From: Flavobacterium sp. KS-LB2
GTDB taxonomy: Bacteria; Bacteroidota; Bacteroidia; Flavobacteriales; Flavobacteriaceae
NCBI RefSeq assembly: GCF_036895565.1
Contig: NZ_CP145904.1
Span: forward strand, 3,344,715-3,408,714
Direction of reading: 5' to 3'
DNA: 64,000 bases
Shown: positions 1 through 64,000 of the stretch, in pieces
Position numbering within the stretch: the first letter of the stretch is position 1
Layout of the letters: every line of letters starts with the position of its first letter
Made by a program: the position numbers and the translations under genes
Notes under the pieces: model-generated
The model's database searches: none
Told to the model about the DNA's origin: nothing
What the model saw: the letters and a program-made list of their open reading frames with translations, nothing else

Positions 1-22
1 GACAGTAAGAAAAATTTTCTAA
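1..22 (+). CDS. 3' end of an upstream gene, probably CoA-transferase subunit A (partial)
   Basis: The first 22 bases hold an open frame ending TVRKIF and then TAA at 20-22, two bases before the next start codon. Subunit A of 3-oxoacid CoA-transferase normally sits directly upstream of subunit B, and a basic tail of this kind fits it. Only six residues are visible, so the identity rests on context. Confidence 0.4.
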
Positions 23-24
23 CC

Positions 25-684
25 ATGGCTTTAGATAAAAATCAAATTGCAAAACGCATTGCAAAAGAATTAAAACACAACTACTACGTGAATCTTGGAA
101 TTGGAATTCCAACATTAGTAGCCAATTATATTCCTGAGGGAATTGACGTTGAATTTCAAAGTGAAAACGGCGTTCTTGGAATGGGGCCTTTCCCTTTTGA
201 AGGCGAAGAAGATGCGGACATCATCAATGCAGGAAAACAAACCATCACTACATTGCCTGGCGCATCCTTCTTTGACTCGGCATTGAGTTTTGGAATGATT
301 CGCTCCCAAAAAGTAGATCTAACTATTCTAGGTGCTATGGAAGTAGCCGAAAATGGAGATATTGCCAACTGGAAAATTCCAGGTAAAATGGTCAAAGGAA
401 TGGGTGGTGCAATGGATTTAGTGGCTTCTGCCGAGAATATTATTGTTGCCATGATGCACGTTAACAAAGCTGGAGAATCAAAAATCCTTAAAAAATGTAC
501 CTTACCATTAACAGGCGTAGGCTGCGTTAAAAAAGTTGTTACTGAATTAGCAGTTTTAGAAATAACACCCCAGGGTTTCAAACTATTGGAACGCGCACCA
601 GGTGTAACCGTAGAGCATATCATTGCTTCTACTGAAGCTAATTTAATCATTGAAGGTGAAATTCCTGAAATGGAAATGGAGTAA
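25..684 (+). CDS. scoB: 3-oxoacid CoA-transferase subunit B
   Basis: Beta subunit of the heterodimeric enzyme that moves CoA from succinyl-CoA to acetoacetate (ketone body and short-chain acid use, cytoplasm). The 219-residue length matches the family. The motif SENGVLGMGP near residue 46 carries the catalytic glutamate, and the glycine-rich stretch GKMVKGMGGAMDL is typical. The start lies two bases after the preceding stop, so the pair is translationally coupled. A bidirectional terminator follows. Specificity for succinyl-CoA rather than another acyl-CoA is inferred from the family, not proven by residues seen here. Confidence 0.92.
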   Translation: MALDKNQIAKRIAKELKHNYYVNLGIGIPTLVANYIPEGIDVEFQSENGVLGMGPFPFEGEEDADIINAGKQTITTLPGASFFDSALSFGMIRSQKVDLTILGAMEVAENGDIANWKIPGKMVKGMGGAMDLVASAENIIVAMMHVNKAGESKILKKCTLPLTGVGCVKKVVTELAVLEITPQGFKLLERAPGVTVEHIIASTEANLIIEGEIPEMEME

Positions 685-704
685 TAAGGAAGCTTAAAAA
701 ACAT

Positions 705-748
705 AAAAAAACCACAGTATCAAATATATTAAGACTGTGGTTTTTTTT
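705..748. terminator. Bidirectional rho-independent terminator
   Basis: The arm AAAAAACCACAGT and the arm ACTGTGGTTTTTTTT flank a 16-base loop. It lies between convergent genes and can serve both strands. Confidence 0.8.
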
Positions 749-798
749 ATGTTCTGTTTTTACTACTTTCCGGAAATCAACTTCTTTAGAAACTATTT

Positions 799-2238
799 CT
801 AAAAAAACCAGCTGGCTACAAAAATTGCCGTAATCACACAAATCACATCCACCAAAAGCATCGTTCCTAGAGCATAACGGGTATTTTTGATATTTACCGA
901 ACCAAAGTAAACAGCAATCACATAAAAAGTGCTTTCTGCGCTACATTGAAAAATGCTGCTCAACCGTCCTGTCATAGAATCAGCGCCAAAAGTATTCATT
1001 GAATCAATCAAAAATCCTCTTGATCCGGCAGAACTAAAGGGACGAAGTAATGCTACTGGCAAGGCATCTGTAATTTGCTTACTTACTCCCATATTAGAAA
1101 AAATGAAAGCAATCCAGTTGCTAATAATTTCAAATAAACCACTGTTTCTGAATAAAGAAATGGCAACTAACATTCCCAATACATAAGGAAAAATAGTCAC
1201 TCCTGTTTTTACACCATTATTAGCTCCTACTACAAAAGCCTCGAAAACTGTAGTTTTGGCCTCCGTAAATTTCTTCTCTTTGATAAAGGAAAATATCAAC
1301 GTAAAAGCAATTATCCCCACCAATATTAAAGCAGAAAGATTAGAGGTAAAATAGTTTTTCCCAATCAAATCCAAATGATTTACATACATCAATAAACCAA
1401 TTATTGCGGCAATTAATGCCATCAAAGCCACAACTAAAGAAGCACTCTTAAAATTAATTTTTTGCTTGATTCCAACAATTAAAAAAGCGGCAATTGTACC
1501 AATAAAAGAGGTGATAATGCAAGGTAACATCACATCTGCAGGGTTTGCGGCACCGGCAGCAGCACGATAGCCAATAATAGAAGTGGCTATTAAGGTTAAA
1601 CCAGAAGCATGCAAACACATGAACATAATTTGAGCATCGCTTGCCTTATCTTTTTCAGGATTTATTTCTTGTAAACTCTCCATCGCTTTTAGACCAAAAG
1701 GCGTAGCTGCTGAATCTAACCCTAGGAAATTAGCAGCGAAATTTAATGTCATATATGAAATAGAAGGGTGATCTTTTGGAATACTAGGAAACACCTTTAC
1801 AAATACTGGGCTCAATACTTTAGCCAATTTCCCAGAGGCTCCAGAAATGATTAAAAGCTCCATCAGTCCACAGAAAAAAGCCAAATATGCCATTAACGGA
1901 AGGATCAAATCCAATAAAGTGCTTTTGCACGTTGGCAATAATCCATCTGATTTTTGAACGCCACTATAAATTTTTACTGTTTTATTTTTAAAAACATAAG
2001 TTGTATCTGCATTTAGCGTATCACGATTGATAATCATGGTTTGATCTGGCGCTTTTTTGATACTATCTTTGATAAAAGCAGGAATTTGTTCGATGTATTT
2101 TTCAGAAACCAGAATTGGGTCGTCTTTCTTCCCATTCAAAACGTGATCTATAGTATAACTGTCTCCAGCAAACAAACTAAACACTACAAATACTATTGCT
2201 GAAATAAAAATGACCAACCAAAATCTACTCAATACCAT
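799..2238 (-). CDS. Fused SpmA/SpmB-like nucleoside-recognition (Gate) domain membrane protein
   Basis: A polytopic inner-membrane protein of 479 residues. An N-terminal hydrophobic segment (about 6-24) is followed by a periplasmic stretch of about 85 residues, then two sets of helices resembling SpmA and SpmB joined in one chain. Glycine-rich motifs such as GVKTGVTIFPYVLGMLVA and RPFSSAGSRGFLIDSM are typical of the Gate domain. In Bacteroidota the fused form is common although these bacteria do not sporulate, so the old name spore maturation protein misleads. The transported substrate is not established; nucleoside or ion movement is only suggested by the domain name. Confidence 0.8.
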   Translation of the reverse strand: MVLSRFWLVIFISAIVFVVFSLFAGDSYTIDHVLNGKKDDPILVSEKYIEQIPAFIKDSIKKAPDQTMIINRDTLNADTTYVFKNKTVKIYSGVQKSDGLLPTCKSTLLDLILPLMAYLAFFCGLMELLIISGASGKLAKVLSPVFVKVFPSIPKDHPSISYMTLNFAANFLGLDSAATPFGLKAMESLQEINPEKDKASDAQIMFMCLHASGLTLIATSIIGYRAAAGAANPADVMLPCIITSFIGTIAAFLIVGIKQKINFKSASLVVALMALIAAIIGLLMYVNHLDLIGKNYFTSNLSALILVGIIAFTLIFSFIKEKKFTEAKTTVFEAFVVGANNGVKTGVTIFPYVLGMLVAISLFRNSGLFEIISNWIAFIFSNMGVSKQITDALPVALLRPFSSAGSRGFLIDSMNTFGADSMTGRLSSIFQCSAESTFYVIAVYFGSVNIKNTRYALGTMLLVDVICVITAIFVASWFF

Positions 2239-2275
2239 AATTTATAATTTTTGTAAATGTAATTATTTATTAACA

Positions 2276-2308
2276 AACCCAATCAGGGTTTTGAATCCTG
2301 ATTGGGTT
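2276..2308 (-). terminator. Stem-loop, probable terminator of the exonuclease gene
   Basis: Twelve-base perfect arms AACCCAATCAGG and CCTGATTGGGTT lie just downstream of the minus-strand exonuclease stop codon. The following tract on the minus strand is only moderately T-rich, so termination strength is uncertain. Confidence 0.55.
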
Positions 2309-2315
2309 ATGATAG

Positions 2316-3029
2316 TTAAACGTGAATAATCTCCTCCTCTATCAACAAATCCTCTCGTCGTAATCTCAAGAAAATTTGCGCCACTGCGATTGTATCTTTC
2401 TCACAATAAGTCACAATGCGATCAATGTCTTTATCTACATAAAAAACATGTCCTACTTGGCTACCGTCGATATCGCCTTTTGGAGAAGGGATTCCAAGGA
2501 CTTTACACATCAATTTCAACGAAGTAAAATGTTTGTAATCGCCAAATTTCCATAATTCCAAGGTATCTAAATGTGGAATTTCCCAAGGTTTTTTTCCAAA
2601 CAAATTCAGTTTGTTCGGAATGGCAATTTGGTTGATAATCATCCGTCGGGCAAGAAAGGGAATATCAAATTCTTTGGCATTGTGCCCACACAAAACATGT
2701 TGTGGCTGGTTGAAATGATTGTTTAATAAGTTATTGAAATCAAGTAATATTTTCTTTTCTTCTCCAAAGAAAGAAGTTACTCTAAAATTCCGAATATCGC
2801 CTTTGATGGTAAAATAACCCACTGAAATACATACAATTTTACCAAACTCAGCCCAAATTCCCGCACGATCATAAAAATCTTCGGGTGTGTATTCATCTTT
2901 ACGCTGGTATTGCGTTTTGTGTTCCCACAGCTCTTTCATTTCAGAATCTAACGCATTGAAATCTTCGGCTTCTGGAACGGTTTCTATATCAAGAAACAGA
3001 ATGTTATTGAGATTTATTTTTTCTATCAT
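2316..3029 (-). CDS. DEDD-family 3'-5' exonuclease (PolB exonuclease-like)
   Basis: A stand-alone 3'-5' exonuclease with the ribonuclease H fold, 237 residues. The three exonuclease motifs are readable: LFLDIETVP near the N-terminus (first Asp and Glu), CGHNAKEFDIPFLARRM in the middle, and TYCEKDTIAVAQIFLRLR at the C-terminus (the YxxxD form, so DEDDy type). There is no polymerase domain, so this is the free-standing exonuclease family related to the proofreading domain of family B polymerases. A role in trimming DNA or RNA 3' ends is known for the fold; the substrate here is unknown. Confidence 0.85.
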   Translation of the reverse strand: MIEKINLNNILFLDIETVPEAEDFNALDSEMKELWEHKTQYQRKDEYTPEDFYDRAGIWAEFGKIVCISVGYFTIKGDIRNFRVTSFFGEEKKILLDFNNLLNNHFNQPQHVLCGHNAKEFDIPFLARRMIINQIAIPNKLNLFGKKPWEIPHLDTLELWKFGDYKHFTSLKLMCKVLGIPSPKGDIDGSQVGHVFYVDKDIDRIVTYCEKDTIAVAQIFLRLRREDLLIEEEIIHV

Positions 3030-3110
3030 TTCTATGGCACGCAGATGACGCGGATTTTACGGATTTACACGGATTTCTCTGACGAATATAAGATATTTAT
3101 TCATAAACAA

Positions 3111-3581
3111 CTAAAACAAACTTTGTTGCGTAGTAGGATTTTCATGTTCGAGCAACCATTTTTTGCGCCATAATCCTCCTGCATATCCTGTCAATGAACC
3201 ATCTGTTCCAATGACTCTGTGACAGGGAACTACAATCCACAACGGATTTTTCCCATTAGCAGAGGCTACTGCGCGAATCGCTTTAACGTCGCCTAAAATT
3301 TTGGACTGTTCGAGATATGTTCTGGTTTTTCCGTATGGAATGGCTATTAATGCTTTCCAAACTTTTTGTTGAAATTCAGTTCCTTTTGGATTAAGTTTAA
3401 AATCAAAATCGGTTCGTTTTCCTTCAAAATACTCATGGAGTTGTAAGACCGCTTCTTGCAAAACAGCTGGGATTGTGTTAGAAATCTTGCCTTCATCAGT
3501 AACTGAAATTACCGAAATTCCGTTTTCATCACCAATGATTCTGGCAATTCCTAAAGGTGTTTTAATGTAAGCTGTTTCCAT
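3111..3581 (-). CDS. ogt: Methylated-DNA--protein-cysteine S-methyltransferase
   Basis: A suicide repair protein that removes alkyl groups from O6-alkylguanine onto its own cysteine. The active-site motif VVPCHRVIG is present, with Cys120 as acceptor. It is followed by LTGYAGGLWRKKWLLEHE, the usual end of the alkyltransferase core. At 156 residues it is the short Ogt type with no AdaA DNA-binding region. A -7 box TACTTTTG lies on the minus strand at 3640-3647, giving a leader of about 55 bases. Confidence 0.93.
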   Translation of the reverse strand: METAYIKTPLGIARIIGDENGISVISVTDEGKISNTIPAVLQEAVLQLHEYFEGKRTDFDFKLNPKGTEFQQKVWKALIAIPYGKTRTYLEQSKILGDVKAIRAVASANGKNPLWIVVPCHRVIGTDGSLTGYAGGLWRKKWLLEHENPTTQQSLF

Positions 3582-3639
3582 TTTTTAAGGATAAAAATAA
3601 TTTCTCTTGTTCTCAAAGTAGAAAAGATTCAGAACGGAA

Positions 3640-3647
3640 CAAAAGTA
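3640..3647 (-). promoter_or_regulatory. -7 promoter box (TACTTTTG) for ogt
   Basis: An exact match to the Bacteroidota consensus TAnnTTTG on the minus strand, about 59 bases before the ogt start codon. No clear -33 element was assigned. Confidence 0.5.
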
Positions 3648-3662
3648 GAAGGTTTTGAGTAT

Positions 3663-3696
3663 AAAAAAACCACGCGTTGTAACGAATGGTTTTTTT
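3663..3696. terminator. Terminator hairpin downstream of the cytochrome c gene
   Basis: Arms AAAAAAACCA and TGGTTTTTTT flank a 14-base loop, with A- and T-tracts on either side, so the structure works on either strand. It lies downstream of the minus-strand cytochrome c gene. Confidence 0.65.
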
Positions 3697-3700
3697 ATTT

Positions 3701-3777
3701 TAGCCCCGATAGCAGCGGTATCCTTTTATGTCCGCCGCAGCGGACATAAAAGATATAGCGGATAGCGGGATTAGCTC
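3701..3777. repeat. Dispersed hairpin repeat, copy 1
   Basis: Begins TAGCCCCGATAGCAGCGG and ends AGCGGATAGCGGGATTAGCTC. The ends pair imperfectly (CCCG with CGGG, then TA with TA, then GTATC with GATAT), enclosing a perfect 12-base stem, TTTTATGTCCGC with GCGGACATAAAA, and a four-base loop CGCA. A second copy with the same ends lies at 44850-44993. It contains no open frame. Intergenic, between cytochrome c and ogt. Confidence 0.75.
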
Positions 3778-3793
3778 ATGAAAAATATCAGGA

Positions 3794-4180
3794 TCATTTC
3801 AGATGCGAGTATACATAGGCTTCTAAGGCTTTCAATTCGTCATCAGACATGGCTTTTGTAACAGCGAAGTTTGTTTTCATGACTTCGTACTGGCTTGGGT
3901 CAACAATAGGCTCTCCTTCACCTTTTAAAAACGTTACAATGCTTGCGTTTTTATCTTTGTAAATCTTAGCAATATCCTGCAGGCTTGGTCCTATCACTTT
4001 CTTGTCTACTTGATGGCATGCCACGCAATTTCCCTTTCCTTTGAAAATTTCCTCCCCTAATTCAGCTGGAGTTTGGGCAATTTCTTCGGTAGTAGTTGGG
4101 TATAAGGGTTCTTTTTTGACTTCTTCTTTTTTACAAGAAGCAAAGGCTAAAACGGCAAATAAAAACAGCGTCTTTCTCAT
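3794..4180 (-). CDS. Lipoprotein cytochrome c, single heme
   Basis: A class I c-type cytochrome of 128 residues. The signal peptide ends in the lipobox FASC with the acylated cysteine at position 16, so the mature protein is membrane-tethered in the periplasm. The heme attachment motif CVACH spans residues 52-56, and Met101 in EVMKTNF is the likely sixth ligand. It lies at the distal end of the heme biosynthesis run, separated from the DinB-like gene by about 40 bases. Probable electron carrier to a terminal oxidase or peroxidase; the partner cannot be told from here. Confidence 0.88.
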   Translation of the reverse strand: MRKTLFLFAVLAFASCKKEEVKKEPLYPTTTEEIAQTPAELGEEIFKGKGNCVACHQVDKKVIGPSLQDIAKIYKDKNASIVTFLKGEGEPIVDPSQYEVMKTNFAVTKAMSDDELKALEAYVYSHLK

Positions 4181-4219
4181 GTTAATTTCTTTTATGATTC
4201 TTTTCTAAAGTAGTAAAAA

Positions 4220-4729
4220 TTACCAACCAACATATTTGGGTGGTTGAATTTGATTCAGATTCAAATATACTAAAATTTGCGCTCGGTGATGCGTAACATG
4301 ATCTTGCATCAAATTGAGTATTTGCAATTTTGATTTTGGACCAGCAAAAAAAGCTACTTTTTGGGATAATTCAGCATCATTGGTTTTTTGTACAAATGCC
4401 TTTGCTTTATCAAAAGAGTTTTTTATTTCTTGGATGATTTGCGCTTTAGAGAGTCCTTTTACGGCTTCTTTTTTCACATATTTCTCTTCCGAAAAATGCG
4501 TTGTACTCAACCAATCCATATTCTCTTGTATGTGAAATAATTGTTCTCTAAATGACATTTCCCGCTCGGCAGGTTTGTAATCATATTTATCTTCCGGCAT
4601 GGCTTGTGCAACGGCTACTAAATAATCTTTGGAATTATCCCATTTCTCGATGAAAGTAGCAATTACTTCAACTTGTGCAAAAATGCTATTGGAAAGCAAT
4701 AAAACCACTATTATTAAACATTTTTTCAT
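4220..4729 (-). CDS. DinB-like protein with signal peptide
   Basis: A 169-residue exported protein of the DinB/YfiT metal-binding four-helix family. The chosen start gives MKKCLIIVVLLLSNSIFAQ, a good signal peptide; a longer frame to 4807 exists but would run into hemB. The pattern FREQLFHIQENMDW, then HFSEEKY, then QDHVTHHRAQILVYLNL supplies the three histidines that bind a divalent metal in this fold. The start codon lies only three bases from the hemB stop, so it is translated as part of the heme operon. The substrate is unknown. An export signal is unusual for the mostly cytosolic DinB fold. Confidence 0.8.
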   Translation of the reverse strand: MKKCLIIVVLLLSNSIFAQVEVIATFIEKWDNSKDYLVAVAQAMPEDKYDYKPAEREMSFREQLFHIQENMDWLSTTHFSEEKYVKKEAVKGLSKAQIIQEIKNSFDKAKAFVQKTNDAELSQKVAFFAGPKSKLQILNLMQDHVTHHRAQILVYLNLNQIQPPKYVGW

Positions 4730-4731
4730 TT

Positions 4732-5727
4732 CTATTTGTTTAAAAGTATTGCAGCTTCCTTGGCAAAATAAGTCGAAATTAAACTGGCTCCAGCGCGCTT
4801 GATACACATAAGTTGTTCCATCATGGTTTGATCGTGATCAAGCCAACCTCTTTCGGCAGCCGCTTTGATCATGGCATATTCCCCTGAAACATGGTATACT
4901 GTCACCGGTACATTTACAGCATTCTTAACTTCACGAACGATATCAAGATACGCAATTCCTGGTTTTACCATAACCATATCAGCACCTTCTTCTACGTCCC
5001 ACAACGCTTCTTTTATGGCTTCAAGACGGTTTGCAAAATCCATTTGATAGGTTTTTTTGTCTTTTGGCACTACAACATCCGCTTCTTTTGGAGCACTGTC
5101 AAGAGCATCTCGAAACGGTCCGTAAAATGCAGAAGCATATTTAGCCGAATAACTCATGATCCCTACATTGTGAAAACCCGCAGCGTCTAATCCTTGGCGT
5201 AAACGCAACACGCGACCATCCATCATATCGCTTGGCGCTACAAAATCGGCACCCGATTGCGCATGAGAAACTGCCATTTTCACCAAAGCTGCGTTCGTCG
5301 AATCATTTTCTACATCACCGTTTGCAATGATTCCGTCATGTCCGTAAATGGAATAGGGATCCAAAGCTACATCAGGCATTACAATCATTTCCGGACAAGC
5401 GGCTTTGATGGCACGAATGGCATTTTGCATCAATCCGTTTGGATTCCAAGCTTCATTTCCTTCGTTATCTTTTAAATTTTCACTGACTTTTACATAAATA
5501 TTCACCGCACGAATTCCCAATGCAAATATTTCTTTGACTTCTTTGACCGTTAAATCTATCGAACGACGAAATATTCCTGGCATGGAGGAAATTTCTACTT
5601 GTACATTTTCGCCTTCAGCAATAAACATAGGAAACATGAAATCACTAGGACTCAAACTGGTTTCACGAACTAAACTTCTAATGGATTCGTTTGTTCTTAA
5701 TCTTCTGCCTCTGTGTAATGGGAACAT
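4732..5727 (-). CDS. hemB: Delta-aminolevulinic acid dehydratase (porphobilinogen synthase)
   Basis: Condenses two 5-aminolevulinate molecules to porphobilinogen. At 331 residues it matches the family. The two Schiff-base lysines are seen: Lys196 in MSYSAKYASAFYGPFRDA and Lys255 in MVMVKPGIAYLDIV. The metal loop reads DVALDPYSIYGHDG and lacks the cysteine triad of zinc enzymes, so this is probably the magnesium-dependent type. Last of the hem genes on the minus strand, downstream of hemF after a gap of 80 bases. Confidence 0.96.
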   Translation of the reverse strand: MFPLHRGRRLRTNESIRSLVRETSLSPSDFMFPMFIAEGENVQVEISSMPGIFRRSIDLTVKEVKEIFALGIRAVNIYVKVSENLKDNEGNEAWNPNGLMQNAIRAIKAACPEMIVMPDVALDPYSIYGHDGIIANGDVENDSTNAALVKMAVSHAQSGADFVAPSDMMDGRVLRLRQGLDAAGFHNVGIMSYSAKYASAFYGPFRDALDSAPKEADVVVPKDKKTYQMDFANRLEAIKEALWDVEEGADMVMVKPGIAYLDIVREVKNAVNVPVTVYHVSGEYAMIKAAAERGWLDHDQTMMEQLMCIKRAGASLISTYFAKEAAILLNK

Positions 5728-5807
5728 ATATTTTCGTTTAAAGTTTCAGGTTTAAAAGTTTAAAGTTAAACCCATTTAAAATTTAAAATTCAGAATTTAA
5801 AATAAAC

Positions 5808-6710
5808 CTAAAGCCAATCTCTTGGATTCTCTAATACGTTTACTAATTTTTCTTCTTCGCTTCCTGCTTCAGCGTGATGATCGTAAACCCACTGCACGTG
5901 CGGTGGCAAACTCATCAAAATACTTTCGATTCTTCCGTTGGTTTTTAGACCAAATAAAGTGCCTTTGTCATGCACCAAATTGAATTCGACATAACGACCG
6001 CGACGGATTTCCTGCCACGTTCTTTGTTCTGGAGTATACGGTAAATCTTTTCTTTTTTCTACAATGGGAACATACGCTTGCAGGAAACTATTACCAACTT
6101 CGGTTACAAAGTTGTACCAATCTTGCATTGACATTGTCTCTGTAGCTTTGCAATAATCGAAAAATAATCCTCCAATTCCGCGCGCTTCATTTCGGTGCGC
6201 GTTCCAGAAATAGGCATCGCATTGTTTCTTATATTTTGGATAAAACTCCGGATTATGTTTGTCGCAGACCGTTTTACACGTTTGATGAAAATGAATCGAA
6301 TCTTCTTCAAACAGATAATACGGTGTTAAATCTTGTCCGCCACCAAACCATTGTTGGATCACGTTTCCATTATCATCGTACATTTCGAAATAACGCCAGT
6401 TCGCGTGAACGGTTGGCACCATTGGATTTTTTGGGTGCAAAACCAAACTCAATCCGCAGGCAAAAAAATCAGCTTCACCAACGTTGAACATTTTTTGCAT
6501 GGCTTCCGGTAATTTTCCGTGAACTGCCGAAATATTAACTCCGCCTTTTTCGAAAACAGTTCCGTTTTCAATTACGCGGGTTCTTCCGCCGCCGCCTTCC
6601 GGACGTTCCCAAAGGTCTTCACGGAATTTGGCTTGATCTTCAACTGCTTCTAATCCAGCTACGATTTGGTCTTGAAGGTTTTGTATGTATGCGTAAAACT
6701 TATTTTTCAT
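5808..6710 (-). CDS. hemF: Oxygen-dependent coproporphyrinogen III oxidase
   Basis: Oxidative decarboxylation of coproporphyrinogen III to protoporphyrinogen IX using O2. The 300-residue length is normal. Family motifs include LWERPEGGGGRTRVI near the N-terminus, WFGGGQDLTPYYLFEED, and the signature EIRRGRYVEFNLVHDKGTLFGL. The oxygen-dependent enzyme points to an aerobic lifestyle; no oxygen-independent hemN is seen in this window. It lies between hemE (69 bases upstream) and hemB. Confidence 0.96.
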   Translation of the reverse strand: MKNKFYAYIQNLQDQIVAGLEAVEDQAKFREDLWERPEGGGGRTRVIENGTVFEKGGVNISAVHGKLPEAMQKMFNVGEADFFACGLSLVLHPKNPMVPTVHANWRYFEMYDDNGNVIQQWFGGGQDLTPYYLFEEDSIHFHQTCKTVCDKHNPEFYPKYKKQCDAYFWNAHRNEARGIGGLFFDYCKATETMSMQDWYNFVTEVGNSFLQAYVPIVEKRKDLPYTPEQRTWQEIRRGRYVEFNLVHDKGTLFGLKTNGRIESILMSLPPHVQWVYDHHAEAGSEEEKLVNVLENPRDWL

Positions 6711-6779
6711 TATAAATTAGTTTTCAGTAGAGTTTTCATAATTCCAAAAATGGAAAATAACAACTGCAACTGTGACTTA

Positions 6780-7805
6780 TTATTGATTGTATTCCTTCAC
6801 CGCATCAATAAACGCTTTTGCGTGATCCACAGGAATATTTGGTAAAATTCCGTGACCTAAATTCACGATGTATTTGTCTTTTCCAAATTCGTCAATCATT
6901 TCGTGTACCATTTTCTTGATAACTGGAATTGGAGATAACAATCTAGATGGATCAAAATTTCCTTGTAATGTGATGTTTCCACCGGACAAGTATCGTGCAT
7001 TTCTTGGAGAACAAGTCCAATCTACACCAAGTGCTGAAGCTCTACTTTTTCCCATTTCATTTAATGCAAACCAACATCCTTTTCCGAAAACTATAACTGG
7101 TGTATGATCGGCCAAAGCCTCGATGATTTGGTTGATGTATTTCCAAGAGAATTCTTGGTAATCCACTGGAGACAACATTCCGCCCCAAGAGTCAAAAATT
7201 TGAACGGCATTTACGCCCGCTTTTACTTTCTCTTTTAGGTATGCAATAGTAGTATCGGTAATTTTTTGTAATAAAACATGCGCTGCTTCTGGATGTTGGA
7301 AACAAAATCCTTTGGCCATATCAAAACTTTTAGACCCTTTTCCTTCCACTGCATAACACATAATTGTCCAAGGTGAACCTGCGAAACCAATTAATGGTAC
7401 CTCATCGTTCAGCATTTCTTTGGTCAATTTAATCGCGTCAAAAACGTAACCTAAAGTTTCATTAACATCTGGAACGATTACTTTCTCCACATCCTGAATC
7501 GTACGAATTGGATTTGGTAAATACGGACCAAAATTAGGTTTCATCTCCACATCAATTCCCATAGCTTGTGGAATTACTAATATATCCGAAAACAAAATCG
7601 CAGCATCCGGCGCAATTCTACGTATTGGTTGTACGGTAATTTCAGCCGCTAATTCTGGCGTTTGACAACGAGTGAAAAAATCATATTTATCGCGTAATGC
7701 AATGAATTCCGGCAAATATCTTCCCGCTTGACGCATCATCCAAACTGGTGGACGTTGTACCGTTTCTCCTTTTAGTGCTCTTAAAAATAGGTCGTTCTTA
7801 ATCAT
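6780..7805 (-). CDS. hemE: Uroporphyrinogen decarboxylase
   Basis: Removes four acetate carboxyls from uroporphyrinogen III. The N-terminal signature [16 protein letters not shown] is complete, as are [15 protein letters not shown] and the C-terminal [18 protein letters not shown]. The start [14 protein letters not shown] at 7805 gives 341 residues, the family norm; a frame up to 7856 would add 17 residues and overlap hemD, and is less likely. The gap to hemD is 22 bases. Confidence 0.96.
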
Positions 7806-7827
7806 GTATTTAGATTTTAGCAGATTG

Positions 7828-8511
7828 CTAGATGCTTTCCGTTTTATAATATTCAATCACTTCCTCAATCACCTCTTCAATAGTTGGTGTTTTGGCAATT
7901 ACAATGTTTTTAATTTTTTTTGTTTCTAATGCCGATGCTGTAGTAGTGCCGATGCAAAAACAAACTTCATTCTTGATTTTATTATTTGTCAGATAACTTT
8001 CAACGCCAGATGGGCTAAAAAACAGAATTCCGTCAAATTTTTCTTGGTCGGATATTTTGAAAGGCGCCAACTTGGTTTGATACACTTCGATTTCGTTAAA
8101 AGTTATTCCGGCGCTTTTTAATGCTTCTGGCAACGTTTCTTTGCGCAAATTTCCGCTCAAAAAAGTGTAGCTTTCCTTATTATAAATCAGGGTAATGATT
8201 TCGGCTAATTCAGATGCATAATCCAAATAAACATCTACTGTAAAGCCATGAGACTCCAATAATTCCTTGGTTTTTATACCAACACAAAAAACAGGTTTCG
8301 TTTTTAAAACTTCCCAACCGTTTTGTTCAATCAAACTTAAAACCGCATTTTGACTGCTAAAAATTAAGTTGTTGTTGATTGTTTTCAGTTCAAAAAGGTT
8401 GTTTTTAATTTCGATAAAATCTTGTTCTAAAAGATCAAAATTAGCATCCAGAAATACTTGTCTTTGTTCTGCCGACAATGTTTTGGTGGATAAAATACTT
8501 GTTTGACTCAT
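7828..8511 (-). CDS. hemD: Uroporphyrinogen-III synthase
   Basis: Closes hydroxymethylbilane with ring D inversion. Sequence conservation in HemD is always weak. Here the assignment rests on the 227-residue length, the motifs [10 protein letters not shown] and [23 protein letters not shown] near the C-terminus, and its position between hemC and hemE. Its start codon shares one base with the hemC stop codon (8511), so translation is coupled. Confidence 0.9.
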
Positions 8512-9428
8512 TACTTCTTCAAATTATTTTTAATTTCCGTCATCAATTCTGCTCCGCCATTTTGTAGAATTTCTTTGGCACAGTAAAAGCCTAATTTCTT
8601 CCATTCTTGCATCGGAACGGTTTTTTCGACTTCAATTTTTTGTTTTCCATCCAATGAAAAAAGAACGCCTTTGAACACAATATCATCTTCTACAAAAACT
8701 GCTAAAGCACCAATTGGTGCCGTACAGCCACCTTCGAGTGTTTTTAAAAACTGTCTTTCAATATGGGTACAAACTTCGGTATCAATATCGTTGAGTTCGT
8801 TTAGCGCTTGTCTGCAAAATTCATCATTTGCCATTGCCACAACAACCATAGCACCTTGAGCTGGCGCTGGAATCATCCAATCCAAATCGATATAATTAGA
8901 AGGTTTCAAGTTGATTCGTTCTAATCCTGCTGCTGCAAAAACGGCTCCGTTCCAATCGCTTTCCTGTAATTTCTGCATTCTCGTATTGACGTTTCCACGC
9001 AAATCAACAACTTTATGATTGGGATATTTGTTTAACCATTGTGCCTGACGACGCAAACTTCCTGTGGCAATTGTTCCTGCTCCAGTAAGAAAATCAAGGT
9101 TTCCTTTGTGTACTAAAATGTCTAATGTATTGGCTCTTTCTAAAACTGCCGCCTGAACAATTCCTATTGGCAAAGCCGTAGGAACATCTTTCATGGAATG
9201 AACTGCAATATCAACATCACCATTTATCATAGCGATATCCAGTGTTTTAGTAAAAATTCCTGTGATTCCTAATTCGTAAAGTGGTTTGTCGAGAATGATA
9301 TCTCCTTGTGATTTTACCGCAATAATTTCGGTTTTATGGCCTAAATCATTTAGTTTTTTTTCGACGGTGTGGGCTTGCCAAAGCGCGAGTTCGCTATCGC
9401 GAGTTCCTATGCGTATCGTTTTGCTCAT
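8511..9428 (-). CDS. hemC: Porphobilinogen deaminase (hydroxymethylbilane synthase)
   Basis: Polymerises four porphobilinogens on a dipyrromethane cofactor. Cys235 in LEGGCTAPIGALAVF is the cofactor attachment residue. Other signatures include IGTRDSELALWQA at the N-terminus, VHSMKDVPT with the catalytic aspartate, and the substrate-binding stretch GSLRRQAQWL. It has 305 residues and overlaps hemA and hemD by one base at each end. Confidence 0.97.
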   Translation of the reverse strand: MSKTIRIGTRDSELALWQAHTVEKKLNDLGHKTEIIAVKSQGDIILDKPLYELGITGIFTKTLDIAMINGDVDIAVHSMKDVPTALPIGIVQAAVLERANTLDILVHKGNLDFLTGAGTIATGSLRRQAQWLNKYPNHKVVDLRGNVNTRMQKLQESDWNGAVFAAAGLERINLKPSNYIDLDWMIPAPAQGAMVVVAMANDEFCRQALNELNDIDTEVCTHIERQFLKTLEGGCTAPIGALAVFVEDDIVFKGVLFSLDGKQKIEVEKTVPMQEWKKLGFYCAKEILQNGGAELMTEIKNNLKK

Positions 9429-10684
9429 TATTTTGTAATAGCTCCTATTTTGAAAACTTTCTCAATCCACTCTATGCTTTCGTCTACCATAGTATCGTCC
9501 TCTTTCAAATGATTGGCAAAGTGAGTCGTTATTTTTTGGATAATCCTGTTACTGATTATTTCGGCTTGTTCCTCATTGAAATTTGAAATTTTCTTACTTT
9601 GGAAATCCAATTCGGAGATTTTTATCGCATTCAATTTTGCTTTCAATGCGTTGATTGTCGGCGCAAATTTTCTGCCTTTGGTCCAAGTAATAAATTCTTC
9701 TTTGATTTCTTCAATAATTGCCTCAGCAGCCGGGATGTGTTTTTTTCTATTTTCTAAAGTTTCGTCTGTTAGTTGTGACAAATAATCCATGTGAATCAAG
9801 GTAACACCATCAATTTCTTCCACATTTTCATGCACATTTTTCGGAATCGATAAATCCAAAATCAACATTGGTTTTTTCAAATTCAGAATTGCCTTGTCAA
9901 TGGTTGGATTTTGTGCGCCGGTGGCTACCACAACAACATCTGCTTTTTGTAGTTCAAGGTGTAATTCTGAGTAATCTTTTACGATTAGATTCAATTTTCC
10001 GGCTAATTTCTCTGCTTTTTCTTTGGTTCTATTAATTAGCGTAATATGTTCATTTTTTGTATGTTTTACTAAATTTTCACATGTATTTCTGCCTATTTTT
10101 CCGGTACCAAACAAGAGAATATTTTTGTTTCCAATGTCTTCTACGTTCTTGAAAATATATTGAACCGCAGCAAAAGAAACCGAAGTAGCGCCAGAACTAA
10201 TTTCCGTATCTGTTTTTATTTTTTTACTGGCTTGAATAACAGCATTCACTAATCGTTCCATAAAAGCATTTGCTAAACCTAATGCTTTTGATTGTGAAAA
10301 GGAATTTCTTATTTGTGCGATAATTTCAAAATCACCAAGAATCTGACTGTCTAAACCAGTTCCTACACGAAACAAGTGACTAATCGCTTCTTGATTTTTA
10401 TAGACAAAGCCTACCTTTTGAAATGCTTCAACAGAGCCTTGACTATTCTCGCAAATTAATTTGATTAATTGAAATGGATGTTCTGCATACCCGTAAATTT
10501 CAGTACGGTTGCAGGTAGAAGTGACTATTAAACTCTCTATTCCTTCATTCTTAGCTTGTTCTAATAAACGCGTTTTTGCAGCAGCATCTAAACTAAACTT
10601 ACCTCTAATCTCAGCATCTGCTTTTTTATAGCTCAATCCAACTGCGTAAAAATAGTGATGCTTTGATGTGTTATTGTTTTCCAT
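9428..10684 (-). CDS. hemA: Glutamyl-tRNA reductase
   Basis: First committed step of C5-pathway heme synthesis: reduces Glu-tRNA to glutamate-1-semialdehyde. The catalytic Cys58 lies in TSTCNRTEIYGY. The NADPH-binding motif GTGKIGRNTCENL and the C-terminal dimerisation helices are present; 418 residues. First gene of the minus-strand hem operon. Its partner hemL is not in the window. A perfect -7 box lies 26 bases upstream, and a small hairpin sits between it and the start codon. Confidence 0.97.
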   Translation of the reverse strand: MENNNTSKHHYFYAVGLSYKKADAEIRGKFSLDAAAKTRLLEQAKNEGIESLIVTSTCNRTEIYGYAEHPFQLIKLICENSQGSVEAFQKVGFVYKNQEAISHLFRVGTGLDSQILGDFEIIAQIRNSFSQSKALGLANAFMERLVNAVIQASKKIKTDTEISSGATSVSFAAVQYIFKNVEDIGNKNILLFGTGKIGRNTCENLVKHTKNEHITLINRTKEKAEKLAGKLNLIVKDYSELHLELQKADVVVVATGAQNPTIDKAILNLKKPMLILDLSIPKNVHENVEEIDGVTLIHMDYLSQLTDETLENRKKHIPAAEAIIEEIKEEFITWTKGRKFAPTINALKAKLNAIKISELDFQSKKISNFNEEQAEIISNRIIQKITTHFANHLKEDDTMVDESIEWIEKVFKIGAITK

Positions 10685-10689
10685 ATTTG

Positions 10690-10717
10690 CACTTTTCCAG
10701 AAAGTGGAACAAAATTA
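10690..10717 (-). promoter_or_regulatory. hemA promoter with a hairpin in the short leader
   Basis: On the minus strand the -7 box TAATTTTG occupies 10717-10710. The transcript should begin near 10705. The first bases can form a six-pair stem (CACTTT with AAAGTG, 10690-10706). This may be an operator for the divergent AraC regulator or an mRNA 5' stem; both ideas are inference. Confidence 0.5.
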
Positions 10718-10786
10718 TCACTATAGTATTTATAAAAGTAACGCTAGAAGTTCTTTTTGTATCGCTAAGTGATTTTTTGTTTCCAA

Positions 10787-10819
10787 TTGCTTATTTTATA
10801 GTAAAAAATTCTATTTTTG
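10787..10819 (+). promoter_or_regulatory. Promoter of the AraC-type regulator
   Basis: TATTTTTG at 10812-10819 matches the Bacteroidota -7 consensus, and TTG at 10787-10789 lies 22 bases upstream as a -33 element. The predicted leader is about 90 bases. Confidence 0.5.
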
Positions 10820-10912
10820 TAGTGAAATCAAGTTGTTTGAATTGCTTTATTTAGAGTTGTTCTAAATAAAAAGGTTTGATAAGTATCATTTTCATATTAA
10901 AAAAATATCGCT

Positions 10913-11788
10913 ATGGGTTCTCAGGAAATTATAAAAATTGAGGATGATTTTACGCTCATTCGCTTTCAAAATGATAGTGTTGATGCCTTTAATGCACAAC
11001 GTGAAGTAGGTAGCGGATTAATTCAGTTTCACTTCGGAATCAAAGGGAAAGCCAAGTTTATTTTTAACCAAGGTAACTATGCTTTGGAACTAAAAGAGGA
11101 GAAATCATTGCTTTTGTACAATCCACAAAAAGAGTTGCCCTTAAATTTGGAATTAGCACCAAATTCCTGGGTAATATCCGTAATAATTTCTATCAAAAAA
11201 TTTCATGCTTTATTTTCAACAGAAGCGGATTATATTACTTTTTTGAGTGCTGATAATAAGGACAAGAAATATTATAACGAAGGAAACATCAGCCCTTCGA
11301 TGGCAATTGTTTTGTCGCAATTGTTTCACTACAGCCTACATCCGTCAATAAAAAACCTCTATTATAAAGGAAAAGGATACGAATTATTGAGTTTGTATTT
11401 CAATAGAACCGAAGACCCAAACGCAGAACAATGTCCGTTTTTAATAGATGAAGACAATGTAATGAAGATTAGAAAAGCCAAAGAAATCATCATTGCCAAT
11501 ATGGCTGAACCGCCTGGACTACAAGAATTAGCCGATGAAATAGGTTTAAATTTAAAGAAACTCAAAATGGGTTTTAAACAAATTTATGGCGATACGGTTT
11601 ATGGTTTTCTATTTGACTACAAAATGGATTTTGCCCGAAAATTACTCGACAGTGGTTCCTACAACGTAAATGAAGTAGGATTGAAAATTGGCTACAGCAC
11701 AGGAAGTCATTTTATAGCGGCATTCAAAAAGAAATTTGCCACTACGCCCAAAAAATATTTGATGTCAATAAACCCAAATATGTCGTAA
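10913..11788 (+). CDS. AraC-family regulator in the heme cluster, with a Cys-Pro motif
   Basis: A 291-residue regulator. The N-terminal 165 residues form a probable sensor domain. The C-terminal 110 residues are a double helix-turn-helix AraC domain: LQELADEIGLNLKKLKMGFKQIYG, then NVNEVGLKIGYSTGSHFIAAFKKKFATTPKKYL. The overall form resembles PchR-like regulators. Its only cysteine, Cys174, is followed by proline (AEQCPFLI) in the linker, the arrangement of a heme-regulatory motif. It is divergent from hemA and 99 bases upstream of hemH, so control of heme genes is likely. Heme sensing is my inference. Confidence 0.85.
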   Translation: MGSQEIIKIEDDFTLIRFQNDSVDAFNAQREVGSGLIQFHFGIKGKAKFIFNQGNYALELKEEKSLLLYNPQKELPLNLELAPNSWVISVIISIKKFHALFSTEADYITFLSADNKDKKYYNEGNISPSMAIVLSQLFHYSLHPSIKNLYYKGKGYELLSLYFNRTEDPNAEQCPFLIDEDNVMKIRKAKEIIIANMAEPPGLQELADEIGLNLKKLKMGFKQIYGDTVYGFLFDYKMDFARKLLDSGSYNVNEVGLKIGYSTGSHFIAAFKKKFATTPKKYLMSINPNMS

Positions 11789-11859
11789 ACAATTGATTTC
11801 TTATATTAAACAATAAATAAAAAATAGTTAATCGCAATTTATAAAAAAGTAAGTTTAAT

Positions 11860-11867
11860 TACTTTTG
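11860..11867 (+). promoter_or_regulatory. -7 promoter box (TACTTTTG) for hemH
   Basis: An exact TAnnTTTG match ending 20 bases before the hemH start codon, suggesting that hemH has its own promoter separate from the AraC gene. Confidence 0.55.
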
Positions 11868-11887
11868 TAATAACAAAAAAAGACAAC

Positions 11888-12943
11888 ATGAAAGGTGTAT
11901 TATTAGTAAATCTTGGTTCCCCAGAAAGTCCAACTCCTAAAGACGTTAAACCGTATTTAGATGAATTTTTAATGGACAAATACGTGATTGATGTTCCATT
12001 TTTGTTGCGCGCATTATTAGTACGTGGAATCATTTTGCAAACACGACCAAAAAAATCAGCTGCCGCTTACGCAAAAATATGGTGGGATGAAGGATCTCCG
12101 CTAGTAGTAATTTCAAAAAGAATGCACGAAAAAGTTCAAAAATTAGTAGATGTACCCGTTGCACTAGCGATGCGTTACGGCAATCCGTCTTTATTATCTG
12201 GTTTACAAGAATTACATGATAAAGGTGTGACCGAAGTGATGCTTTTTCCATTGTATCCACAACACGCCATGGCATCTACGACTACAATATTAGAACTGGC
12301 TGAAGAGCACCGTAAAAAGTATTTCCCAGAAATGAAATTTACGATTGTTCCAGCTTTTTATAACAAACCTCATTATTTACAAAACCTGGCCGATTCTATC
12401 AAAGGACATTTAGAAGGTTTTGATTACGATCATTTGTTATTCTCGTACCACGGAATTCCAGAGCGTCACATTCGCAAAACAGATATTACCAAATCACATT
12501 GCAAAATAGACGGTTCTTGTTGCAACACGCCATCACCGGCGCATGAGTTTTGTTACCGTCACCAATGTTATGAAACCACCAAACAAGTGGTTAAACTACT
12601 CGGTATTCCAGAAGGAAAGTACAGCCAGACCTTTCAATCCCGCTTGGCAGGAGACAAATGGTTAACCCCTTACACGGATGTTGAAGTAAACAAAATGCCC
12701 GAAAAAGGAATTAAAAATCTTGCTGTTGTAACGCCTGCATTTGTATCGGATTGTTTAGAAACATTAGAAGAAATTGCCATGGAAGCCAACGAAGAATTTT
12801 TGCACCACGGTGGCGAAAAATTTATGGCAATTCCTTGCTTAAATGACAGCGATGACTGGTGTAAAACCGTGAGTAACTGGATTTCAAATTGGTCAAATGC
12901 CTCTTCTTCCATTAAAGTTGATGCTGACAAAATCACAGCATAA
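11888..12943 (+). CDS. hemH: Ferrochelatase
   Basis: Inserts ferrous iron into protoporphyrin IX. The N-terminus MKGVLLVNLGSPESPTPKDV and the active-site motif SYHGIPERHIRKTD are characteristic; 351 residues. The insert after the active site is rich in cysteine (HCKIDGSCCNTP, then EFCYRHQCYETT). Some bacterial ferrochelatases hold a [2Fe-2S] cluster through such residues, so a cluster is possible but not shown. The stop codon directly abuts the next start codon, so the MATE gene is co-transcribed. Confidence 0.96.
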   Translation: MKGVLLVNLGSPESPTPKDVKPYLDEFLMDKYVIDVPFLLRALLVRGIILQTRPKKSAAAYAKIWWDEGSPLVVISKRMHEKVQKLVDVPVALAMRYGNPSLLSGLQELHDKGVTEVMLFPLYPQHAMASTTTILELAEEHRKKYFPEMKFTIVPAFYNKPHYLQNLADSIKGHLEGFDYDHLLFSYHGIPERHIRKTDITKSHCKIDGSCCNTPSPAHEFCYRHQCYETTKQVVKLLGIPEGKYSQTFQSRLAGDKWLTPYTDVEVNKMPEKGIKNLAVVTPAFVSDCLETLEEIAMEANEEFLHHGGEKFMAIPCLNDSDDWCKTVSNWISNWSNASSSIKVDADKITA

Positions 12944-14284
12944 ATGGCCGTTACCGCCGATGAATTAGGAAGTCAAGACATCAAAAAACTCTTGATTAAA
13001 CAAGCTGTTCCGTCTTCTATTGGGATTTTATTCATGTCGGTTAATATTTTAATCGACACCATATTTGTTGGTCAATGGATTGGTTCATTGGCCATTGCGG
13101 CGGTAACCGTAGTTTTGCCCATCACCTTTTTGATTTCTTCTTTAGGAATGGCAATTGGTGTGGGCGGAGGTTCTGTACTTTCCAGAGCATTAGGAGCCAA
13201 TCATAAGGAAAAAGCATTGCATACCTTTGGCAATCAAATCATGATGACGTTCTTATTAGCGTCTGTTTTTGTGGTATTTGGGCTTATATTCAGTGACGAA
13301 ATGCTGATGCTTTTTGGTGCAAAAGGCGCCATAATGCTACCTGCCAAAGAATTTTTTATTCCCATAATTATTAGTGTTCCTTTTTTAGCACTTTGCATGA
13401 TGGGCAACAATGTGATTCGTGCAGAAGGCAAAGCCAAGTTTGCCATGGTCGCCATGATTATTCCCGCATTTGTAAATATTGCACTGGATATTCTCTTTAT
13501 CAAATACTTAGATTTAGGAATGTTGGGCGCTGCTTTGGCAACAGCCATATCTTATTTTACCTGCTTCTTGTTTGTGCTTTGGTTTTTTGTTTTCAAGAGT
13601 GAACTAAAACTAAAAATGAAGCATTTTACATTTAAAACACCCATTGTCAAAGAAATCTCTGAACTGAGTTTCGTGACTTTCTCCAGACAAGGAGTCGTGA
13701 GTATTTTAGCGATAATCCTAAATCATACTTTGTACACGTACGGCGGCGAACATTCCGTTGCTATATATGGAATTATCAGCCGAATGCTGATGTTTGCCTT
13801 GTTTCCAATTTTGGGAATTACGCAGGGATTTCTACCCATTGCTGGTTTTAATTACGGAGCGGGAAATTATTCAAGAGTCAAAGAAAGTGTAGCGGTTTCA
13901 ATAAAATACGCCGCCATTTTAGCTTCGTTGATTTTTGTGGTTATTCTAATTTTTGCCAAACCTATTGTTGCCATTTTTACAACTGATCCACTCGTAATTG
14001 ACCAAACTCCAGAAGCATTGCGTTGGGTTTTTGCAGCTTCACCAATCATAGCGATACAATTAATTGGAGCAGCCTATTTTCAAGCGGCGGGAAAGGCAAA
14101 AAAAGCATTGCTTTTGACATTGAGTAAACAAGGATTTTTCCTAATTCCGTTAGTACTGCTTCTACCAAATTTTTTAGGTATTTTTGGAGTGTGGATTGCA
14201 TTCCCAATTGCCGATGTTTTATCAACAATACTCACGGCATATTTTTTAAAAAAAGAAATGAACACGAAAACTGATTCAAACTAA
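12944..14284 (+). CDS. MATE-family efflux transporter
   Basis: An inner-membrane antiporter of 446 residues with about 12 hydrophobic segments in two similar halves. Typical features are QAVPSSIGILFMSVNILIDTIFVGQWIG at the start and LGITQGFLPIAGFNYGAGNYSRVKE in the second half, the usual MatE signature. The start codon follows the hemH stop with no spacer, and hemJ follows two bases later. This tight placement suggests a role linked to porphyrin or heme handling, for instance export of an excess intermediate, but the family exports many compounds and the substrate cannot be read from the sequence. Confidence 0.9.
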   Translation: MAVTADELGSQDIKKLLIKQAVPSSIGILFMSVNILIDTIFVGQWIGSLAIAAVTVVLPITFLISSLGMAIGVGGGSVLSRALGANHKEKALHTFGNQIMMTFLLASVFVVFGLIFSDEMLMLFGAKGAIMLPAKEFFIPIIISVPFLALCMMGNNVIRAEGKAKFAMVAMIIPAFVNIALDILFIKYLDLGMLGAALATAISYFTCFLFVLWFFVFKSELKLKMKHFTFKTPIVKEISELSFVTFSRQGVVSILAIILNHTLYTYGGEHSVAIYGIISRMLMFALFPILGITQGFLPIAGFNYGAGNYSRVKESVAVSIKYAAILASLIFVVILIFAKPIVAIFTTDPLVIDQTPEALRWVFAASPIIAIQLIGAAYFQAAGKAKKALLLTLSKQGFFLIPLVLLLPNFLGIFGVWIAFPIADVLSTILTAYFLKKEMNTKTDSN

Positions 14285-14286
14285 CA

Positions 14287-14841
14287 ATGGAATACTATAA
14301 TTACCTTAAATCCTTACACCTCATCTTTGTAATCACATGGTTTGCAGGATTATTTTACATTGTACGCTTATTTGTGTACCAAATTGAAGCGGCTCAAAAA
14401 CCGTCACCAGAGAAAGAAATTCTTCAAAAACAATATAAAATAATGACGTATCGTTTGTGGTACATTATCACTTGGCCATCAGCAGTTTTGGCCAGTATTT
14501 TTGCTTTTTGGATGCTGTTTTTTACAGATTTAGGACGCGCCTGGTTGCAAATGCCTTGGATGCATGTAAAACTTGGCTTTGTATTTGTGTTGTACTTGTA
14601 TCATGCAAAATGCCATCAAATATTCAAGCAGTTGCAAAATGACGAAGAGAAATACTCCACTAATTTTATGCGTTTGTGGAATGAAGGAGCAACAATAATC
14701 CTTTTTGCAGTAGTTTTTTTAGTAATTTTAAAAAATGCGGTCAACTGGATTTATGGAGTAATTGGAATATTCCTTTTTTCCATTTTAATCATGCTTGGAT
14801 TTAAATTTTACAAAAGAATTAGAGAAAGAAATCAATCTTAA
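14287..14841 (+). CDS. hemJ: Protoporphyrinogen IX oxidase, HemJ type
   Basis: A small membrane protein of 184 residues with four or five hydrophobic helices, of the UPF0093/HemJ family that oxidises protoporphyrinogen IX. His11 in LKSLHLIFVITWFAGLFY, and His93 and Lys95 in PWMHVKLGFVF, match conserved polar positions of the family. It supplies the only protoporphyrinogen oxidase in the window, filling the step between hemF and hemH. It starts two bases after the MATE stop and ends one base before the kinase start. Confidence 0.88.
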   Translation: MEYYNYLKSLHLIFVITWFAGLFYIVRLFVYQIEAAQKPSPEKEILQKQYKIMTYRLWYIITWPSAVLASIFAFWMLFFTDLGRAWLQMPWMHVKLGFVFVLYLYHAKCHQIFKQLQNDEEKYSTNFMRLWNEGATIILFAVVFLVILKNAVNWIYGVIGIFLFSILIMLGFKFYKRIRERNQS

Positions 14842-14842
14842 T

Positions 14843-16315
14843 ATGTTCAAAAGCTTCAAAATAGCAATGCTTTCGCTACGAATAAGGATTTTCCTTTCCA
14901 TGATTGTAGTGATAATAATGGCTTCTGTTTTATTAGCTTCCATTTCTATTATTCAATTTAAAAATGAAGCCAAAGAATATCACCAAGAACGGTTGGAACG
15001 TAATGAAAATGCCGTAAAAGAACACATCAACTATGTGCTTTCAACCACGACATACCCGCTAAATTCTGGAAATTTGGATTTAATCTTTAAAGATAAAATT
15101 CACGAATTAGCCCACATTCATAACATCGAAATCAACATTTACAGCCTTGACGGAAAACTATTGAAATCCTCCAAGGAATCATTTTCTGTTGATAAAGTAG
15201 CCCCGCCAATTCCCAAATATATTTTAAAACTAGTTCGTTCCTCTATCGAAAAAAGGTACGTAGAGATTAAAACTATTGATGGCAAAAAGAATCGTTCTGC
15301 TTTCAGTCAAATAAAAGACGATAAATTCAAACCGCTAGGAATACTAAACCTGCCTTATGTAGAAGACGATGGATATTATGAAAACGAACTGAAAAGCTTT
15401 CTGATTCGATTAGGACAAGTATATTCCTTTATGCTTATTGTCGCTTTTGCACTTGCTTACTTCCTCTCTTCTTACATCACTAAATCATTGAAAACAATCT
15501 CAGATAAGTTAAGCGAAACGAGTTTGAACCAAAAAAATGAGAAAATTGTTCTGGAGGCCAACAGCAAGGAAATAAACTTACTGATTAAAGCATACAATGC
15601 AATGGTGGATGAACTCGAGAAAAGTGCCATCAAACTAGCACAAAGCGAACGTGAAGAAGCTTGGCGCGAAATGGCCAAACAGGTGGCGCATGAAATCAAG
15701 AATCCGCTTACGCCAATGCGATTAACAGTGCAGAGTTTTCAGCGAAAATTTGATCCGACTGATCCCAATGTAAAGCAGAAAATGAATGACTATTCCGAAA
15801 CTTTAATCCAGCAAATTGATACAATGAGCGCGGTAGCTTCGGCTTTTTCGAATTTTGCATCAATGCCGGCACAACAAAATGAAACCTTAAACGTGGTGGA
15901 AGTAGTAGAACTTGCCATGGATATTTTCAACGAAGAATACATTCAATTCCAAAGTGATTCTCCCGAAATTATTTCGAAAATTGACCGAACTCAACTCATT
16001 CGAATCATCACAAATTTAGCAAAGAATGCCATTCAGTCCATTCCGGAACAGCAGGAAAACAAGTCCATTATTGTATCAGTAAAAAAAGAACAAAACAACG
16101 TTTTAATTACTGTTGCCGATAACGGAATTGGCATTCAGCCCAAGGACATCGACCGTATATTCGAACCAAAATTCACCACAAAAAGCAGCGGAATGGGTCT
16201 TGGTCTCGGTATTATAAAAAACATTATCGAAAATTATAAAGGAACGATTACCTTTGAAACTGAATTTGGAAAAGGAACTACTTTTATTGTCTCACTCCCA
16301 ATAATTAACTCTTAA
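14843..16315 (+). CDS. Membrane sensor histidine kinase, NtrY-like
   Basis: A 490-residue kinase starting at MFKSFKIAMLSL; a frame from 14795 would overlap hemJ and is not preferred. Two membrane helices (about residues 10-33 and 195-217) bracket a periplasmic sensor region. A HAMP-like segment is followed by the H-box HEIKNPLTPMRLTVQ with His283, the N-box NLAKNAIQSI, and the ATP motifs DNGIGI and GMGLGLGI. The H-box form is that of NtrY kinases. No response regulator is adjacent. It sits last in the hemH-MATE-hemJ run; whether it senses redox or heme state is unknown. Confidence 0.9.
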   Translation: MFKSFKIAMLSLRIRIFLSMIVVIIMASVLLASISIIQFKNEAKEYHQERLERNENAVKEHINYVLSTTTYPLNSGNLDLIFKDKIHELAHIHNIEINIYSLDGKLLKSSKESFSVDKVAPPIPKYILKLVRSSIEKRYVEIKTIDGKKNRSAFSQIKDDKFKPLGILNLPYVEDDGYYENELKSFLIRLGQVYSFMLIVAFALAYFLSSYITKSLKTISDKLSETSLNQKNEKIVLEANSKEINLLIKAYNAMVDELEKSAIKLAQSEREEAWREMAKQVAHEIKNPLTPMRLTVQSFQRKFDPTDPNVKQKMNDYSETLIQQIDTMSAVASAFSNFASMPAQQNETLNVVEVVELAMDIFNEEYIQFQSDSPEIISKIDRTQLIRIITNLAKNAIQSIPEQQENKSIIVSVKKEQNNVLITVADNGIGIQPKDIDRIFEPKFTTKSSGMGLGLGIIKNIIENYKGTITFETEFGKGTTFIVSLPIINS

Positions 16316-16325
16316 AATTACAATT

Positions 16326-17108
16326 ATGAATTACGAAAACATTTTAATTGCAACTGAAAACAACATCGCAACGATTACTATTAATCGTCCTACAAAACTA
16401 AACGCTTTGAATGTTGCAACCATTTCTGATTTGAACAAAGCCTTCAAAACATTAGGGAAAAATGATGAAATTCGTGCTATTATTCTAACTGGAAGTGGTG
16501 AAAAAGCTTTTGTGGCCGGAGCTGATATTTCTGAATTTGCTAATTTTTCGATTGAAGAAGGAACGCAATTGGCGACAGAAGGACAAGAGAAATTATTTGA
16601 TTTTATAGAGAACTTAAAAACTCCGGTAATTGCAGCGGTCAATGGTTTTGCATTGGGTGGCGGATTAGAACTGGCGATGGCGTGTCATTTTAGAATCGCT
16701 TCGGAAAATGCAAAAATGGGATTGCCTGAAGTTTCATTGGGCGTAATTCCAGGTTACGGAGGAACACAACGTTTGCCACAATTGATAGGAAAAGGACGCG
16801 CGATGGAAATGATTATGACAGCAGGAATGGTAACAGCACAAGACGCTTACAGAACCGGACTAGTAAATCACGTAGTTCCAGAAGCCGAACTTTTAGACTA
16901 CTGCGTGAACCTTGCAAACAAAATAATCAAGAATTCTCCTTACGCCATTGGCAAAGCCATAAAAGCAGTCAATGCTAATTTCAAAGAAGGAAAAAACGGC
17001 TATGAAACCGAAATAAAAGCCTTTGGAAAATGCTTTGGAACCGAAGATTTTAAAGAAGGAACAACAGCTTTCTTGGAGAAAAGAAAAGCGGTATTTACTG
17101 GGAAATAA
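16326..17108 (+). CDS. Enoyl-CoA hydratase/isomerase family protein
   Basis: A 260-residue crotonase-fold enzyme. NRPTKLNALNVATI, ILTGSGEKAFVAGADISEF and the oxyanion-hole stretch NGFALGGGLELAMACHFRIASENAKMGLPEVSLG are complete. The two catalytic glutamates of true hydratases are in place (ELAMAC and PEVSLG), so hydration of 2-enoyl-CoA in beta-oxidation is likely. It starts 10 bases after the kinase stop and ends in its own terminator. Confidence 0.93.
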   Translation: MNYENILIATENNIATITINRPTKLNALNVATISDLNKAFKTLGKNDEIRAIILTGSGEKAFVAGADISEFANFSIEEGTQLATEGQEKLFDFIENLKTPVIAAVNGFALGGGLELAMACHFRIASENAKMGLPEVSLGVIPGYGGTQRLPQLIGKGRAMEMIMTAGMVTAQDAYRTGLVNHVVPEAELLDYCVNLANKIIKNSPYAIGKAIKAVNANFKEGKNGYETEIKAFGKCFGTEDFKEGTTAFLEKRKAVFTGK

Positions 17109-17112
17109 TAAC

Positions 17113-17140
17113 AAAAGAGAGCCACAGTGGTTCTCTTTTT
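17113..17140. terminator. Terminator after the enoyl-CoA hydratase gene
   Basis: The arms AAAAGAGAGCCAC and GTGGTTCTCTTTT, with one mismatched pair, form a hairpin followed by T residues. Confidence 0.7.
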
Positions 17141-17255
17141 AGTTTATAAGTGATTATCCTTTAAAATAATCTTTCCTTAAAAAGAGATTGTTTGGCTTAC
17201 AACACTTAATTTTACAGACCCGTTTCGGAATATAACACCATCTAAAATTAAACTT

Positions 17256-17654
17256 ATGTCCTTCCAACCTGTATTTGTACTTTTCTGGGAAAAGGTAAAA
17301 GAAAGTATAGAAAACCATACGTACGCCAAACTAACACTTGCCAAAACCATTGGTGATACGGAACTGAAAAATATTTATGTGCGTCCCGTTTTACTGGAGA
17401 ATGACGTATTTAGTCTTTCGGTTACGGCACGTTACAAAACCGAAGAAATAGAAAGTTTCCATTCCCTTGACGAAGCCTTTATTATATTGGCTCCGTATAT
17501 GAACAACCCGTTTTTGACCGCTTTATTGTTTACAACAGAAAATGACATCACCTTTAAACTCAATAAAAAAAGAGTGGGAAGCATTATTGAACAGGCTCCA
17601 ACTTTTAAAAATGCTTCGGATGTGATTTTGGAAATGAAAGAAAAAGGAATTTAA
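17256..17654 (+). CDS. Conserved hypothetical protein, 132 residues
   Basis: I do not recognise a named family. The protein is soluble, without signal peptide or membrane helix. It begins MSFQPVFVLFWEKVKESIENHTYAKLTL, and the rest alternates charged and hydrophobic residues as in a small alpha/beta fold. Codon use and composition match the neighbours, so it looks like a genuine, vertically inherited gene. It stands alone behind a terminator, with a gap of 147 bases before it. TAATTTTA upstream is a near-match to a -7 box. Confidence 0.7.
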   Translation: MSFQPVFVLFWEKVKESIENHTYAKLTLAKTIGDTELKNIYVRPVLLENDVFSLSVTARYKTEEIESFHSLDEAFIILAPYMNNPFLTALLFTTENDITFKLNKKRVGSIIEQAPTFKNASDVILEMKEKGI

Positions 17655-17706
17655 AATAAGTTTGCAGTATTCAGTGGTTGGACTCACGATTTGTGCTAGA
17701 ATAACT

Positions 17707-18843
17707 TTAATTATAGTATTCTATTTTTCGCTCAGCAACTAACGATGGTTCTCCTTCTTTAGTACCTTCCAGATACATATTGCATTTTATCCAGTTATTA
17801 TGATTGTCGTATTCATAACTATAATAGCGTATTTTTTCTGTAAGTGTTTGTTGTGGAGAGTTTGGTATAAACTCTTTCTCAATAATATCGCCCTGTTCAT
17901 TATAGGTCTTTACAAACCTTTTAGTAGGATTTGACATTTCACCTGGTCCGGTAACATAACATTTTACCTTTTCTACATAATCTTTAGTTGGGTGATAGCT
18001 GTATTCTTCACTAGCAACTACTTTCCCGCAACCATACATCGTGACTTGCGTGATACGACCCAATTGATCATAAGCATACTTTAATTGTAAATCATCACAA
18101 AAACCACACTCTGTACCCATATCTGAATAAGATCTTTCTTTTTCTTTTGCGTATAAACCTTCGATTATTTTCTGGTTTATTACTTGGCCTTTGTTATTAT
18201 AAGTAAAGAGTTTTCGGCAAAATAAATCTTCTTTTTTTTGAATCGTATCTTGTATAATTTCTGCAAACCTAAACACTTTGTATTCTTGTTCTTCTTTTAT
18301 TCTTCCTAATTCATCATACAGATAGATATATAGATATTTAGTCAATTCCTGCCATATTTTACCGCCTATTTTTCTTGTTTTTTTTTCAATTAATGTTCGA
18401 TTCAATTTCACTAATAAACTATAATTCTGTACAGGAAAATATTGTTTTGATACTGTTTTATACTTGCTTTTTTTTGCCCAGTCTTTATCATCATATACAT
18501 AATCATCAGTTCTTTTATAATTGATGTTAGTGATAAAGGTGTCTCTTACAAAACCTCCATTACATAGCTCTGTTTTTATCCTGCCATATTTATCTATATT
18601 TAGATAGATAAAGTTTCGAATATCGTTATCTAAAATAACACGATCTTTATCCGAATCAGACAAACTTTGTTTAAGGTTACACATTTTAAAATAGACCGTT
18701 TTTACAGAATCTTTTAAATTTTTTCCGCTATATACGCTCTGTTTTTCTGACCATAAACCACTGTATTTCTGATTGTTTTGGGCATTTATAGTAATTGAAA
18801 AGAATACTGCAACAAAGAACAAAAATTTAAAAAAAGTTTTCAT
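17707..18843 (-). CDS. Secreted protein with YD-repeat-like segments
   Basis: A 378-residue exported protein. MKTFFKFLFFVAVFFSITINAQ is a Sec signal peptide with cleavage after the AQ or NAQ region. The body contains several short stretches resembling RHS/YD repeats (YDELGRIKEEQEYK, YNNKGQVINQKI, YDQLGRITQVTMYG, YNEQGDIIEKEF, YDNHNNWIKCNMY), each a predicted beta hairpin. No toxin-like C-terminal domain or RHS core is present, so this is not a polymorphic toxin. Probably periplasmic or surface-exposed with unknown role. Confidence 0.75.
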   Translation of the reverse strand: MKTFFKFLFFVAVFFSITINAQNNQKYSGLWSEKQSVYSGKNLKDSVKTVYFKMCNLKQSLSDSDKDRVILDNDIRNFIYLNIDKYGRIKTELCNGGFVRDTFITNINYKRTDDYVYDDKDWAKKSKYKTVSKQYFPVQNYSLLVKLNRTLIEKKTRKIGGKIWQELTKYLYIYLYDELGRIKEEQEYKVFRFAEIIQDTIQKKEDLFCRKLFTYNNKGQVINQKIIEGLYAKEKERSYSDMGTECGFCDDLQLKYAYDQLGRITQVTMYGCGKVVASEEYSYHPTKDYVEKVKCYVTGPGEMSNPTKRFVKTYNEQGDIIEKEFIPNSPQQTLTEKIRYYSYEYDNHNNWIKCNMYLEGTKEGEPSLVAERKIEYYN

Positions 18844-18920
18844 AAATGATATTTATTTTTTTATGGGAAATATAGCACTATTTGGTTTGTTATTGCATAT
18901 CCCAAACTTATTTTTACCCC

Positions 18921-18988
18921 CTGAAATCGTTAATCAGCAATCAAGAAACATCTGAAATCTAAAATCGTTAATCCGCAATCAAAAATCC
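18921..18988. repeat. AATC-rich dispersed repeat, locus A
   Basis: Two direct copies of AATCGTTAATCNGCAATCAA (18925-18944 and 18963-18982), separated by ATCTGAAATCTAA-type sequence. Related sequence, partly inverted, occurs at 46866-46940. Intergenic; it overlaps only the stop codon of the HD-domain gene. Confidence 0.6.
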
Positions 18989-19641
18989 TATTTCTCCCCC
19001 TCCCATTCCGCATAAAACTGCGCCAGAAATCCTTCCATATAACGGTGTCTTTCTTGCGCAATTTGTTTTCCGGTCTGTGTATTCATCTTGTCTTTCAAAA
19101 GCAATAACTTCTCGTAAAAATGATTGAGCGTTGGAGAATCATTCTTCTTGTATTCTTCCTTGGTCATACTGGAATTTGGAGCGATTTTAGGGTCGTAAAG
19201 CGCTCTATTTTTAAATCCACCATAATTGAACGTTCTGGCGATTCCAATGGCGCCAATCGCATCTAAACGATCTGCATCCTGCACCACATCTAATTCTATG
19301 GATGAGAATTTCTTTTCGAAATTACCTCCTTTGTATGAGATGTTTTCAATGATATTTACCACATGAGCGATGATTTCTTCGTCAACATTTTCTGATTCTA
19401 AAAATTCACGCGCTATTCTTGGTCCAACGGTTTCATCACCATCATGAAACTTACTGTCGGCAACATCATGAAGCAAAGCCCCAAGTTTTACAACAGTGGC
19501 ATCACAAACTTCATTTTTTGAAATCAGAACAGCATTTTTATAAACTCTTTCGATATGAAACCAGTCGTGTCCGCCTTCGGCATTTTCTAGTTTTTCTTTT
19601 ACAAAAAGAATCGTTTTACTTATTAAATCAGGGTTTGTCAT
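18988..19641 (-). CDS. HD-domain phosphohydrolase
   Basis: A 217-residue metal-dependent hydrolase. The metal-binding residues are seen in HDWFHIERVYKNA (first His-Asp), LGALLHDVADSKFHD (the HD motif) and VVQDADRLDAIGAIGIART (distal Asp). The layout matches the YedJ/YpgQ type of HD proteins, some of which hydrolyse nucleotides. There is no signal peptide. The substrate is not determinable from sequence. Its promoter region shares the gap with the desaturase terminator. Confidence 0.88.
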   Translation of the reverse strand: MTNPDLISKTILFVKEKLENAEGGHDWFHIERVYKNAVLISKNEVCDATVVKLGALLHDVADSKFHDGDETVGPRIAREFLESENVDEEIIAHVVNIIENISYKGGNFEKKFSSIELDVVQDADRLDAIGAIGIARTFNYGGFKNRALYDPKIAPNSSMTKEEYKKNDSPTLNHFYEKLLLLKDKMNTQTGKQIAQERHRYMEGFLAQFYAEWEGEK

Positions 19642-19659
19642 TGTTTATTTTATTTTAAA

Positions 19660-19707
19660 AAAAATGTTGAATTTCAAAGTTCTCCAACTTCAAAATTCAA
19701 CATTTTT
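19660..19707. terminator. Terminator after the acyl-ACP desaturase gene
   Basis: Fifteen-base arms AAAAATGTTGAATTT and AAATTCAACATTTTT enclose a smaller inner stem. Located just downstream of the minus-strand desaturase. Confidence 0.75.
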
Positions 19708-19731
19708 ATTCTTTATTTAGAACTCAAAAAT

Positions 19732-20721
19732 CTATCTTACTAAAGCTGGCTCTACCCATTTGAAGATGTGTGATTCTTGTGGAATTACTAATCTTTCTGA
19801 AATTCTTGCCATTCTTGCCGGTAATTTCATCAAGTAATCACGGGCTTTTTCTGCTTCATCAGTCAAACCGGAAATTTTGTCAATTTCCCATTTGTCAATT
19901 AATTTTTGCATGATATCCACATAATCCGCTGCAGTATAAACCCCAATTCGTTGTGCCGAATCAGAAAACTGTTCGAAAGCAGTACTGATTTTTTCACCGG
20001 ATTCTCTCAAGAAATGCGCTGGCATAACGATTTTTGCTTTCATCATGTATTGAAACGCAAGCATCATTTCACTTGGATCAACTTGAAAAATACGGTTTAC
20101 AAATTCGCTGTACGCATGATGATGACGCATCTCGTCACCAGCAATCATTTTACACATTTTAGACAATTTGTTGTCGCCATATTTCTTAGCCATTTGCGCT
20201 ACTCTGTTGTGAGACACATACGTTGCTAATTCTTGGAAACTGGTGTACACAAAGTTTTTGTATGGATCTCTTCCGGTTCCAATATCAAAACCGTCGTTAA
20301 TAAGGTGTTGCGTTGTCATTTCTACTTCGCGCATATTCACACGACCTGATAAATATAAATATTTGTTCAGTAAATCACCATGACGATTTTCCTCTCCAGT
20401 CCATTGTCTGATCCATTTAGACCAGCCATTACGCTCTACATTATCAATTCCGTCTACGTCCATTAACCAGGATTCGTAAGTTGGTAAAGCTTCCTCAGTA
20501 ATCGTATCACCTACTAAAGTTACCCAGAAATCATACGGTAATTCTTTTGCAATTTCACGTAATTCTTTGACCTCATCAAAAAAAGTATCGCTTTGGGAAT
20601 TAGGCAAAAAATCTGTTGGCTGCCATATTTTTTCCACTGGAATTAAATACTGATCGACAAAGCTGTCTACGTTTTTTTCCAAAAACTGCATTACTTCTAA
20701 TCGAATGTTTTTTATTGACAT
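19732..20721 (-). CDS. Acyl-ACP desaturase (soluble diiron)
   Basis: A 329-residue ferritin-like fatty acid desaturase. The two diiron motifs are readable: EENRHGDLLNKY (EExxH) and DEMRHHHAYSEF (DExRH). These soluble enzymes introduce a cis double bond into acyl chains bound to acyl carrier protein. It follows plsC with an 11-base gap on the same strand, so acyl modification and phospholipid acylation are probably co-expressed. The redox partner is not nearby. Confidence 0.92.
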   Translation of the reverse strand: MSIKNIRLEVMQFLEKNVDSFVDQYLIPVEKIWQPTDFLPNSQSDTFFDEVKELREIAKELPYDFWVTLVGDTITEEALPTYESWLMDVDGIDNVERNGWSKWIRQWTGEENRHGDLLNKYLYLSGRVNMREVEMTTQHLINDGFDIGTGRDPYKNFVYTSFQELATYVSHNRVAQMAKKYGDNKLSKMCKMIAGDEMRHHHAYSEFVNRIFQVDPSEMMLAFQYMMKAKIVMPAHFLRESGEKISTAFEQFSDSAQRIGVYTAADYVDIMQKLIDKWEIDKISGLTDEAEKARDYLMKLPARMARISERLVIPQESHIFKWVEPALVR

Positions 20722-20731
20722 TATATATAAA

Positions 20732-21466
20732 TTAAATTTTTATTCCTTGAACAACTGCTGTTTCTGTTTTTTCCATCAGATCAGCAAAATCATAATCTTT
20801 AACCGCTAACGGTTTATGTACTACAAAGGTAAGGCGATTTCCTAAACCTAAAGGGAAAAACCCGTATTTAACTATTTTCCAAGAATTGTTTATACTTACT
20901 GGAACTACGTATGCCGAGGGCGCATACTTACATAAAATTTTCAAACCACTTTGCGCAAACTCTTTTGGTTTACCAGTCTTGCTTCGTGTTCCTTCCGGAA
21001 AAATAACTGCGGAACGGTTGTTTTTTTCAATATATTCAGACAATCCTTTGATGGCCGGAATGGCTTGTTTGGGATCTTTACGATCAATAAGAACAGAGCC
21101 TCCATGACGTAAATTAAACGATACACTTGGGATGCCTTTTCCTAATTCTTTCTTACTAACAAATTTACAATGAAATCGGCGAAAAAACCAAATCATAGCA
21201 ATAATATCATACATACTTTGATGATTAGACACAAAAATCAGAGGGACATTTTTTGGAATGCTTTCTATGTTTTCAAATTTGTACGTTGTTCCCAAAAGAT
21301 TCGTGCATCTCAATAAGAAAAAATTCAAATAGTCGACACTTTTTTTATGGGCTTGATAACCAAAAACATTGAAGCAAACCCACTGAATTGGATGAAAAAT
21401 AACCAATGTAAGACCGAAACATAAATAATAAATTACGGAAATGGGATACGAAATTAGTTTTTGCAT
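20732..21466 (-). CDS. plsC: 1-acyl-sn-glycerol-3-phosphate acyltransferase
   Basis: Second acylation of phosphatidic acid synthesis. It has 244 residues, an N-terminal membrane-embedded helix, the catalytic motif SNHQSMYDI (NHxxxxD) and the glycerophosphate-binding FPEGTRSKTGKPKEF. A second, different acyltransferase of the same superfamily lies at 35723-36484. A -7 box TACTTTTG lies 18 bases upstream of its start codon, so it heads the plsC-desaturase operon. Confidence 0.92.
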   Translation of the reverse strand: MQKLISYPISVIYYLCFGLTLVIFHPIQWVCFNVFGYQAHKKSVDYLNFFLLRCTNLLGTTYKFENIESIPKNVPLIFVSNHQSMYDIIAMIWFFRRFHCKFVSKKELGKGIPSVSFNLRHGGSVLIDRKDPKQAIPAIKGLSEYIEKNNRSAVIFPEGTRSKTGKPKEFAQSGLKILCKYAPSAYVVPVSINNSWKIVKYGFFPLGLGNRLTFVVHKPLAVKDYDFADLMEKTETAVVQGIKI

Positions 21467-21483
21467 GCTTTAAAAATTTGCCA

Positions 21484-21491
21484 CAAAAGTA
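21484..21491 (-). promoter_or_regulatory. -7 promoter box (TACTTTTG) for plsC
   Basis: An exact TAnnTTTG match on the minus strand ending 18 bases before the start codon. Confidence 0.55.
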
Positions 21492-21551
21492 AGAAATATA
21501 TTTTTAGCGGTATTTAAATCCGAAACAATATACAGGCTCAACGTTTAATCG

Positions 21552-21559
21552 TAACTTTG
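21552..21559 (+). promoter_or_regulatory. -7 promoter box (TAACTTTG) for rnpA
   Basis: An exact TAnnTTTG match ending 33 bases before the rnpA start codon. Confidence 0.5.
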
Positions 21560-21591
21560 CCAGTCAAAATCTAAGAATTTTTTCTATTAAA

Positions 21592-22002
21592 ATGAACTTC
21601 ACTTACCCAAAAAACGAAAAGCTAAAAAGCAAAATAACTATTGGATTATTGTTTACCGAAGGGAAATCAGTATCTAAATATCCGTTGCGATTGGTGTATA
21701 AAGCCGGTTCTTTCAGCGAAGGAGAAAAAATAAAAATGGGTGTTTCGGTTTCCAAAAAGAATTTTAAGAAAGCCGTAGACCGCAATTATTTCAAACGAGT
21801 GTTGCGCGAAACCTATCGTCTGAACAAACACCTATTGATTGACAATCTGGACCAACCGTATTCCTTTATGTTTTTTTACCAAACGAAAGACCGATTGACA
21901 TATGAGCAAATTAATACTAAAACCATTCAATTGTTTGAGAAGTTTATTGCTCAAAATATTAAAAAACCAGAGTCAGAAAGTGATTCTAATTCTGAAATTT
22001 AA
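21592..22002 (+). CDS. rnpA: Ribonuclease P protein component
   Basis: Basic protein subunit that helps the RNase P RNA remove tRNA 5' leaders. Of 136 residues, the conserved block MGVSVSKKNFKKAVDRNYFKRVLRETYR is diagnostic, with the RNR-type motif given as VDRNYFKRVLRE. The usual neighbour rpmH is absent; here an S41 protease follows, as often seen in Bacteroidota. Confidence 0.94.
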   Translation: MNFTYPKNEKLKSKITIGLLFTEGKSVSKYPLRLVYKAGSFSEGEKIKMGVSVSKKNFKKAVDRNYFKRVLRETYRLNKHLLIDNLDQPYSFMFFYQTKDRLTYEQINTKTIQLFEKFIAQNIKKPESESDSNSEI

Positions 22003-22109
22003 AAATTTGACGTATTCAATTAAACAAAGTTGTGTTTAGATTTAGTCCTACACAATTATTTGGTGATTTATTCTTATTTTAGTGGCCTCAAATTTAGTTA
22101 ATTAAACCT

Positions 22110-23744
22110 ATGAACTTCTTCAAAAAAAAATTCATAATCCCTGTTGTCGCTTCGGCATTTCTGTTCATTGGTGCTAGTTTCAAAGACGATTTTTTTGAAA
22201 TCGCCAAGCAAATCGAGATATTCACGACTCTTTTCAAGGAATTGAACCGAAATTATGTTGATGAAACAAATCCAGGAGAATTAATGGATAAGGCTATCAA
22301 AGGAATGTTAGCCAGTTTAGATCCTTATACTGTTTATTTCAACGAGCAAGACGTGGTACGTTTTAAGATTAACAACACTGGAGAATATACTGGAATAGGT
22401 GCTTTACTGACTCGGAAAGAAGATAAATTAATCGTTAAGGAAGCCTATAAAAACTTCCCTGCGGATAAAGCAGGTCTTAAAGCGGGTGACGAAATTACTC
22501 AAATAGGAGATGTTTTGTTATCTGACTTCAAAGAAGATGCTTCACAGCTTCTTAAAGGCGCAAAAAACACTAAGATTGACATCAAATACATCCGACAAGG
22601 AAAGACAAGCACTACACAAATTGTTCTTGACGAAGTCGAAATTAAATCAGTTCCCTTTTTTGCAAAAATAGACGACAAAACCGGATACATTGTTTTGTCT
22701 CATTTTAACAAAAAAGCGTCATTCGAAACCAAAGAAGCATTGGAACAATTAAAAAAAGACGGTGCTGAACGCATCATATTAGACGTAAGAGACAATCCAG
22801 GAGGACTCTTGAATGAAGCAGTGAATATTTGTAATTTATTCGTTCCTAAAAATGAAATTATTGTTACAACAAAATCAAAAATTGAGAAACACAACAGCAC
22901 GTACAAAACAACCAAAGATCCTGTAGACACTGAAATTCCTTTGATTATTCTTGTCAATGGTCGTAGTGCTTCTGCCTCAGAAATTGTGGCTGGTGCCTTG
23001 CAGGATTTAGATCGTGCGGTGGTGGTAGGAAGCCGTAGTTTTGGAAAAGGACTAGTACAAAGACCGGTAGATTTAACCTTTGGAACACAATTGAAAGTAA
23101 CTATTTCTCGCTATTACACGCCTTCCGGAAGGTGTATTCAAGCTCTGGATTATTCTCGAAAAGACACCAATGGAAAAGCTCTAAAAACCGAGGAGAAAAA
23201 CTATAATGCCTTTAAAACTCGAAAAGGAAGAACGGTTTATGATGGTGGCGGTATTCAGCCTGACGTGGAACTGGAAGAAGCAAAATCAAGTCCAATAACG
23301 GATGCTTTGATAAAAAATGACGGGATTTTTAATTACGTAACGAGTTATTATTATAAAAATCCCGATTTAGGGAATCGTATCCCTACCATTACTGATGCTG
23401 ATTTTCTGGATTTTAAACAGTTTTTAAAAGTGCAAAAATTCTCTTTTGATACTGAAACAGAACTCGCTTTGAAGAATACTTTGGCTGTAGCCAAAAAAGA
23501 AAAACTAGAAGAATCCATCCTTGTAGAATACCAACAATTACTTACTGCACTTCAAAAAAGTGAGAATGCTTTATTGGATAAAAACCAAAAAGAAATTAAA
23601 AATTTAATATTAGATGAAATCATTAAACGCTATCAATACCAAGAAGGATTGTACCAATATTACATAAAAAACAATTCGGAAATTATGAAAGCAGTAAACA
23701 TTTTGAACAATAACTCTGTGTACAAGACTATTTTAAAAATATAA
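22110..23744 (+). CDS. C-terminal processing peptidase, family S41 (CtpA-like)
   Basis: A periplasmic serine protease of 544 residues. An N-terminal hydrophobic anchor (about 8-24) is followed by a PDZ domain (about 90-175, with EYTGIGALL and AGLKAGDEITQI). The S41 catalytic domain contains the serine motif NGRSASASEIVAGAL at 283-297 and the lysine in SFGKG (Lys313). A helical C-terminal region of about 150 residues follows. It cleaves the C-termini of exported proteins. The stop codon overlaps the next start by one base (TAATG), so the OmpA-like gene is coupled. Confidence 0.92.
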   Translation: MNFFKKKFIIPVVASAFLFIGASFKDDFFEIAKQIEIFTTLFKELNRNYVDETNPGELMDKAIKGMLASLDPYTVYFNEQDVVRFKINNTGEYTGIGALLTRKEDKLIVKEAYKNFPADKAGLKAGDEITQIGDVLLSDFKEDASQLLKGAKNTKIDIKYIRQGKTSTTQIVLDEVEIKSVPFFAKIDDKTGYIVLSHFNKKASFETKEALEQLKKDGAERIILDVRDNPGGLLNEAVNICNLFVPKNEIIVTTKSKIEKHNSTYKTTKDPVDTEIPLIILVNGRSASASEIVAGALQDLDRAVVVGSRSFGKGLVQRPVDLTFGTQLKVTISRYYTPSGRCIQALDYSRKDTNGKALKTEEKNYNAFKTRKGRTVYDGGGIQPDVELEEAKSSPITDALIKNDGIFNYVTSYYYKNPDLGNRIPTITDADFLDFKQFLKVQKFSFDTETELALKNTLAVAKKEKLEESILVEYQQLLTALQKSENALLDKNQKEIKNLILDEIIKRYQYQEGLYQYYIKNNSEIMKAVNILNNNSVYKTILKI

Positions 23745-24550
23745 TGAAGAACTTATTTAGTCTGCTGTTTTTGCTGTTTTTTAGTTATTTATCTGCTCAA
23801 ATTAAAACCGCAGAAACCGTTTATTTTGAATTCGACAAATACAACCTTTACAATCACCAAATACAAACTATTGTCGATTTTATAAAAAGAATAGATACTA
23901 CAAAAGTCGAATCTATACAAATTTATGGGTATTGTGATGATAGAGGTAATAATGATTACAACTACAAATTATCAAATGATAGAGTAAAAACAGTTCAAGA
24001 TATCCTGACCTCTAATGGCTTTAATAAAAACAAAATTGTTATTATCGAAGGTAAAGGTCGGGTGATTTTAAAAAATGATGCGTTCGAAGATTTAACAGAA
24101 ACCCGTTCTAAAAATAGGCGTGTAGACTTATTCATCGTTAAGAAAAACAGTTTCGGAAAAGGAATTTATAACTCTTTTCAGGACCACCACAAAGTCGGAG
24201 ACCGCGTGTACTTAGTAAACATCTTATTTCCATTGGGAAGCAGTAAATTAACGGAACAATCCAAACTGGAATTAGACAAAATTTCAAAAATTCTTCAACA
24301 ACAAAAAAACTTAGAATTCGAGATTAAAGGACACGTATGTTGCACTCCAAGCTATTACAACGATGCGATAGACAAAGACACAGGCGAAAGAAAACTTTCA
24401 TCGAATCGTGCCAAAAGTGTATACAAATACCTCATGTCTAAAGGGATAAGTAGCCTTAGAATGAAATACATAGGATGTGGAAACAAATTTCCTACGGGTT
24501 TGGGAGAAGCACTCGATCGCCGCGTAGAGTTTCTTATTGTGAAAACTTAA
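23744..24550 (+). CDS. Periplasmic protein with two OmpA-like domains
   Basis: A 268-residue protein with signal peptide (cleavage after LSAQ, near residue 19) followed by two OmpA/MotB peptidoglycan-binding domains in tandem: VYFEFDKYNLYNHQIQ to RRVDLFIVKK (about 25-135), and ILFPLGSSKLTEQSKLELDK to RRVEFLIVKT at the end. No barrel or lipobox is present. Two domains in one chain could crosslink peptidoglycan strands or dimerise. Coupled to the S41 protease, which may process or be positioned by it. Confidence 0.85.
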   Translation: MKNLFSLLFLLFFSYLSAQIKTAETVYFEFDKYNLYNHQIQTIVDFIKRIDTTKVESIQIYGYCDDRGNNDYNYKLSNDRVKTVQDILTSNGFNKNKIVIIEGKGRVILKNDAFEDLTETRSKNRRVDLFIVKKNSFGKGIYNSFQDHHKVGDRVYLVNILFPLGSSKLTEQSKLELDKISKILQQQKNLEFEIKGHVCCTPSYYNDAIDKDTGERKLSSNRAKSVYKYLMSKGISSLRMKYIGCGNKFPTGLGEALDRRVEFLIVKT

Positions 24551-24997
24551 TTACTCTCTTTTCATTTCAATATGCGGAATATCATCTTCTAAATACATTT
24601 CGCTGGTTTGAACAAATCCGTGGCTTTCATAGAATTTTTTTAGATACAACTGTGCTCCAATGGTGATTTTGCTTTCGCCAAAATGCAATGCGATTCCAGC
24701 AATTGATTCTCGCATTAAATCATGTCCCCATTTTTTATCGCGATAATCTGCAGCAACGGTTACCCTACCGATGGAAGCATAATTAAAACTAATACCTGGT
24801 TTAAATAATCTAGAATGTGCCACAATTTTACCATCAAACTCACCTATAAGGTGTAGTGCCACTTTATCTTTCCCATCAAGATCAAGATAAACACAATTTT
24901 GCTCCACTACGAAGATCTCACTTCTTAATCGTAATAAATCATATAGCTCGTGAACCGTTAGTGCGTCAAACGCCTTAATTTTCCATTGTAACATCAT
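24551..24997 (-). CDS. GNAT family N-acetyltransferase, ElaA-like
   Basis: A 148-residue acetyltransferase. The start MLQWKIKAFDALTVHELYDLLRLRSEIFVVEQ and the acetyl-CoA loop IGRVTVAADYRDKKWGHDLMRESI match the ElaA branch of the superfamily. The acceptor is unknown. Its stop codon abuts that of the convergent OmpA-like gene with no spacer, so no independent terminator fits between them. Confidence 0.85.
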   Translation of the reverse strand: MMLQWKIKAFDALTVHELYDLLRLRSEIFVVEQNCVYLDLDGKDKVALHLIGEFDGKIVAHSRLFKPGISFNYASIGRVTVAADYRDKKWGHDLMRESIAGIALHFGESKITIGAQLYLKKFYESHGFVQTSEMYLEDDIPHIEMKRE

Positions 24998-25043
24998 GCC
25001 TATTTTTTATTTTTTGTATCGTACAAATAAAAGAAAATAAAAA

Positions 25044-26021
25044 TTATCTTTTCAATACATTTACTGATTTTATAATCGATTCCAGTTCATGCATAAGATC
25101 CCGTTTTTCTTTAGATGGTGCATAACAAAATCCTTCTAAAACCAGAATTCGATTGTATTGTGGGTCGATAATGGCATAATTAATAAAAGGACCCGACATG
25201 AAATCATTGTTTAATTCCCAAGTCCCCTTGGTTTCAAAAGTTTCTTTTTCATCAAGAGTAATCTTAGAAAGATACGGCGCATAAGCCTCTTCGGTAATCA
25301 TATTCGTATCAGGTTCCGTTCCACTGATGTATAATTTCCCAATAGAATCCCTCATTTTGACAATACTCATGATTAAATCACCCTCTTTTTTTATCGTATT
25401 TAAAGGAACTTGATAAATTAAAAGACTAGTGTTCCCGCCAATAATTTCCTTTTTTAACCACATAAAATTACTTTTATGTAGCACATAAGCATAACCGGTA
25501 GGGACTTGTAATGTGATGTGAAATTTGTTCGATATTACGGCAGGGTCAAGATGGGATTGACTATTGATTTTCTGGCTTTCAGCTATTTCTGCCTCCTTGA
25601 TTAATTGAATCATTTTGGGCGCATTTTTTTCAATGCTTGCTATAATGTCGGCGCTTGTTTTACCGGAAATATGAAATACATTCTGAGGCGATGCATATTG
25701 ATCTTTAACGATCTCAAATTTGTTTATTTCGCCTTTCTTTACCACAATAATAGCTCTGGTATCAGTCATAAAACCTTCCAAAAGCTTAACTGGGTATTGG
25801 TTTATGTTGAACAGTGGCTCTTCTTGCGGCAATCCAATTACGGGAGATGCAAACTTGTTTCGAATGCTGTCTCCTACATCACCATTCCACAACTGATCGT
25901 CAATTATAACCGAAATAGTATTGATTTTCCCCGAAGTTTTTCGCGGCAGAGATTCATTTTCCTTTTTACAGGAAAACAACATCAAAGAAATCAGAAGAAA
26001 TAAAAAATGGGCTTTATTCAT
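25044..26021 (-). CDS. DUF4837-type lipoprotein
   Basis: A 325-residue lipoprotein starting at ATG 26021; a TTG three codons upstream is less likely. MNKAHFLFLLISLMLFSCKKENES holds a clear lipobox (LFSC). The body has the Bacteroidota-specific pattern seen in DUF4837: IIDDQLWNGDVGDSIRNKFASPV at the start and a C-terminal segment YAIIDPQYNRILVLEGFCYAPSKEKRDLMHELESII. Function unknown. The gene is 48 bases downstream of the lytic transglycosylase on the same strand, which suggests an envelope role. Confidence 0.8.
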   Translation of the reverse strand: MNKAHFLFLLISLMLFSCKKENESLPRKTSGKINTISVIIDDQLWNGDVGDSIRNKFASPVIGLPQEEPLFNINQYPVKLLEGFMTDTRAIIVVKKGEINKFEIVKDQYASPQNVFHISGKTSADIIASIEKNAPKMIQLIKEAEIAESQKINSQSHLDPAVISNKFHITLQVPTGYAYVLHKSNFMWLKKEIIGGNTSLLIYQVPLNTIKKEGDLIMSIVKMRDSIGKLYISGTEPDTNMITEEAYAPYLSKITLDEKETFETKGTWELNNDFMSGPFINYAIIDPQYNRILVLEGFCYAPSKEKRDLMHELESIIKSVNVLKR

Positions 26022-26068
26022 TGTATTCAATTATAAAATAAAACCCAAATTTATAGAAGTTTATCGTA

Positions 26069-28129
26069 TTATCCGTTTATTTTTAACTTCATTCCGGGCT
26101 TGAGTTCTTCACTGCGAATACCGTTCCATTTTTTTAAGTCGGAAATGGTTACTCCTGGATATTTTTTAGAAATACTATACAAGGAATCTCCTTTTTTCAC
26201 ATAATAATCAAAGGCTTCTTTCTTAGAAGACTCAGGACTATTTGATTTTTTCTTAAAAGAACTTACCGTTGCTTTATTGGTATTAATCGCAATTTCATCT
26301 TTGGCCACTATTAACGTAGCTCCTATTCCAATTGTATTATCCTGTAAATTATTCCATTGTTTTAAATCAGTCAATGAAGCACCAAATTTCTTAGCAATAT
26401 TTCCTAAATTGTCTCCTTGTACCACCACATATTCAATGTCTTTTCGCTCTGTAGTTCCTGCTAATTCTTCTTTACGATCTAAGTCTTTTTTTGCAACTTG
26501 CAATGAAGCTCCTACTTGTACATTGTCATTTGAAAGGTGATTCCATTCTTGGATTTCGGCAACGGTAACATCATATTTCTTAGCGATATTACCTAAATTA
26601 TCTCCTTTTTGAACCACATAAAGTGTCGTTGTATTAGAAACTGGCATTTCTGATTGTGGCGTTTTTTTAGTTTTCTCCTCTTTATTAATTTTTACTTCAG
26701 AAGCCACAAGTCTTTGATTGCTTGATATTTTATTTGAAAGTAACGGCTCTATTTTAGCTTCTTTATTAACTGTTGTCCCATCAGTTCCAATCACTATTTT
26801 TAAGCTTTTACCATACGCCAAAGTATTGCCTTTCAGTTTATTCCATTTTTTTATATCGGCAACAGCCACATCATATTTACTAGCAATTGCACTCAGATTA
26901 TCTCCGCGTTTTACCTTATAATACATTGCTTTGGGAAGTGTAACCTTTTGAATCGTATAATTAGCAGTATCCTTTACAGCCATTGCTTTTTCGATCTGGA
27001 AAGGCCTTTCTCGTTTGTTTAATTCATATTGAGTGTAGGCATAAATCTGCTCTTCATTAGACGCAAAAACAGCTATTTTATCTTGTGGTAATCTCAAATA
27101 ATGATTTTGATCATGGTAAAACGGAATCACATTTAGCTTATAGGACGGATTTAAAACCTGCAATTGCGCCACCGGAACATCTAACAAATCAGATATTTGC
27201 TTGAACGTCATTTGCTTTTTGATCATAATCGTATCAGTCTCAAAATGTTTTACTGATGCCCTGTTAGGAACAATTCCGTGTTCTTTGTGGTACTCATATA
27301 TGTACATTGTAGCAAGAAAAGCGGGTACATATCCTTGAGTTTCTTTTGGAAGATTTTTTCTGATGTTCCAATAATTTTGTTGCCCTCCTGACCGTCTAAT
27401 TGCTTTTGCAACATTCCCCGGGCCAGAATTATAAGACGCTAAAACCAAATCCCAATCGCCAAAAATTTTGTACATATTTGTCATGTATTGCGCCGCAGCT
27501 TCACTGGCTTTCAAGGGGTCGCTTCGTTCATCAACATACGAATCTATTTTCAAACCATATTGTTTTCCAGTTTGATACATAAACTGCCAAAGTCCTGTGG
27601 CACCCATTTTAGAAACTGCTTTTGGATTCAAAGCCGATTCTACAATAGCCAAATATTTTATCTCCAATGGAACATTTTGTTTGGCTAAAGCTTCTTCAAA
27701 AAGAGGAAAATAATATTCTGAAGTACCCATCAAGCGTTCAAAAGATTTCTTTCTGTTTTTTAGAAATGATTTAATGATGTTTTCCAGACCTTGATTATAT
27801 TCGATATTGAAAGGAGATTTAGCATCCATTGCTGCTAATCTTTCTTTCAAAAGAGCCGTAGGCAATTCATAATCTACTATTTGATCCATATTAATGTTCT
27901 TAATATCATCCGATAGGTTGTTGTATAGATCTAGGTTTGTTAATTCTTTCATCCACAAACTGTCAACACAAGATGCTAAGTCATCTTTTATGAAGGTTTT
28001 TTTAATAGAATCTAAGTAGGATAATTTTGTTTCTACCTTTACAACGTCTTTATTCACAACTGTTTCTTGCGAAAATAAATGTACGGATGCTAGTAGAAAA
28101 AACGATAAGGTGGTATTTTTTATATTCAT
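26069..28129 (-). CDS. mltD: Membrane-bound lytic murein transglycosylase D-like protein with four LysM domains
   Basis: Cleaves peptidoglycan glycan strands in the periplasm. 686 residues: signal peptide (to about 21), SLT domain with the catalytic Glu164 in AIVESALNPKAVSKMGATGLWQF, a MltD-type linker, then four LysM repeats beginning YYKVKRGDNLSAIA, TLYVVQKGDNLGNIA, EYVVVQGDNLGNIA and FDYYVKKGDSLYSIS. Four LysM modules are more than the two in the E. coli enzyme. No lipobox is present in the signal peptide. Followed by the DUF4837 lipoprotein. Confidence 0.93.
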   Translation of the reverse strand: MNIKNTTLSFFLLASVHLFSQETVVNKDVVKVETKLSYLDSIKKTFIKDDLASCVDSLWMKELTNLDLYNNLSDDIKNINMDQIVDYELPTALLKERLAAMDAKSPFNIEYNQGLENIIKSFLKNRKKSFERLMGTSEYYFPLFEEALAKQNVPLEIKYLAIVESALNPKAVSKMGATGLWQFMYQTGKQYGLKIDSYVDERSDPLKASEAAAQYMTNMYKIFGDWDLVLASYNSGPGNVAKAIRRSGGQQNYWNIRKNLPKETQGYVPAFLATMYIYEYHKEHGIVPNRASVKHFETDTIMIKKQMTFKQISDLLDVPVAQLQVLNPSYKLNVIPFYHDQNHYLRLPQDKIAVFASNEEQIYAYTQYELNKRERPFQIEKAMAVKDTANYTIQKVTLPKAMYYKVKRGDNLSAIASKYDVAVADIKKWNKLKGNTLAYGKSLKIVIGTDGTTVNKEAKIEPLLSNKISSNQRLVASEVKINKEEKTKKTPQSEMPVSNTTTLYVVQKGDNLGNIAKKYDVTVAEIQEWNHLSNDNVQVGASLQVAKKDLDRKEELAGTTERKDIEYVVVQGDNLGNIAKKFGASLTDLKQWNNLQDNTIGIGATLIVAKDEIAINTNKATVSSFKKKSNSPESSKKEAFDYYVKKGDSLYSISKKYPGVTISDLKKWNGIRSEELKPGMKLKING

Positions 28130-28315
28130 ATTTTTACGATCAAAGACCTATATTTCAAATGATTACAAAGCTTGTTTTTACAAACTTAATAGGTTTAAAC
28201 TAAAAATTTCTATAAATATTGTTAAAAATGCAATATTCCAATCATTTGTAAAGAATTTTCAGTGGTTTTGGAGGTAAAAAACGCTTTAAAAAATCAATAG
28301 TTTAAATTTAAATCA

Positions 28316-28354
28316 AAAAAACCTTAGCGGTATATCCTATCGCTAAGGTTTTCA
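28316..28354. terminator. Terminator of pgk, in the pgk-transglycosylase gap
   Basis: Ten-base perfect arms AACCTTAGCG and CGCTAAGGTT, with a T-run on the minus strand. The rest of the 301-base gap (28130-28430) is AT-rich; I see no gene in it. Confidence 0.75.
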
Positions 28355-28430
28355 TGGAATTTTGGTACCAATTTATAACTTGAAATAACAAATTAAATCG
28401 GTTTATAATTGTTTAGCAATACTATAAGTA

Positions 28431-29618
28431 TTAATCCAAAATGGCAGCTATTCCAGGCAATGTTCTCCCTTCAAGCATTTCAAGCATAGCGCCACCACCT
28501 GTTGATACATAACTCATTTTATTTTCTAGACCAAATTGTTTTACCGCTGCTACTGAATCTCCTCCACCTACAAGTGAAAACGCTCCATTTGCAGTAGATT
28601 CAGCGATGAAGTTACCCAAAGCGATTGTTCCGTTAGCAAAACTTTCCATTTCAAACACACCCAACGGTCCGTTCCAAAGGATTGTTTTAGATTCCATAAT
28701 TACTTTTTTGAAGTTTTCCAAAGATTTTGGTCCAGCATCCAATCCTTGCCATCCATCAGGAATTTCTTTTACATCCACAATTTGAGTATTTGCAGTATTC
28801 GAAAAATCATCTGCCGCAACAACATCAACAGGAATGTGAATTTGAACTCCTTTTTCCTTAGCCAATCTTAAGATTTCCAATGCCAATTCTTGTTTGTCAT
28901 CTTCACAAATAGAATCTCCAATTTTACCTCCTAATGCTTTCACGAAAGTAAATGTCATTCCGCCACCAATAATCATGTGGTCTACTTTATCTAAAATATT
29001 TTCGATAACTGTAATTTTTGAAGACACTTTAGAGCCACCAAGAACTGCTGTCACCGGTTTTTCACTGTTTTTCAAAACTTTATTCAAGCTTTCAATTTCT
29101 TTAGCCAATAATAACCCGAAACATTTCTCTGTTGGGAAAAACTGAGCTATAATTGTCGTTGAAGCGTGCGCTCTATGTGCTGTTCCAAAAGCATCATTTA
29201 CATAAATGTCACCAAGTGACGCTAATTCTTTTGCAAAAGCAACATCTCCAGCTTCTTCTTCGTCATGAAAACGTAGATTTTCTAATAATAAAACTTCTCC
29301 AGCTTGTAATTTTTCAGCAGCACTTTTAGCCTCTGAACCAACACAGTTTGAAGCGAACTGAACTGGCACTCCAAGCACTTCTGAAGTTGTTTTCAAGATA
29401 TGTTTCAATGAATATTTTTCTTCAACACCTTTTGGTCTGCCTAAATGTGACATCAAAATTACGCTTCCGCCTTGAGCAAGAATAGCTTCAATAGTCGGTT
29501 TTGCCGCTTCAATACGAGTGGCATCTGTTACATTGAAATTTTCGTCCAAAGGCACATTAAAATCAACACGTATTATTGCTTTTTTAGAGGCAAAGTCAAA
29601 ATCGTTTAAAGTTTTCAT
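28431..29618 (-). CDS. pgk: Phosphoglycerate kinase
   Basis: Glycolytic ATP-generating step from 1,3-bisphosphoglycerate. The start [28 protein letters not shown] gives 395 residues, the family length; the frame extends 10 codons further but this start is preferred. Signatures include [25 protein letters not shown] and the C-terminal nucleotide loop [14 protein letters not shown] -7 box TATATTTG lies about 38 bases upstream. Confidence 0.97.
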
Positions 29619-29655
29619 TAGTCTGTTTTTTAGTTTATTTTTCGTCAAATAAGAA

Positions 29656-29663
29656 CAAATATA
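29656..29663 (-). promoter_or_regulatory. -7 promoter box (TATATTTG) for pgk
   Basis: An exact TAnnTTTG match on the minus strand, 38 bases before the pgk start codon. Confidence 0.55.
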
Positions 29664-29891
29664 GAACTTTTAAATTATTAATAAATTAGGAAAAAGCATC
29701 TAAACTAAATTTTAAGCAACGAAATCGATGTAAATCAATAAATAATGTTGCTTTTTAATGCTTTATGTGTATTTTATTTCAAATTAAAGACAAATCAAAT
29801 TTAAAAATAAAAGACCTCTTCTACTCTTTTTAGTAATCCTACCAAAAAGGAAACTTTGCATCCTAAAATTTTAGACTAAACCATTTTCTGC

Positions 29892-29899
29892 TATCTTTG
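29892..29899 (+). promoter_or_regulatory. -7 promoter box (TATCTTTG) for holB, next to the start codon
   Basis: An exact TAnnTTTG match ending four bases before the ATG at 29904. If used, the transcript would begin at or beside the start codon, giving a leaderless mRNA. Confidence 0.55.
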
Positions 29900-29903
29900 C
29901 TTC

Positions 29904-31052
29904 ATGCAATTTTCACAAATTTTAGGACAAGAACACATTAAAAGTCATTTGACAAGAAGTGCTGATTTGGGTAGAATTCCACATGCACAACTGTTTGTTG
30001 GTCCTGAAGGAAGCGGTACTTTACCTATGGCAATTGCGTATGCGCAATACATTATTTGCAGCAATCAAAACGCAGAGAACTCGAGTTCTAACGAAGCTTG
30101 TAACATCAAATTCCAGAAAACTTCGCATCCTGATTTACATTTTATTTATCCAACCGTAAGTACCGAAGATGTAAAAACGAAACCAAAAAGTATCGATTTT
30201 ATCGCGGAATGGAGAGAATTTTTAACTCAAAATCCGTACGGAAGTTTGTTTGATTGGTACCAAATGTTAGGTGTAAAAAACAAACAAGGAGAAATTAGGG
30301 TCGATGATGCCCAGGAAATTTTGAAATCACTTGCGTTGAAATCCTACGAAGGCGGCTACAAAGTAATGATCATTTGGATGGCCGATAAATTGAACATTGC
30401 CGCTTCCAATAAATTATTAAAATTACTCGAAGAACCTACAGACAGAACGGTTTTTATCCTGATTTCAGAAAATGAAGAAGATATTATCCAAACCATTCGC
30501 TCTCGATGTCAAGTACTGCATTTTAACGGATTAAGCGAGACTATTATTGCAGAAGCCTTAGTTTCAAGAGAAAATACGGAGCCTAAAGAAGCTTTAAAAA
30601 TAGCACATCAAGCACAAGGAAATTATAACAAAGCATTGCAATTATTACAACCAGATAGCGAATCCGTTTTTTTTGAAAAATGGTTTGTAGATTGGGTTCG
30701 TGCGGCTTTTAGAGCCAAAGGAAATGCCGCTGCAATTCAAGATTTGATTCAATGGAGCGAACAAATTGCTGGTTTAGGGAGAGAAACCCAAAAGAAGTTT
30801 TTGCATTTTTGTATTGATATGTTCCGTCAAGCCTTGTTGCTCAATTACCAAACGGAAAGCTTGGTTTACATGGAGCCAAAAGTAGAAAAATTCAAATTGG
30901 AGAATTTTGCCCCTTTCGTGAATGGCAACAACATCAATGCTATTTTCAAAGAACTTTCGGATGCTATGTATCACATTGAACGCAATGGAAACGCAAAAAT
31001 TATTTTAACCGATTTATCTATAAAGCTCACCCGTTTAATTCATAAAAAATAA
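29904..31052 (+). CDS. holB: DNA polymerase III delta' subunit
   Basis: Clamp-loader subunit of the replicase. 382 residues starting MQFSQILGQEHIKSHLTRSADLGRIPHAQLFVGPEGSG. The AAA+ core includes the sensor region LLKLLEEPTDRTVFILISENEEDIIQTIRSRCQVLHF, and the Walker A position GPEGSGT lacks the lysine, as expected for delta'. A C-terminal collar domain follows. Immediately followed (4 bases) by a DoxX-like gene. Confidence 0.88.
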   Translation: MQFSQILGQEHIKSHLTRSADLGRIPHAQLFVGPEGSGTLPMAIAYAQYIICSNQNAENSSSNEACNIKFQKTSHPDLHFIYPTVSTEDVKTKPKSIDFIAEWREFLTQNPYGSLFDWYQMLGVKNKQGEIRVDDAQEILKSLALKSYEGGYKVMIIWMADKLNIAASNKLLKLLEEPTDRTVFILISENEEDIIQTIRSRCQVLHFNGLSETIIAEALVSRENTEPKEALKIAHQAQGNYNKALQLLQPDSESVFFEKWFVDWVRAAFRAKGNAAAIQDLIQWSEQIAGLGRETQKKFLHFCIDMFRQALLLNYQTESLVYMEPKVEKFKLENFAPFVNGNNINAIFKELSDAMYHIERNGNAKIILTDLSIKLTRLIHKK

Positions 31053-31056
31053 GAAA

Positions 31057-31440
31057 ATGAACAACATTACTTCGATTTTAATTTTAATTTTTCTGGCCAT
31101 TACATTCCTACAATCTGGGTATGACAAACTGTTTTATTGGAAAGACAATGTGGACTGGTTAAAAGGCCACTTTGCTAAAACGCCTTTAAAAAACCAAGTG
31201 CCATTAGCCTTGCTTAACATTTTAATATTAGAATTAATCTCCGGTATTCTATGTGTGGTGGGTTGTATTGAACTATTCATCAATAATGGTAGAATATTCG
31301 GTTTTTACGGAGCTGTTTTCTCTTGTATCACTTTATTGATGTTGCTTTTCGGACAACGATTGGCCAAAGATTATGATGGCGCAAGAACCATAGTTATCTA
31401 TTTTATCCCTGCGATATTAGCGGTTTATTGGTTAAACTAA
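31057..31440 (+). CDS. Small DoxX-like membrane protein
   Basis: A 127-residue protein with four hydrophobic helices. MNNITSILILIFLAITFLQSGYDKLFYWKDNVDWLKGHF at the N-terminus is the pattern of DoxX/DoxD-like proteins, whose role in Bacteroidota is unclear. It lies four bases downstream of holB, so it is co-transcribed, though no functional link to replication is apparent. Confidence 0.75.
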   Translation: MNNITSILILIFLAITFLQSGYDKLFYWKDNVDWLKGHFAKTPLKNQVPLALLNILILELISGILCVVGCIELFINNGRIFGFYGAVFSCITLLMLLFGQRLAKDYDGARTIVIYFIPAILAVYWLN

Positions 31441-31489
31441 AAAATAGATTATTATTTAAAAACAACAATTTCCTTTTTACATAAAAAAT

Positions 31490-31999
31490 ATGACTCCAAA
31501 AAATCCTTCTGAATCCTTGACGACACTAACTGATTTAGTTTTACCAAGTGAGACCAATCCTTTGAACAATCTTTTTGGTGGTGAATTATTAGCCCGTATG
31601 GATCGTGCGGCCAGCATAGCAGCAAGAAGACATTCTCGTAGAATTGTAGTAACAGCTTCCGTAAATCACGTTGCATTTAACAGGGCAATACCTTTAGGAA
31701 GCGTGGTTACGGTCGAAGCCAAAGTTTCCCGAGCTTTCAAAAGTTCGATGGAAATATACATAGACATCTGGGTAGAGGATAGAGAATCTGGTAATAAAAC
31801 CAAAGCCAATGAAGCCATTTACACTTTTGTGGCAGTGGATGATACCGGCAGACCCGTTGAAGTGCCCCAAATAGTTCCAGAAACTGAGCTAGAAAAACAA
31901 CGTTTTGAAGCCGCATTGCGTCGCAAGCAACTTAGTTTGGTTTTGGCCGGAAAAATGAATCCACATGACGCAACCGAATTAAAAGCGTTGTTCATGTAG
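31490..31999 (+). CDS. Acyl-CoA thioesterase, hotdog fold
   Basis: A 169-residue hotdog hydrolase of the YciA/BFIT type. The active-site pattern NPLNNLFGGELLARMDRAASIAARRHS and the following VVTASVNHVAFNRAIPLGSVVTVEAKV are characteristic, with Asp in ARMDRA as catalytic candidate. It hydrolyses acyl-CoA esters to free acid and CoA; chain-length preference is unknown. Placed 50 bases after the DoxX-like gene. Confidence 0.9.
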   Translation: MTPKNPSESLTTLTDLVLPSETNPLNNLFGGELLARMDRAASIAARRHSRRIVVTASVNHVAFNRAIPLGSVVTVEAKVSRAFKSSMEIYIDIWVEDRESGNKTKANEAIYTFVAVDDTGRPVEVPQIVPETELEKQRFEAALRRKQLSLVLAGKMNPHDATELKALFM

Positions 32000-32187
32000 C
32001 CATAATTTCCCATGATATTTTTAATTTAAAATATTCTTGAAAGAGAAATTTTTAATTAAAAAAAGAAGTATTTTTACGAAAACAAATGTTCTTACACAAT
32101 TGAAATTTTCAGGATTATTAGTCATCCTGTCAGTTTCTTAGAGATATAAAATAATACAAATAGATGAAAGAAAAGGTAAAAGAGAAG

Positions 32188-33195
32188 ATGAGTACAGAAA
32201 AAGAATCAAAATTAAAAGCGCTACAACTTACGCTTGACAAGCTAGACAAAACGTACGGAAAAGGAACGGTGATGAAAATGGGAGATAAAGCCATTGAAGA
32301 AGTGGAAACTATCTCATCAGGATCTTTAGGAATCGATTTAGCCTTAGGCGTTGGTGGATATCCAAAAGGTAGAATTATTGAAATATACGGTCCAGAATCT
32401 TCTGGAAAAACAACTTTAACACTTCATGCGATTGCCGAAGCGCAAAAAGCGGGTGGAATTGCGGCTTTTATTGATGCCGAACACGCTTTTGATAGAAATT
32501 ATGCAGAGAAATTAGGCGTAGATATCGAAAACTTGATCATATCGCAACCAGACAACGGAGAACAAGCATTAGAAATTGCCGAGAACTTAATTCGTTCAGG
32601 AGCAATAGATATTGTAGTAATTGACTCGGTTGCTGCTTTGACTCCAAAAAGTGAAATTGAAGGAGAAATGGGAGATTCTAAAATGGGTCTTCACGCTCGT
32701 TTGATGTCTCAGGCATTGCGTAAACTAACAGGAACGATTAGCAAAACAAATTGTACTGTTTTCTTTATCAACCAATTAAGAGAAAAAATTGGCGTTATGT
32801 TTGGAAATCCAGAAACTACAACTGGAGGAAATGCATTGAAGTTTTACGCTTCGGTTCGTTTAGATATTCGTCGGTCTACTCAAATTAAAGATGGCGATAA
32901 CGTACTTGGAAACAGAACTAAAGTTAAAGTGGTGAAAAACAAAGTTGCTCCGCCTTTTAAAATTGCAGAATTTGACATCATGTACGGTGAAGGGGTTTCA
33001 AAAACTGGAGAGATTTTAGATCTTGCCGTAGAATTTGAAATCATCAAAAAAGCGGGATCTTGGTTCAGTTATGGTGAAACTAAATTAGGACAAGGTCGTG
33101 ATGCTGTTAAGTCTTTGATAAAAGACAATCCGGAATTAGCAGATGAATTAGAAGAAAAAATAAAAGCTAAAATAAAAGAATTAGCAGAAGCATAA
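32188..33195 (+). CDS. recA: Recombinase RecA
   Basis: Homologous recombination and SOS coprotease. The Walker A motif [10 protein letters not shown], the L1/L2 loop region ([22 protein letters not shown] and [15 protein letters not shown]) and the C-terminal domain are complete. The start [16 protein letters not shown] gives 335 residues; an in-frame ATG eight codons upstream at 32164 would add MKEKVKEK and is possible. No LexA-type box was recognised upstream. A perfect palindromic terminator follows. Confidence 0.97.
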
Positions 33196-33201
33196 AAAAC
33201 T

Positions 33202-33231
33202 AAAAAAACCGAGAATTCTCGGTTTTTTTTT
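33202..33231 (+). terminator. recA terminator
   Basis: The palindrome CCGAGAATTCTCGG, flanked by A7 on the left and at least nine T on the right. Confidence 0.85.
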
Positions 33232-33329
33232 ATTTGTGACGCAACCTTTTTTGAAAACTTCATCTATTAAGAAAACCGTTAAAAAACTATTAACATAACG
33301 GAATAGTATTAACTTTTAAATGATTAAAG

Positions 33330-33740
33330 ATGAAAAAAATTGTTTTACTCACCCTGTTTTTATTGAGCTTGGCGGGTTGTAGTATTGACGACAATCAACC
33401 CAATTACAGCTATGAAGTACTTCCTATAGACAGTTACACATTACCTCAATCTTTCACTTTAGGACAAACCTATGAGATAAAATTGAAATACAAAAAACCT
33501 ACGGATTGCCACTCTTTTCAAGGAATTTATTACGATAAAAATTTAAACGTGAGAACAATTGGTATACAAACTACAGTTTTTGAAAATGCAAATTGCAAGC
33601 CGTTAACTGCTGAACCAACTGAAGTTTCTTTTAATTTTTATGTAACCAATACCGGTTCCTACATCTTTAAATTCTATAAAGGGGAGGACGCTAATGGACA
33701 AAATATATTTGAAGAAGTTGAAATTCCAGTGATTAATTAA
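33330..33740 (+). CDS. Small lipoprotein upstream of an ECF sigma factor
   Basis: A 136-residue lipoprotein. MKKIVLLTLFLLSLAGCSIDD has the lipobox LAGC with cysteine at position 17. The mature part is predicted mainly beta, with two further cysteines. No named family is recognised. The stop codon overlaps the sigma factor start by one base (TAATG), so it is the first gene of a three-gene unit. Possible roles include sensing or binding a ligand at the membrane; this is inference from context only. Confidence 0.75.
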   Translation: MKKIVLLTLFLLSLAGCSIDDNQPNYSYEVLPIDSYTLPQSFTLGQTYEIKLKYKKPTDCHSFQGIYYDKNLNVRTIGIQTTVFENANCKPLTAEPTEVSFNFYVTNTGSYIFKFYKGEDANGQNIFEEVEIPVIN

Positions 33741-34297
33741 TGACCGGAAAAACTGTGGTATTAGATCAAATAATTAATCAATGTAAAAAAAACTGCCCTA
33801 AGGCACAAGAGCAATTGTATCAATTGTTTTCTAAAAAATTCTTTGGGGTGTGTTTAAAATATTCAAGTGATTATGCAGATGCCGAAGACAATCTACAGGA
33901 TGGGTTTTTAATCATTTTTGACAAAATTGAACAGTATAATTTCAAAGGCTCTTTTGAAGGGTGGGCAAAGAGAATAATTATTAACAATGCCCTTCAAAAA
34001 TTTAGAGGTGTCAGATATATGGAGGTCATAAACGACAATATTCCTGAGGAAGAAGTCGAAATTGAAGACGAAAATATTTCAATCGAATACCTAATGCAAA
34101 TCATTCAAGAACTTCCAGACCAGTACCGATTAGTTTTTAGCCTTTATGTACTTGATGGATATTCTCATAAAGAAGTTTCCGAAATGCTAAAAATTACTAC
34201 TGGGACCACAAAGTCAAATCTTGCAAGAGCCAGAGCGATTTTAAAAGAAAAAATTGATCATCACACAAAAATTAAAATAAATTCATTGGCAAAATGA
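33740..34297 (+). CDS. ECF-type RNA polymerase sigma factor
   Basis: A 185-residue sigma-70 family regulator. Region 2 is seen in KNCPKAQEQLYQLFSKKFFGVCLKYSSDYADAEDNLQDGFLIIFDKIEQYNFKGSFEGWAKRIIINNAL, and region 4 in LPDQYRLVFSLYVLDGYSHKEVSEMLKITTGTTKSNLARARAILKEKI. It overlaps the lipoprotein gene by one base and the barrel protein gene by four (ATGA), so the three are made as one unit. The target promoters are unknown. Confidence 0.93.
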   Translation: MTGKTVVLDQIINQCKKNCPKAQEQLYQLFSKKFFGVCLKYSSDYADAEDNLQDGFLIIFDKIEQYNFKGSFEGWAKRIIINNALQKFRGVRYMEVINDNIPEEEVEIEDENISIEYLMQIIQELPDQYRLVFSLYVLDGYSHKEVSEMLKITTGTTKSNLARARAILKEKIDHHTKIKINSLAK

Positions 34298-35739
34298 ACG
34301 ACAAAAAAAATATAGACCGATTGTTTCAAGAGCGATTCAAAGACTTTGAATCAGAGCCCAGTGAACAGGTTTGGATAAATATTCACGCCTCTTTAAAAGA
34401 GAAAGAGGAAGACCGAAAAGTAATTCCATTTTGGATAAAATCTTCAGGGATTGCTGCTGCTTTCCTTTTAGGTTTTTTTCTGTTGAATACCTTTATAAAC
34501 AACGAAGTTGAATTAAAAAACGGCGTGGTTATAGACACGAAAAATTTAAAAAACTCGTTTGATGGAAAGGATTCTAGTCTTGATAAAACAAAAAAAGAGC
34601 AAAATCCTTTAGAATTGAAAACAATTCCTCAGGTTGTAGTTAACAAAATTAAAACAGGAAAAACAGATGAAAAAGAAATTATATCTTCTGATAGATTTAA
34701 AATCAATTCGAACAAAGAGAAGAATCAAAACGGTTCTGTTGTTTATTTCCAAAAAAATAATTCACCGCTAAAACAAACATCAGCAAATAATGGCAACCAA
34801 AACGCTACGGTTGTTACTGCTGAAAAAAACAACACAAAAAACTATAATCCGTTTGAGAACATTCGACAAAATCAATCACTGGAAAAAAGCAATTTAAAAG
34901 AGAATGAAAACGCTAAAATTGTAGCAATAGACACTAAAAAAGAGCCTTCAAGTCCTGCTGAAACTCCAAATGAATTAGAAGAAATTCTTAAAAAGAAAAA
35001 AGGAGAAGAAAAAGAGGCTGTAGTTCTCAATCAAAAAAACAAGTGGCAAATTACGCCAAATATCGCAGCTGTATATCTGAATTCGAATTCAGGCGGTTCT
35101 GCCATTGACCCTCAATTTTCAGAAAATCAAAAAACAGGCGATAACAGCTTAAGTTTTGGTGTTGGGGTAAATTATGCTGTTTCTAAAAAAGTAGCCTTAC
35201 GAAGCGGAATAAACAAGCTCTCGTTAGGATACAACACAAATAACGTAGTCTACTCAACTGGTTTGGCAAATAATAATCTGGCAAATATTAATTATTCTTC
35301 AAATGCATTAATTGAGATTAAAAACCAAACCGCTCTGAACGGCTTAATCACTTTCGAAAAAGACCTACAAAAAACCAATACAGGCGCCATCAATCAAAAA
35401 ATGGGCTATTATGAAGTTCCTTTGGAAGTTTCCTATGCTGTTTTGGATAAAAAATTCGGAATTAACGTTATTGGAGGTGTAAGTACTTTGTTTCTCAGCC
35501 AGAATAAAATATCGTTAGTTTCATCTGAAACCAATGTGAAATTAGGCGAAGCAAAAAACTTGAATCAAGTTCATTTCAGTACTAATGTGGGTTTAGGATT
35601 TAAGTACCAGATTATAAAATCATTCCAAATTAATGTGGAACCAATGGTAAAATATCAATTGAATACATTTTCAAACAACTCGGGCGACTTTAAACCGCTA
35701 TTTATCGGATTGTATTCTGGTATTAGCTATAGCTTTTAA
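34294..35739 (+). CDS. Sigma-associated membrane protein with N-terminal cytosolic segment and C-terminal beta-barrel
   Basis: A 481-residue protein with an unusual plan. Residues 1-45 are charged, without a signal peptide, and resemble anti-sigma N-termini (LFQERFKDFESEPSEQVWINI). Residues about 46-67 form one membrane helix. Residues 70-245 are low-complexity and rich in Lys, Asn and Glu. From about 250 a porin-like barrel follows (KWQITPNIAAVYL, SFGVGVNYAV, repeated aromatic-ending strands) and ends ...ISYSF, a typical outer-membrane signal. If each part goes where it looks, the chain spans both membranes. It overlaps the sigma factor gene by four bases. Confidence 0.8.
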   Translation: MNDKKNIDRLFQERFKDFESEPSEQVWINIHASLKEKEEDRKVIPFWIKSSGIAAAFLLGFFLLNTFINNEVELKNGVVIDTKNLKNSFDGKDSSLDKTKKEQNPLELKTIPQVVVNKIKTGKTDEKEIISSDRFKINSNKEKNQNGSVVYFQKNNSPLKQTSANNGNQNATVVTAEKNNTKNYNPFENIRQNQSLEKSNLKENENAKIVAIDTKKEPSSPAETPNELEEILKKKKGEEKEAVVLNQKNKWQITPNIAAVYLNSNSGGSAIDPQFSENQKTGDNSLSFGVGVNYAVSKKVALRSGINKLSLGYNTNNVVYSTGLANNNLANINYSSNALIEIKNQTALNGLITFEKDLQKTNTGAINQKMGYYEVPLEVSYAVLDKKFGINVIGGVSTLFLSQNKISLVSSETNVKLGEAKNLNQVHFSTNVGLGFKYQIIKSFQINVEPMVKYQLNTFSNNSGDFKPLFIGLYSGISYSF

Positions 35740-36484
35740 TTGGATCTGAGTCGAAAGCTACTAGTTGATTGTATATTATCTCTCGTACTTCATCCCGAAT
35801 TTCTTTTCGGTCAACGCCGGTTTTTCCTAAAGTTTCTATGTGTGAATGCATTTTTACACGCATAATTCCCGGGCTTCCGCTGAAAAAAGTATACGAAAAT
35901 CTCTTCTTGTTATCAGCAAAAGTAATGGGAACAATAGGAATTTCGTGTTCTATCGCCAAGCGAAAAGCACCGTCTTTGAAAGTATCTAACAAAATAGATT
36001 CATCATCCGGAACACCGCCTTCTGGAAAAATACAGATACTAAGCCCTTGATTGATTCTTTTTTGAGCACGATTAAAGACTTCCATTCTGCTTTTTGAAGA
36101 ACTTCTGTCTACCAAAATACAGGTTCTTTTGTAGAAAAATCCAAACAAAGGAATTTTTGAAAGCTCTTTTTTACCCACAAAAACAAACGGATTTCTAGTC
36201 AAGGCGAGCATCAGCATAATATCGGCCATGGAAGTGTGATTGGCAACAATCATATAACTTTTTTGGTATTCCATTTCTTGGCTTTTATCTATTTTATAAT
36301 AAAATCCCATCCCGAAAAGAATGAATTTTGCCCAAATACGAGCCATCTTAAAAAAATAAGGATAACCGCTTTCCGTCAAAATAGACAATACCAGAAAAGG
36401 AAACATCACCAATATGGGAATGGCCATCAAAATATAAAACCAAATGCGCCACAATACCCAAAAAATAATTTTTAATCCTCTCAT
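35723..36484 (-). CDS. Acyltransferase of the PlsC superfamily
   Basis: A 253-residue membrane acyltransferase distinct from the plsC at 20732-21466. It has an N-terminal hydrophobic segment (about 5-32), the catalytic motif ANHTSMADIML (NHxxxxD), KKELSKIPLFGFF and FPEGGVPDDES. It probably acylates lysophosphatidate or a lyso-ornithine or similar lipid. Its 3' end overlaps the convergent barrel gene by 17 bases. A -7 box ends just five bases before its start codon. Confidence 0.9.
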   Translation of the reverse strand: MRGLKIIFWVLWRIWFYILMAIPILVMFPFLVLSILTESGYPYFFKMARIWAKFILFGMGFYYKIDKSQEMEYQKSYMIVANHTSMADIMLMLALTRNPFVFVGKKELSKIPLFGFFYKRTCILVDRSSSKSRMEVFNRAQKRINQGLSICIFPEGGVPDDESILLDTFKDGAFRLAIEHEIPIVPITFADNKKRFSYTFFSGSPGIMRVKMHSHIETLGKTGVDRKEIRDEVREIIYNQLVAFDSDPIKSYS

Positions 36485-36489
36485 AAGTT

Positions 36490-36497
36490 CAAAAGTA
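36490..36497 (-). promoter_or_regulatory. -7 promoter box (TACTTTTG) for the acyltransferase, next to the start codon
   Basis: An exact TAnnTTTG match on the minus strand ending five bases before the ATG at 36484. It implies an mRNA with almost no 5' leader. Confidence 0.5.
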
Positions 36498-36621
36498 AGA
36501 AATCGTAGGCGAATAATAATAAAAGAATTTGCTTTGGAAAGCTAAGTATTAGAAAAACTTTACAATCGTTGCAAACTTTGCGAAAATCTTTGCGAACTTT
36601 GCGGTTAAGAAAAAAGAAATA

Positions 36622-37596
36622 ATGGCAAAAATACTTACAGGCGTTCAAAGTACAGGAACACCACATTTAGGAAACTTACTTGGCGCAATCATTCCCGCAA
36701 TAGCTTTATCAAATAAACCTGAAAACGAATCCTTTCTTTTCATTGCCGATTTACATTCAATAACACAAATAAAAAACGGCGAAACCTTACGAACCAATAC
36801 CTACAGTACCGCTGCAGCTTGGTTGGCGTGTGGTTTGAATGTAGACAAAGTAGTTTTCTACAGACAATCTGACGTGCCTCAAACAGCGGAATTATCCTGG
36901 TATTTAAGTTGTTTTTTTCCTTTTCAACGCTTGACATTAGCACACTCTTTCAAAGACAAAGCCGATAGACTCGAAGATGTAAACGCTGGTTTGTTTTCGT
37001 ATCCAATGTTAATGGCTGCCGATATTTTATTATACGATGCAGAGTTTGTTCCAGTAGGAAAAGACCAATTGCAACACCTTGAAATCACACGTGATGTAGC
37101 ATCCCGTTTCAACCACCAAATGGGAGAAACGTTCGTACTTCCCGAAGCCAAAATTCAGGAAGACAGCATGTTGATTCCGGGAACCAATGGCGGAAAAATG
37201 AGTAAATCAGCCAATAATATTATCAACATATTCCTGGATGATAAGTCCTTACGCAAACAAGTGATGAGCATTGAAACCGACAGCACGCCGCTGGAAGATC
37301 CTAAAAATCCAGATACGTGCAATGCTTTTGCTATTTATTCCTTATTGGCAAATGAAGAACAAATCGCAGCGATGAAAGCCAATTACCTTGGCGGAAATTA
37401 CGGTTACGGTCACGCCAAACAAGCCTTGTTTGAATTGATTACAGAAACTTTCAAAACCGAAAGAGAGAAATACAATTACTACATCAATAATCTTACTGAA
37501 GTTGATGCACTTTTAAAGATTGGTGCTCAAAAAGCAGCTGCTGTTGCGAATGGAGTGCTGGCAAGAGTAAGAGAAAAATTAGGATTTGAAGTGTAA
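36622..37596 (+). CDS. trpS: Tryptophan--tRNA ligase
   Basis: Charges tRNA-Trp. The class I signatures are TGVQSTGTPHLGNLLGAI (HIGH region, read as HLGN at 15-18) and GGKMSKSANNIIN (KMSKS). The 324-residue length is normal. It is monocistronic, preceded by ACTTTGCGAAA-type tandem sequence and followed by an inverted repeat and a probable terminator. Confidence 0.96.
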   Translation: MAKILTGVQSTGTPHLGNLLGAIIPAIALSNKPENESFLFIADLHSITQIKNGETLRTNTYSTAAAWLACGLNVDKVVFYRQSDVPQTAELSWYLSCFFPFQRLTLAHSFKDKADRLEDVNAGLFSYPMLMAADILLYDAEFVPVGKDQLQHLEITRDVASRFNHQMGETFVLPEAKIQEDSMLIPGTNGGKMSKSANNIINIFLDDKSLRKQVMSIETDSTPLEDPKNPDTCNAFAIYSLLANEEQIAAMKANYLGGNYGYGHAKQALFELITETFKTEREKYNYYINNLTEVDALLKIGAQKAAAVANGVLARVREKLGFEV

Positions 37597-37616
37597 CAAT
37601 CCATTTTTAAAACTTT

Positions 37617-37668
37617 AAGTCATGTAAGATTTTTTACCTTTAAAACTTTTAGAAAACTTACATGACTT
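37617..37668. repeat. Inverted repeat downstream of trpS
   Basis: Perfect 12-base arms AAGTCATGTAAG and CTTACATGACTT are separated by 28 bases of A- and T-rich sequence. No T-run follows directly, so it may be a repeat element rather than a terminator. It lies in the 342-base gap after trpS, which otherwise holds a second hairpin and the leader of the next gene. Confidence 0.55.
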
Positions 37669-37698
37669 ATCTGTTTAAATCAAATCACGTTTATAGCA

Positions 37699-37737
37699 AT
37701 CCCTTTTTAGTTCAATGGTCTGGAAAGGGAATTTTTT
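37699..37737 (+). terminator. Probable trpS terminator
   Basis: The arms CCCTTT (37701) and AAAGGG (37724) are followed by ATTTTTTT. The loop is 17 bases, so confidence is moderate. Confidence 0.45.
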
Positions 37738-37835
37738 TAAATATCACTAAAAGTGGGTATTTCCATTACAATAAACACTTCCTATGTTTGTAAACAGCTA
37801 TTAGGATAAATAGTCTTAACTTTACGAATCAAACT

Positions 37836-39573
37836 ATGAAACAAACCAAAAACCAAAAACCAAAAACCAAAAACCAAAAACCAAAAAGCAAAAAGCTACA
37901 TTAGCAAATTTCTACTTCTTTTTGTTCTAACAATAACGTTGAGCAATTGCCAAGCAGAGGAAGATGTAGTTAGAGAAGAAGATCAAATAAATGCTATTTA
38001 TAAAGATGAAACAGTTCGTTATTTGGAAGAACTCAAATTAAATGCTACTAAAAAACAGTTAAATAAAATTGAAGAATTGTCCGCTGCAATTGACATGAAT
38101 ACTCTAAAAATTTATGATTTAAAATCTACTCAAAAAGTACTAATTGTTGACGTAAAATCTTTAAATGGAGTAGAAACTTCAAACAAAATCAAGACCCTTT
38201 TCTTCCTGATTGAAAATAAAATTATTCGATCCAGAATTGTTACTTTTAGCGATAAAACCTCTTTTAATGATAAAGATTATAATAAAATGATTCTTTCCAT
38301 TTTAGATCATAATAAAGATAAAAATCAGTATTCTGGCCTTATATCGTTTTACAGTCCATATCAAAACAAACTACTTACAGATCAATTTGAAAGTGGGATT
38401 CTTACAGAAAACGGGACTTTAAGCCTAAAAAGCACCAAAAATAAAATCGGAAAAACCAATGGTTGTACTGATTGGTATTGGGTAACATACTATTCTAATG
38501 GTACACAAACCAGTCAATACGTGTATACCACCTGCACTCCTTGTGAAGAAATGGCGTATAAAACAACAAATGATTGTGGTGGCGGAAGCGGTGGTGGTTC
38601 TAGCTCAGGCGGGACAGGAGGCGGGCCCAGTTTTCCGAATTCGCCCAATACGAACGACACATACGATTACTTCTCGCCAGAAGGCGAACACGTTAGGTTT
38701 CAGTTTATAGATAACATTTGGAAAATCATTCTAATCAGCCTACCTGAAGTTGTAGTGAAGTCAGTTCCTGAATCACGTCCTTACTTGATTTTTGATTGGC
38801 CTCAAGACCAACAAAAAGCTTATGGTGAAGGATTTATTTTTACTTATGAATCAGAAACGGGAAGTTGGGAAGGAGTGCCTGCAACCGATCAACTTTTGGC
38901 TGAAGTTATAGAAGATCAAATTGATGATAGTAAACTTGACCCTTGCCCAAAAGAGGTTATGCAACAACTCAAAAATACAACAAATTCCGATATAGTTAAT
39001 GTGCTGAAGAAATTGGGAGCAAGCAGTATATATACCGTAAATATGGTCATGGAGCCAGCAGCTACTTATGCAGAGACTCAACGAATTTCCAAAAATAATT
39101 ATGTAATTAGAGTTGATAGAACTAGCTCTACAGATGGCACAAAATTATTTAAAGCCACAGCATTGGTACACGAGGTGATACATGCGTACTTTTTGAGCAT
39201 CGTAGACGATTATAATTACAACTACCCTACCAATGCTCCAATGGCCGATTTTCCTGAATTATTTGAGGCATATGTAAAAAAAACATATCCTAATCCGAGC
39301 GATGCACAACACAAAGAAATGGCTGATAAATATGTAGATGCTATGGCATCGGCATTGCAAGAATATGATGCAAATTATACTGTGCCATATCAAGTTTACA
39401 AAGATTTAGCTTGGGGTGGTTTAAGAGATGCTCCAGTATTTAATGCTACATTTCCTCCAGGAAGTGCCGAAAGAATTAGAATTACAAATAGATACAACGC
39501 AGAATCTACTGGTCATTCTGTTGGAGATGGAACTCCAAATGCACAAACACCAGTGGGAAAACCATGTAATTAA
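37836..39573 (+). CDS. HExxH lipoprotein, phase-variable; out of frame in this copy
   Basis: An ATG at 37836 opens a lysine-rich start but reaches TAG at 37902. In the +1 frame after the repeat, an uninterrupted frame gives KSYISKFLLLFVLTITLSNC, a complete lipoprotein signal with cysteine at 37948-37950, then about 540 mature residues to the stop. Six perfect CCAAAAA units (37846-37887) lie between. Removing one unit (or adding two) joins the two parts into a 576-residue lipoprotein. The mature part has a GGGSGGGSSSGGTGGGP linker and an HEVIHAY zinc motif (39169-39183). No named family is recognised. Internal TTG initiation at 37939 would yield a product without signal peptide. Confidence 0.75.
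37846..37894 (+). repeat. Seven-base tandem repeat (CCAAAAA)x6 plus one variant unit, within a signal peptide
   Basis: Six exact copies of CCAAAAA at 37846-37887, then GCAAAAA at 37888-37894. A unit of seven is not a multiple of three, so each gain or loss shifts the reading frame; copy numbers 5, 8 and 11 give the full lipoprotein, others do not. Confidence 0.9.
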
Positions 39574-39584
39574 ACTTTGAAACG

Positions 39585-40202
39585 ATGAAAAACTACTTTA
39601 TTTACACCGTCATTATTTTATTATCCATAACAAATTTTTCAAATATGTTGTTTGCACAATCAACAAATGAAAAATACAAAGCGCTTAACGACTATTTTGA
39701 AACAATTGTAAAAGATTCAACCCAAGATGTGTTTGTTGCTAAAGAAAAAATTAATTCCAATGAGACTTTAAATATATTTGGATTAAACGAAATATTGATT
39801 GTTGATCCAGCAGGAAATTGGAAAAGTGACACTACGTTATACAAAAAGAAAGACTTCGAAATGATGAAGAAAGAATACAAAAACAGATGTGTTCCAGGTA
39901 AGAGAATTTGGTGGTGTAATGACGATTACTGGACGAAAGATGATTTTAGGTATAAAAAAGTTGTTTTAGAAAGTATGAATAGAGATAAAGGGATAGAGCT
40001 TATTTTTGAGAAATATAATGGAATAGACATTGACGTGTATGGTTTTTCCGAACCTATTTATTACCAAAATAACAAATATGTTGTTTTTACGGTACATAAA
40101 TCACATATGGCAGGGACAAATACAATTATTGTTATAATGAAAAAAATTAAATGCAAATGGATTGTGACACACCAAGGGTCGAACCATAATATTATAAACT
40201 AA
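39585..40202 (+). CDS. Secreted protein of unknown function, partner of the HExxH lipoprotein
   Basis: A 205-residue exported protein. MKNYFIYTVIILLSITNFSNMLFAQ is a Sec signal peptide ending after FAQ. The mature part is basic, has few recognisable motifs, and contains three cysteines near KNRCVPGKRIWWCNDDYW and the late KKIKCKW. It starts 12 bases after the lipoprotein stop, so the two are likely co-transcribed. It might be a substrate, inhibitor or partner of the metalloprotease-like neighbour; none of these is shown. Ends at a run of A residues. Confidence 0.7.
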   Translation: MKNYFIYTVIILLSITNFSNMLFAQSTNEKYKALNDYFETIVKDSTQDVFVAKEKINSNETLNIFGLNEILIVDPAGNWKSDTTLYKKKDFEMMKKEYKNRCVPGKRIWWCNDDYWTKDDFRYKKVVLESMNRDKGIELIFEKYNGIDIDVYGFSEPIYYQNNKYVVFTVHKSHMAGTNTIIVIMKKIKCKWIVTHQGSNHNIIN

Positions 40203-40250
40203 AAAAAAAAATTGATATTTTCTCGTTAAATTTAAATGTTTGAACCTACG

Positions 40251-40286
40251 AAAAAGCAGTTTCCGTATTTAGGAACTGCTTTTTTT
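40251..40286. terminator. Terminator between the secreted protein and dprA
   Basis: The arms AAAAAGCAGTTTCC and GGAACTGCTTTTTT (one bulge) lie between convergent genes; the right arm overlaps the dprA stop codon. Confidence 0.75.
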
Positions 40287-41385
40287 ATATCGCCTCAAAC
40301 AATTTCCCCGGCAGAGGTCGTATCACGCCTTTCAATTCCATATTCAATAGCATTCCAGAGATTTTATAAATAGGAAAATCACAGCGCAAAGCAATAATAT
40401 CCATCAGTTCTTTTCCTGTTTTAAGGAGGTAATCGTATACTTTTTGCTCATCATCATCTAAGCTTACAAACAATTGTTTCTGTACGGGTTTGGATTCCTT
40501 CTGAATATCCCAATTCAAAATATAGATCAAATCCGCAGCACTCGTCAAGACATTTGCTTTTTGGGTTTTTATCAGGTTGTTGCAACCCTGGCTGTATTTA
40601 TCCGTAACACGTCCCGGAACGGCAAAAACATCTCGATTGTAATCATTGGCCAAATTTGCCGTGATTAAAGATCCGCCTCTATCCGCTGATTCAATTACGA
40701 TAGTCGCTTCAGACATTCCTGCAACGATTCTGTTTCTTCGTACGAAATTTTCTTTATCGGGATTCGAGGAACTCCAAAACTCGGTCATAAAACCACCGTT
40801 CTGCTCGACTTTCGATACATATTTTTTATGGGTTTTCGGGTAAATTTGGTTCAACCCATGCGCTACAACTCCTATCGTCTGTAAATTATGTTCCATTGCC
40901 AATTGGTGTGCGACAATATCAACGCCATAGGCAAAACCACTGACAATTATAGGATCCAGTGGAGCTAAATCTTCGATCAGTTTTCTACAAAATTCCGTTC
41001 CATACGAGGTAATTTGGCGCGTTCCTACAATACTGATTATTCTTCTGTTTTTTAAATTGATATTTCCAGATGTGAATAATAAAAGTGGTCCATCAATACA
41101 ATGTTTCAACCGTTCCGGATAGTCTTCATCCTGAAAATAAACTGCATTTATTTCATTTGCTTTTATAAACTCCAGTTCTTGAGTTGCTTTTTCGAAAACC
41201 GATTTGTCCTTTAAATTTTTCATCAAAACAGATCCTACTCCATCAATAGCAGCGAGTTGCGAAGCCTTTGTATTAAAAACCGCTTCTGCAGTTCCAAAAT
41301 GGGTAATCAGTTTTTTGGCCATGATGTCGCCTACGCCTTCTATTCTTTGCAATGCCAATAAATAAAATAAATCCTGCTCTTTCAT
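40285..41385 (-). CDS. dprA: DNA-processing protein DprA
   Basis: Loads RecA on incoming single-stranded DNA during natural transformation. It has 366 residues: an N-terminal helix-hairpin-helix-like region (LQRIEGVGDIMAKKLI, LAAIDGVGSVLMKNL), the Rossmann-like core with IVGTRQITSYGTEFCRKLIEDL and SGFAYGVDIVAHQLAME, the stretch GGSLITANLANDYNRDVFAVPG, and a C-terminal winged-helix-like end. Suggests competence potential, which would also favour genome plasticity. No other competence gene is in the window. Confidence 0.94.
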   Translation of the reverse strand: MKEQDLFYLLALQRIEGVGDIMAKKLITHFGTAEAVFNTKASQLAAIDGVGSVLMKNLKDKSVFEKATQELEFIKANEINAVYFQDEDYPERLKHCIDGPLLLFTSGNINLKNRRIISIVGTRQITSYGTEFCRKLIEDLAPLDPIIVSGFAYGVDIVAHQLAMEHNLQTIGVVAHGLNQIYPKTHKKYVSKVEQNGGFMTEFWSSSNPDKENFVRRNRIVAGMSEATIVIESADRGGSLITANLANDYNRDVFAVPGRVTDKYSQGCNNLIKTQKANVLTSAADLIYILNWDIQKESKPVQKQLFVSLDDDEQKVYDYLLKTGKELMDIIALRCDFPIYKISGMLLNMELKGVIRPLPGKLFEAI

Positions 41386-41451
41386 GCTAATTGTTTGAGA
41401 GTGAAATGTATAAATTTTTATGCGGATTGTTAATAAAAATTGTGAATAAAA

Positions 41452-41482
41452 TTTTGATAACTATTTTGGTTGTATAACTTTG
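41452..41482 (+). promoter_or_regulatory. Promoter of the HU-SPOR gene (TTTTG, 18 bases, TAACTTTG)
   Basis: TTTTG at 41452-41456 and TAACTTTG at 41475-41482 are 18 bases apart, matching the Bacteroidota -33/-7 layout. The -7 box ends five bases before ATG 41488, which rules out the in-frame codon at 41470 as start and implies a leaderless transcript. Confidence 0.65.
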
Positions 41483-41487
41483 TAAGT

Positions 41488-42432
41488 ATGAAAATCGAAC
41501 TATACATCGCGCAGCTTTTATACCGTTATCAATGTGTTACCGTTCCTGGTTTCGGAGCTTTTTTGACCGAAATTCAATCGGCTAAACTAAACGAAAGTAC
41601 AAATTCATTTTCTCCTCCCAAAAAAATGATCGCTTTCAATGCTAATCTAAAAAACAATGATGGTTTATTAGCCAATCATATCGCTTTAGCGGAGAAAACT
41701 TCTTATGAATATGCCGTAAGTAAAATTCAATACGAGGTATTTAATTGGAAAAAAGCATTTGAAGAAAACGAACTTATTTCAATAAAAAATGTAGGTGATC
41801 TTCGCTTGAATGCAGATAAAAATATCGTTTTCACACCTTACGATCAAACGAATTATTTAACTAGTTCTTTTGGTTTGGCTCCATTTGTTTCGCCTCTTGT
41901 AAAAAGAGAAATCTTTGAAAAAGAAGTAGCAGCAATTGAAGAAAAAGCTACCATAACAATGGTTCCTGAAACAAGAACAGCAAATCCATATTTAAAATAT
42001 GCCGCTATTTTTGTATTAGGATTGGGACTTGTAGGAAGTATTGGTTATCCAATGTATCAAAACCAAATTGCCTCAGAAACAATGCTTGTTGAAACTGCAG
42101 TTCAAAAACAAGTTCAAAATAAAATTCAGCAAGCTACTTTCTTCATCGAAAGTCCGGTTCCTGCTGTTACACTTTCGGTAAAATCCGATAAAGAGATAAA
42201 AATGCCGTATCACATTATGGCAGGCGTGTACCGAGAAGAAAAAAATGCCAACAAAACCTTGCGCATTTTAACGCGTTTAGGATATGATGCTAAACGAATC
42301 GCTCCTAACAAAAACGGTTATTTTCCAGTGTTATACGGAAGCTACGCTACTTTTGCCGAAGCTGAAAAAGCAAAAAAAGAAATCAATGAAAAGCACAATC
42401 CAGAAGCTTGGATATTAATTCAATCACTATAA
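41488..42432 (+). CDS. HU-like/SPOR domain protein
   Basis: A 314-residue protein. The start is placed at MKIELYIAQLLYRYQCVTVPGFGAFLTE because the promoter box lies just upstream; the frame opens at 41470. The N-terminal 130 residues hold a bacterial HU-CCDC81-like region (YQCVTVPGFGAFLTE, then LISIKNVGDLRLNADKNIVF). A membrane helix (about 165-190, YAAIFVLGLGLVGSIGYP) precedes a C-terminal SPOR domain (YHIMAGVYREEKNANKTLRILTRLGYDAKRI). SPOR domains bind denuded peptidoglycan at division sites, so it may link DNA or the inner face to septal wall. DNA binding is inferred. Confidence 0.85.
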   Translation: MKIELYIAQLLYRYQCVTVPGFGAFLTEIQSAKLNESTNSFSPPKKMIAFNANLKNNDGLLANHIALAEKTSYEYAVSKIQYEVFNWKKAFEENELISIKNVGDLRLNADKNIVFTPYDQTNYLTSSFGLAPFVSPLVKREIFEKEVAAIEEKATITMVPETRTANPYLKYAAIFVLGLGLVGSIGYPMYQNQIASETMLVETAVQKQVQNKIQQATFFIESPVPAVTLSVKSDKEIKMPYHIMAGVYREEKNANKTLRILTRLGYDAKRIAPNKNGYFPVLYGSYATFAEAEKAKKEINEKHNPEAWILIQSL

Positions 42433-42476
42433 AAACTAAAAAACCCTATTCTTACCGAATAGGGTTTTTTAGTTTT
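42432..42476. terminator. Bidirectional terminator between HU-SPOR and helicase genes
   Basis: Perfect 20-base arms, AAAACTAAAAAACCCTATTC and its complement, enclose a five-base loop, TTACC. A very strong hairpin. Confidence 0.85.
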
Positions 42477-42490
42477 AACACATTCTGTTT

Positions 42491-44758
42491 TTAATTCAAA
42501 CTCGCTTTGTACATCCTCGCCTCTTCCCAAGAAAATTTTTGTCCGTGTTGTTCCATCAAGGCATTGAGTGATTCTTCTCGGTATCCTGCAAAAGCGGTTG
42601 CTAAATCCTGTAGTTTATCCTCGGGCAAAACTTCTGAAATGGCTACTGCTTTGGTTTGTATCAACTTGACGAAATGCGAATAAATGGTTTGTTTGGTCAA
42701 CACTCTAATGGTCGCAATGTCATCAATAGATTTCTTTTCGACCCACAATTCGTAGGTTTCCTGAACGGTAGATTTCTTTAGTACAGTTGTTTTTGCTTTT
42801 TTCGAAGTGTAGCGTTCCGCATCTTTTTCGTCATCAATTAAAGTAATGTTTAGTTCTTTAAACTGATTTTGTATGGCTTCCGTTTTACGGCTGATGTATT
42901 TTTTTATTTCTGAAGATGTCAATTTCTCTTTCGAAATGGTTTCGCCCGCCACAACGGTTTCTATCAATAATTTGGCCTTCATTAAGCGCAACACAGCTTT
43001 GGTTTGCAGTTCTTCCAGCACGATTAATTCATCATAAAACATTTTTGCTTTTTTGATGCGTTTTACTTCTTCGATTTTCCAAAGAATTTCAAAAACCAAG
43101 TCGTCCATTGGTTTTAAGAAATAACTAAAAGCCGCTTGAATGCGTTCCGAAACATGATTCAAATCAACTGTTTCAGGAGCAAAAAGCTTGTTCAATTGCG
43201 CAATGAATTTTTGGGATGGATCCAAAAGCTGATCTACTTGTTCCGCTTGCTTTTTTGCCCAAACCGCATGTTTGGATTTTCCTGAAACTTCCGAATTTTC
43301 GTTGTAACTGAATCGGTGATTGCGCCATTCTTGAGCCAAATCATTCCAATCGAACGTGTTTATCAAATAGTTATGAATGAAATTCTTGGTTTCAAAATGT
43401 AATGCATTGGCTAAAAATGAATCCGAAGCTTTGTTCAACGAATAATCCATCACATCCTGATCGTTTGAAATGCCATTCATACGCAGCGGAGAAAGCAAAA
43501 TAAGCCCTTCTAACGAGCGCAAACGCGACAATGCGACATAAGCTTGTCCCGGCAGAAAAACTTGCGAAACATCAAGCGCGGCTCTGTCAAATGTCAAACC
43601 TTGGCTTTTATGCACTGTAATGGCCCATGCTAATTTGATGGGATAATGCACAAAAGTACCCAAAACTTCTTCTTCAATTTCCTTAGTAGTTTGATCTACT
43701 TTGTAGCGAATGTTTTGCCATTCGTATTTTTCAACTTCTATAGTTTTGTTTTCTTCTGGGAAATGAACTAGGATTTCTTGGCTTCCCAATGATTTTATAA
43801 CTCCCATTTTTCCGTTGAAATAATGCTTGTCAAACGACAAATCGTTTTTTACAAACATGATTTGCGCGCCCACTTTTAACTTCAGCTCTTGTTCCACGGG
43901 GAATATTTTATCCGGAAAATCTCCAGTGATAACGGTTTTATAGGTCACTAATTTCCCTTCAAGATCTTCCAAAGCCTGAGCATTCATGGAATCGGCTTTG
44001 TTGTTGTGCGTAGTTAATGTGATGTATCCTTTGTTTGCTTTTAAATCAAAATCAGGTTTTACGTATTGGTTTAACGTTTGAATGTCTTGCTGGGAAATCT
44101 GGTTGTTGCGCAGATTATTCAAAACCGAAATAAAGGTATCATCGGTTTGACGAAAAATCTTAGACAATTCAATGTATAAAGGCGGATGTTGCTGCACGAC
44201 ATGCGAATGGAAAAAGAATTTTCCTTTGTAATAGGTTTTCAGCGTACGCCATTCTTCGTCCCTGATTACCGGTGGCAATTGCAATAAATCGCCAATATAC
44301 AAGACCTGAACGCCACCAAAAGCAGTATTTTTCTTGCGTACCGTTTGCATCATATAATCCATAGCGTCCAATAAATCAGCTCGAAGCATACTGACTTCAT
44401 CTATAATCAACAATTCCATATTTCGAATCACCGATTTCTTTAAACCACTCATTTTGAAATGCCTACGCAACGTAGCTTTGGTTTCAAACTTGGTGCTTTC
44501 AGAAAATTGAGGCGATGAATTATCCGGAATAAATCCTCCAAACGGCAACTGAAACATCGAGTGAATCGTAACACCGCCCGCATTTAAAGCGGCAATTCCC
44601 GTTGGCGCCACAACAACAGTATTCTTGTGCGTGGTTTGGATAATTTCCCGTAAAAGTGTGGTTTTTCCCGTCCCTGCTTTCCCTGTAAGGAAAACGGATC
44701 GATGCGTTTGATTGATGAATCGTAAAGTGTAAGCGGCGGCTTCTGAAATGGTTTGCAT
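42491..44758 (-). CDS. PIF1-like helicase with C-terminal helicase HTH domain
   Basis: A superfamily 1B 5'-3' helicase of 755 residues. Walker A GKAGTGKTT (residues 26-34), Walker B IIDEVSMLRADLLDAMDY, GAQIMFVKND, the TVHKSQGLTFDRAALD motif and VALSRLRSLEGL are complete. A C-terminal helix-turn-helix with HRDC-like sequence follows (KKSIDDIATIRVLTKQTIYSHFVKL). Likely unwinds DNA or RNA-DNA structures, possibly G-quadruplexes; the substrate is inferred from the family. Confidence 0.92.
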   Translation of the reverse strand: MQTISEAAAYTLRFINQTHRSVFLTGKAGTGKTTLLREIIQTTHKNTVVVAPTGIAALNAGGVTIHSMFQLPFGGFIPDNSSPQFSESTKFETKATLRRHFKMSGLKKSVIRNMELLIIDEVSMLRADLLDAMDYMMQTVRKKNTAFGGVQVLYIGDLLQLPPVIRDEEWRTLKTYYKGKFFFHSHVVQQHPPLYIELSKIFRQTDDTFISVLNNLRNNQISQQDIQTLNQYVKPDFDLKANKGYITLTTHNNKADSMNAQALEDLEGKLVTYKTVITGDFPDKIFPVEQELKLKVGAQIMFVKNDLSFDKHYFNGKMGVIKSLGSQEILVHFPEENKTIEVEKYEWQNIRYKVDQTTKEIEEEVLGTFVHYPIKLAWAITVHKSQGLTFDRAALDVSQVFLPGQAYVALSRLRSLEGLILLSPLRMNGISNDQDVMDYSLNKASDSFLANALHFETKNFIHNYLINTFDWNDLAQEWRNHRFSYNENSEVSGKSKHAVWAKKQAEQVDQLLDPSQKFIAQLNKLFAPETVDLNHVSERIQAAFSYFLKPMDDLVFEILWKIEEVKRIKKAKMFYDELIVLEELQTKAVLRLMKAKLLIETVVAGETISKEKLTSSEIKKYISRKTEAIQNQFKELNITLIDDEKDAERYTSKKAKTTVLKKSTVQETYELWVEKKSIDDIATIRVLTKQTIYSHFVKLIQTKAVAISEVLPEDKLQDLATAFAGYREESLNALMEQHGQKFSWEEARMYKASLN
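43890..43905. other. Degenerate parS-like site inside the helicase gene
   Basis: TGTTCCACGGGGAATA matches the palindrome TGTTCCACGTGGAACA at 14 of 16 positions. It lacks the central CACGTG, so binding by ParB is uncertain. Confidence 0.25.
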
Positions 44759-44849
44759 TAGGCGTGTATATATAAAGCTAAAGTATTGAAAATTAGGAAT
44801 ACTATTTTAATTTTCTGAAAACATTTTAGGATTAAAATTCAACTGTTTT

Positions 44850-44993
44850 TAGCCCCGATAGCAGCGAAAATCCTCGAAATTTAGTAAGTGACTATTTTCT
44901 AGCCGGAAAAGAGCGACCAACGGAAGCTCCTTTTATGGTTAGAAAAAACACTTCCTAAACGAGAGATTACAGCGTATAGCGGGAAATAGCTTC
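44850..44993. repeat. Dispersed hairpin repeat, copy 2
   Basis: Begins TAGCCCCGATAGCAGCG and ends AGCGTATAGCGGGAAATAGC, the same ends as at 3701-3777. The interior is longer and different but also folds back: AATCCTCG pairs with CGAGAGATT, TTTAGTAAGTG with CACTTCCTAAA, TATTTTCTA with TTAGAAAA, and AAAAGAGC with GCTCCTTTT. It occupies most of the 296-base gap between the helicase and the Skp-like gene. No open frame. Confidence 0.75.
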
Positions 44994-45037
44994 AAAAAAA
45001 ATGCCTTCAATCTAAAGCTAGACGAAGGCAATTTTTT
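44994..45037. terminator. Terminator of the Skp-like lipoprotein gene
   Basis: The arms TGCCTTC (45002-45008) and GAAGGCA (45024-45030) are flanked by A- and T-runs; directly downstream of the minus-strand gene. Confidence 0.75.
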
Positions 45038-45054
45038 GAATTAATATAAAAAAA

Positions 45055-45621
45055 TTATTTTTTAGCTTCTGCTTTTTCTTCTGTTTTTGCAGGTGCTTTG
45101 TATTTATCGTTCAGGCCTTTGATGATTTCTTTAGTGATATCAAATTTGTCTTCAGCGTATAAAATTGAAGCTGCATCACCAGTTCCGTAGATGTAAGCAT
45201 ATCCTTTTTCTTTTCCGTACGCTTTGATGAATTTTTTTACTCCGCTTACTAATGAATCCATTTCTTTTCCGCTTTCAACTTGCAATTCTTGAGACAATGC
45301 TTGTTGTGCGTAGCTTAATTGTTGTTCTTTCTTTTGCAATTCAGCTCCTTTTTGTTGTGCCCATGCTTGACCATTAGCTTGTGCCTGCGCTTGAAAACTT
45401 GCTGCTTCTTGCTTGAATCTTGCAATTTCAGCTTCTAGTTGTCTTCCTTTTTCTTCTGCTTTTGTTTTATATTTTGCTTCAAGGTCTTTTGCCTCTGTAT
45501 ATTCTTTCATTAATTCAGAAGTGTCTACGTAAGCTGTTTTTACTTCTTTAGCTGCTTCGGCTGGTTTGTTACAAGCAACAATTGAAATTGATAACGCGAT
45601 AATTAATAATGCTTTTTTCAT
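45055..45621 (-). CDS. OmpH/Skp-like lipoprotein
   Basis: A 188-residue chaperone-like protein. The lipobox SIVACNK places the acylated cysteine near residue 17, so unlike classical Skp it should be membrane-anchored. The body (YTEAKDLEAKYKTKAEEKGRQLEAEIARF... QLSYAQQALSQEL) is a long helical hairpin typical of OmpH/Skp, and the C-terminal EKGYAYIYGTGDAASILYAEDKFDIT is the usual trimerisation part. Probably guides outer-membrane protein precursors across the periplasm. A -7 box is seen 33 bases upstream. Confidence 0.87.
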   Translation of the reverse strand: MKKALLIIALSISIVACNKPAEAAKEVKTAYVDTSELMKEYTEAKDLEAKYKTKAEEKGRQLEAEIARFKQEAASFQAQAQANGQAWAQQKGAELQKKEQQLSYAQQALSQELQVESGKEMDSLVSGVKKFIKAYGKEKGYAYIYGTGDAASILYAEDKFDITKEIIKGLNDKYKAPAKTEEKAEAKK

Positions 45622-45653
45622 TTTGATAAATTTCTAGTTTTGAGTATTGGTGA

Positions 45654-45661
45654 CAAAAATA
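45654..45661 (-). promoter_or_regulatory. -7 promoter box (TATTTTTG) for the Skp-like gene
   Basis: An exact TAnnTTTG match on the minus strand, ending about 33 bases before the start codon. The rest of the 244-base gap to 45865 is AT-rich without a gene I can support. Confidence 0.55.
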
Positions 45662-45865
45662 TAAAAAAATAGATAGCATTGACATAAAGTTTAAAAAATG
45701 CTACTTTTTTATGATATAGGATTTTATTATTATGATTAATGAATGTATAATTTATGACTATTAAAAACGGACTTCATATCTTTTAATTAAGAGAATTAGT
45801 TTTAAAATTCAACGATAACCCTCGATTTAGCCAAAAAATGCGCTTAAATACACTTAAAATGATTT

Positions 45866-46714
45866 TTAGTTGTTTTTTAGGATATAAATGTGTGAAGAAT
45901 ACTCGAAATTCTTCTTCGCTTTCCAATTCGACTGCAAACCGATGAAAAAGGCTTTTGCATAATTCATTTTACCGGTTTTGTATTTTTCAGAAAGTAAGCT
46001 CACGTAAAAAGAGTCGAATTTCATAGGAAGTACTTTTACCAATTTCATTTCTTCTTTTTCGAAAAGCATTTTTATTGTCGTTTTAGAAAAATGCCAAAAA
46101 TGAATTGGCACATCATAAGCGGCCCAAAACTTTCCGTAATGTTTTGCATCGAAAGATTTGAAATTTGGAACAGCAATAATTAAAGTTCCGTTAGGTTTTA
46201 ATAATCGTTTCAATTCTTTAATTTGGTTTTCCAAATTTGGAACGTGTTCCAAAACATGCCACATCGAAATCACATCAAAAGAATGATTGTCTAATTCGCT
46301 GGTTTCCCCAACAAATGAAACACCTTTCTTTTTTGCAATCGCTTTTGCTTTTTCGCTTGGCTCCACTCCTATCGTATGCCAACCGTTTTCTTTGGCCACA
46401 GATAAAAAATCTCCTGTTCCGGCACCAATGTCTAAAATGCTTCCTTTATTGGATTGCAATGAATTGATTAAATTCAATTTGTTTTTAAGCGCAATGGTTT
46501 TTACAAAATGATATGCTTTTTCAAACAAAGATCTTTTACTATCCGTGTGCGAAATATAATCCACGCTTTCGTAATACTTTCCTAAATTTTCTAAACTGGG
46601 TTGCGGAGTCGTAATCAGCATGTCCAATTTATCATCATGATACAAATCGAAAATTTCCTGAGAAACAGAATAATCTTTAACGGTTAAAAAAGGCTGTTGT
46701 TTTGAAATGTCCAT
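45866..46714 (-). CDS. Class I SAM-dependent methyltransferase
   Basis: A 282-residue methyltransferase. The SAM-binding motif ILDIGAGTGDFLSVAKENGW and the following VEPSEKAKAIAKKKGV, with post-motif WHVLEHVPNLENQIKELKRLLKPNGTLIIAVPN, are clear. It resembles UbiE/UbiG-type enzymes but carries no residue that fixes the acceptor. It lies between the Skp-like gene and mnmG, on the same strand, and a parS-like site separates it from mnmG. Confidence 0.88.
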   Translation of the reverse strand: MDISKQQPFLTVKDYSVSQEIFDLYHDDKLDMLITTPQPSLENLGKYYESVDYISHTDSKRSLFEKAYHFVKTIALKNKLNLINSLQSNKGSILDIGAGTGDFLSVAKENGWHTIGVEPSEKAKAIAKKKGVSFVGETSELDNHSFDVISMWHVLEHVPNLENQIKELKRLLKPNGTLIIAVPNFKSFDAKHYGKFWAAYDVPIHFWHFSKTTIKMLFEKEEMKLVKVLPMKFDSFYVSLLSEKYKTGKMNYAKAFFIGLQSNWKAKKNFEYSSHIYILKNN

Positions 46715-46834
46715 TAATTAATAGTGCTTTTATATTTTAATTTTAAACTAAACCCTGAAAACACCAAAGGATACTTTCAGGGTTGAAATATTTATTTTTG
46801 CGATTCTTCAATTATAGCAAGGCTTCACAGCGTA

Positions 46835-46848
46835 GTTTCACGTGGAAC
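46835..46848. other. parS-like site upstream of the methyltransferase gene
   Basis: GTTTCACGTGGAAC holds the central CACGTG and differs from the parS consensus core GTTTCACGTGAAAC at one position. It lies in the gap between the methyltransferase and mnmG. Confidence 0.6.
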
Positions 46849-46865
46849 AAAATGATTTAAGAATA

Positions 46866-46940
46866 AAGATTAACGATTTCTGATTTCAGATCTTTGGTAA
46901 ATCTGCAATCAAAAATCGTAAATCAAAAATCTACAATCCC
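46866..46940. repeat. AATC-rich dispersed repeat, locus B
   Basis: GATTAACGATTTCTGATTT (the reverse complement of the sequence seen at 18921-18988), followed by AATCTGCAATCAAAAATCG and further AATC units. The two loci share the family in opposite orientations. Confidence 0.55.
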
Positions 46941-48811
46941 TAACGTCCCATATAAATCAGCAACACCGAAACATCACTTGGCGAAACACCACTGATTCTT
47001 GATGCTTGCGAAATAGTTACCGGACGAATCTTGCTTAATTTTTGTTTTGCCTCAATCGACATGGATTTTATTTTTTCATAGTCAAAATTTTCTGGGATTT
47101 TCACATCTTCCAGTCGAAGCAATTTATCAGCATTGTTTCTTTCCTTTTCTATGTAACCAGAATACTTGACTTGGATTTCGGCTTGTTCCAAAATTTCTTG
47201 GTCCAAATCATTTTCTGCAACATAAGCTGCAACCTTATCAAATTTCATGATGTCTTCTAAATCAATTTGCGGACGAGAAAACACTTTAAACATTTTATCC
47301 CCTTGCGTAATCAGCGCCGTATCTTTTGATTCTAAAATAGGATTTGCTTCTGCAACCGAAACACTCGTTTCTTTGAAGAAAGCCACCATCTTTTCAGATT
47401 CATTTAATTTGTGTTCCATTCTGCGCAAACGCGCTTCTGAAGCCAAACCTATTTCATGTGACATTGGCGTCAATCTGAAATCGGCATTATCTTGTCGCAA
47501 CAACGTTCTATACTCTGCACGAGAAGTAAACATTCTGTACGGCTCTTCCGTTCCTTTCGTAATTAAATCATCAATCAAAACTCCGATGTAAGCTTCGTCC
47601 CTTTTTAAAATTAACGGCGCTTTTTCATGCACTTTTAAATGCGCATTTATTCCAGCCATCAATCCTTGAGAAGCCGCTTCTTCATATCCGGTAGTACCGT
47701 TAATTTGTCCGGCGAAATACAAACCTTCAATAAGCTTTGTTTCCAAAGTATGCTTCAATTGTGTCGGTGGGAAATAATCATATTCGATTGCATAACCCGG
47801 TCGAAAGAATTTCACCTTCTCAAATCCCGCAACAGAACTCAACGCTTTAAATTGAATATCTTCAGGAAGCGATGTAGAAAATCCATTTACATAAACCTCG
47901 CACGTATTCCATCCTTCTGGCTCCACAAATAATTGGTGTCTTTCTTTATCAGCAAAACGATTAATTTTATCTTCAATCGAAGGGCAATATCTTGGCCCTA
48001 GACTTTTTATTCTTCCGTTAAACATTGGCGAACGATCAAAACCTTCTCTCAAAATATCATGAACATCAAGAGACGTGTACGTCATATGGCAAGACCGCTG
48101 ATGAACCAACGGAGAAGTAACATCCGAATAAGAGAACTTATCCGGTTTAGCATCTCCTTTTTCTTCATTCATTTTCGAGTAATCCAAAGAACGTCCATCT
48201 ACTCTTGGAGGCGTTCCCGTTTTCATTCGACCCGATTCAAAACCTGCAGCAACTAAATCTTCTGTGATTCCATGTGCAGCACTTTCGCCTGCTCTTCCTC
48301 CGCCAAATTGTTTTTCGCCAATATGAATCAAACCATTCAGGAAAGTTCCATTGGTCAACACAACCGATTTAGAACGAATCTCCACTCCAAGAGAAGTTCG
48401 GATTCCTTTAATTTTTCCGTTTTCAATTATCAAACCTTTAACCATTTCTTGATAGAAATCAAGATTTGGAGTTCCTTCCAGCATCATTCTCCACTCCTCA
48501 GCAAAACGCATACGGTCACTTTGAACACGCGGCGACCACATTGCAGGGCCTTTGGACTTGTTCAACATCTTAAATTGGATTGCCGTCCTGTCCGAAACAA
48601 TTCCCGAGTATCCTCCAAGCGCATCAATCTCACGCACAATTTGTCCTTTAGCAATTCCGCCCATCGCTGGGTTGCATGACATCTGGGCAATGTTCTGCAA
48701 ACTCATTGTAACCAATAAAGTTTTTGAACCCAAATTTGCAGCAGCGGCAGCAGCTTCAGAACCTGCATGGCCTGCACCAACAACGATTACATCATATTCA
48801 TTTAGAAACAT
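46940..48811 (-). CDS. mnmG: tRNA uridine-5-carboxymethylaminomethyl modification enzyme MnmG
   Basis: FAD-dependent partner of MnmE that modifies wobble uridines of tRNAs. It has 623 residues: an N-terminal dinucleotide motif VIVVGAGHAGSEAAAAAANLG, CNPAMGGIAKGQIVREIDALGG, GTPPRVDGRSLDY, and PGYAIEYDYFPPTQL, with the C-terminal helical domain ending SPSDVSVLLIYMGR. mnmG (gidA) commonly lies near the replication origin, in agreement with the parS sites that flank this gene. MnmE is not in this window. Confidence 0.97.
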   Translation of the reverse strand: MFLNEYDVIVVGAGHAGSEAAAAAANLGSKTLLVTMSLQNIAQMSCNPAMGGIAKGQIVREIDALGGYSGIVSDRTAIQFKMLNKSKGPAMWSPRVQSDRMRFAEEWRMMLEGTPNLDFYQEMVKGLIIENGKIKGIRTSLGVEIRSKSVVLTNGTFLNGLIHIGEKQFGGGRAGESAAHGITEDLVAAGFESGRMKTGTPPRVDGRSLDYSKMNEEKGDAKPDKFSYSDVTSPLVHQRSCHMTYTSLDVHDILREGFDRSPMFNGRIKSLGPRYCPSIEDKINRFADKERHQLFVEPEGWNTCEVYVNGFSTSLPEDIQFKALSSVAGFEKVKFFRPGYAIEYDYFPPTQLKHTLETKLIEGLYFAGQINGTTGYEEAASQGLMAGINAHLKVHEKAPLILKRDEAYIGVLIDDLITKGTEEPYRMFTSRAEYRTLLRQDNADFRLTPMSHEIGLASEARLRRMEHKLNESEKMVAFFKETSVSVAEANPILESKDTALITQGDKMFKVFSRPQIDLEDIMKFDKVAAYVAENDLDQEILEQAEIQVKYSGYIEKERNNADKLLRLEDVKIPENFDYEKIKSMSIEAKQKLSKIRPVTISQASRISGVSPSDVSVLLIYMGR

Positions 48812-48864
48812 CTTCTTTTATAATTTAATCCTTGTTAAGGATTGTAATTTTGAAATCTATATTT

Positions 48865-48880
48865 TGTTCCACGTGAAACA
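48865..48880. other. parS site 1 (mnmG-ybeY gap)
   Basis: TGTTCCACGTGAAACA matches the ParB-binding consensus TGTTNCACGTGAAACA at every defined position, with the central CACGTG. Confidence 0.8.
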
Positions 48881-48910
48881 TTATTAACCTATTTTTAAAC
48901 CAATACTAAA

Positions 48911-48926
48911 TGTTCCACGTGAAACA
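48911..48926. other. parS site 2 (mnmG-ybeY gap)
   Basis: Identical 16-base sequence to site 1, TGTTCCACGTGAAACA, 46 bases further on. Confidence 0.8.
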
Positions 48927-48952
48927 CTTTGAATTTGAAAATTTGAAATACA

Positions 48953-49372
48953 CTATTGTTCCACGTGAAACATAGCGATTTTTTCATCTTCTTTACTACG
49001 CATTAAAACCTCTTCGGCCTCACCTTTGTCTTTATAACCGCAGTAGTGTAAAATTCCATGAACTAGAACGCGCTTTAATTCTTCTTCAAAAGAAACATCA
49101 AAGTCAGTAGCATTGTCTTTTACTCTTTCGATAGAAACAAAAATATCTCCGTGCAATTCATTACCCATAGAATAATCAAAGCTGATGATATCCGTTAACG
49201 TATCATGATCGAGATACTCCAGATTAATTTTATGAAGATATTCATCATCGCAAAAGATATAATTTATCTCACCCTCTTTCTTGTTTTCCGAGGTAATAAC
49301 ATTTCCTAACCAAGCGGCTATAGCTTCTTCGTTATCTAAATTAAAGTCGGTTTCGTAATTAAAATTGATCAT
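48953..49372 (-). CDS. ybeY: Endoribonuclease YbeY
   Basis: A metal-dependent endoribonuclease of rRNA maturation, 139 residues. The motif region reads RVLVHGILHYCGYKDKGEAEE; the family norm is HGxLHLxGYDH with three histidine ligands, and the third position here is Asp, followed by Lys. NYIFCDDEYLHKINLEYLDHDTLTDIISFDY is the family's N-terminal part. Its last residues FHVEQ are encoded within a parS sequence. The start codon shares its first bases with the DUF4175 stop (4-base overlap). Confidence 0.9.
   Translation of the reverse strand: MINFNYETDFNLDNEEAIAAWLGNVITSENKKEGEINYIFCDDEYLHKINLEYLDHDTLTDIISFDYSMGNELHGDIFVSIERVKDNATDFDVSFEEELKRVLVHGILHYCGYKDKGEAEEVLMRSKEDEKIAMFHVEQ
48957..48972. 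other. parS site 3 (inside the ybeY 3' end)
   Basis: TGTTCCACGTGAAACA again, 46 bases from site 2. It lies within the coding sequence of ybeY, whose last codons read MFHVEQ in the opposite direction. Confidence 0.8.
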
Positions 49373-52300
49373 TTTTTATTAAAATATTCTTGAACCTTTT
49401 GATTAAAATTCGAGCGCAAAGGTAAGGATTGTCTATTTAATATTTCTATGCTATTCAAATAATCTAATAAAGCAGCTGGCAGCGCATTAGATTGATTATT
49501 AAACTCCTTTTTATTGGTTTCAGATTGGCGCTTATTTTCCTCTCCTTGTTGTTGTATGGCAGAATTCAATTTCAATAATTCCTGTTTTACATTCAGTATC
49601 TTTTGAAGTGTTTCGTTCTTAAAACCTTTGTTCAATAATTGCTTTTCAATTTGCTTCATTTGTTCCAAAGCGCTTTGTCCATTACCTCCCAATCCTTGTT
49701 TGTTCAACTCGTTTTGCAATGCTTCACGTAATTGTTTTTGCTCTTTGTAAATTTCCATAATAGCCTGTGCCTCGCCTTCACCTCCCTCACCGTCTTGACC
49801 TGATTCCCCTGGCTTACCTTGTTTGCCGTTTTGTCCTTTTTGACCTTCGCCAGGTTTCTCGCCTTTCTTCATTCCGTCTTTCATTTTCTCACCTAGACCT
49901 TCTTGCTTTTTAATAATATCTGGCAATTGCATTCCTTGTCCTTGACCTGGTTTCGGTTTACCAGAACCCATTCCTGACATTTGCATTTGCATATTGTTAA
50001 GCATATCACTTAAGAAATCTGCTAATTTGTTAGCCGCAGAAATGGTATATTGTTGATGCGACAAACCTTTTGGAACTTGAGCATCTGTTAAACTGGACAA
50101 AGACTTATCTACGTTGTAAACTACATTGCCAATCTCTTTGGTTATGTCTTCAGCAATTTTTGGGTTACGCAACGACATTGCAAACAAACTGTCATCAACA
50201 TGCTTGAACTGTTGCTTTAAATCCTGTTGGATTTTAATATTTTTATTAAAGGCCGGAGACCCTGATTTGTGCTTTTTGAACTGATTCATCAAGTCTTCTT
50301 GTGACAAAGAAAACGCTAATAAATTATCTAAAATTTGTCGCAACATTGCCACATCTTCCTGCAACTGTTCCATCTCACCTTGCTCCAAAGTTTGTGCCAT
50401 TTTTTGAGACATCTCTTTCATCTTTTTAGAAGCACTTTTTTGATTTGGTTTGGCATTATCTTTTTTGTCTTTCTTCAATTCCTCAGACGCTTTCTTTAAA
50501 TCTTCGTCAATGCTTTTTTCTTTAGCAACGTCTTTAGGCAAGTCCAAAGGTGATTTTAATTCCTTATTTTCTTTATCCAAATCGTTTAAATCTTCTTGGA
50601 TTTTATCAAACTCAGCATTAATGTCTTCTTGTTTATCCAGTTTATTTTCCTTTTCATCATTAGATAATTTATCTTGCTTTTCAGAAAGCTTGTCCAATTT
50701 GTCTCCTAATTGTTCTGCTTTCTTTTCAACATAAAACCTCTTTGTCAATTCCACCAACTGTTCTAAATTCTTAGTTTGGTTTTTACTATTTTGTTTGAAT
50801 TTATCCAACTTAGACAACAACTCTTCATTCTGAATTTTATCATTCAGTTCTTTCAATTCATCTAAAAGCTTCTGGTTTTTTTCCAATTCCTTTTCAGCTT
50901 TATCCATTCGTTTTTGAAGCTCTTCTTTTAATTCATCCTTTTTATCGGTTTTGAATTGCTCCAAATTATCGTTCATTTTTTTAGTGAATTCCTTCATCAT
51001 CTCATCCTGTTTCATTTGACGCTTGATGAAATCATTTACTTTTTGCTGATCTTTGAAATCCAAATTTTCTTTTTCTTTTCCTGTTTTTTGCAACTTCTCC
51101 ATTTCAGAAATTTGTTTGTCTTGATTCTTCAAAGACTTTTCTAAACTATTGATATTGTCATTTTGCTGCTGCAAAATCTGATCTTCTTTCTCTTCATCTG
51201 TGGAAACACGATTAGAAAAAACAGAAGACTTCGTGCTTTTGAAATTATGGATTGCATCGTTATCAAAAACTTCAAAATAATAATCATATGACACGCCTTG
51301 CTCTACCGGAAGATTACTTGGAAACGAAAACACGAATTGATCAAAAGCACTTTTCTTAATAGCAATTGTTCCACGTTTAGCAGTTTGTGGTTTCTCTCGT
51401 TCGTAATAAACAATCTGAAGTTTAGACAAACCATAATCATCCGAGATTTGACCTAAAACATAGTTCTTGGCCACCTTTAAACTGTCCGGTGCGTTGTTCA
51501 CATTAATCGTTGGGAACTGATCTTTGACAATAGTAAGCTGATAATTGAGTTTTTCATAGTTTTTCACCTTATCATTTGAAGTAAGAATTTGATAATCTGT
51601 ATTTTGAACTATATTTTTAGATAAAAAAAAGGTGTTTTCTGTTTTCAAAAAAGAAGAATTAGAAATTCCGTCAATCCACTCTACGTTTTGTGTAGCTTGT
51701 GTGTTCATTTTCCAAGTCACACGCGTTCCTTCCGGAATAACAGCATTTCCTGTTCCTTTGATAGTTTCTGATTTTTTATTCAAATACGAAGGAAAGTTCA
51801 ACTGCATTTCAAAATTAGCAATCGATGGAACAGTTATCACTTTCAATTCATAATCCGGAGAAGAAATAGCATTTCCCTCCACGTGGAACAAAATATTTTC
51901 TGAAGGCTTTGCCATCTTAAATTGAAACTCTCCTGCTTTAGATGATTCCATAAAATAACTTTCGTCGTCAATAAAAATCATAGCGTTCTCAGGAACTATT
52001 TTTCCTTCCGTTTTAATACGAAGAATAAAATCCTTTCCTTGTTCAGTTTGTAAATTCAAATTAAGAACTACAAATTTAAATGGAGCAGGCGGCAAAAAAG
52101 TCGAATTAAAGTGTACTACTCTATTCAAACTTTGAGAAATCATCTTGCTATTACCCGAGAAATAAAAGAAAGCAAATAGCAATACTGGAATCAAAGCCAA
52201 AGGAAAATATTTCCTGTTAACATTGTAGTTTATGGCGTTCCCAAAAGGAATTGGTTGCAATGCATTCGCTTTTTGTTCAATCGAAGCGGCTAATAATTCC

Positions 52301-52698
52301 GATTTGATTTGATGCTCATTCGGATTTGATAATTGTAAGAAGTTAGTCAGCTTGTCGCTCACTTCCGTAAAATGATTTCCAATAATTGCCGAAGCCTGAT
52401 TGTAATCGATTCCTTTTTGAAGTTTGAATAATTTAAAAATTGGAAACAAAATAAAACGGAACAACAAATACACTTCTACTCCAACGAAAGTCCAAAATAA
52501 AATGGTTCTTCCCATAGGCTTAAGCCAAAGAAAATATTCAACAAAAAGCGTAAATAGAAAATACAACAATCCTAAACCGATAAAGAAAATAGTTCCCCGT
52601 ATCAATTCGTTGGTATAAAACTTCCTGATGAAAGCTTCTAATTTTTGATAAATAAATTGCTGATTTTCCAAAATTTCTGCTTTGTTTTTTGTAACCAA
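49369..52698 (-). CDS. DUF4175 family membrane protein, coiled coil with glycine-rich collagen-like region
   Basis: A 1109-residue protein. The first 180 residues hold three membrane helices (about 35-58, 60-85, 165-185). A long extracytoplasmic beta-rich part follows (about 190-490), then a coiled coil rich in Lys, Glu and Gln (about 500-860), and a glycine/proline/glutamine tract (about 930-1010: GKPKPGQGQGMQ, GEKPGEGQKGQNGKQGKPGESGQDGEGGEGEAQ read in parts). The family is of unknown function and characteristic of Bacteroidota. Possible role in envelope mechanics. The weak parS site at 51875 lies within it. Confidence 0.85.
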   Translation of the reverse strand: MVTKNKAEILENQQFIYQKLEAFIRKFYTNELIRGTIFFIGLGLLYFLFTLFVEYFLWLKPMGRTILFWTFVGVEVYLLFRFILFPIFKLFKLQKGIDYNQASAIIGNHFTEVSDKLTNFLQLSNPNEHQIKSELLAASIEQKANALQPIPFGNAINYNVNRKYFPLALIPVLLFAFFYFSGNSKMISQSLNRVVHFNSTFLPPAPFKFVVLNLNLQTEQGKDFILRIKTEGKIVPENAMIFIDDESYFMESSKAGEFQFKMAKPSENILFHVEGNAISSPDYELKVITVPSIANFEMQLNFPSYLNKKSETIKGTGNAVIPEGTRVTWKMNTQATQNVEWIDGISNSSFLKTENTFFLSKNIVQNTDYQILTSNDKVKNYEKLNYQLTIVKDQFPTINVNNAPDSLKVAKNYVLGQISDDYGLSKLQIVYYEREKPQTAKRGTIAIKKSAFDQFVFSFPSNLPVEQGVSYDYYFEVFDNDAIHNFKSTKSSVFSNRVSTDEEKEDQILQQQNDNINSLEKSLKNQDKQISEMEKLQKTGKEKENLDFKDQQKVNDFIKRQMKQDEMMKEFTKKMNDNLEQFKTDKKDELKEELQKRMDKAEKELEKNQKLLDELKELNDKIQNEELLSKLDKFKQNSKNQTKNLEQLVELTKRFYVEKKAEQLGDKLDKLSEKQDKLSNDEKENKLDKQEDINAEFDKIQEDLNDLDKENKELKSPLDLPKDVAKEKSIDEDLKKASEELKKDKKDNAKPNQKSASKKMKEMSQKMAQTLEQGEMEQLQEDVAMLRQILDNLLAFSLSQEDLMNQFKKHKSGSPAFNKNIKIQQDLKQQFKHVDDSLFAMSLRNPKIAEDITKEIGNVVYNVDKSLSSLTDAQVPKGLSHQQYTISAANKLADFLSDMLNNMQMQMSGMGSGKPKPGQGQGMQLPDIIKKQEGLGEKMKDGMKKGEKPGEGQKGQNGKQGKPGESGQDGEGGEGEAQAIMEIYKEQKQLREALQNELNKQGLGGNGQSALEQMKQIEKQLLNKGFKNETLQKILNVKQELLKLNSAIQQQGEENKRQSETNKKEFNNQSNALPAALLDYLNSIEILNRQSLPLRSNFNQKVQEYFNKK
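51875..51890. other. Degenerate parS-like site inside the DUF4175 gene
   Basis: CCCTCCACGTGGAACA keeps the central CCACGTGGAACA half but not the left end of the consensus. Encodes LFHVEG on the minus strand. Confidence 0.4.
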
Positions 52699-52824
52699 TA
52701 AAAGTAATAATTTATATGAATAAAGAAATGTTAAAAATCACCAAACTCATTAATCTTACATTATCTCATTTTCAGATAATAACATGAGAAATCGAATTTG
52801 TATCTTCGCAAAAAATTTACAGCA

Positions 52825-54330
52825 ATGTCTAAACAAGTTCGGGTGCGTTTTGCACCAAGTCCAACTGGACCTTTACATATTGGCGGAGTTCGTACCGCAT
52901 TATTCAATTATTTATTTGCCAAAAAAAACAATGGTGTTTTCTTCTTGAGAATTGAAGATACGGACCAAAATCGTTTTGTTCCCGGTGCTGAAGAATATAT
53001 CATGGAAGCACTGGAATGGTTAGGAATTGCGCCAGATGAAACCATTGGCAAAAATGAAAAATTTGGTCCATACCGTCAAAGCGAAAGAAAAGATTTGTAC
53101 CAACAATATGCTGCTGAATTAATCAATTCCGGAAATGCGTATTATGCTTTTGATACAGCAGAAGCTTTGGATGCAGCAAGAAAACTAGAAGAAGAACAAG
53201 GAAAAACCTTTATATACAATCATACTAACAGAGAAAAACTGGACACTTCGCTAGTGATTTCTGCAGACGAAACTGCTAAAAGAATTGCTGCTGGAGAACA
53301 TTATGTCATCCGTTTTAAAACTCCGGTAAACGAAACCTTGCATTTGCATGACATCATTCGTGGTGATGTGAAATTTGAAACGAATCTTTTAGATGATAAA
53401 GTATTGTTTAAAAGTGACGGAATGCCAACGTATCATTTGGCTAATATTGTGGATGATCATTTAATGGAAACATCTCATGTAATTCGTGGTGAAGAATGGT
53501 TGCCATCGATGCCTTTACACGTTTTATTATACAGAGCGTTTGGTTGGGAAGCACCGGAATTTGCACATTTACCATTGATTATGAAACCTGTTGGAAACGG
53601 AAAATTATCCAAACGTGACGGCGACAAAATGGGATTTCCTGTATTTCCATTGGATTGGAAAACTGCAGAAGGCATTTCGTCGGGTTACAGAGAAAAAGGA
53701 TTTTTCCCGGAAGCCGTAATCAACTTTTTAGCATTATTAGGTTGGAATGACGGAACGGATAAAGAATTATTCTCGCTGGAAGAATTAGTTGCAGCATTTG
53801 ACTTGAACAGAGTTCATAAGGCTGGAGCTAAATTTGATCCGGAAAAAAACAAATGGTTCAATCACCAGTATTTAATCAAGCAGGAAGATGCAACTTTGGC
53901 GAAAGCCTATGCTCCTATTTTGGCTGAAAAAGGGTTTTCTGTAGATGAAAGTGTATTAACAAAAGTGGTTTCTTTGATCAAAGAACGCGCGCATTTTGTT
54001 TCTGAATTTTGGGAAATGAGTGATTTCTTTTTTGTGGCTCCAACAGCGTATGATGAAAAAGCAAGCAAAAATTGGAAAGCAGAAACTCCGGCATTAATGC
54101 AGGAATTAATTTCTGTTGTGGAAGAAATCACCGATTTTACTTCTATGAATATTGAAACCATTGTGAAAGACTGGATGACGAAAAACGAAATTGGAATGGG
54201 AAAAGTAATGCAACCGTTTCGTTTGAGTTTGGTTGGCGCGCTGAAAGGTCCTCACCTATTTGATATCGTTGAAGTAATTGGAAAAGACGAAACGATAAAA
54301 AGAATTCAAAAAGCAATCGCTACTTTGTAG
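52825..54330 (+). CDS. gltX: Glutamate--tRNA ligase
   Basis: Charges tRNA-Glu, which also feeds heme synthesis through HemA. Class I signatures FAPSPTGPLHIGGVRTALFNYLFA and GKLSKRDGDKMGFP are complete. The start MSKQVRVRFAPSPTG gives 501 residues; a longer frame begins at 52798 but adds only MYLRKKFTA. The sequence TATCTTCG upstream resembles a -7 box with one mismatch. Confidence 0.96.
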   Translation: MSKQVRVRFAPSPTGPLHIGGVRTALFNYLFAKKNNGVFFLRIEDTDQNRFVPGAEEYIMEALEWLGIAPDETIGKNEKFGPYRQSERKDLYQQYAAELINSGNAYYAFDTAEALDAARKLEEEQGKTFIYNHTNREKLDTSLVISADETAKRIAAGEHYVIRFKTPVNETLHLHDIIRGDVKFETNLLDDKVLFKSDGMPTYHLANIVDDHLMETSHVIRGEEWLPSMPLHVLLYRAFGWEAPEFAHLPLIMKPVGNGKLSKRDGDKMGFPVFPLDWKTAEGISSGYREKGFFPEAVINFLALLGWNDGTDKELFSLEELVAAFDLNRVHKAGAKFDPEKNKWFNHQYLIKQEDATLAKAYAPILAEKGFSVDESVLTKVVSLIKERAHFVSEFWEMSDFFFVAPTAYDEKASKNWKAETPALMQELISVVEEITDFTSMNIETIVKDWMTKNEIGMGKVMQPFRLSLVGALKGPHLFDIVEVIGKDETIKRIQKAIATL

Positions 54331-54355
54331 CTTTTAAACACAAAGTTATCCAAGA

Positions 54356-54399
54356 AAGGCTCAAAGTTCACTAAATAAACGTAGTGAACTTTGAGCCTT
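54356..54399. terminator. Long perfect hairpin between gltX and the barrel gene
   Basis: Eighteen-base perfect arms AAGGCTCAAAGTTCACTA and TAGTGAACTTTGAGCCTT around an eight-base loop. It separates convergent genes but has no long T-run. Confidence 0.65.
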
Positions 54400-54424
54400 C
54401 TTACTTTCATTCTTATATGATTAG

Positions 54425-55066
54425 CTACAAATAAATAATCAAATTACCATTCAGTATTCCTGGATTCCCTTTGAAATTGACTCCTAAATTCTTGTTGTTC
54501 AAGTTTTCAAGCATGTTATTGACTCCATATTGATAGGAAACATTAGCTCTGAAATGACGAACACCAAACGTGATTCCAACCGTTGGATAAAAATTAAAAT
54601 TTGAAATCTCCCTAATATCTTTGGCTAGCAACGTTGTCCCAGAAATGACATTGTTTTCATCAGAGTTATCTATATTTAATTTTCCATTTACCTGAACAAT
54701 TGGGCCAAACTCAATACTCAAATGATTTTCAACCAATTTATAACTTACTTGTAAAGACACTTGAGCTGACGCCAATTTATAATTAACATCTTCCTGTACC
54801 AAAGTCAAAGTATTCGTTGCAACAGAAAAATTATTTTCGCTAAATTGAATGTTATACACCATATCCCAATTATTATAGAAATTTCCCCGCATAGAAAGTC
54901 CCGCATTCCAACCCAAATCAGGTTTAGTTTGGAAATTATCCGTATTCAGGGTAAATTGATTGACTCCAAAACTGATTCCTATCCTATTTGAATCCCTATA
55001 TTTATATTGGGAGAAGGCTGTTATCGATAGTAAAGCAAAAAATAAAGTAAGCGCTATCTTTTTCAT
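54425..55066 (-). CDS. Outer-membrane beta-barrel protein
   Basis: A 213-residue exported barrel. MKKIALTLFFALLSITAFSQ is a signal peptide. The rest alternates hydrophobic and polar residues in about eight strands, such as RIGISFGVNQFTL, YNIQFSENNFSVA and AQVSLQVSYKLV, as in small porin-fold proteins of the PorT type. No specific function is recognised. Confidence 0.8.
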   Translation of the reverse strand: MKKIALTLFFALLSITAFSQYKYRDSNRIGISFGVNQFTLNTDNFQTKPDLGWNAGLSMRGNFYNNWDMVYNIQFSENNFSVATNTLTLVQEDVNYKLASAQVSLQVSYKLVENHLSIEFGPIVQVNGKLNIDNSDENNVISGTTLLAKDIREISNFNFYPTVGITFGVRHFRANVSYQYGVNNMLENLNNKNLGVNFKGNPGILNGNLIIYL

Positions 55067-55144
55067 ATAATTGAAATTTACAAAGACAAACCTAAAGATT
55101 TTTTGTAAATTGTGAGATAATTTTTAACTAATAATACAAACATT

Positions 55145-56134
55145 ATGGATATTGCATTAATTATCTTACTGGTCTTTGGTTTCTTCATTTTACTGTCGTC
55201 CTTTTTTACAGTAAAACAACAAACAGCTGTTGTTGTAGAGCGATTTGGAAAATTTTTAAGTATCAGACAATCTGGTTTACATTTGAAAATTCCGTTAATC
55301 GATAGAATTGCAGGACGTGTGAATCTAAAAATTCAACAATTAGATGTTATCATTGAAACAAAAACCAAAGACAACGTTTTTGTTAAGCTTAAAGTTTCGG
55401 TTCAATTTATGGTTATCAAAGAAACTGTTTATGATGCTTTTTATAAACTAGAATATCCACACGATCAAATTACTTCTTATGTATTTGATGTCGTTCGTGC
55501 TGAAGTTCCAAAATTAAAACTAGATGATGTTTTTGAAAGAAAGGATGATATTGCCATTGCTGTAAAAAGAGAATTGAATGAAGCCATGACTACTTACGGA
55601 TACACGATTATCAACACTTTAGTAACAGATATTGATCCGGATATTCAAGTGAAAAATGCCATGAATAGAATTAATGCGGCTGATAGAGAAAAAACAGTAG
55701 CTGAATTTGAAGCAGAAGCATCCAGAATTAGAATTGTAGCCAAAGCCGAAGCTGAAGCCGAAAGCAAAAGATTACAAGGACAAGGTATTGCGAACCAAAG
55801 AAGAGAAATTGCCAAAGGTTTAGTGGAAAGTGTAGATGTTTTGAACAGAGTTGGGATAAATTCTCAGGAAGCTTCAGCATTGATTGTTGTGACACAACAT
55901 TATGATACACTTCAAGCTATTGGTGCTGATGCAAATTCTAATCTGATTTTATTGCCTAATTCTCCACAAGCTGGAAGTGATATGCTCAACAATATGATTG
56001 CTTCGTTCAGTGCTTCCAATCAAGTGGGTGAATTGATGAAAAAAAGAGGTGAAAAAAGAACTTCAAGAAGAGAAAAAAATATAGAAATTCCTGAAAAACC
56101 AGAAGCTCCAGAAAGCCCGGAAACAGAAGAATAA
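55145..56134 (+). CDS. SPFH domain membrane protein (stomatin/prohibitin-like)
   Basis: A 329-residue protein. An N-terminal helix (about 3-22) is followed by the SPFH domain (VVVERFGKFLSIRQSGLHLKIPLIDRIAGRVNLK...) and a helical C-terminal part with AEFEAEASRIRIVAKAEAEAESKRLQGQGIANQRREI. Such proteins form oligomeric membrane scaffolds that often regulate proteases (as QmcA, HflK/C). The C-terminus is charged and ends PEAPESPETEE. The DUF6327-like gene lies immediately downstream in opposite orientation. Confidence 0.9.
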   Translation: MDIALIILLVFGFFILLSSFFTVKQQTAVVVERFGKFLSIRQSGLHLKIPLIDRIAGRVNLKIQQLDVIIETKTKDNVFVKLKVSVQFMVIKETVYDAFYKLEYPHDQITSYVFDVVRAEVPKLKLDDVFERKDDIAIAVKRELNEAMTTYGYTIINTLVTDIDPDIQVKNAMNRINAADREKTVAEFEAEASRIRIVAKAEAEAESKRLQGQGIANQRREIAKGLVESVDVLNRVGINSQEASALIVVTQHYDTLQAIGADANSNLILLPNSPQAGSDMLNNMIASFSASNQVGELMKKRGEKRTSRREKNIEIPEKPEAPESPETEE

Positions 56135-56150
56135 TTTACTAGAATTCATT

Positions 56151-56177
56151 AAAAAAGAGGCTTAATTGCCTCTTTTT
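56151..56177. terminator. Bidirectional terminator of the SPFH and holin-like genes
   Basis: AAAAAAGAGGC and GCCTCTTTTT around a six-base loop. It extends into the 3' end of the minus-strand gene at 56162. Confidence 0.75.
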
Positions 56178-56416
56178 ATTTTTTTAATCCATTTGATTAC
56201 GTACGGTAATGCAATGTTTAAGATTGTTCCGTATGACCCTGAAAAGGCCGATAAAGAAGAACCAACAACTCCACTTACTAGATTCATTGGCGTTATGCTT
56301 TCTTTTGTTTTTTGAAAACCATAAGCCAATTTCTGATAACTGATTTCTTGTTCAATCTTTAAAATTTCAAGTTCCCTTTCAATTTGAGCATACGAAGAAT
56401 ATTTTTTGGTTTCCAT
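56162..56416 (-). CDS. Small membrane-associated protein (DUF6327-like)
   Basis: An 84-residue protein. Its N-terminal half (KYSSYAQIERELEILKIEQEISYQKLAYGFQKTKESI) is helical, and a short hydrophobic region (LVSGVVGSSLSAFSGSYGTILNIALPYVIKWI) may insert in a membrane. It is the last of a three-gene unit with a holin-like protein and YtxH. The group is common in Bacteroidota and of unknown function, possibly linked to envelope stress. Confidence 0.7.
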   Translation of the reverse strand: METKKYSSYAQIERELEILKIEQEISYQKLAYGFQKTKESITPMNLVSGVVGSSLSAFSGSYGTILNIALPYVIKWIKKIKRGN

Positions 56417-56419
56417 AAG

Positions 56420-56770
56420 TTAGTCGTTAAAAAATATTTCTGAAAATTTCTCTAAAATTGGTCCTTCAACGATTTTATCTTTTATAGAAAATAAAATTCC
56501 TGTAATCACAAGATAAACTCCTCCAACGATTAAAAATCCCAAAGCGTAACTATCTAAAGCGATACCTATAGCTAACGCTGCGGCAACAGAACAAAACAGT
56601 AAAACCATACTGAAACACAATAAAATCAATGAAAATTTTATGATCATCGTTGTTGATTTCATTGCAACCTTGAAACCCCACAATTTATAATACGCCACAG
56701 TACTTTCTAAATAAGCTTTGGCTTGTTCTTGAATGTTTTCTGTATTTTCTTTTAGTTCTTCAAAGGCCAT
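56420..56770 (-). CDS. Phage holin-like membrane protein (holin-X family)
   Basis: A 116-residue protein with two membrane helices (about 55-78 and 85-105, ILLCFSMVLLFCSVAAALAIGIALD then LGFLIVGGVYLVITGILF) and amphipathic ends. The fold is that of the putative actinobacterial holin-X family. No lysin or phage gene is near, so a phage role is unlikely; in this setting it is a general envelope protein. Confidence 0.75.
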   Translation of the reverse strand: MAFEELKENTENIQEQAKAYLESTVAYYKLWGFKVAMKSTTMIIKFSLILLCFSMVLLFCSVAAALAIGIALDSYALGFLIVGGVYLVITGILFSIKDKIVEGPILEKFSEIFFND

Positions 56771-56810
56771 GAATTTGTTTTTAGGATTTGATACAATAGG
56801 TAAATCAAAA

Positions 56811-57140
56811 TTATTTTTGAAGTTTTGCGTTCTGCCTCTTTAGCTCCGCTAATTTTTCTTCTAAGAATGAAATTACATCTTCGGTCTTGTGACTCATATT
56901 TGAAACCAGTTCTTCATAAGTTTCTTCTAAATCAAATTTTGCACTTGTAAATTTATCTTTCAATTCTAAAGATGCGTTGTCCAATTTATTTTTTAATTCA
57001 CATTTAACATCATCAAAACCATCTTTAATTTTTCCTCTTGTTTTAGAACCTTTATCCGGAGCAAATAAAATTCCAATTCCAGCTCCGATAGCTGCTCCTG
57101 TCAAAAGAGCCAATACTGTATTTCCCGTATTATTCGACAT
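56811..57140 (-). CDS. YtxH domain protein
   Basis: A 109-residue protein: an N-terminal glycine-rich membrane helix GNTVLALLTGAAIGAGIGILFAPDKGSKTRGKIKDG matches the YtxH family, and a helical charged tail follows. YtxH proteins in Firmicutes are general stress proteins. First gene in the three-gene unit. Confidence 0.85.
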   Translation of the reverse strand: MSNNTGNTVLALLTGAAIGAGIGILFAPDKGSKTRGKIKDGFDDVKCELKNKLDNASLELKDKFTSAKFDLEETYEELVSNMSHKTEDVISFLEEKLAELKRQNAKLQK

Positions 57141-57383
57141 GATTCTTAATTTTAAAAGTTTGTTTCATAAAGATACGAATTTATTAACAACAACCCGTTA
57201 ACAACTCGTTAAAGTGTAATTTTACAAAATAAAAAGCAAATAAAAGCGAGCTGTTTAATGTTTATTTGAATTCTATATTGATTGTCATTTGTTTTAAAAA
57301 ACTACCTTAAAATCAATTTATGAACCTCGTTTTTAATTGGAAATAATTATTAAAAAAACTTTTTTTATAAGAAATTACAATAA

Positions 57384-57414
57384 TAAAAAAAGCCCTCTAA
57401 GAAGAGAGCTTTTA
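57384..57414. terminator. glnS terminator
   Basis: AAAAAAAGCCCTCT and AGAGAGCTTTT form a hairpin with one mismatch. The rest of the 302-base gap (57141-57442) is AT-rich; I see no gene in it. Confidence 0.7.
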
Positions 57415-57442
57415 ATTGATAAAATCTATTTAAAAATAAATC

Positions 57443-59545
57443 TTAAAATTTAAGATCATTTAATAATTGTAACACTTTTTCGTTTTTCTCGTTCGTTTTT
57501 AATTCTGAAAGTTGTGTTTCAAAAAGACTAAAATTATTCAAATCATTTTGCAAATTTTCAACAGCTAAAATTCTAACGGCTGCCATTTGACTTTTTAACG
57601 ACATCGTGTATAATTTTGTCAAAGCTTCTTCTTCAATGTCTTTTACTTGAACTTTATCTGAATGATGTAAAATCAAATTAGAAAACAACAAGGAGTTATT
57701 GTCATTCTTGATGTTTTTGACAATAGTCTGAATAATTAAACTGTAATTATCAATACTTTTTATGTTTTCAACAATGCTGTTTAAAATCAAATTAGCATTG
57801 TTTTCATCCTTTTCTTTTACATATTTATTGATTTCTTTTTGAGTATTCATCAATAAATTTTCCTCTTTTTTACCTTTCTCTTCCCAAGCATCTTTCAATC
57901 CAACGGTTTTATTAAAGACAATTTTCCCTTCGGTTGTATCTTTATCTACATTGAAATAACCCAAACGCTGAAACTGGAATTTCTCTCCAGATTGAACCGT
58001 TGCTAAACTTGATTCTACAAATCCTTTTACAATTTGTAACGAACTAGGATTCATAAATTCTAAGAAATTTTTCTCTTTATGACTGTCTGGTGCTTCATCA
58101 ATAAACAAGCGATCATAGAGACGAACTTCTGCTTCTAAAGCATGTTGTATAGAAACCCAGTGCAAGGTTCCAGCCACTTTCCTTTGACTGGCTTCGCTCC
58201 CACTTCCGCTTCTGCTATCTTCGTCATACGTTACATGAATCTCTGTAATATTGCCAGCAGCATCTTTTATAACACTTTCTCCTTTAATGATATACGCGTT
58301 TTTTAGACGTACTTCTCGGCCTAAACTCAATCGGAAAAACTTCGCCGGAGCATCTTCTAAAAAGTCTTCTCTTTCAATAAATAATTCTTTTGAAAAAGGA
58401 ACTTTTCTAAATCCTGCACTTTCATCTTCCTGATTATTTTCTGCTTCCAGCCATTCTTCTTTATCTTCCGGATAATTCGTAATTACTAATTTTATTGGAT
58501 CTAAAACCGCCATAACTCTTGGAGCAGTTTTATTCAAATCTTCGCGCAAGCAAAATTCCAAAAGTGAAAAATCGATTATATTTTCTCTTTTGGCAACACC
58601 AATAATTTCACAAAACTTACGAATAGAATTCGCTGTATAACCCCTTCTTCTCAATCCTGAAATCGTTGGCATTCTAGGATCGTCCCAACCATTTACTATA
58701 TTTTCCTGTACCAATTGCAACAGTTTTCGCTTGCTCATTACGGTGTAATTCAAGTTCAAACGCGCAAATTCATATTGATGTGGTTTTACTTTTGAGTCAT
58801 CATAAATTTGGTCCAAAAACCAGTTGTATAATTCTCTGTGCATAACAAATTCTAACGTACAAATAGAATGTGAAATTTGCTCTATATAATCACTTTCGCC
58901 ATGTGCAAAATCATACATTGGATAGATTTTCCAATCGTTTCCGGTTCTATGATGATGGCGGTGTAAAACACGATACATCAATGGATCACGCATCAACATA
59001 TTAGTAGAAGTCATATCAATTTTGGCACGCAAGACATGGCTTCCCTCTGGGAAATCTCCGTTTTTCATTCCTTCAAACAAAGTCAAATTTTCTTCAACAG
59101 AACGGTTTCTAAAAGGTCCATCAACACCTGGTTGCGTAGGTGTTCCTTTTTGCGCAGCCATATCTTCTGAAGATTGGCTGTCGATGTAAGCGGTACCGTT
59201 TTTAATCATTTTTACAGCCCAATCGTACAATTGTTGGAAGTAATCAGAAGCATATCGTTCTTCGGCCCAATTAAAACCCAACCATTGTAAATCTTCTTTA
59301 ATAGCATCTACATATTCTTGCTCTTCTTTGGCTGGATTTGTATCGTCAAAACGTAAGTTCACTGGCGCATTGTACTTTAAACCCAATCCAAAATTCAAAC
59401 ATATAGATTTGGCATGACCTATGTGTAAATACCCATTAGGCTCTGGTGGAAAACGGAAACGTAATTTATCTTGAGGAAAACCGTTTGATAAACTGTCTTC
59501 AATGATTTGTTCTATAAAATGGAGTGATTTTTCTTCAGTTGACAT
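57443..59545 (-). CDS. glnS: Glutamine--tRNA ligase with C-terminal extension
   Basis: Charges tRNA-Gln. The catalytic part (about 1-560) has FRFPPEPNGYLHIGHAKSICLNFG (HIGH) and VMSKRKLLQLV (KMSKS equivalent), and ends GLKDAWEEKGKK as other GlnRS enzymes do. About 140 further residues follow, helical and rich in Asn, Leu and Lys (NNANLILNSIVENIKSIDNYS...). Fusions with a YqeY/GatB-like tail are known in this phylum; this tail does not clearly show the YqeY pattern. A -7 box TACCTTTG lies 19 bases upstream. Confidence 0.94.
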   Translation of the reverse strand: MSTEEKSLHFIEQIIEDSLSNGFPQDKLRFRFPPEPNGYLHIGHAKSICLNFGLGLKYNAPVNLRFDDTNPAKEEQEYVDAIKEDLQWLGFNWAEERYASDYFQQLYDWAVKMIKNGTAYIDSQSSEDMAAQKGTPTQPGVDGPFRNRSVEENLTLFEGMKNGDFPEGSHVLRAKIDMTSTNMLMRDPLMYRVLHRHHHRTGNDWKIYPMYDFAHGESDYIEQISHSICTLEFVMHRELYNWFLDQIYDDSKVKPHQYEFARLNLNYTVMSKRKLLQLVQENIVNGWDDPRMPTISGLRRRGYTANSIRKFCEIIGVAKRENIIDFSLLEFCLREDLNKTAPRVMAVLDPIKLVITNYPEDKEEWLEAENNQEDESAGFRKVPFSKELFIEREDFLEDAPAKFFRLSLGREVRLKNAYIIKGESVIKDAAGNITEIHVTYDEDSRSGSGSEASQRKVAGTLHWVSIQHALEAEVRLYDRLFIDEAPDSHKEKNFLEFMNPSSLQIVKGFVESSLATVQSGEKFQFQRLGYFNVDKDTTEGKIVFNKTVGLKDAWEEKGKKEENLLMNTQKEINKYVKEKDENNANLILNSIVENIKSIDNYSLIIQTIVKNIKNDNNSLLFSNLILHHSDKVQVKDIEEEALTKLYTMSLKSQMAAVRILAVENLQNDLNNFSLFETQLSELKTNEKNEKVLQLLNDLKF

Positions 59546-59563
59546 TTTTTTGTTTTATTTTAG

Positions 59564-59571
59564 CAAAGGTA
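59564..59571 (-). promoter_or_regulatory. -7 promoter box (TACCTTTG) for glnS
   Basis: An exact TAnnTTTG match on the minus strand, ending 19 bases before the start codon. Confidence 0.55.
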
Positions 59572-59668
59572 AAAAAGTTTAAGGTTTAATGTTTACTGTT
59601 TCCATAGAAACCTATGAAAAGTTAGCAATTGCACTTTAAACTTTACACCATAAACAAAAAATATAATA

Positions 59669-60028
59669 ATGGGAATCATAAAACTTAAAAATATCAGAAC
59701 CTACTCCTATCATGGTTGTTTAATCGAGGAAGGAAAAATTGGGTCTGACTATACCGTAAATTTAGAAGTGAAAACTGATTTGAGGAAATCCAGTATCTCA
59801 GATGATTTGAAAGATACTGTTGATTACGTGCTCTTGAATCGTATAGTTGTAGAAGAAATGGCCATTCGTTCAGACCTATTAGAACATGTGGCACACCGTA
59901 TTTTGACCAGAATATTTGAAGAAATTCCTGAAATATCTAGAATTGTTGTTGCAGTTTCTAAACTCAATCCTCCTATTGGCGGTGATGTTGAAGCAGTTAC
60001 TATAGAAATGGAAGAATATAGAAGTTAA
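59669..60028 (+). CDS. folB: Dihydroneopterin aldolase
   Basis: Folate pathway: converts dihydroneopterin to hydroxymethyl-dihydropterin. 119 residues. MGIIKLKNIRTYSYHGCLIEEGKIGSDYTVNLEVKT carries the active-site Glu region of the family, and VVVAVSKLNPPIGGDVEAVTIEME is the C-terminal signature with the catalytic lysine. No other fol gene is adjacent. The tRNA-Cys gene follows. Confidence 0.93.
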   Translation: MGIIKLKNIRTYSYHGCLIEEGKIGSDYTVNLEVKTDLRKSSISDDLKDTVDYVLLNRIVVEEMAIRSDLLEHVAHRILTRIFEEIPEISRIVVAVSKLNPPIGGDVEAVTIEMEEYRS

Positions 60029-60108
60029 ATAAGAAATGTTTAAAAAGGATAAAAAAATATTTTTTGAAACTTTTAAACTTTAAGCTTTTAAACTTTAAAC
60101 TTTTTAAG

Positions 60109-60116
60109 TACTTTTG
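60109..60116 (+). promoter_or_regulatory. -7 promoter box (TACTTTTG) of tRNA-Cys
   Basis: An exact TAnnTTTG match, 17 bases before the tRNA 5' end. Confidence 0.6.
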
Positions 60117-60132
60117 CCATCCGTTTAACAAT

Positions 60133-60203
60133 GGCGTCGTGGCCGAGCGGCTAGGCTGGGCTCTGCAAAAGCTCCTACTCCGGTTCGAATCCGGACGATG
60201 CCT
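60133..60203 (+). tRNA. tRNA-Cys (anticodon GCA)
   Basis: A full cloverleaf of 71 bases. Acceptor stem GGCGTCG with CGATGCC (one G-U pair), D arm GCC/GGC, anticodon stem GGGCT with AGCTC and loop CTGCAAA giving anticodon GCA, short variable loop, and T arm CCGGTTCGAATCCGG. The discriminator base is T and CCA is not encoded. A terminator hairpin follows at once. Confidence 0.95.
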
Positions 60204-60207
60204 CAAG

Positions 60208-60237
60208 AAGAGATACAGCAATGTGTCTCTTTTTTTT
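60208..60237 (+). terminator. tRNA-Cys terminator
   Basis: AAGAGATACA and TGTGTCTCTT with a GCAA loop, followed by a run of T residues. Confidence 0.8.
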
Positions 60238-60238
60238 A

Positions 60239-60323
60239 TGTCTTATTACAAGGAACGAAGTAATCCTAGTTTTGGCTCAACATATTTCCTGTTAATGTGA
60301 TTGCTTCGTACGTTGCAATGACA
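60239..60323. repeat. Imperfect inverted-repeat element in the tRNA-Cys to LysE gap
   Basis: The left end, TGTCTTATTACAAGGAACGAAG..., and the reverse complement of the right end, TGTCATTGCAACGTACGAAG..., are alike over about 25 bases, with both ends beginning TGTC. The centre is a non-matching 34 bases. The ends resemble the CATTGCGAGGAACGAAGCAATC family found dispersed in many bacteria. The remaining gap (60324-60482) is AT-rich and holds no gene I can see. Confidence 0.55.
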
Positions 60324-60422
60324 GTAATTAGGTGTTTTTTGTGTTTCTAAATTATTAAGAAATTAAGTTTCATTAAGTCTAAACACTTAATTTTTCTTAG
60401 TTACTTAATAGTTTAAATAAAA

Positions 60423-60458
60423 AAGCCTTAATTCTAAATTGATTTAGAGTCAAGGCTT
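60423..60458. terminator. Terminator of the LysE-type gene
   Basis: AAGCCTTAATTCTAAAT and ATTTAGAGTCAAGGCTT form a hairpin with two mismatches downstream of the minus-strand gene. Confidence 0.6.
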
Positions 60459-60482
60459 CTACTATTTTATAAAAATTATGAT

Positions 60483-61163
60483 TTATTGATTATCAATCTT
60501 TTCAAACGCTTTTTTAACCATCGCTTTTTCTTCTGGGAACCAACCTTGAGTGATTAAAACCATCCCAAAAACCATCATTACAACACTTATTCCTTTTTTA
60601 ATTTTAAGAATATTTACTGGTGTTAGTTTTGTTTTTAATTGCTTAGCTAATAATATTTTAATACAATCAATAAACAAATAAGAAGCTATCACTGATATAA
60701 AAAAAGTAATCATTCTAGAGGTTTGTATTTCTAGTTTTGGTCCAACAGAAATAATGATTGCCAACCAAAAACCAAGAACACCTATATTGATAATGTTTAA
60801 CAAAAACCCTTTTATAAAAAGACTTAAATAGTTTTTTTTCACTATTTCTCTATCAATACTATCGGTATTAATTTTTTCTTCTTTTTTTAATTGTATGAAG
60901 GAAATTATACCATAAACTAGCATCAATACACCACCAAAAATAAAAAGTGCTGGTTGATCTTTTAAACTTTGAATCAGCCTATAACTTCCTAAATAAGCAA
61001 TTCCTATAAAAACAATATCTCCAGAAACTACTCCTAAATCAAAAACTAAAGCCGCTCTAAATCCTTTTATAATACTTGTTTCAAGTAAAATAAAAAAAAC
61101 TGGACCTATCATAAAACTCAAGAAAATTCCCCAAGGAATACCAGATAAAATATCGTTTACCAT
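60483..61163 (-). CDS. LysE-family transporter
   Basis: A 226-residue membrane exporter with five or six helices. SGIPWGIFLSFMIGPVFFILLETSIIKGFRAALVFDLGVVSGDIVFIGIAYLG is the N-terminal LysE/RhtB signature, with a charged central loop and a second helix group. Family members export amino acids or homoserine lactones; the substrate here is unknown. Its gene is 44 bases downstream of the DUF2807 gene on the same strand. Confidence 0.88.
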   Translation of the reverse strand: MVNDILSGIPWGIFLSFMIGPVFFILLETSIIKGFRAALVFDLGVVSGDIVFIGIAYLGSYRLIQSLKDQPALFIFGGVLMLVYGIISFIQLKKEEKINTDSIDREIVKKNYLSLFIKGFLLNIINIGVLGFWLAIIISVGPKLEIQTSRMITFFISVIASYLFIDCIKILLAKQLKTKLTPVNILKIKKGISVVMMVFGMVLITQGWFPEEKAMVKKAFEKIDNQ

Positions 61164-61207
61164 TAAAAATAAAAATTTATTACTCTAAAATGAAAAGCAA
61201 AGTACTA

Positions 61208-61873
61208 CTATTTTTCTAAAATAGTACCACCAATGAAAACTTCCTTGTTTATCTGTTTTGGTTTTCCGTAGATAAAAATAGAGCCTCCAGCTTTCACTTT
61301 TGCATCCACTAATATTGTTGCGTATATTTCTGATTTTCCTCCAGCAGCAACGCTAATTGATGTTTGTGAGGTATGTAAATCAATTGCTTTCAAAATACCA
61401 CCCGAAGTAATAACAACATCTTGATTTGTAGCTTTTCCGGAAATATCAATAATTCCACCTGCAGTAGCTTTTACATTCACTTTATCAACATCCATTTCAA
61501 TGTTAATCTCTGCTCCTGATTTTGCATTCAAATCCAACATTGTTTGTTTGAAATCAGTATCACTTGAAACGTAACTTCCCTCGCTCGCACTGATACTTTC
61601 AATATTTTTAAAATATAGTTTTATTGTAATAGCATCACCGGATAATAATTGTGGAAATGGCATTCTGATTTTCAATTCGCCATTTTTATTTACTGTTTCT
61701 ACTTCATCTGCTCGATCTCCAGTGATAACTATTTTGTTTTCTGAAGCTAGAATTAATTTTACATTGATTTTATCAAATACTTTTACTTCATCAAAATCTC
61801 CTAAGTTTCGGGTTACCTGGGCATTTGTAAATTGACTTAAAAATACAAAGGCAATAATCACTAATTTGTTCAT
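61208..61873 (-). CDS. Head-GIN/DUF2807 exported protein
   Basis: A 221-residue secreted protein. MNKLVIIAFVFLSQFTNAQ is a signal peptide. The body is a right-handed beta-solenoid built of repeated short strands (VTRNLGDFDEVKVFDKINVKLILAS, NLKAKSGAEIN-like units, KVKAGGSIFIYG). Members of DUF2807 are common in Bacteroidota and thought to be envelope proteins. It directly follows rnr with a six-base gap. Confidence 0.85.
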   Translation of the reverse strand: MNKLVIIAFVFLSQFTNAQVTRNLGDFDEVKVFDKINVKLILASENKIVITGDRADEVETVNKNGELKIRMPFPQLLSGDAITIKLYFKNIESISASEGSYVSSDTDFKQTMLDLNAKSGAEINIEMDVDKVNVKATAGGIIDISGKATNQDVVITSGGILKAIDLHTSQTSISVAAGGKSEIYATILVDAKVKAGGSIFIYGKPKQINKEVFIGGTILEK

Positions 61874-61878
61874 TTTTT

Positions 61879-64000
61879 TTATTTAATTGGTTCTTCAATT
61901 CTTCTTAAAAAATTAAAATCCAGTTGTTTTTTAACTAAATCAGCATTTTTTACTTTAACGTAAATTTCATCTCCTAATTGTAATAATTTACCAGAAGTTG
62001 CGCCAGTTAGTGCATATTGTTTTTCATCAAAGGTATAATAATCGTCTTTAATATCACGAATTCTACACATTCCTTCACATTTATTTTCGATAATTTCTAC
62101 ATAAATTCCCCATTCTGTCACACCAGAAATTACGCCTAAAAATTCTTGATCTTGATGATCTTGCATGTATTTTACCTGCATGTATTTGATAGAATCACGT
62201 TCCGCATTAGTTGCCAATCCTTCCATTGTTGACGAATGCAAACATTTTGTTTCATAGGTTTCTTCATCAACTGATTTACCTCCATCTAAATAATATTGCA
62301 ATAAACGGTGCACCATTACATCCGGATAACGGCGAATTGGTGAGGTAAAATGCGAATAATATTCAAAAGCTAAACCGTAATGTCCTATGTTATCCGTAGA
62401 ATATTTGGCTTTACTCATACTTCTAATGGCAAGCGTATCTATTAAATTTTGTTCTTTTTTTCCGTTAACTTCTTCCATCAAAGCATTCAATGATTTTGAA
62501 ATATCTCCTTTGTTACGGAAATCAATTTTATAACCAAACTTGGCAATCAAAGTCTGCATTGCAATTAATTTATCTTCATTAGGCTCGTCGTGAATCCTAT
62601 AAATGAAGGTTTTCTTTTGTTTACCAATATATTCCGCTACTTTTTTATTGGCCAAAAGCATGAATTCTTCAATTAAATGATTGGCATCTTTAGAAACTTT
62701 AAAATAAACACCTTGAGGTTCACCAGCTTCATCTAAATTGAATTTTACTTCAACTTTATCAAAAGAAATCGCTCCATCGGCCATTCTTCTTTTTCTAAAA
62801 ATTTTAGCTAATTCATCCATTTTAAGCGTCGCAGCAACTATTTCTGGAGAAACTTTATACGAACTACCTGTAATCGAAATTTCTTCCGGAATTACGTCAT
62901 CTTTGGTTTCTATAATATACTGTGCTTCTTCGTAAGCAAAACGCTGATCGGAATAAATTACAGTTCGACCAAACCATTGATTGACAACTTGTGATGTTTC
63001 AGTGATTTCAAATATAGCAGAGAACGTATATTTCTCTTCATTTGGACGTAATGAACAAGCGAAATTTGATAATACTTCGGGTAACATTGGCACTACTCTA
63101 TCCACTAAATATACCGAAGTTGCTCTTTGATATGCTTCGTCATCTAAGATTGTTCCTTCTTGCAAATAATACGAAACATCGGCAATGTGAATACCAATTT
63201 CGTAATTTCCGTTCTCTAATTTTTTGAAAGAAAGTGCATCATCAAAGTCTTTTGCATCTTTTGGATCAATAGTGAATGTCAACGTATCGCGCATATCACG
63301 ACGGTTTGCAATTTCACTTTCCTCTATTGAAGTGTCTATTTTTTGTGCAAACGTTTCCACTTCAATAGGAAACTCTGATGGTAAACCGTATTCAGCTAGA
63401 ATAGCATGAATCTCTGTATCGTGTTCTCCTGGTTTCCCTAAAACTTTTATTACAGAACCAAAAGGACTATCTGCTCTGGCTGGCCAATCTTCGATATGAA
63501 CTAAAACTACATCACCTTGCTCTGCTTCTCCTATTTTATCTTTTGGAATAAAAATATCAGTATACATTTTTGGATTTGCAGTTGAAACAAAAGCAAAATT
63601 TGCTTGAATATCAATGACACCAACAAAGTCTGTTTTATGTCTTTCAAGAACCTCAATCACTTCACCTTCAGGTCTTTTTCCTTTTCTTCGATTGTAAACG
63701 TATACTTTTACAATATCTTTATCTAAAGCATGATTCAAATTATTGGTAGGAATAAAAACATCATCTTCTAAATCAGCGCAAACAAAATAAGCTGTTTTAC
63801 GTCCGGTCATATCAATTTTACCTTCGTAATAATCTTTACTTACTGCTTTTATCAAATATTTTCCAGGTTCGGATTCAATAATTTTATTTTGAGAAACCAA
63901 AATCTTCAAATCTTTTATAATTTGATTTCTGCTTTCGGTATCGTCGAGTTCTAGCTTTGCTCCTATTTGTTTGTAATTGAATGCTTTATTAGCACTTTGC
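61879..64000 (-). CDS. rnr: Ribonuclease R (partial, N-terminus beyond the window)
   Basis: A processive 3'-5' exoribonuclease of the RNB family. The visible part runs from the window edge (an open frame continues to 64000 with no stop, through QSANKAFNYKQIGAKLELDDTE) to the stop at 61879. The RNB catalytic region reads TLTFTIDPKDAKDFDDALSFKKL, with the four aspartates of the active site. An S1 domain follows (EFLGVISGVTEWGIYVEIIENKCEGMCRI). The TTG at 63909 is internal, not the start. Missing about 20-40 N-terminal residues. Confidence 0.96.
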   Translation of the reverse strand, partial: QSANKAFNYKQIGAKLELDDTESRNQIIKDLKILVSQNKIIESEPGKYLIKAVSKDYYEGKIDMTGRKTAYFVCADLEDDVFIPTNNLNHALDKDIVKVYVYNRRKGKRPEGEVIEVLERHKTDFVGVIDIQANFAFVSTANPKMYTDIFIPKDKIGEAEQGDVVLVHIEDWPARADSPFGSVIKVLGKPGEHDTEIHAILAEYGLPSEFPIEVETFAQKIDTSIEESEIANRRDMRDTLTFTIDPKDAKDFDDALSFKKLENGNYEIGIHIADVSYYLQEGTILDDEAYQRATSVYLVDRVVPMLPEVLSNFACSLRPNEEKYTFSAIFEITETSQVVNQWFGRTVIYSDQRFAYEEAQYIIETKDDVIPEEISITGSSYKVSPEIVAATLKMDELAKIFRKRRMADGAISFDKVEVKFNLDEAGEPQGVYFKVSKDANHLIEEFMLLANKKVAEYIGKQKKTFIYRIHDEPNEDKLIAMQTLIAKFGYKIDFRNKGDISKSLNALMEEVNGKKEQNLIDTLAIRSMSKAKYSTDNIGHYGLAFEYYSHFTSPIRRYPDVMVHRLLQYYLDGGKSVDEETYETKCLHSSTMEGLATNAERDSIKYMQVKYMQDHQDQEFLGVISGVTEWGIYVEIIENKCEGMCRIRDIKDDYYTFDEKQYALTGATSGKLLQLGDEIYVKVKNADLVKKQLDFNFLRRIEEPIK

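What the first reader, a model, noticed from the sequence alone, without database searches (positions are those of the whole stretch)
37836..37950. Putative phase switch: a 7-bp tandem repeat puts a lipoprotein signal peptide out of frame
Six exact CCAAAAA units (37846-37887) plus one variant lie between an ATG at 37836 and a perfect lipoprotein signal (KFLLLFVLTITLSNC) that is open in a different frame. With six units the ATG frame ends at TAG 37902; with five or eight units the frame is restored and gives a 576-residue lipoprotein. A repeat whose unit is not a multiple of three inside a surface-protein signal is the classic layout of slipped-strand phase variation. The repeat, both frames and the arithmetic are read directly; the switching itself is inference.
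Basis: partly seen in the sequence, partly recalled or inferred. Interest (0 to 1): 0.82.

Follow-up and report, generated by a model that had tools for sequence, protein, structure and literature searches.

The report
Repeat-switched surface lipoprotein in Flavobacterium
A short repeated DNA word sits between the start codon and the export signal of a bacterial surface protein, so that gaining or losing copies should turn the protein on or off; relatives carry different copy numbers, one of them in the on position, and the protein looks like a weapon with a matching antidote gene beside it.

Summary
Observation confirmed: ATG 37836, six exact CCAAAAA units (37846-37887) plus GCAAAAA, and a lipoprotein signal with a 577-codon frame open in another frame. 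The period-7 run is 45 nt; 100 shuffles gave at most 19. Comparison supports the phase-switch reading. After trpS, five genomes carry arrays of 7-base units that differ in word (CCAAAAA, CCACAAA, GCACAAA) and number (4 to 7), ATG out of frame, long frame intact; a sixth (G223) has three imperfect units and ATG in frame; a seventh (G246) has no array and is decayed. Database proteins show leader-started and signal-started forms with N-terminal domains 83-98% identical. The frame relation differs between relatives, so no single programmed frameshift explains them. Switching within a culture was not observed; no reads were available. The protein resembles a polymorphic toxin: shared N-terminal part, exchanged C-terminal domains (here zincin-like, HExxH), a small secreted partner gene behind it. 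The leaders share a promoter with fixed spacing. My searches of an open-access library found no report of this. New variant of a known kind.

The parts
36622..37596 (+). trpS (tryptophanyl-tRNA synthetase), conserved left neighbour that anchors the orthologous locus
   Evidence: ORF; 96.9% identical in G201, about 90-97% over the other 28 loci, 92.6% in G254. Gene name from sequence knowledge.
37700..37739 (+). terminator-like hairpin plus T-run after trpS
   Evidence: read; not scored with a tool
37745..37761 (+). conserved promoter motif CACTAAAAGTGGGTATT
   Evidence: only match in window at up to 2 mismatches, 0.03 expected; 6 sites in own genome, 0 for the reversed control; 116 of 398 genus genomes against 5 for the reversed control
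37783..37790 (+). TATGTTTG, fits the Bacteroidota -7 consensus TANNTTTG (consensus recalled)
   Evidence: begins 21 nt after the motif end here and in all 7 leaders that have both; among 35 other motif sites 4 have TANNTTTG within 45 nt, all at this spacing
37836..37838 (+). ATG start codon, out of frame with the signal here, in frame in G223
37846..37887 (+). six exact CCAAAAA units
37888..37894 (+). seventh, variant unit GCAAAAA
   Evidence: aligned
37902..37904 (+). TAG that ends the ATG frame after 22 codons
37906..37950 (+). lipoprotein signal KFLLLFVLTITLSNC, lipobox Cys codon 37948-37950
   Evidence: signal and first residues shared with G201 and G315. Called a lipoprotein signal by motif, no predictor was run.
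37840..39573 (+). 577-codon open frame of the lipoprotein (no usable start in this phase)
38890..39570 (+). C-terminal zincin-like metallopeptidase domain; HEVIH at 39169-39183
39585..40202 (+). 205-aa partner with a secretion-signal-like N-terminus, candidate immunity gene; 11 nt separate it from the lipoprotein stop
   Evidence: a homologue follows the zincin-like domain in 26 of 35 other loci with at least 600 nt downstream
40285..41385 (-). dprA, conserved right neighbour
   Evidence: lies within 250 nt of trpS, so without this cargo, in 13 of 30 loci. Gene name from sequence knowledge.

Best explanation
The array is a slipped-strand ON/OFF switch for a surface lipoprotein. Transcription starts from a dedicated promoter (motif plus TANNTTTG). 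Translation starts at ATG 37836 and runs through the array. The 7-base units shift the frame when a unit is gained or lost; none of the unit words seen holds a stop in any frame. In the sequenced phase the ribosome stops after 22 codons (OFF); in another phase it enters the lipoprotein signal (ON). The body is most likely a polymorphic toxin with a zincin-like C-terminal domain, and the gene behind it the cognate immunity gene. Shown: array, frames, promoter spacing, variation of unit word and number in orthologues, an in-frame relative, intact frames in OFF alleles, domain exchange, partner linkage. Inferred: slippage as the cause, switching within a population, toxicity and immunity.
For: Array far beyond chance. 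Orthologous loci after trpS: G000 6+1 units, G201 (CCAAAAA)4, G315 (GCACAAA)4, G154 (CCACAAA)7, G254 (CCACAAA)4, all OFF; G223 three imperfect units, ATG in frame. A second own locus (C1:3319738) has (CCACAAA)3 plus a variant, OFF, 657 codons open. Other leaders: G128 (CAAA)15, G252 (TTCCAAA)4, G192 (AAAAAAC)3, all OFF. All these words are stop-free in three frames. Proteins starting at the leader ATG (P0003, P0006; P0007, P0008; P0013, P0034) have near twins called from inside the signal, as the known OFF allele P0001 is (P0009, P0023; P0011, P0012; P0022), with N-terminal domains 83-98% identical. dN/dS by NG86 is 0.27 for G201/G154 and 0.18 for the C-terminal part of window/G254, all OFF alleles. 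Toxin-like build: shared N-terminal part with different C-terminal parts (window, P0002, P0005, P0072), partner gene behind it.
Against: No reads, no strains of one species, no expression data. Most family members lack an array: by eye 4 of 40 loci (window included), and 0 of 40 regions, have one with units of four bases or more before an out-of-frame ATG. Six or seven units is short for a fast switch. Only one DNA-level leader is ON and its array is degenerate. G192's second copy (L191) has an array but a body cut at 113 aa. Several dS values exceed 1.5, so the ratios are rough; window/G201, 64 codons, gives 0.72 and one comparison was saturated. CCAAAAA arrays also occur away from lipoproteins (4 of 6 genomes). 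Toxicity rests on architecture alone; Pfam and NCBIfam give nothing above cut-off.
Confidence: 0.74

Rival explanations
1. Frameshifting: the ribosome slips in the A-rich array or just after it, so the protein is made from the six-unit allele at a low, fixed level.
For: A5 runs and AAAAAG near the junction; the frame relation is +1 in the window, the second own locus, G201, G315, G128 and G192.
Against: The relation is +2 in G154, G254 and G252 and 0 in G223, so no single programmed shift serves the orthologues; array length and word are not conserved as a slippery site would be.
Confidence: 0.1
2. A non-standard start in the lipoprotein frame, for example ATT 37900, gives a short normal signal peptide and the array is only 5' leader.
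For: ATT 37900 precedes SKFLLLFVLTITLSNC in frame and is in frame in G201, G315, G223 and the second own locus (read).
Against: No in-frame codon of that kind at that place in G154 or G254 (read); in G223, P0003 and P0006 the leader ATG itself is in frame.
Confidence: 0.07
3. The gene is dead: the array drifted and the window allele is a pseudogene.
For: No start in frame; G246 at the same place has no array, is out of frame and has a stop in the body; L191 has an array and a cut body; 13 of 30 genomes lack the cargo.
Against: Intact frames of 385 to 657 codons in all seven array-bearing loci of the window's leader type, G223 included, and dN/dS below 0.5 in nine of the eleven comparisons (one 0.72, one saturated).
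Confidence: 0.07
4. Assembly or sequencing error in unit number.
For: Reads are not available; A5 runs are error-prone.
Against: All six units are perfect, which makes single-base errors unlikely; the same OFF layout recurs in several separate genomes.
Confidence: 0.02

Closest known systems
Repeat-mediated translational phase variation (e.g. Haemophilus Lav, GCAA repeats; start of the abstract of PMC9022572 seen in the listing)
   Same: non-triplet repeat, ON and OFF alleles of a surface protein, OFF common
   Different: heptanucleotide units; Flavobacterium; repeat word changes between species while unit length stays 7; cargo looks like a toxin with a partner gene
SitA lipoprotein toxins of myxobacteria (PMC5562445, PMC8546572; passages seen)
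   Same: lipoprotein, shared N-terminal domain, exchanged C-terminal domains, cognate immunity gene
   Different: no phase switch was mentioned in the passages seen; delivered by outer membrane exchange; no sequence comparison with SitA was made here
APD1/APD2 lipobox-anchored polymorphic effectors of Amoebophilus (PMC3482391; passages seen)
   Same: lipobox, conserved N-terminus, polymorphic C-termini; Bacteroidota (recalled)
   Different: endosymbiont proteins predicted to act on the host; the term phase variation does not occur in the held part of the text; homology not tested
Phase-variable FSD adhesin genes of Ornithobacterium hominis (PMC13183296; one passage seen)
   Same: same order of bacteria (recalled); many genes of one surface family with a putative phase-variation mechanism
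   Different: adhesins, not toxin-like; repeat type not given in the passage

Membership tests
Slipped-strand phase-variable gene | tandem repeat with unit not a multiple of three, between start codon and body | tested here: met
Slipped-strand phase-variable gene | repeat number differs between relatives at the same locus | tested here: met
   (between species; unit word differs too)
Slipped-strand phase-variable gene | both ON and OFF alleles exist | tested here: met
   DNA: G223 ON, five OFF at the trpS locus; proteins, weaker:
Slipped-strand phase-variable gene | body stays intact in OFF alleles | tested here: met
   exceptions: G192 L191 body cut at 113 aa; G246, which has no array, decayed
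Slipped-strand phase-variable gene | repeat number varies within a strain and switching is reversible | not testable with these tools
   no reads, one genome per species
Polymorphic toxin system | conserved N-terminal part joined to different C-terminal domains | tested here: met
   window, P0002 and P0005 are 97% identical over 150 residues after the lipobox and diverge in the C-terminus; P0072 shares the later N-terminal part and has another type of C-terminus
Polymorphic toxin system | cognate immunity gene directly downstream | tested here: met
   partner homologue in 26 of 35, any ORF of 100 aa or more starting within 150 nt in 33 of 35; position met, immunity itself not testable
Polymorphic toxin system | orphan C-terminal cassettes | tested here: met
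   short C-terminal frames of 45-96 aa, one behind the G254 gene, one with a partner behind the G315 gene
Polymorphic toxin system | toxic activity and neutralisation | not testable with these tools
   bench work needed
SitA lipoprotein toxins | SitA escort domain and TraA-mediated outer membrane exchange | not tested
   no comparison made
Zincin metallopeptidase | HExxH zinc motif | tested here: met
Zincin metallopeptidase | zincin fold | tested here: inconclusive
Programmed ribosomal frameshift gene | constant frame relation in orthologues | tested here: not met
   relations 0, +1 and +2

The most novel reading that the evidence does not exclude
A portable phase-variable leader: a promoter module (motif plus TANNTTTG at 21 nt), a start codon, a 7-base array whose word is free to change, and a lipoprotein signal, behind which different toxin-like bodies and their partner genes are exchanged between species. 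Because the partner gene has its own start behind the toxin-like gene, OFF cells could keep immunity while only some cells of a clone carry the weapon.
Probability: 0.45. Interest if true: 0.78.

Novelty: new variant of a known kind. Interest (0 to 1): 0.63.

Why it matters
Repeat-driven phase variation is textbook in Haemophilus, Neisseria and Campylobacter; for Bacteroidota the usual examples are DNA inversions (recall, and passages of PMC11868660). Here it appears in Flavobacterium, on a toxin-like lipoprotein with a partner gene, where random expression would mean that only part of a clone is armed. The conservation of unit length with turnover of unit sequence suggests that the frame-shifting property, not the sequence, is kept. 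The locus after trpS can be typed by a simple length assay in several species.

Tried and rejected
The reversed-pattern control says nothing, because the repeat reads the same backwards. The pattern is not specific: it matched 24 of 398 genomes at 27 places, while its reversed control matched about 57 genomes by my count of the table; what singles out true cases is the array and the lipoprotein frame. Of the 27 places, G000 (2), G201, G315, G154, G254 and G192 (2) show the array-plus-lipoprotein layout; the rest, judged from the ATG frame alone, look like chance, and L172 is an in-frame lipoprotein without an array. Pfam, NCBIfam and PDB sequence searches gave nothing above cut-off. Foldseek gave no match at E 0.001. 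My first test for dprA by a DNA pattern was too strict and was replaced by tblastn. The 43 motif sites include the leaders themselves; one search repeats the count without them. Proteins called from inside the signal are not proof of an OFF allele: P0027 and P0028 have identical N-terminal domains and differ in called start, which may be a gene caller's choice. I put more weight on P0009, P0023, P0011 and P0012, whose called start stands where the twin has Leu. OFF excess: of 8 array loci found without regard to frame (six at trpS, the second own locus, G192 counted once), 1 is ON; one third would be expected, not a significant departure (hand calculation, about 0.2). Literature: searched an open-access library for Flavobacterium or Bacteroidetes phase variation, lipoprotein, repeats and polymorphic toxins, for nine letters of the motif; titles and starts of abstracts were seen in the listings, and passages only in PMC4322650, PMC5562445, PMC4287609, PMC8546572, PMC13183296, PMC11868660 and PMC3482391. 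Nothing I saw there describes a repeat-switched toxin-like lipoprotein in Flavobacterium; most subscription papers are not in the library. The motif search (115 papers hold the letters, 20 listed) was judged by the 20 listed titles alone.

Full report
What is there. The window lies in a 3.41-Mb single-contig genome whose named homologues are Flavobacterium records. Between trpS and dprA lies a gene with ATG 37836, six exact CCAAAAA units, one variant unit, and then a lipoprotein signal that is open in the +1 frame. The ATG frame stops after 22 codons at 37902. The lipoprotein frame is 577 codons long and, from its opening at 37840, has no ATG, GTG or TTG before TTG 37939, which is inside the signal. 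The period-7 run (45 nt) is far longer than in 100 shuffles (at most 19), and no other place in the genome has three exact units.

Relatives at the same place. A DNA search of 299 genus genomes with the trpS end and leader gave the orthologous place; 30 loci were read out, and G254 and G246 separately. Five genomes carry ATGAAACAAA followed by 7-base units: G000 (CCAAAAA)6 plus GCAAAAA, G201 (CCAAAAA)4, G315 (GCACAAA)4, G154 (CCACAAA)7, G254 (CCACAAA)4. In all five the ATG is out of frame, by +1 in G000, G201 and G315 and by +2 in G154 and G254, and the long frame is open. G223 has CCACAAA-CCACAGA-CCACAAA and its ATG is in frame: MKQTTNHRPQSFISKFFLLFVLAFSMSDC; G223 and G254 have a further ATG 30 nt upstream in frame with the leader ATG, the window and G201 do not. 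G246 has no array, an out-of-frame ATG and a stop in the body. In 13 of 30 loci dprA follows trpS within 250 nt, so the place is often empty. The repeat word changes and the unit length does not.

Other loci. The own genome has a second gene of this build, 63 kb before the window's leader: same promoter motif, ATGAAACAAA, (CCACAAA)3 and a variant, OFF, 657 codons. Other leaders of the same protein family repeat the layout: G128 with (CAAA)15, G252 with (TTCCAAA)4, G192 with (AAAAAAC)3 at two places, all OFF; one of the two G192 bodies is cut at 113 aa. Most family members have no such array: by eye four of 40 loci have one (window included), and none of 40 regions (one of which had no hit).

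ON and OFF in databases. Among 79 homologous proteins, P0001, the window's own OFF frame, is called from inside the signal (LSNC). P0003 and P0006 start MKQTTNHKPQSFISKF, as the G223 leader does; P0009 and P0023, 89-91% identical over 150 residues after the lipobox, are called from inside the signal. P0007 and P0008 against P0011 and P0012 (98%, tested from P0007), and P0013 and P0034 against P0022 (83-89%), show the same contrast. The DNA of these contigs could not be fetched, and called starts are weaker evidence than DNA.

Selection. By NG86 dN/dS between two OFF alleles, G201 and G154, is 0.27 over 190 codons; window against G254 is 0.18 over the C-terminal 236 codons and 0.41 over an N-terminal 98. 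Window against G080, HJJ, G238, G075 and G315 gives 0.11, 0.24, 0.28, 0.33 and 0.48; G315 against G223 gives 0.47; window against G201, 64 codons, 0.72; one comparison had saturated dS, and several others have dS above 1.5, so the values are rough. The frames are kept overall, so OFF is unlikely to be a long-lived dead state.

Promoter. CACTAAAWGTGGGTATT lies 53-75 nt before the ATG in 8 of 9 leaders (G201 with one mismatch; G252 lacks it). It occurs in 116 of 398 genus genomes; the reversed control hits 5. TANNTTTG begins exactly 21 nt after the motif in the 7 leaders with both. Among 35 other motif sites, 4 have TANNTTTG within 45 nt, all at 21; the shorter TANNTTT is at 21 in 10, and at 7 other spacings once each. 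The motif also precedes other, unrelated genes, so it marks a wider regulon.

What the protein is. The C-terminal part (about 225 residues) holds an invariant HE and a nearly invariant second His of an HExxH motif in 38 aligned proteins, is well modelled, and matches zincins best, weakly. The N-terminal part recurs with other C-termini: P0002 and P0005 with divergent HExxH-bearing ones, P0072 with an HNHP-type one like that of G201 and P0023 (JAB-like is my recall, no profile hit). G315 and G223 share a C-terminal domain that looks M15-like by motif (recalled; Pfam E 0.45 for G315) although their middles differ, and their partner genes are alike. The window's partner has a homologue behind the zincin-like domain in 26 of 35 loci. 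G315 carries an orphan zincin-type tip with partner genes behind its own pair. This is the architecture of polymorphic toxins (PMC3482391, passages) and recalls the SitA lipoprotein toxins (PMC5562445, PMC8546572, passages).

Mechanism. Slippage adds or removes 7-base units, changing the frame between ATG and signal. The unit words seen (CCAAAAA, CCACAAA, GCACAAA, TTCCAAA, AAAAAAC, CAAA) hold no stop in any frame, so the array is readable in every phase and the word can change freely; most encode polar or basic residues that suit a signal peptide's n-region. The partner's own start lies 11 nt behind the toxin-like gene's stop, so immunity may persist in OFF cells, though polarity could reduce it. 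Shown: anatomy, variation, in-frame relative, intact frames, promoter spacing, modularity. Inferred: slippage, population switching, toxicity, immunity.

Verdict. It is a new variant of a known kind.

Noticed in passing
window 37745-37761; L060-L095: CACTAAAWGTGGGTATT, often with a TANNTTT(G) box at a fixed 21 nt, marks a promoter class in 116 of 398 genus genomes, upstream of a small membrane protein, repeat-rich proteins and others; regulator unknown.
   Followed up: partly
L046 (G254:C38, around 85158-85194): Six CCAAAAA units end just before the start of a permease-like gene, a different use or an accident of the same array.
   Followed up: no
L049 (G329:C18): Eight CCAAAAA units near the end of the fetched stretch, upstream of another gene.
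   Followed up: no
L015 (G000:C1:276951-277727 and upstream): Own paralogue of the same family: seven A after the ATG, and the lipoprotein frame is out by one; possible homopolymer switch.
   Followed up: partly
L112 (G152:C1:550400-552900): Eight C between an ATG and a lipoprotein frame without an ATG; possible homopolymer switch.
   Followed up: partly
L017 (G000:C1:739656) and L129 (G152:C32): Two family members whose frame breaks at a run of eight or nine A after the lipobox; switch or decay not decided.
   Followed up: partly
L194 about 3100-4602 (G315): Orphan zincin-type C-terminal tip and partner-like genes behind an intact toxin-like/partner pair at the trpS locus.
   Followed up: partly
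L006, L027, L063: Leaders with an apparent TTG start in frame (AATTTGAAAACA...), in L006 and L027 followed by a few CAAA-like units.
   Followed up: no
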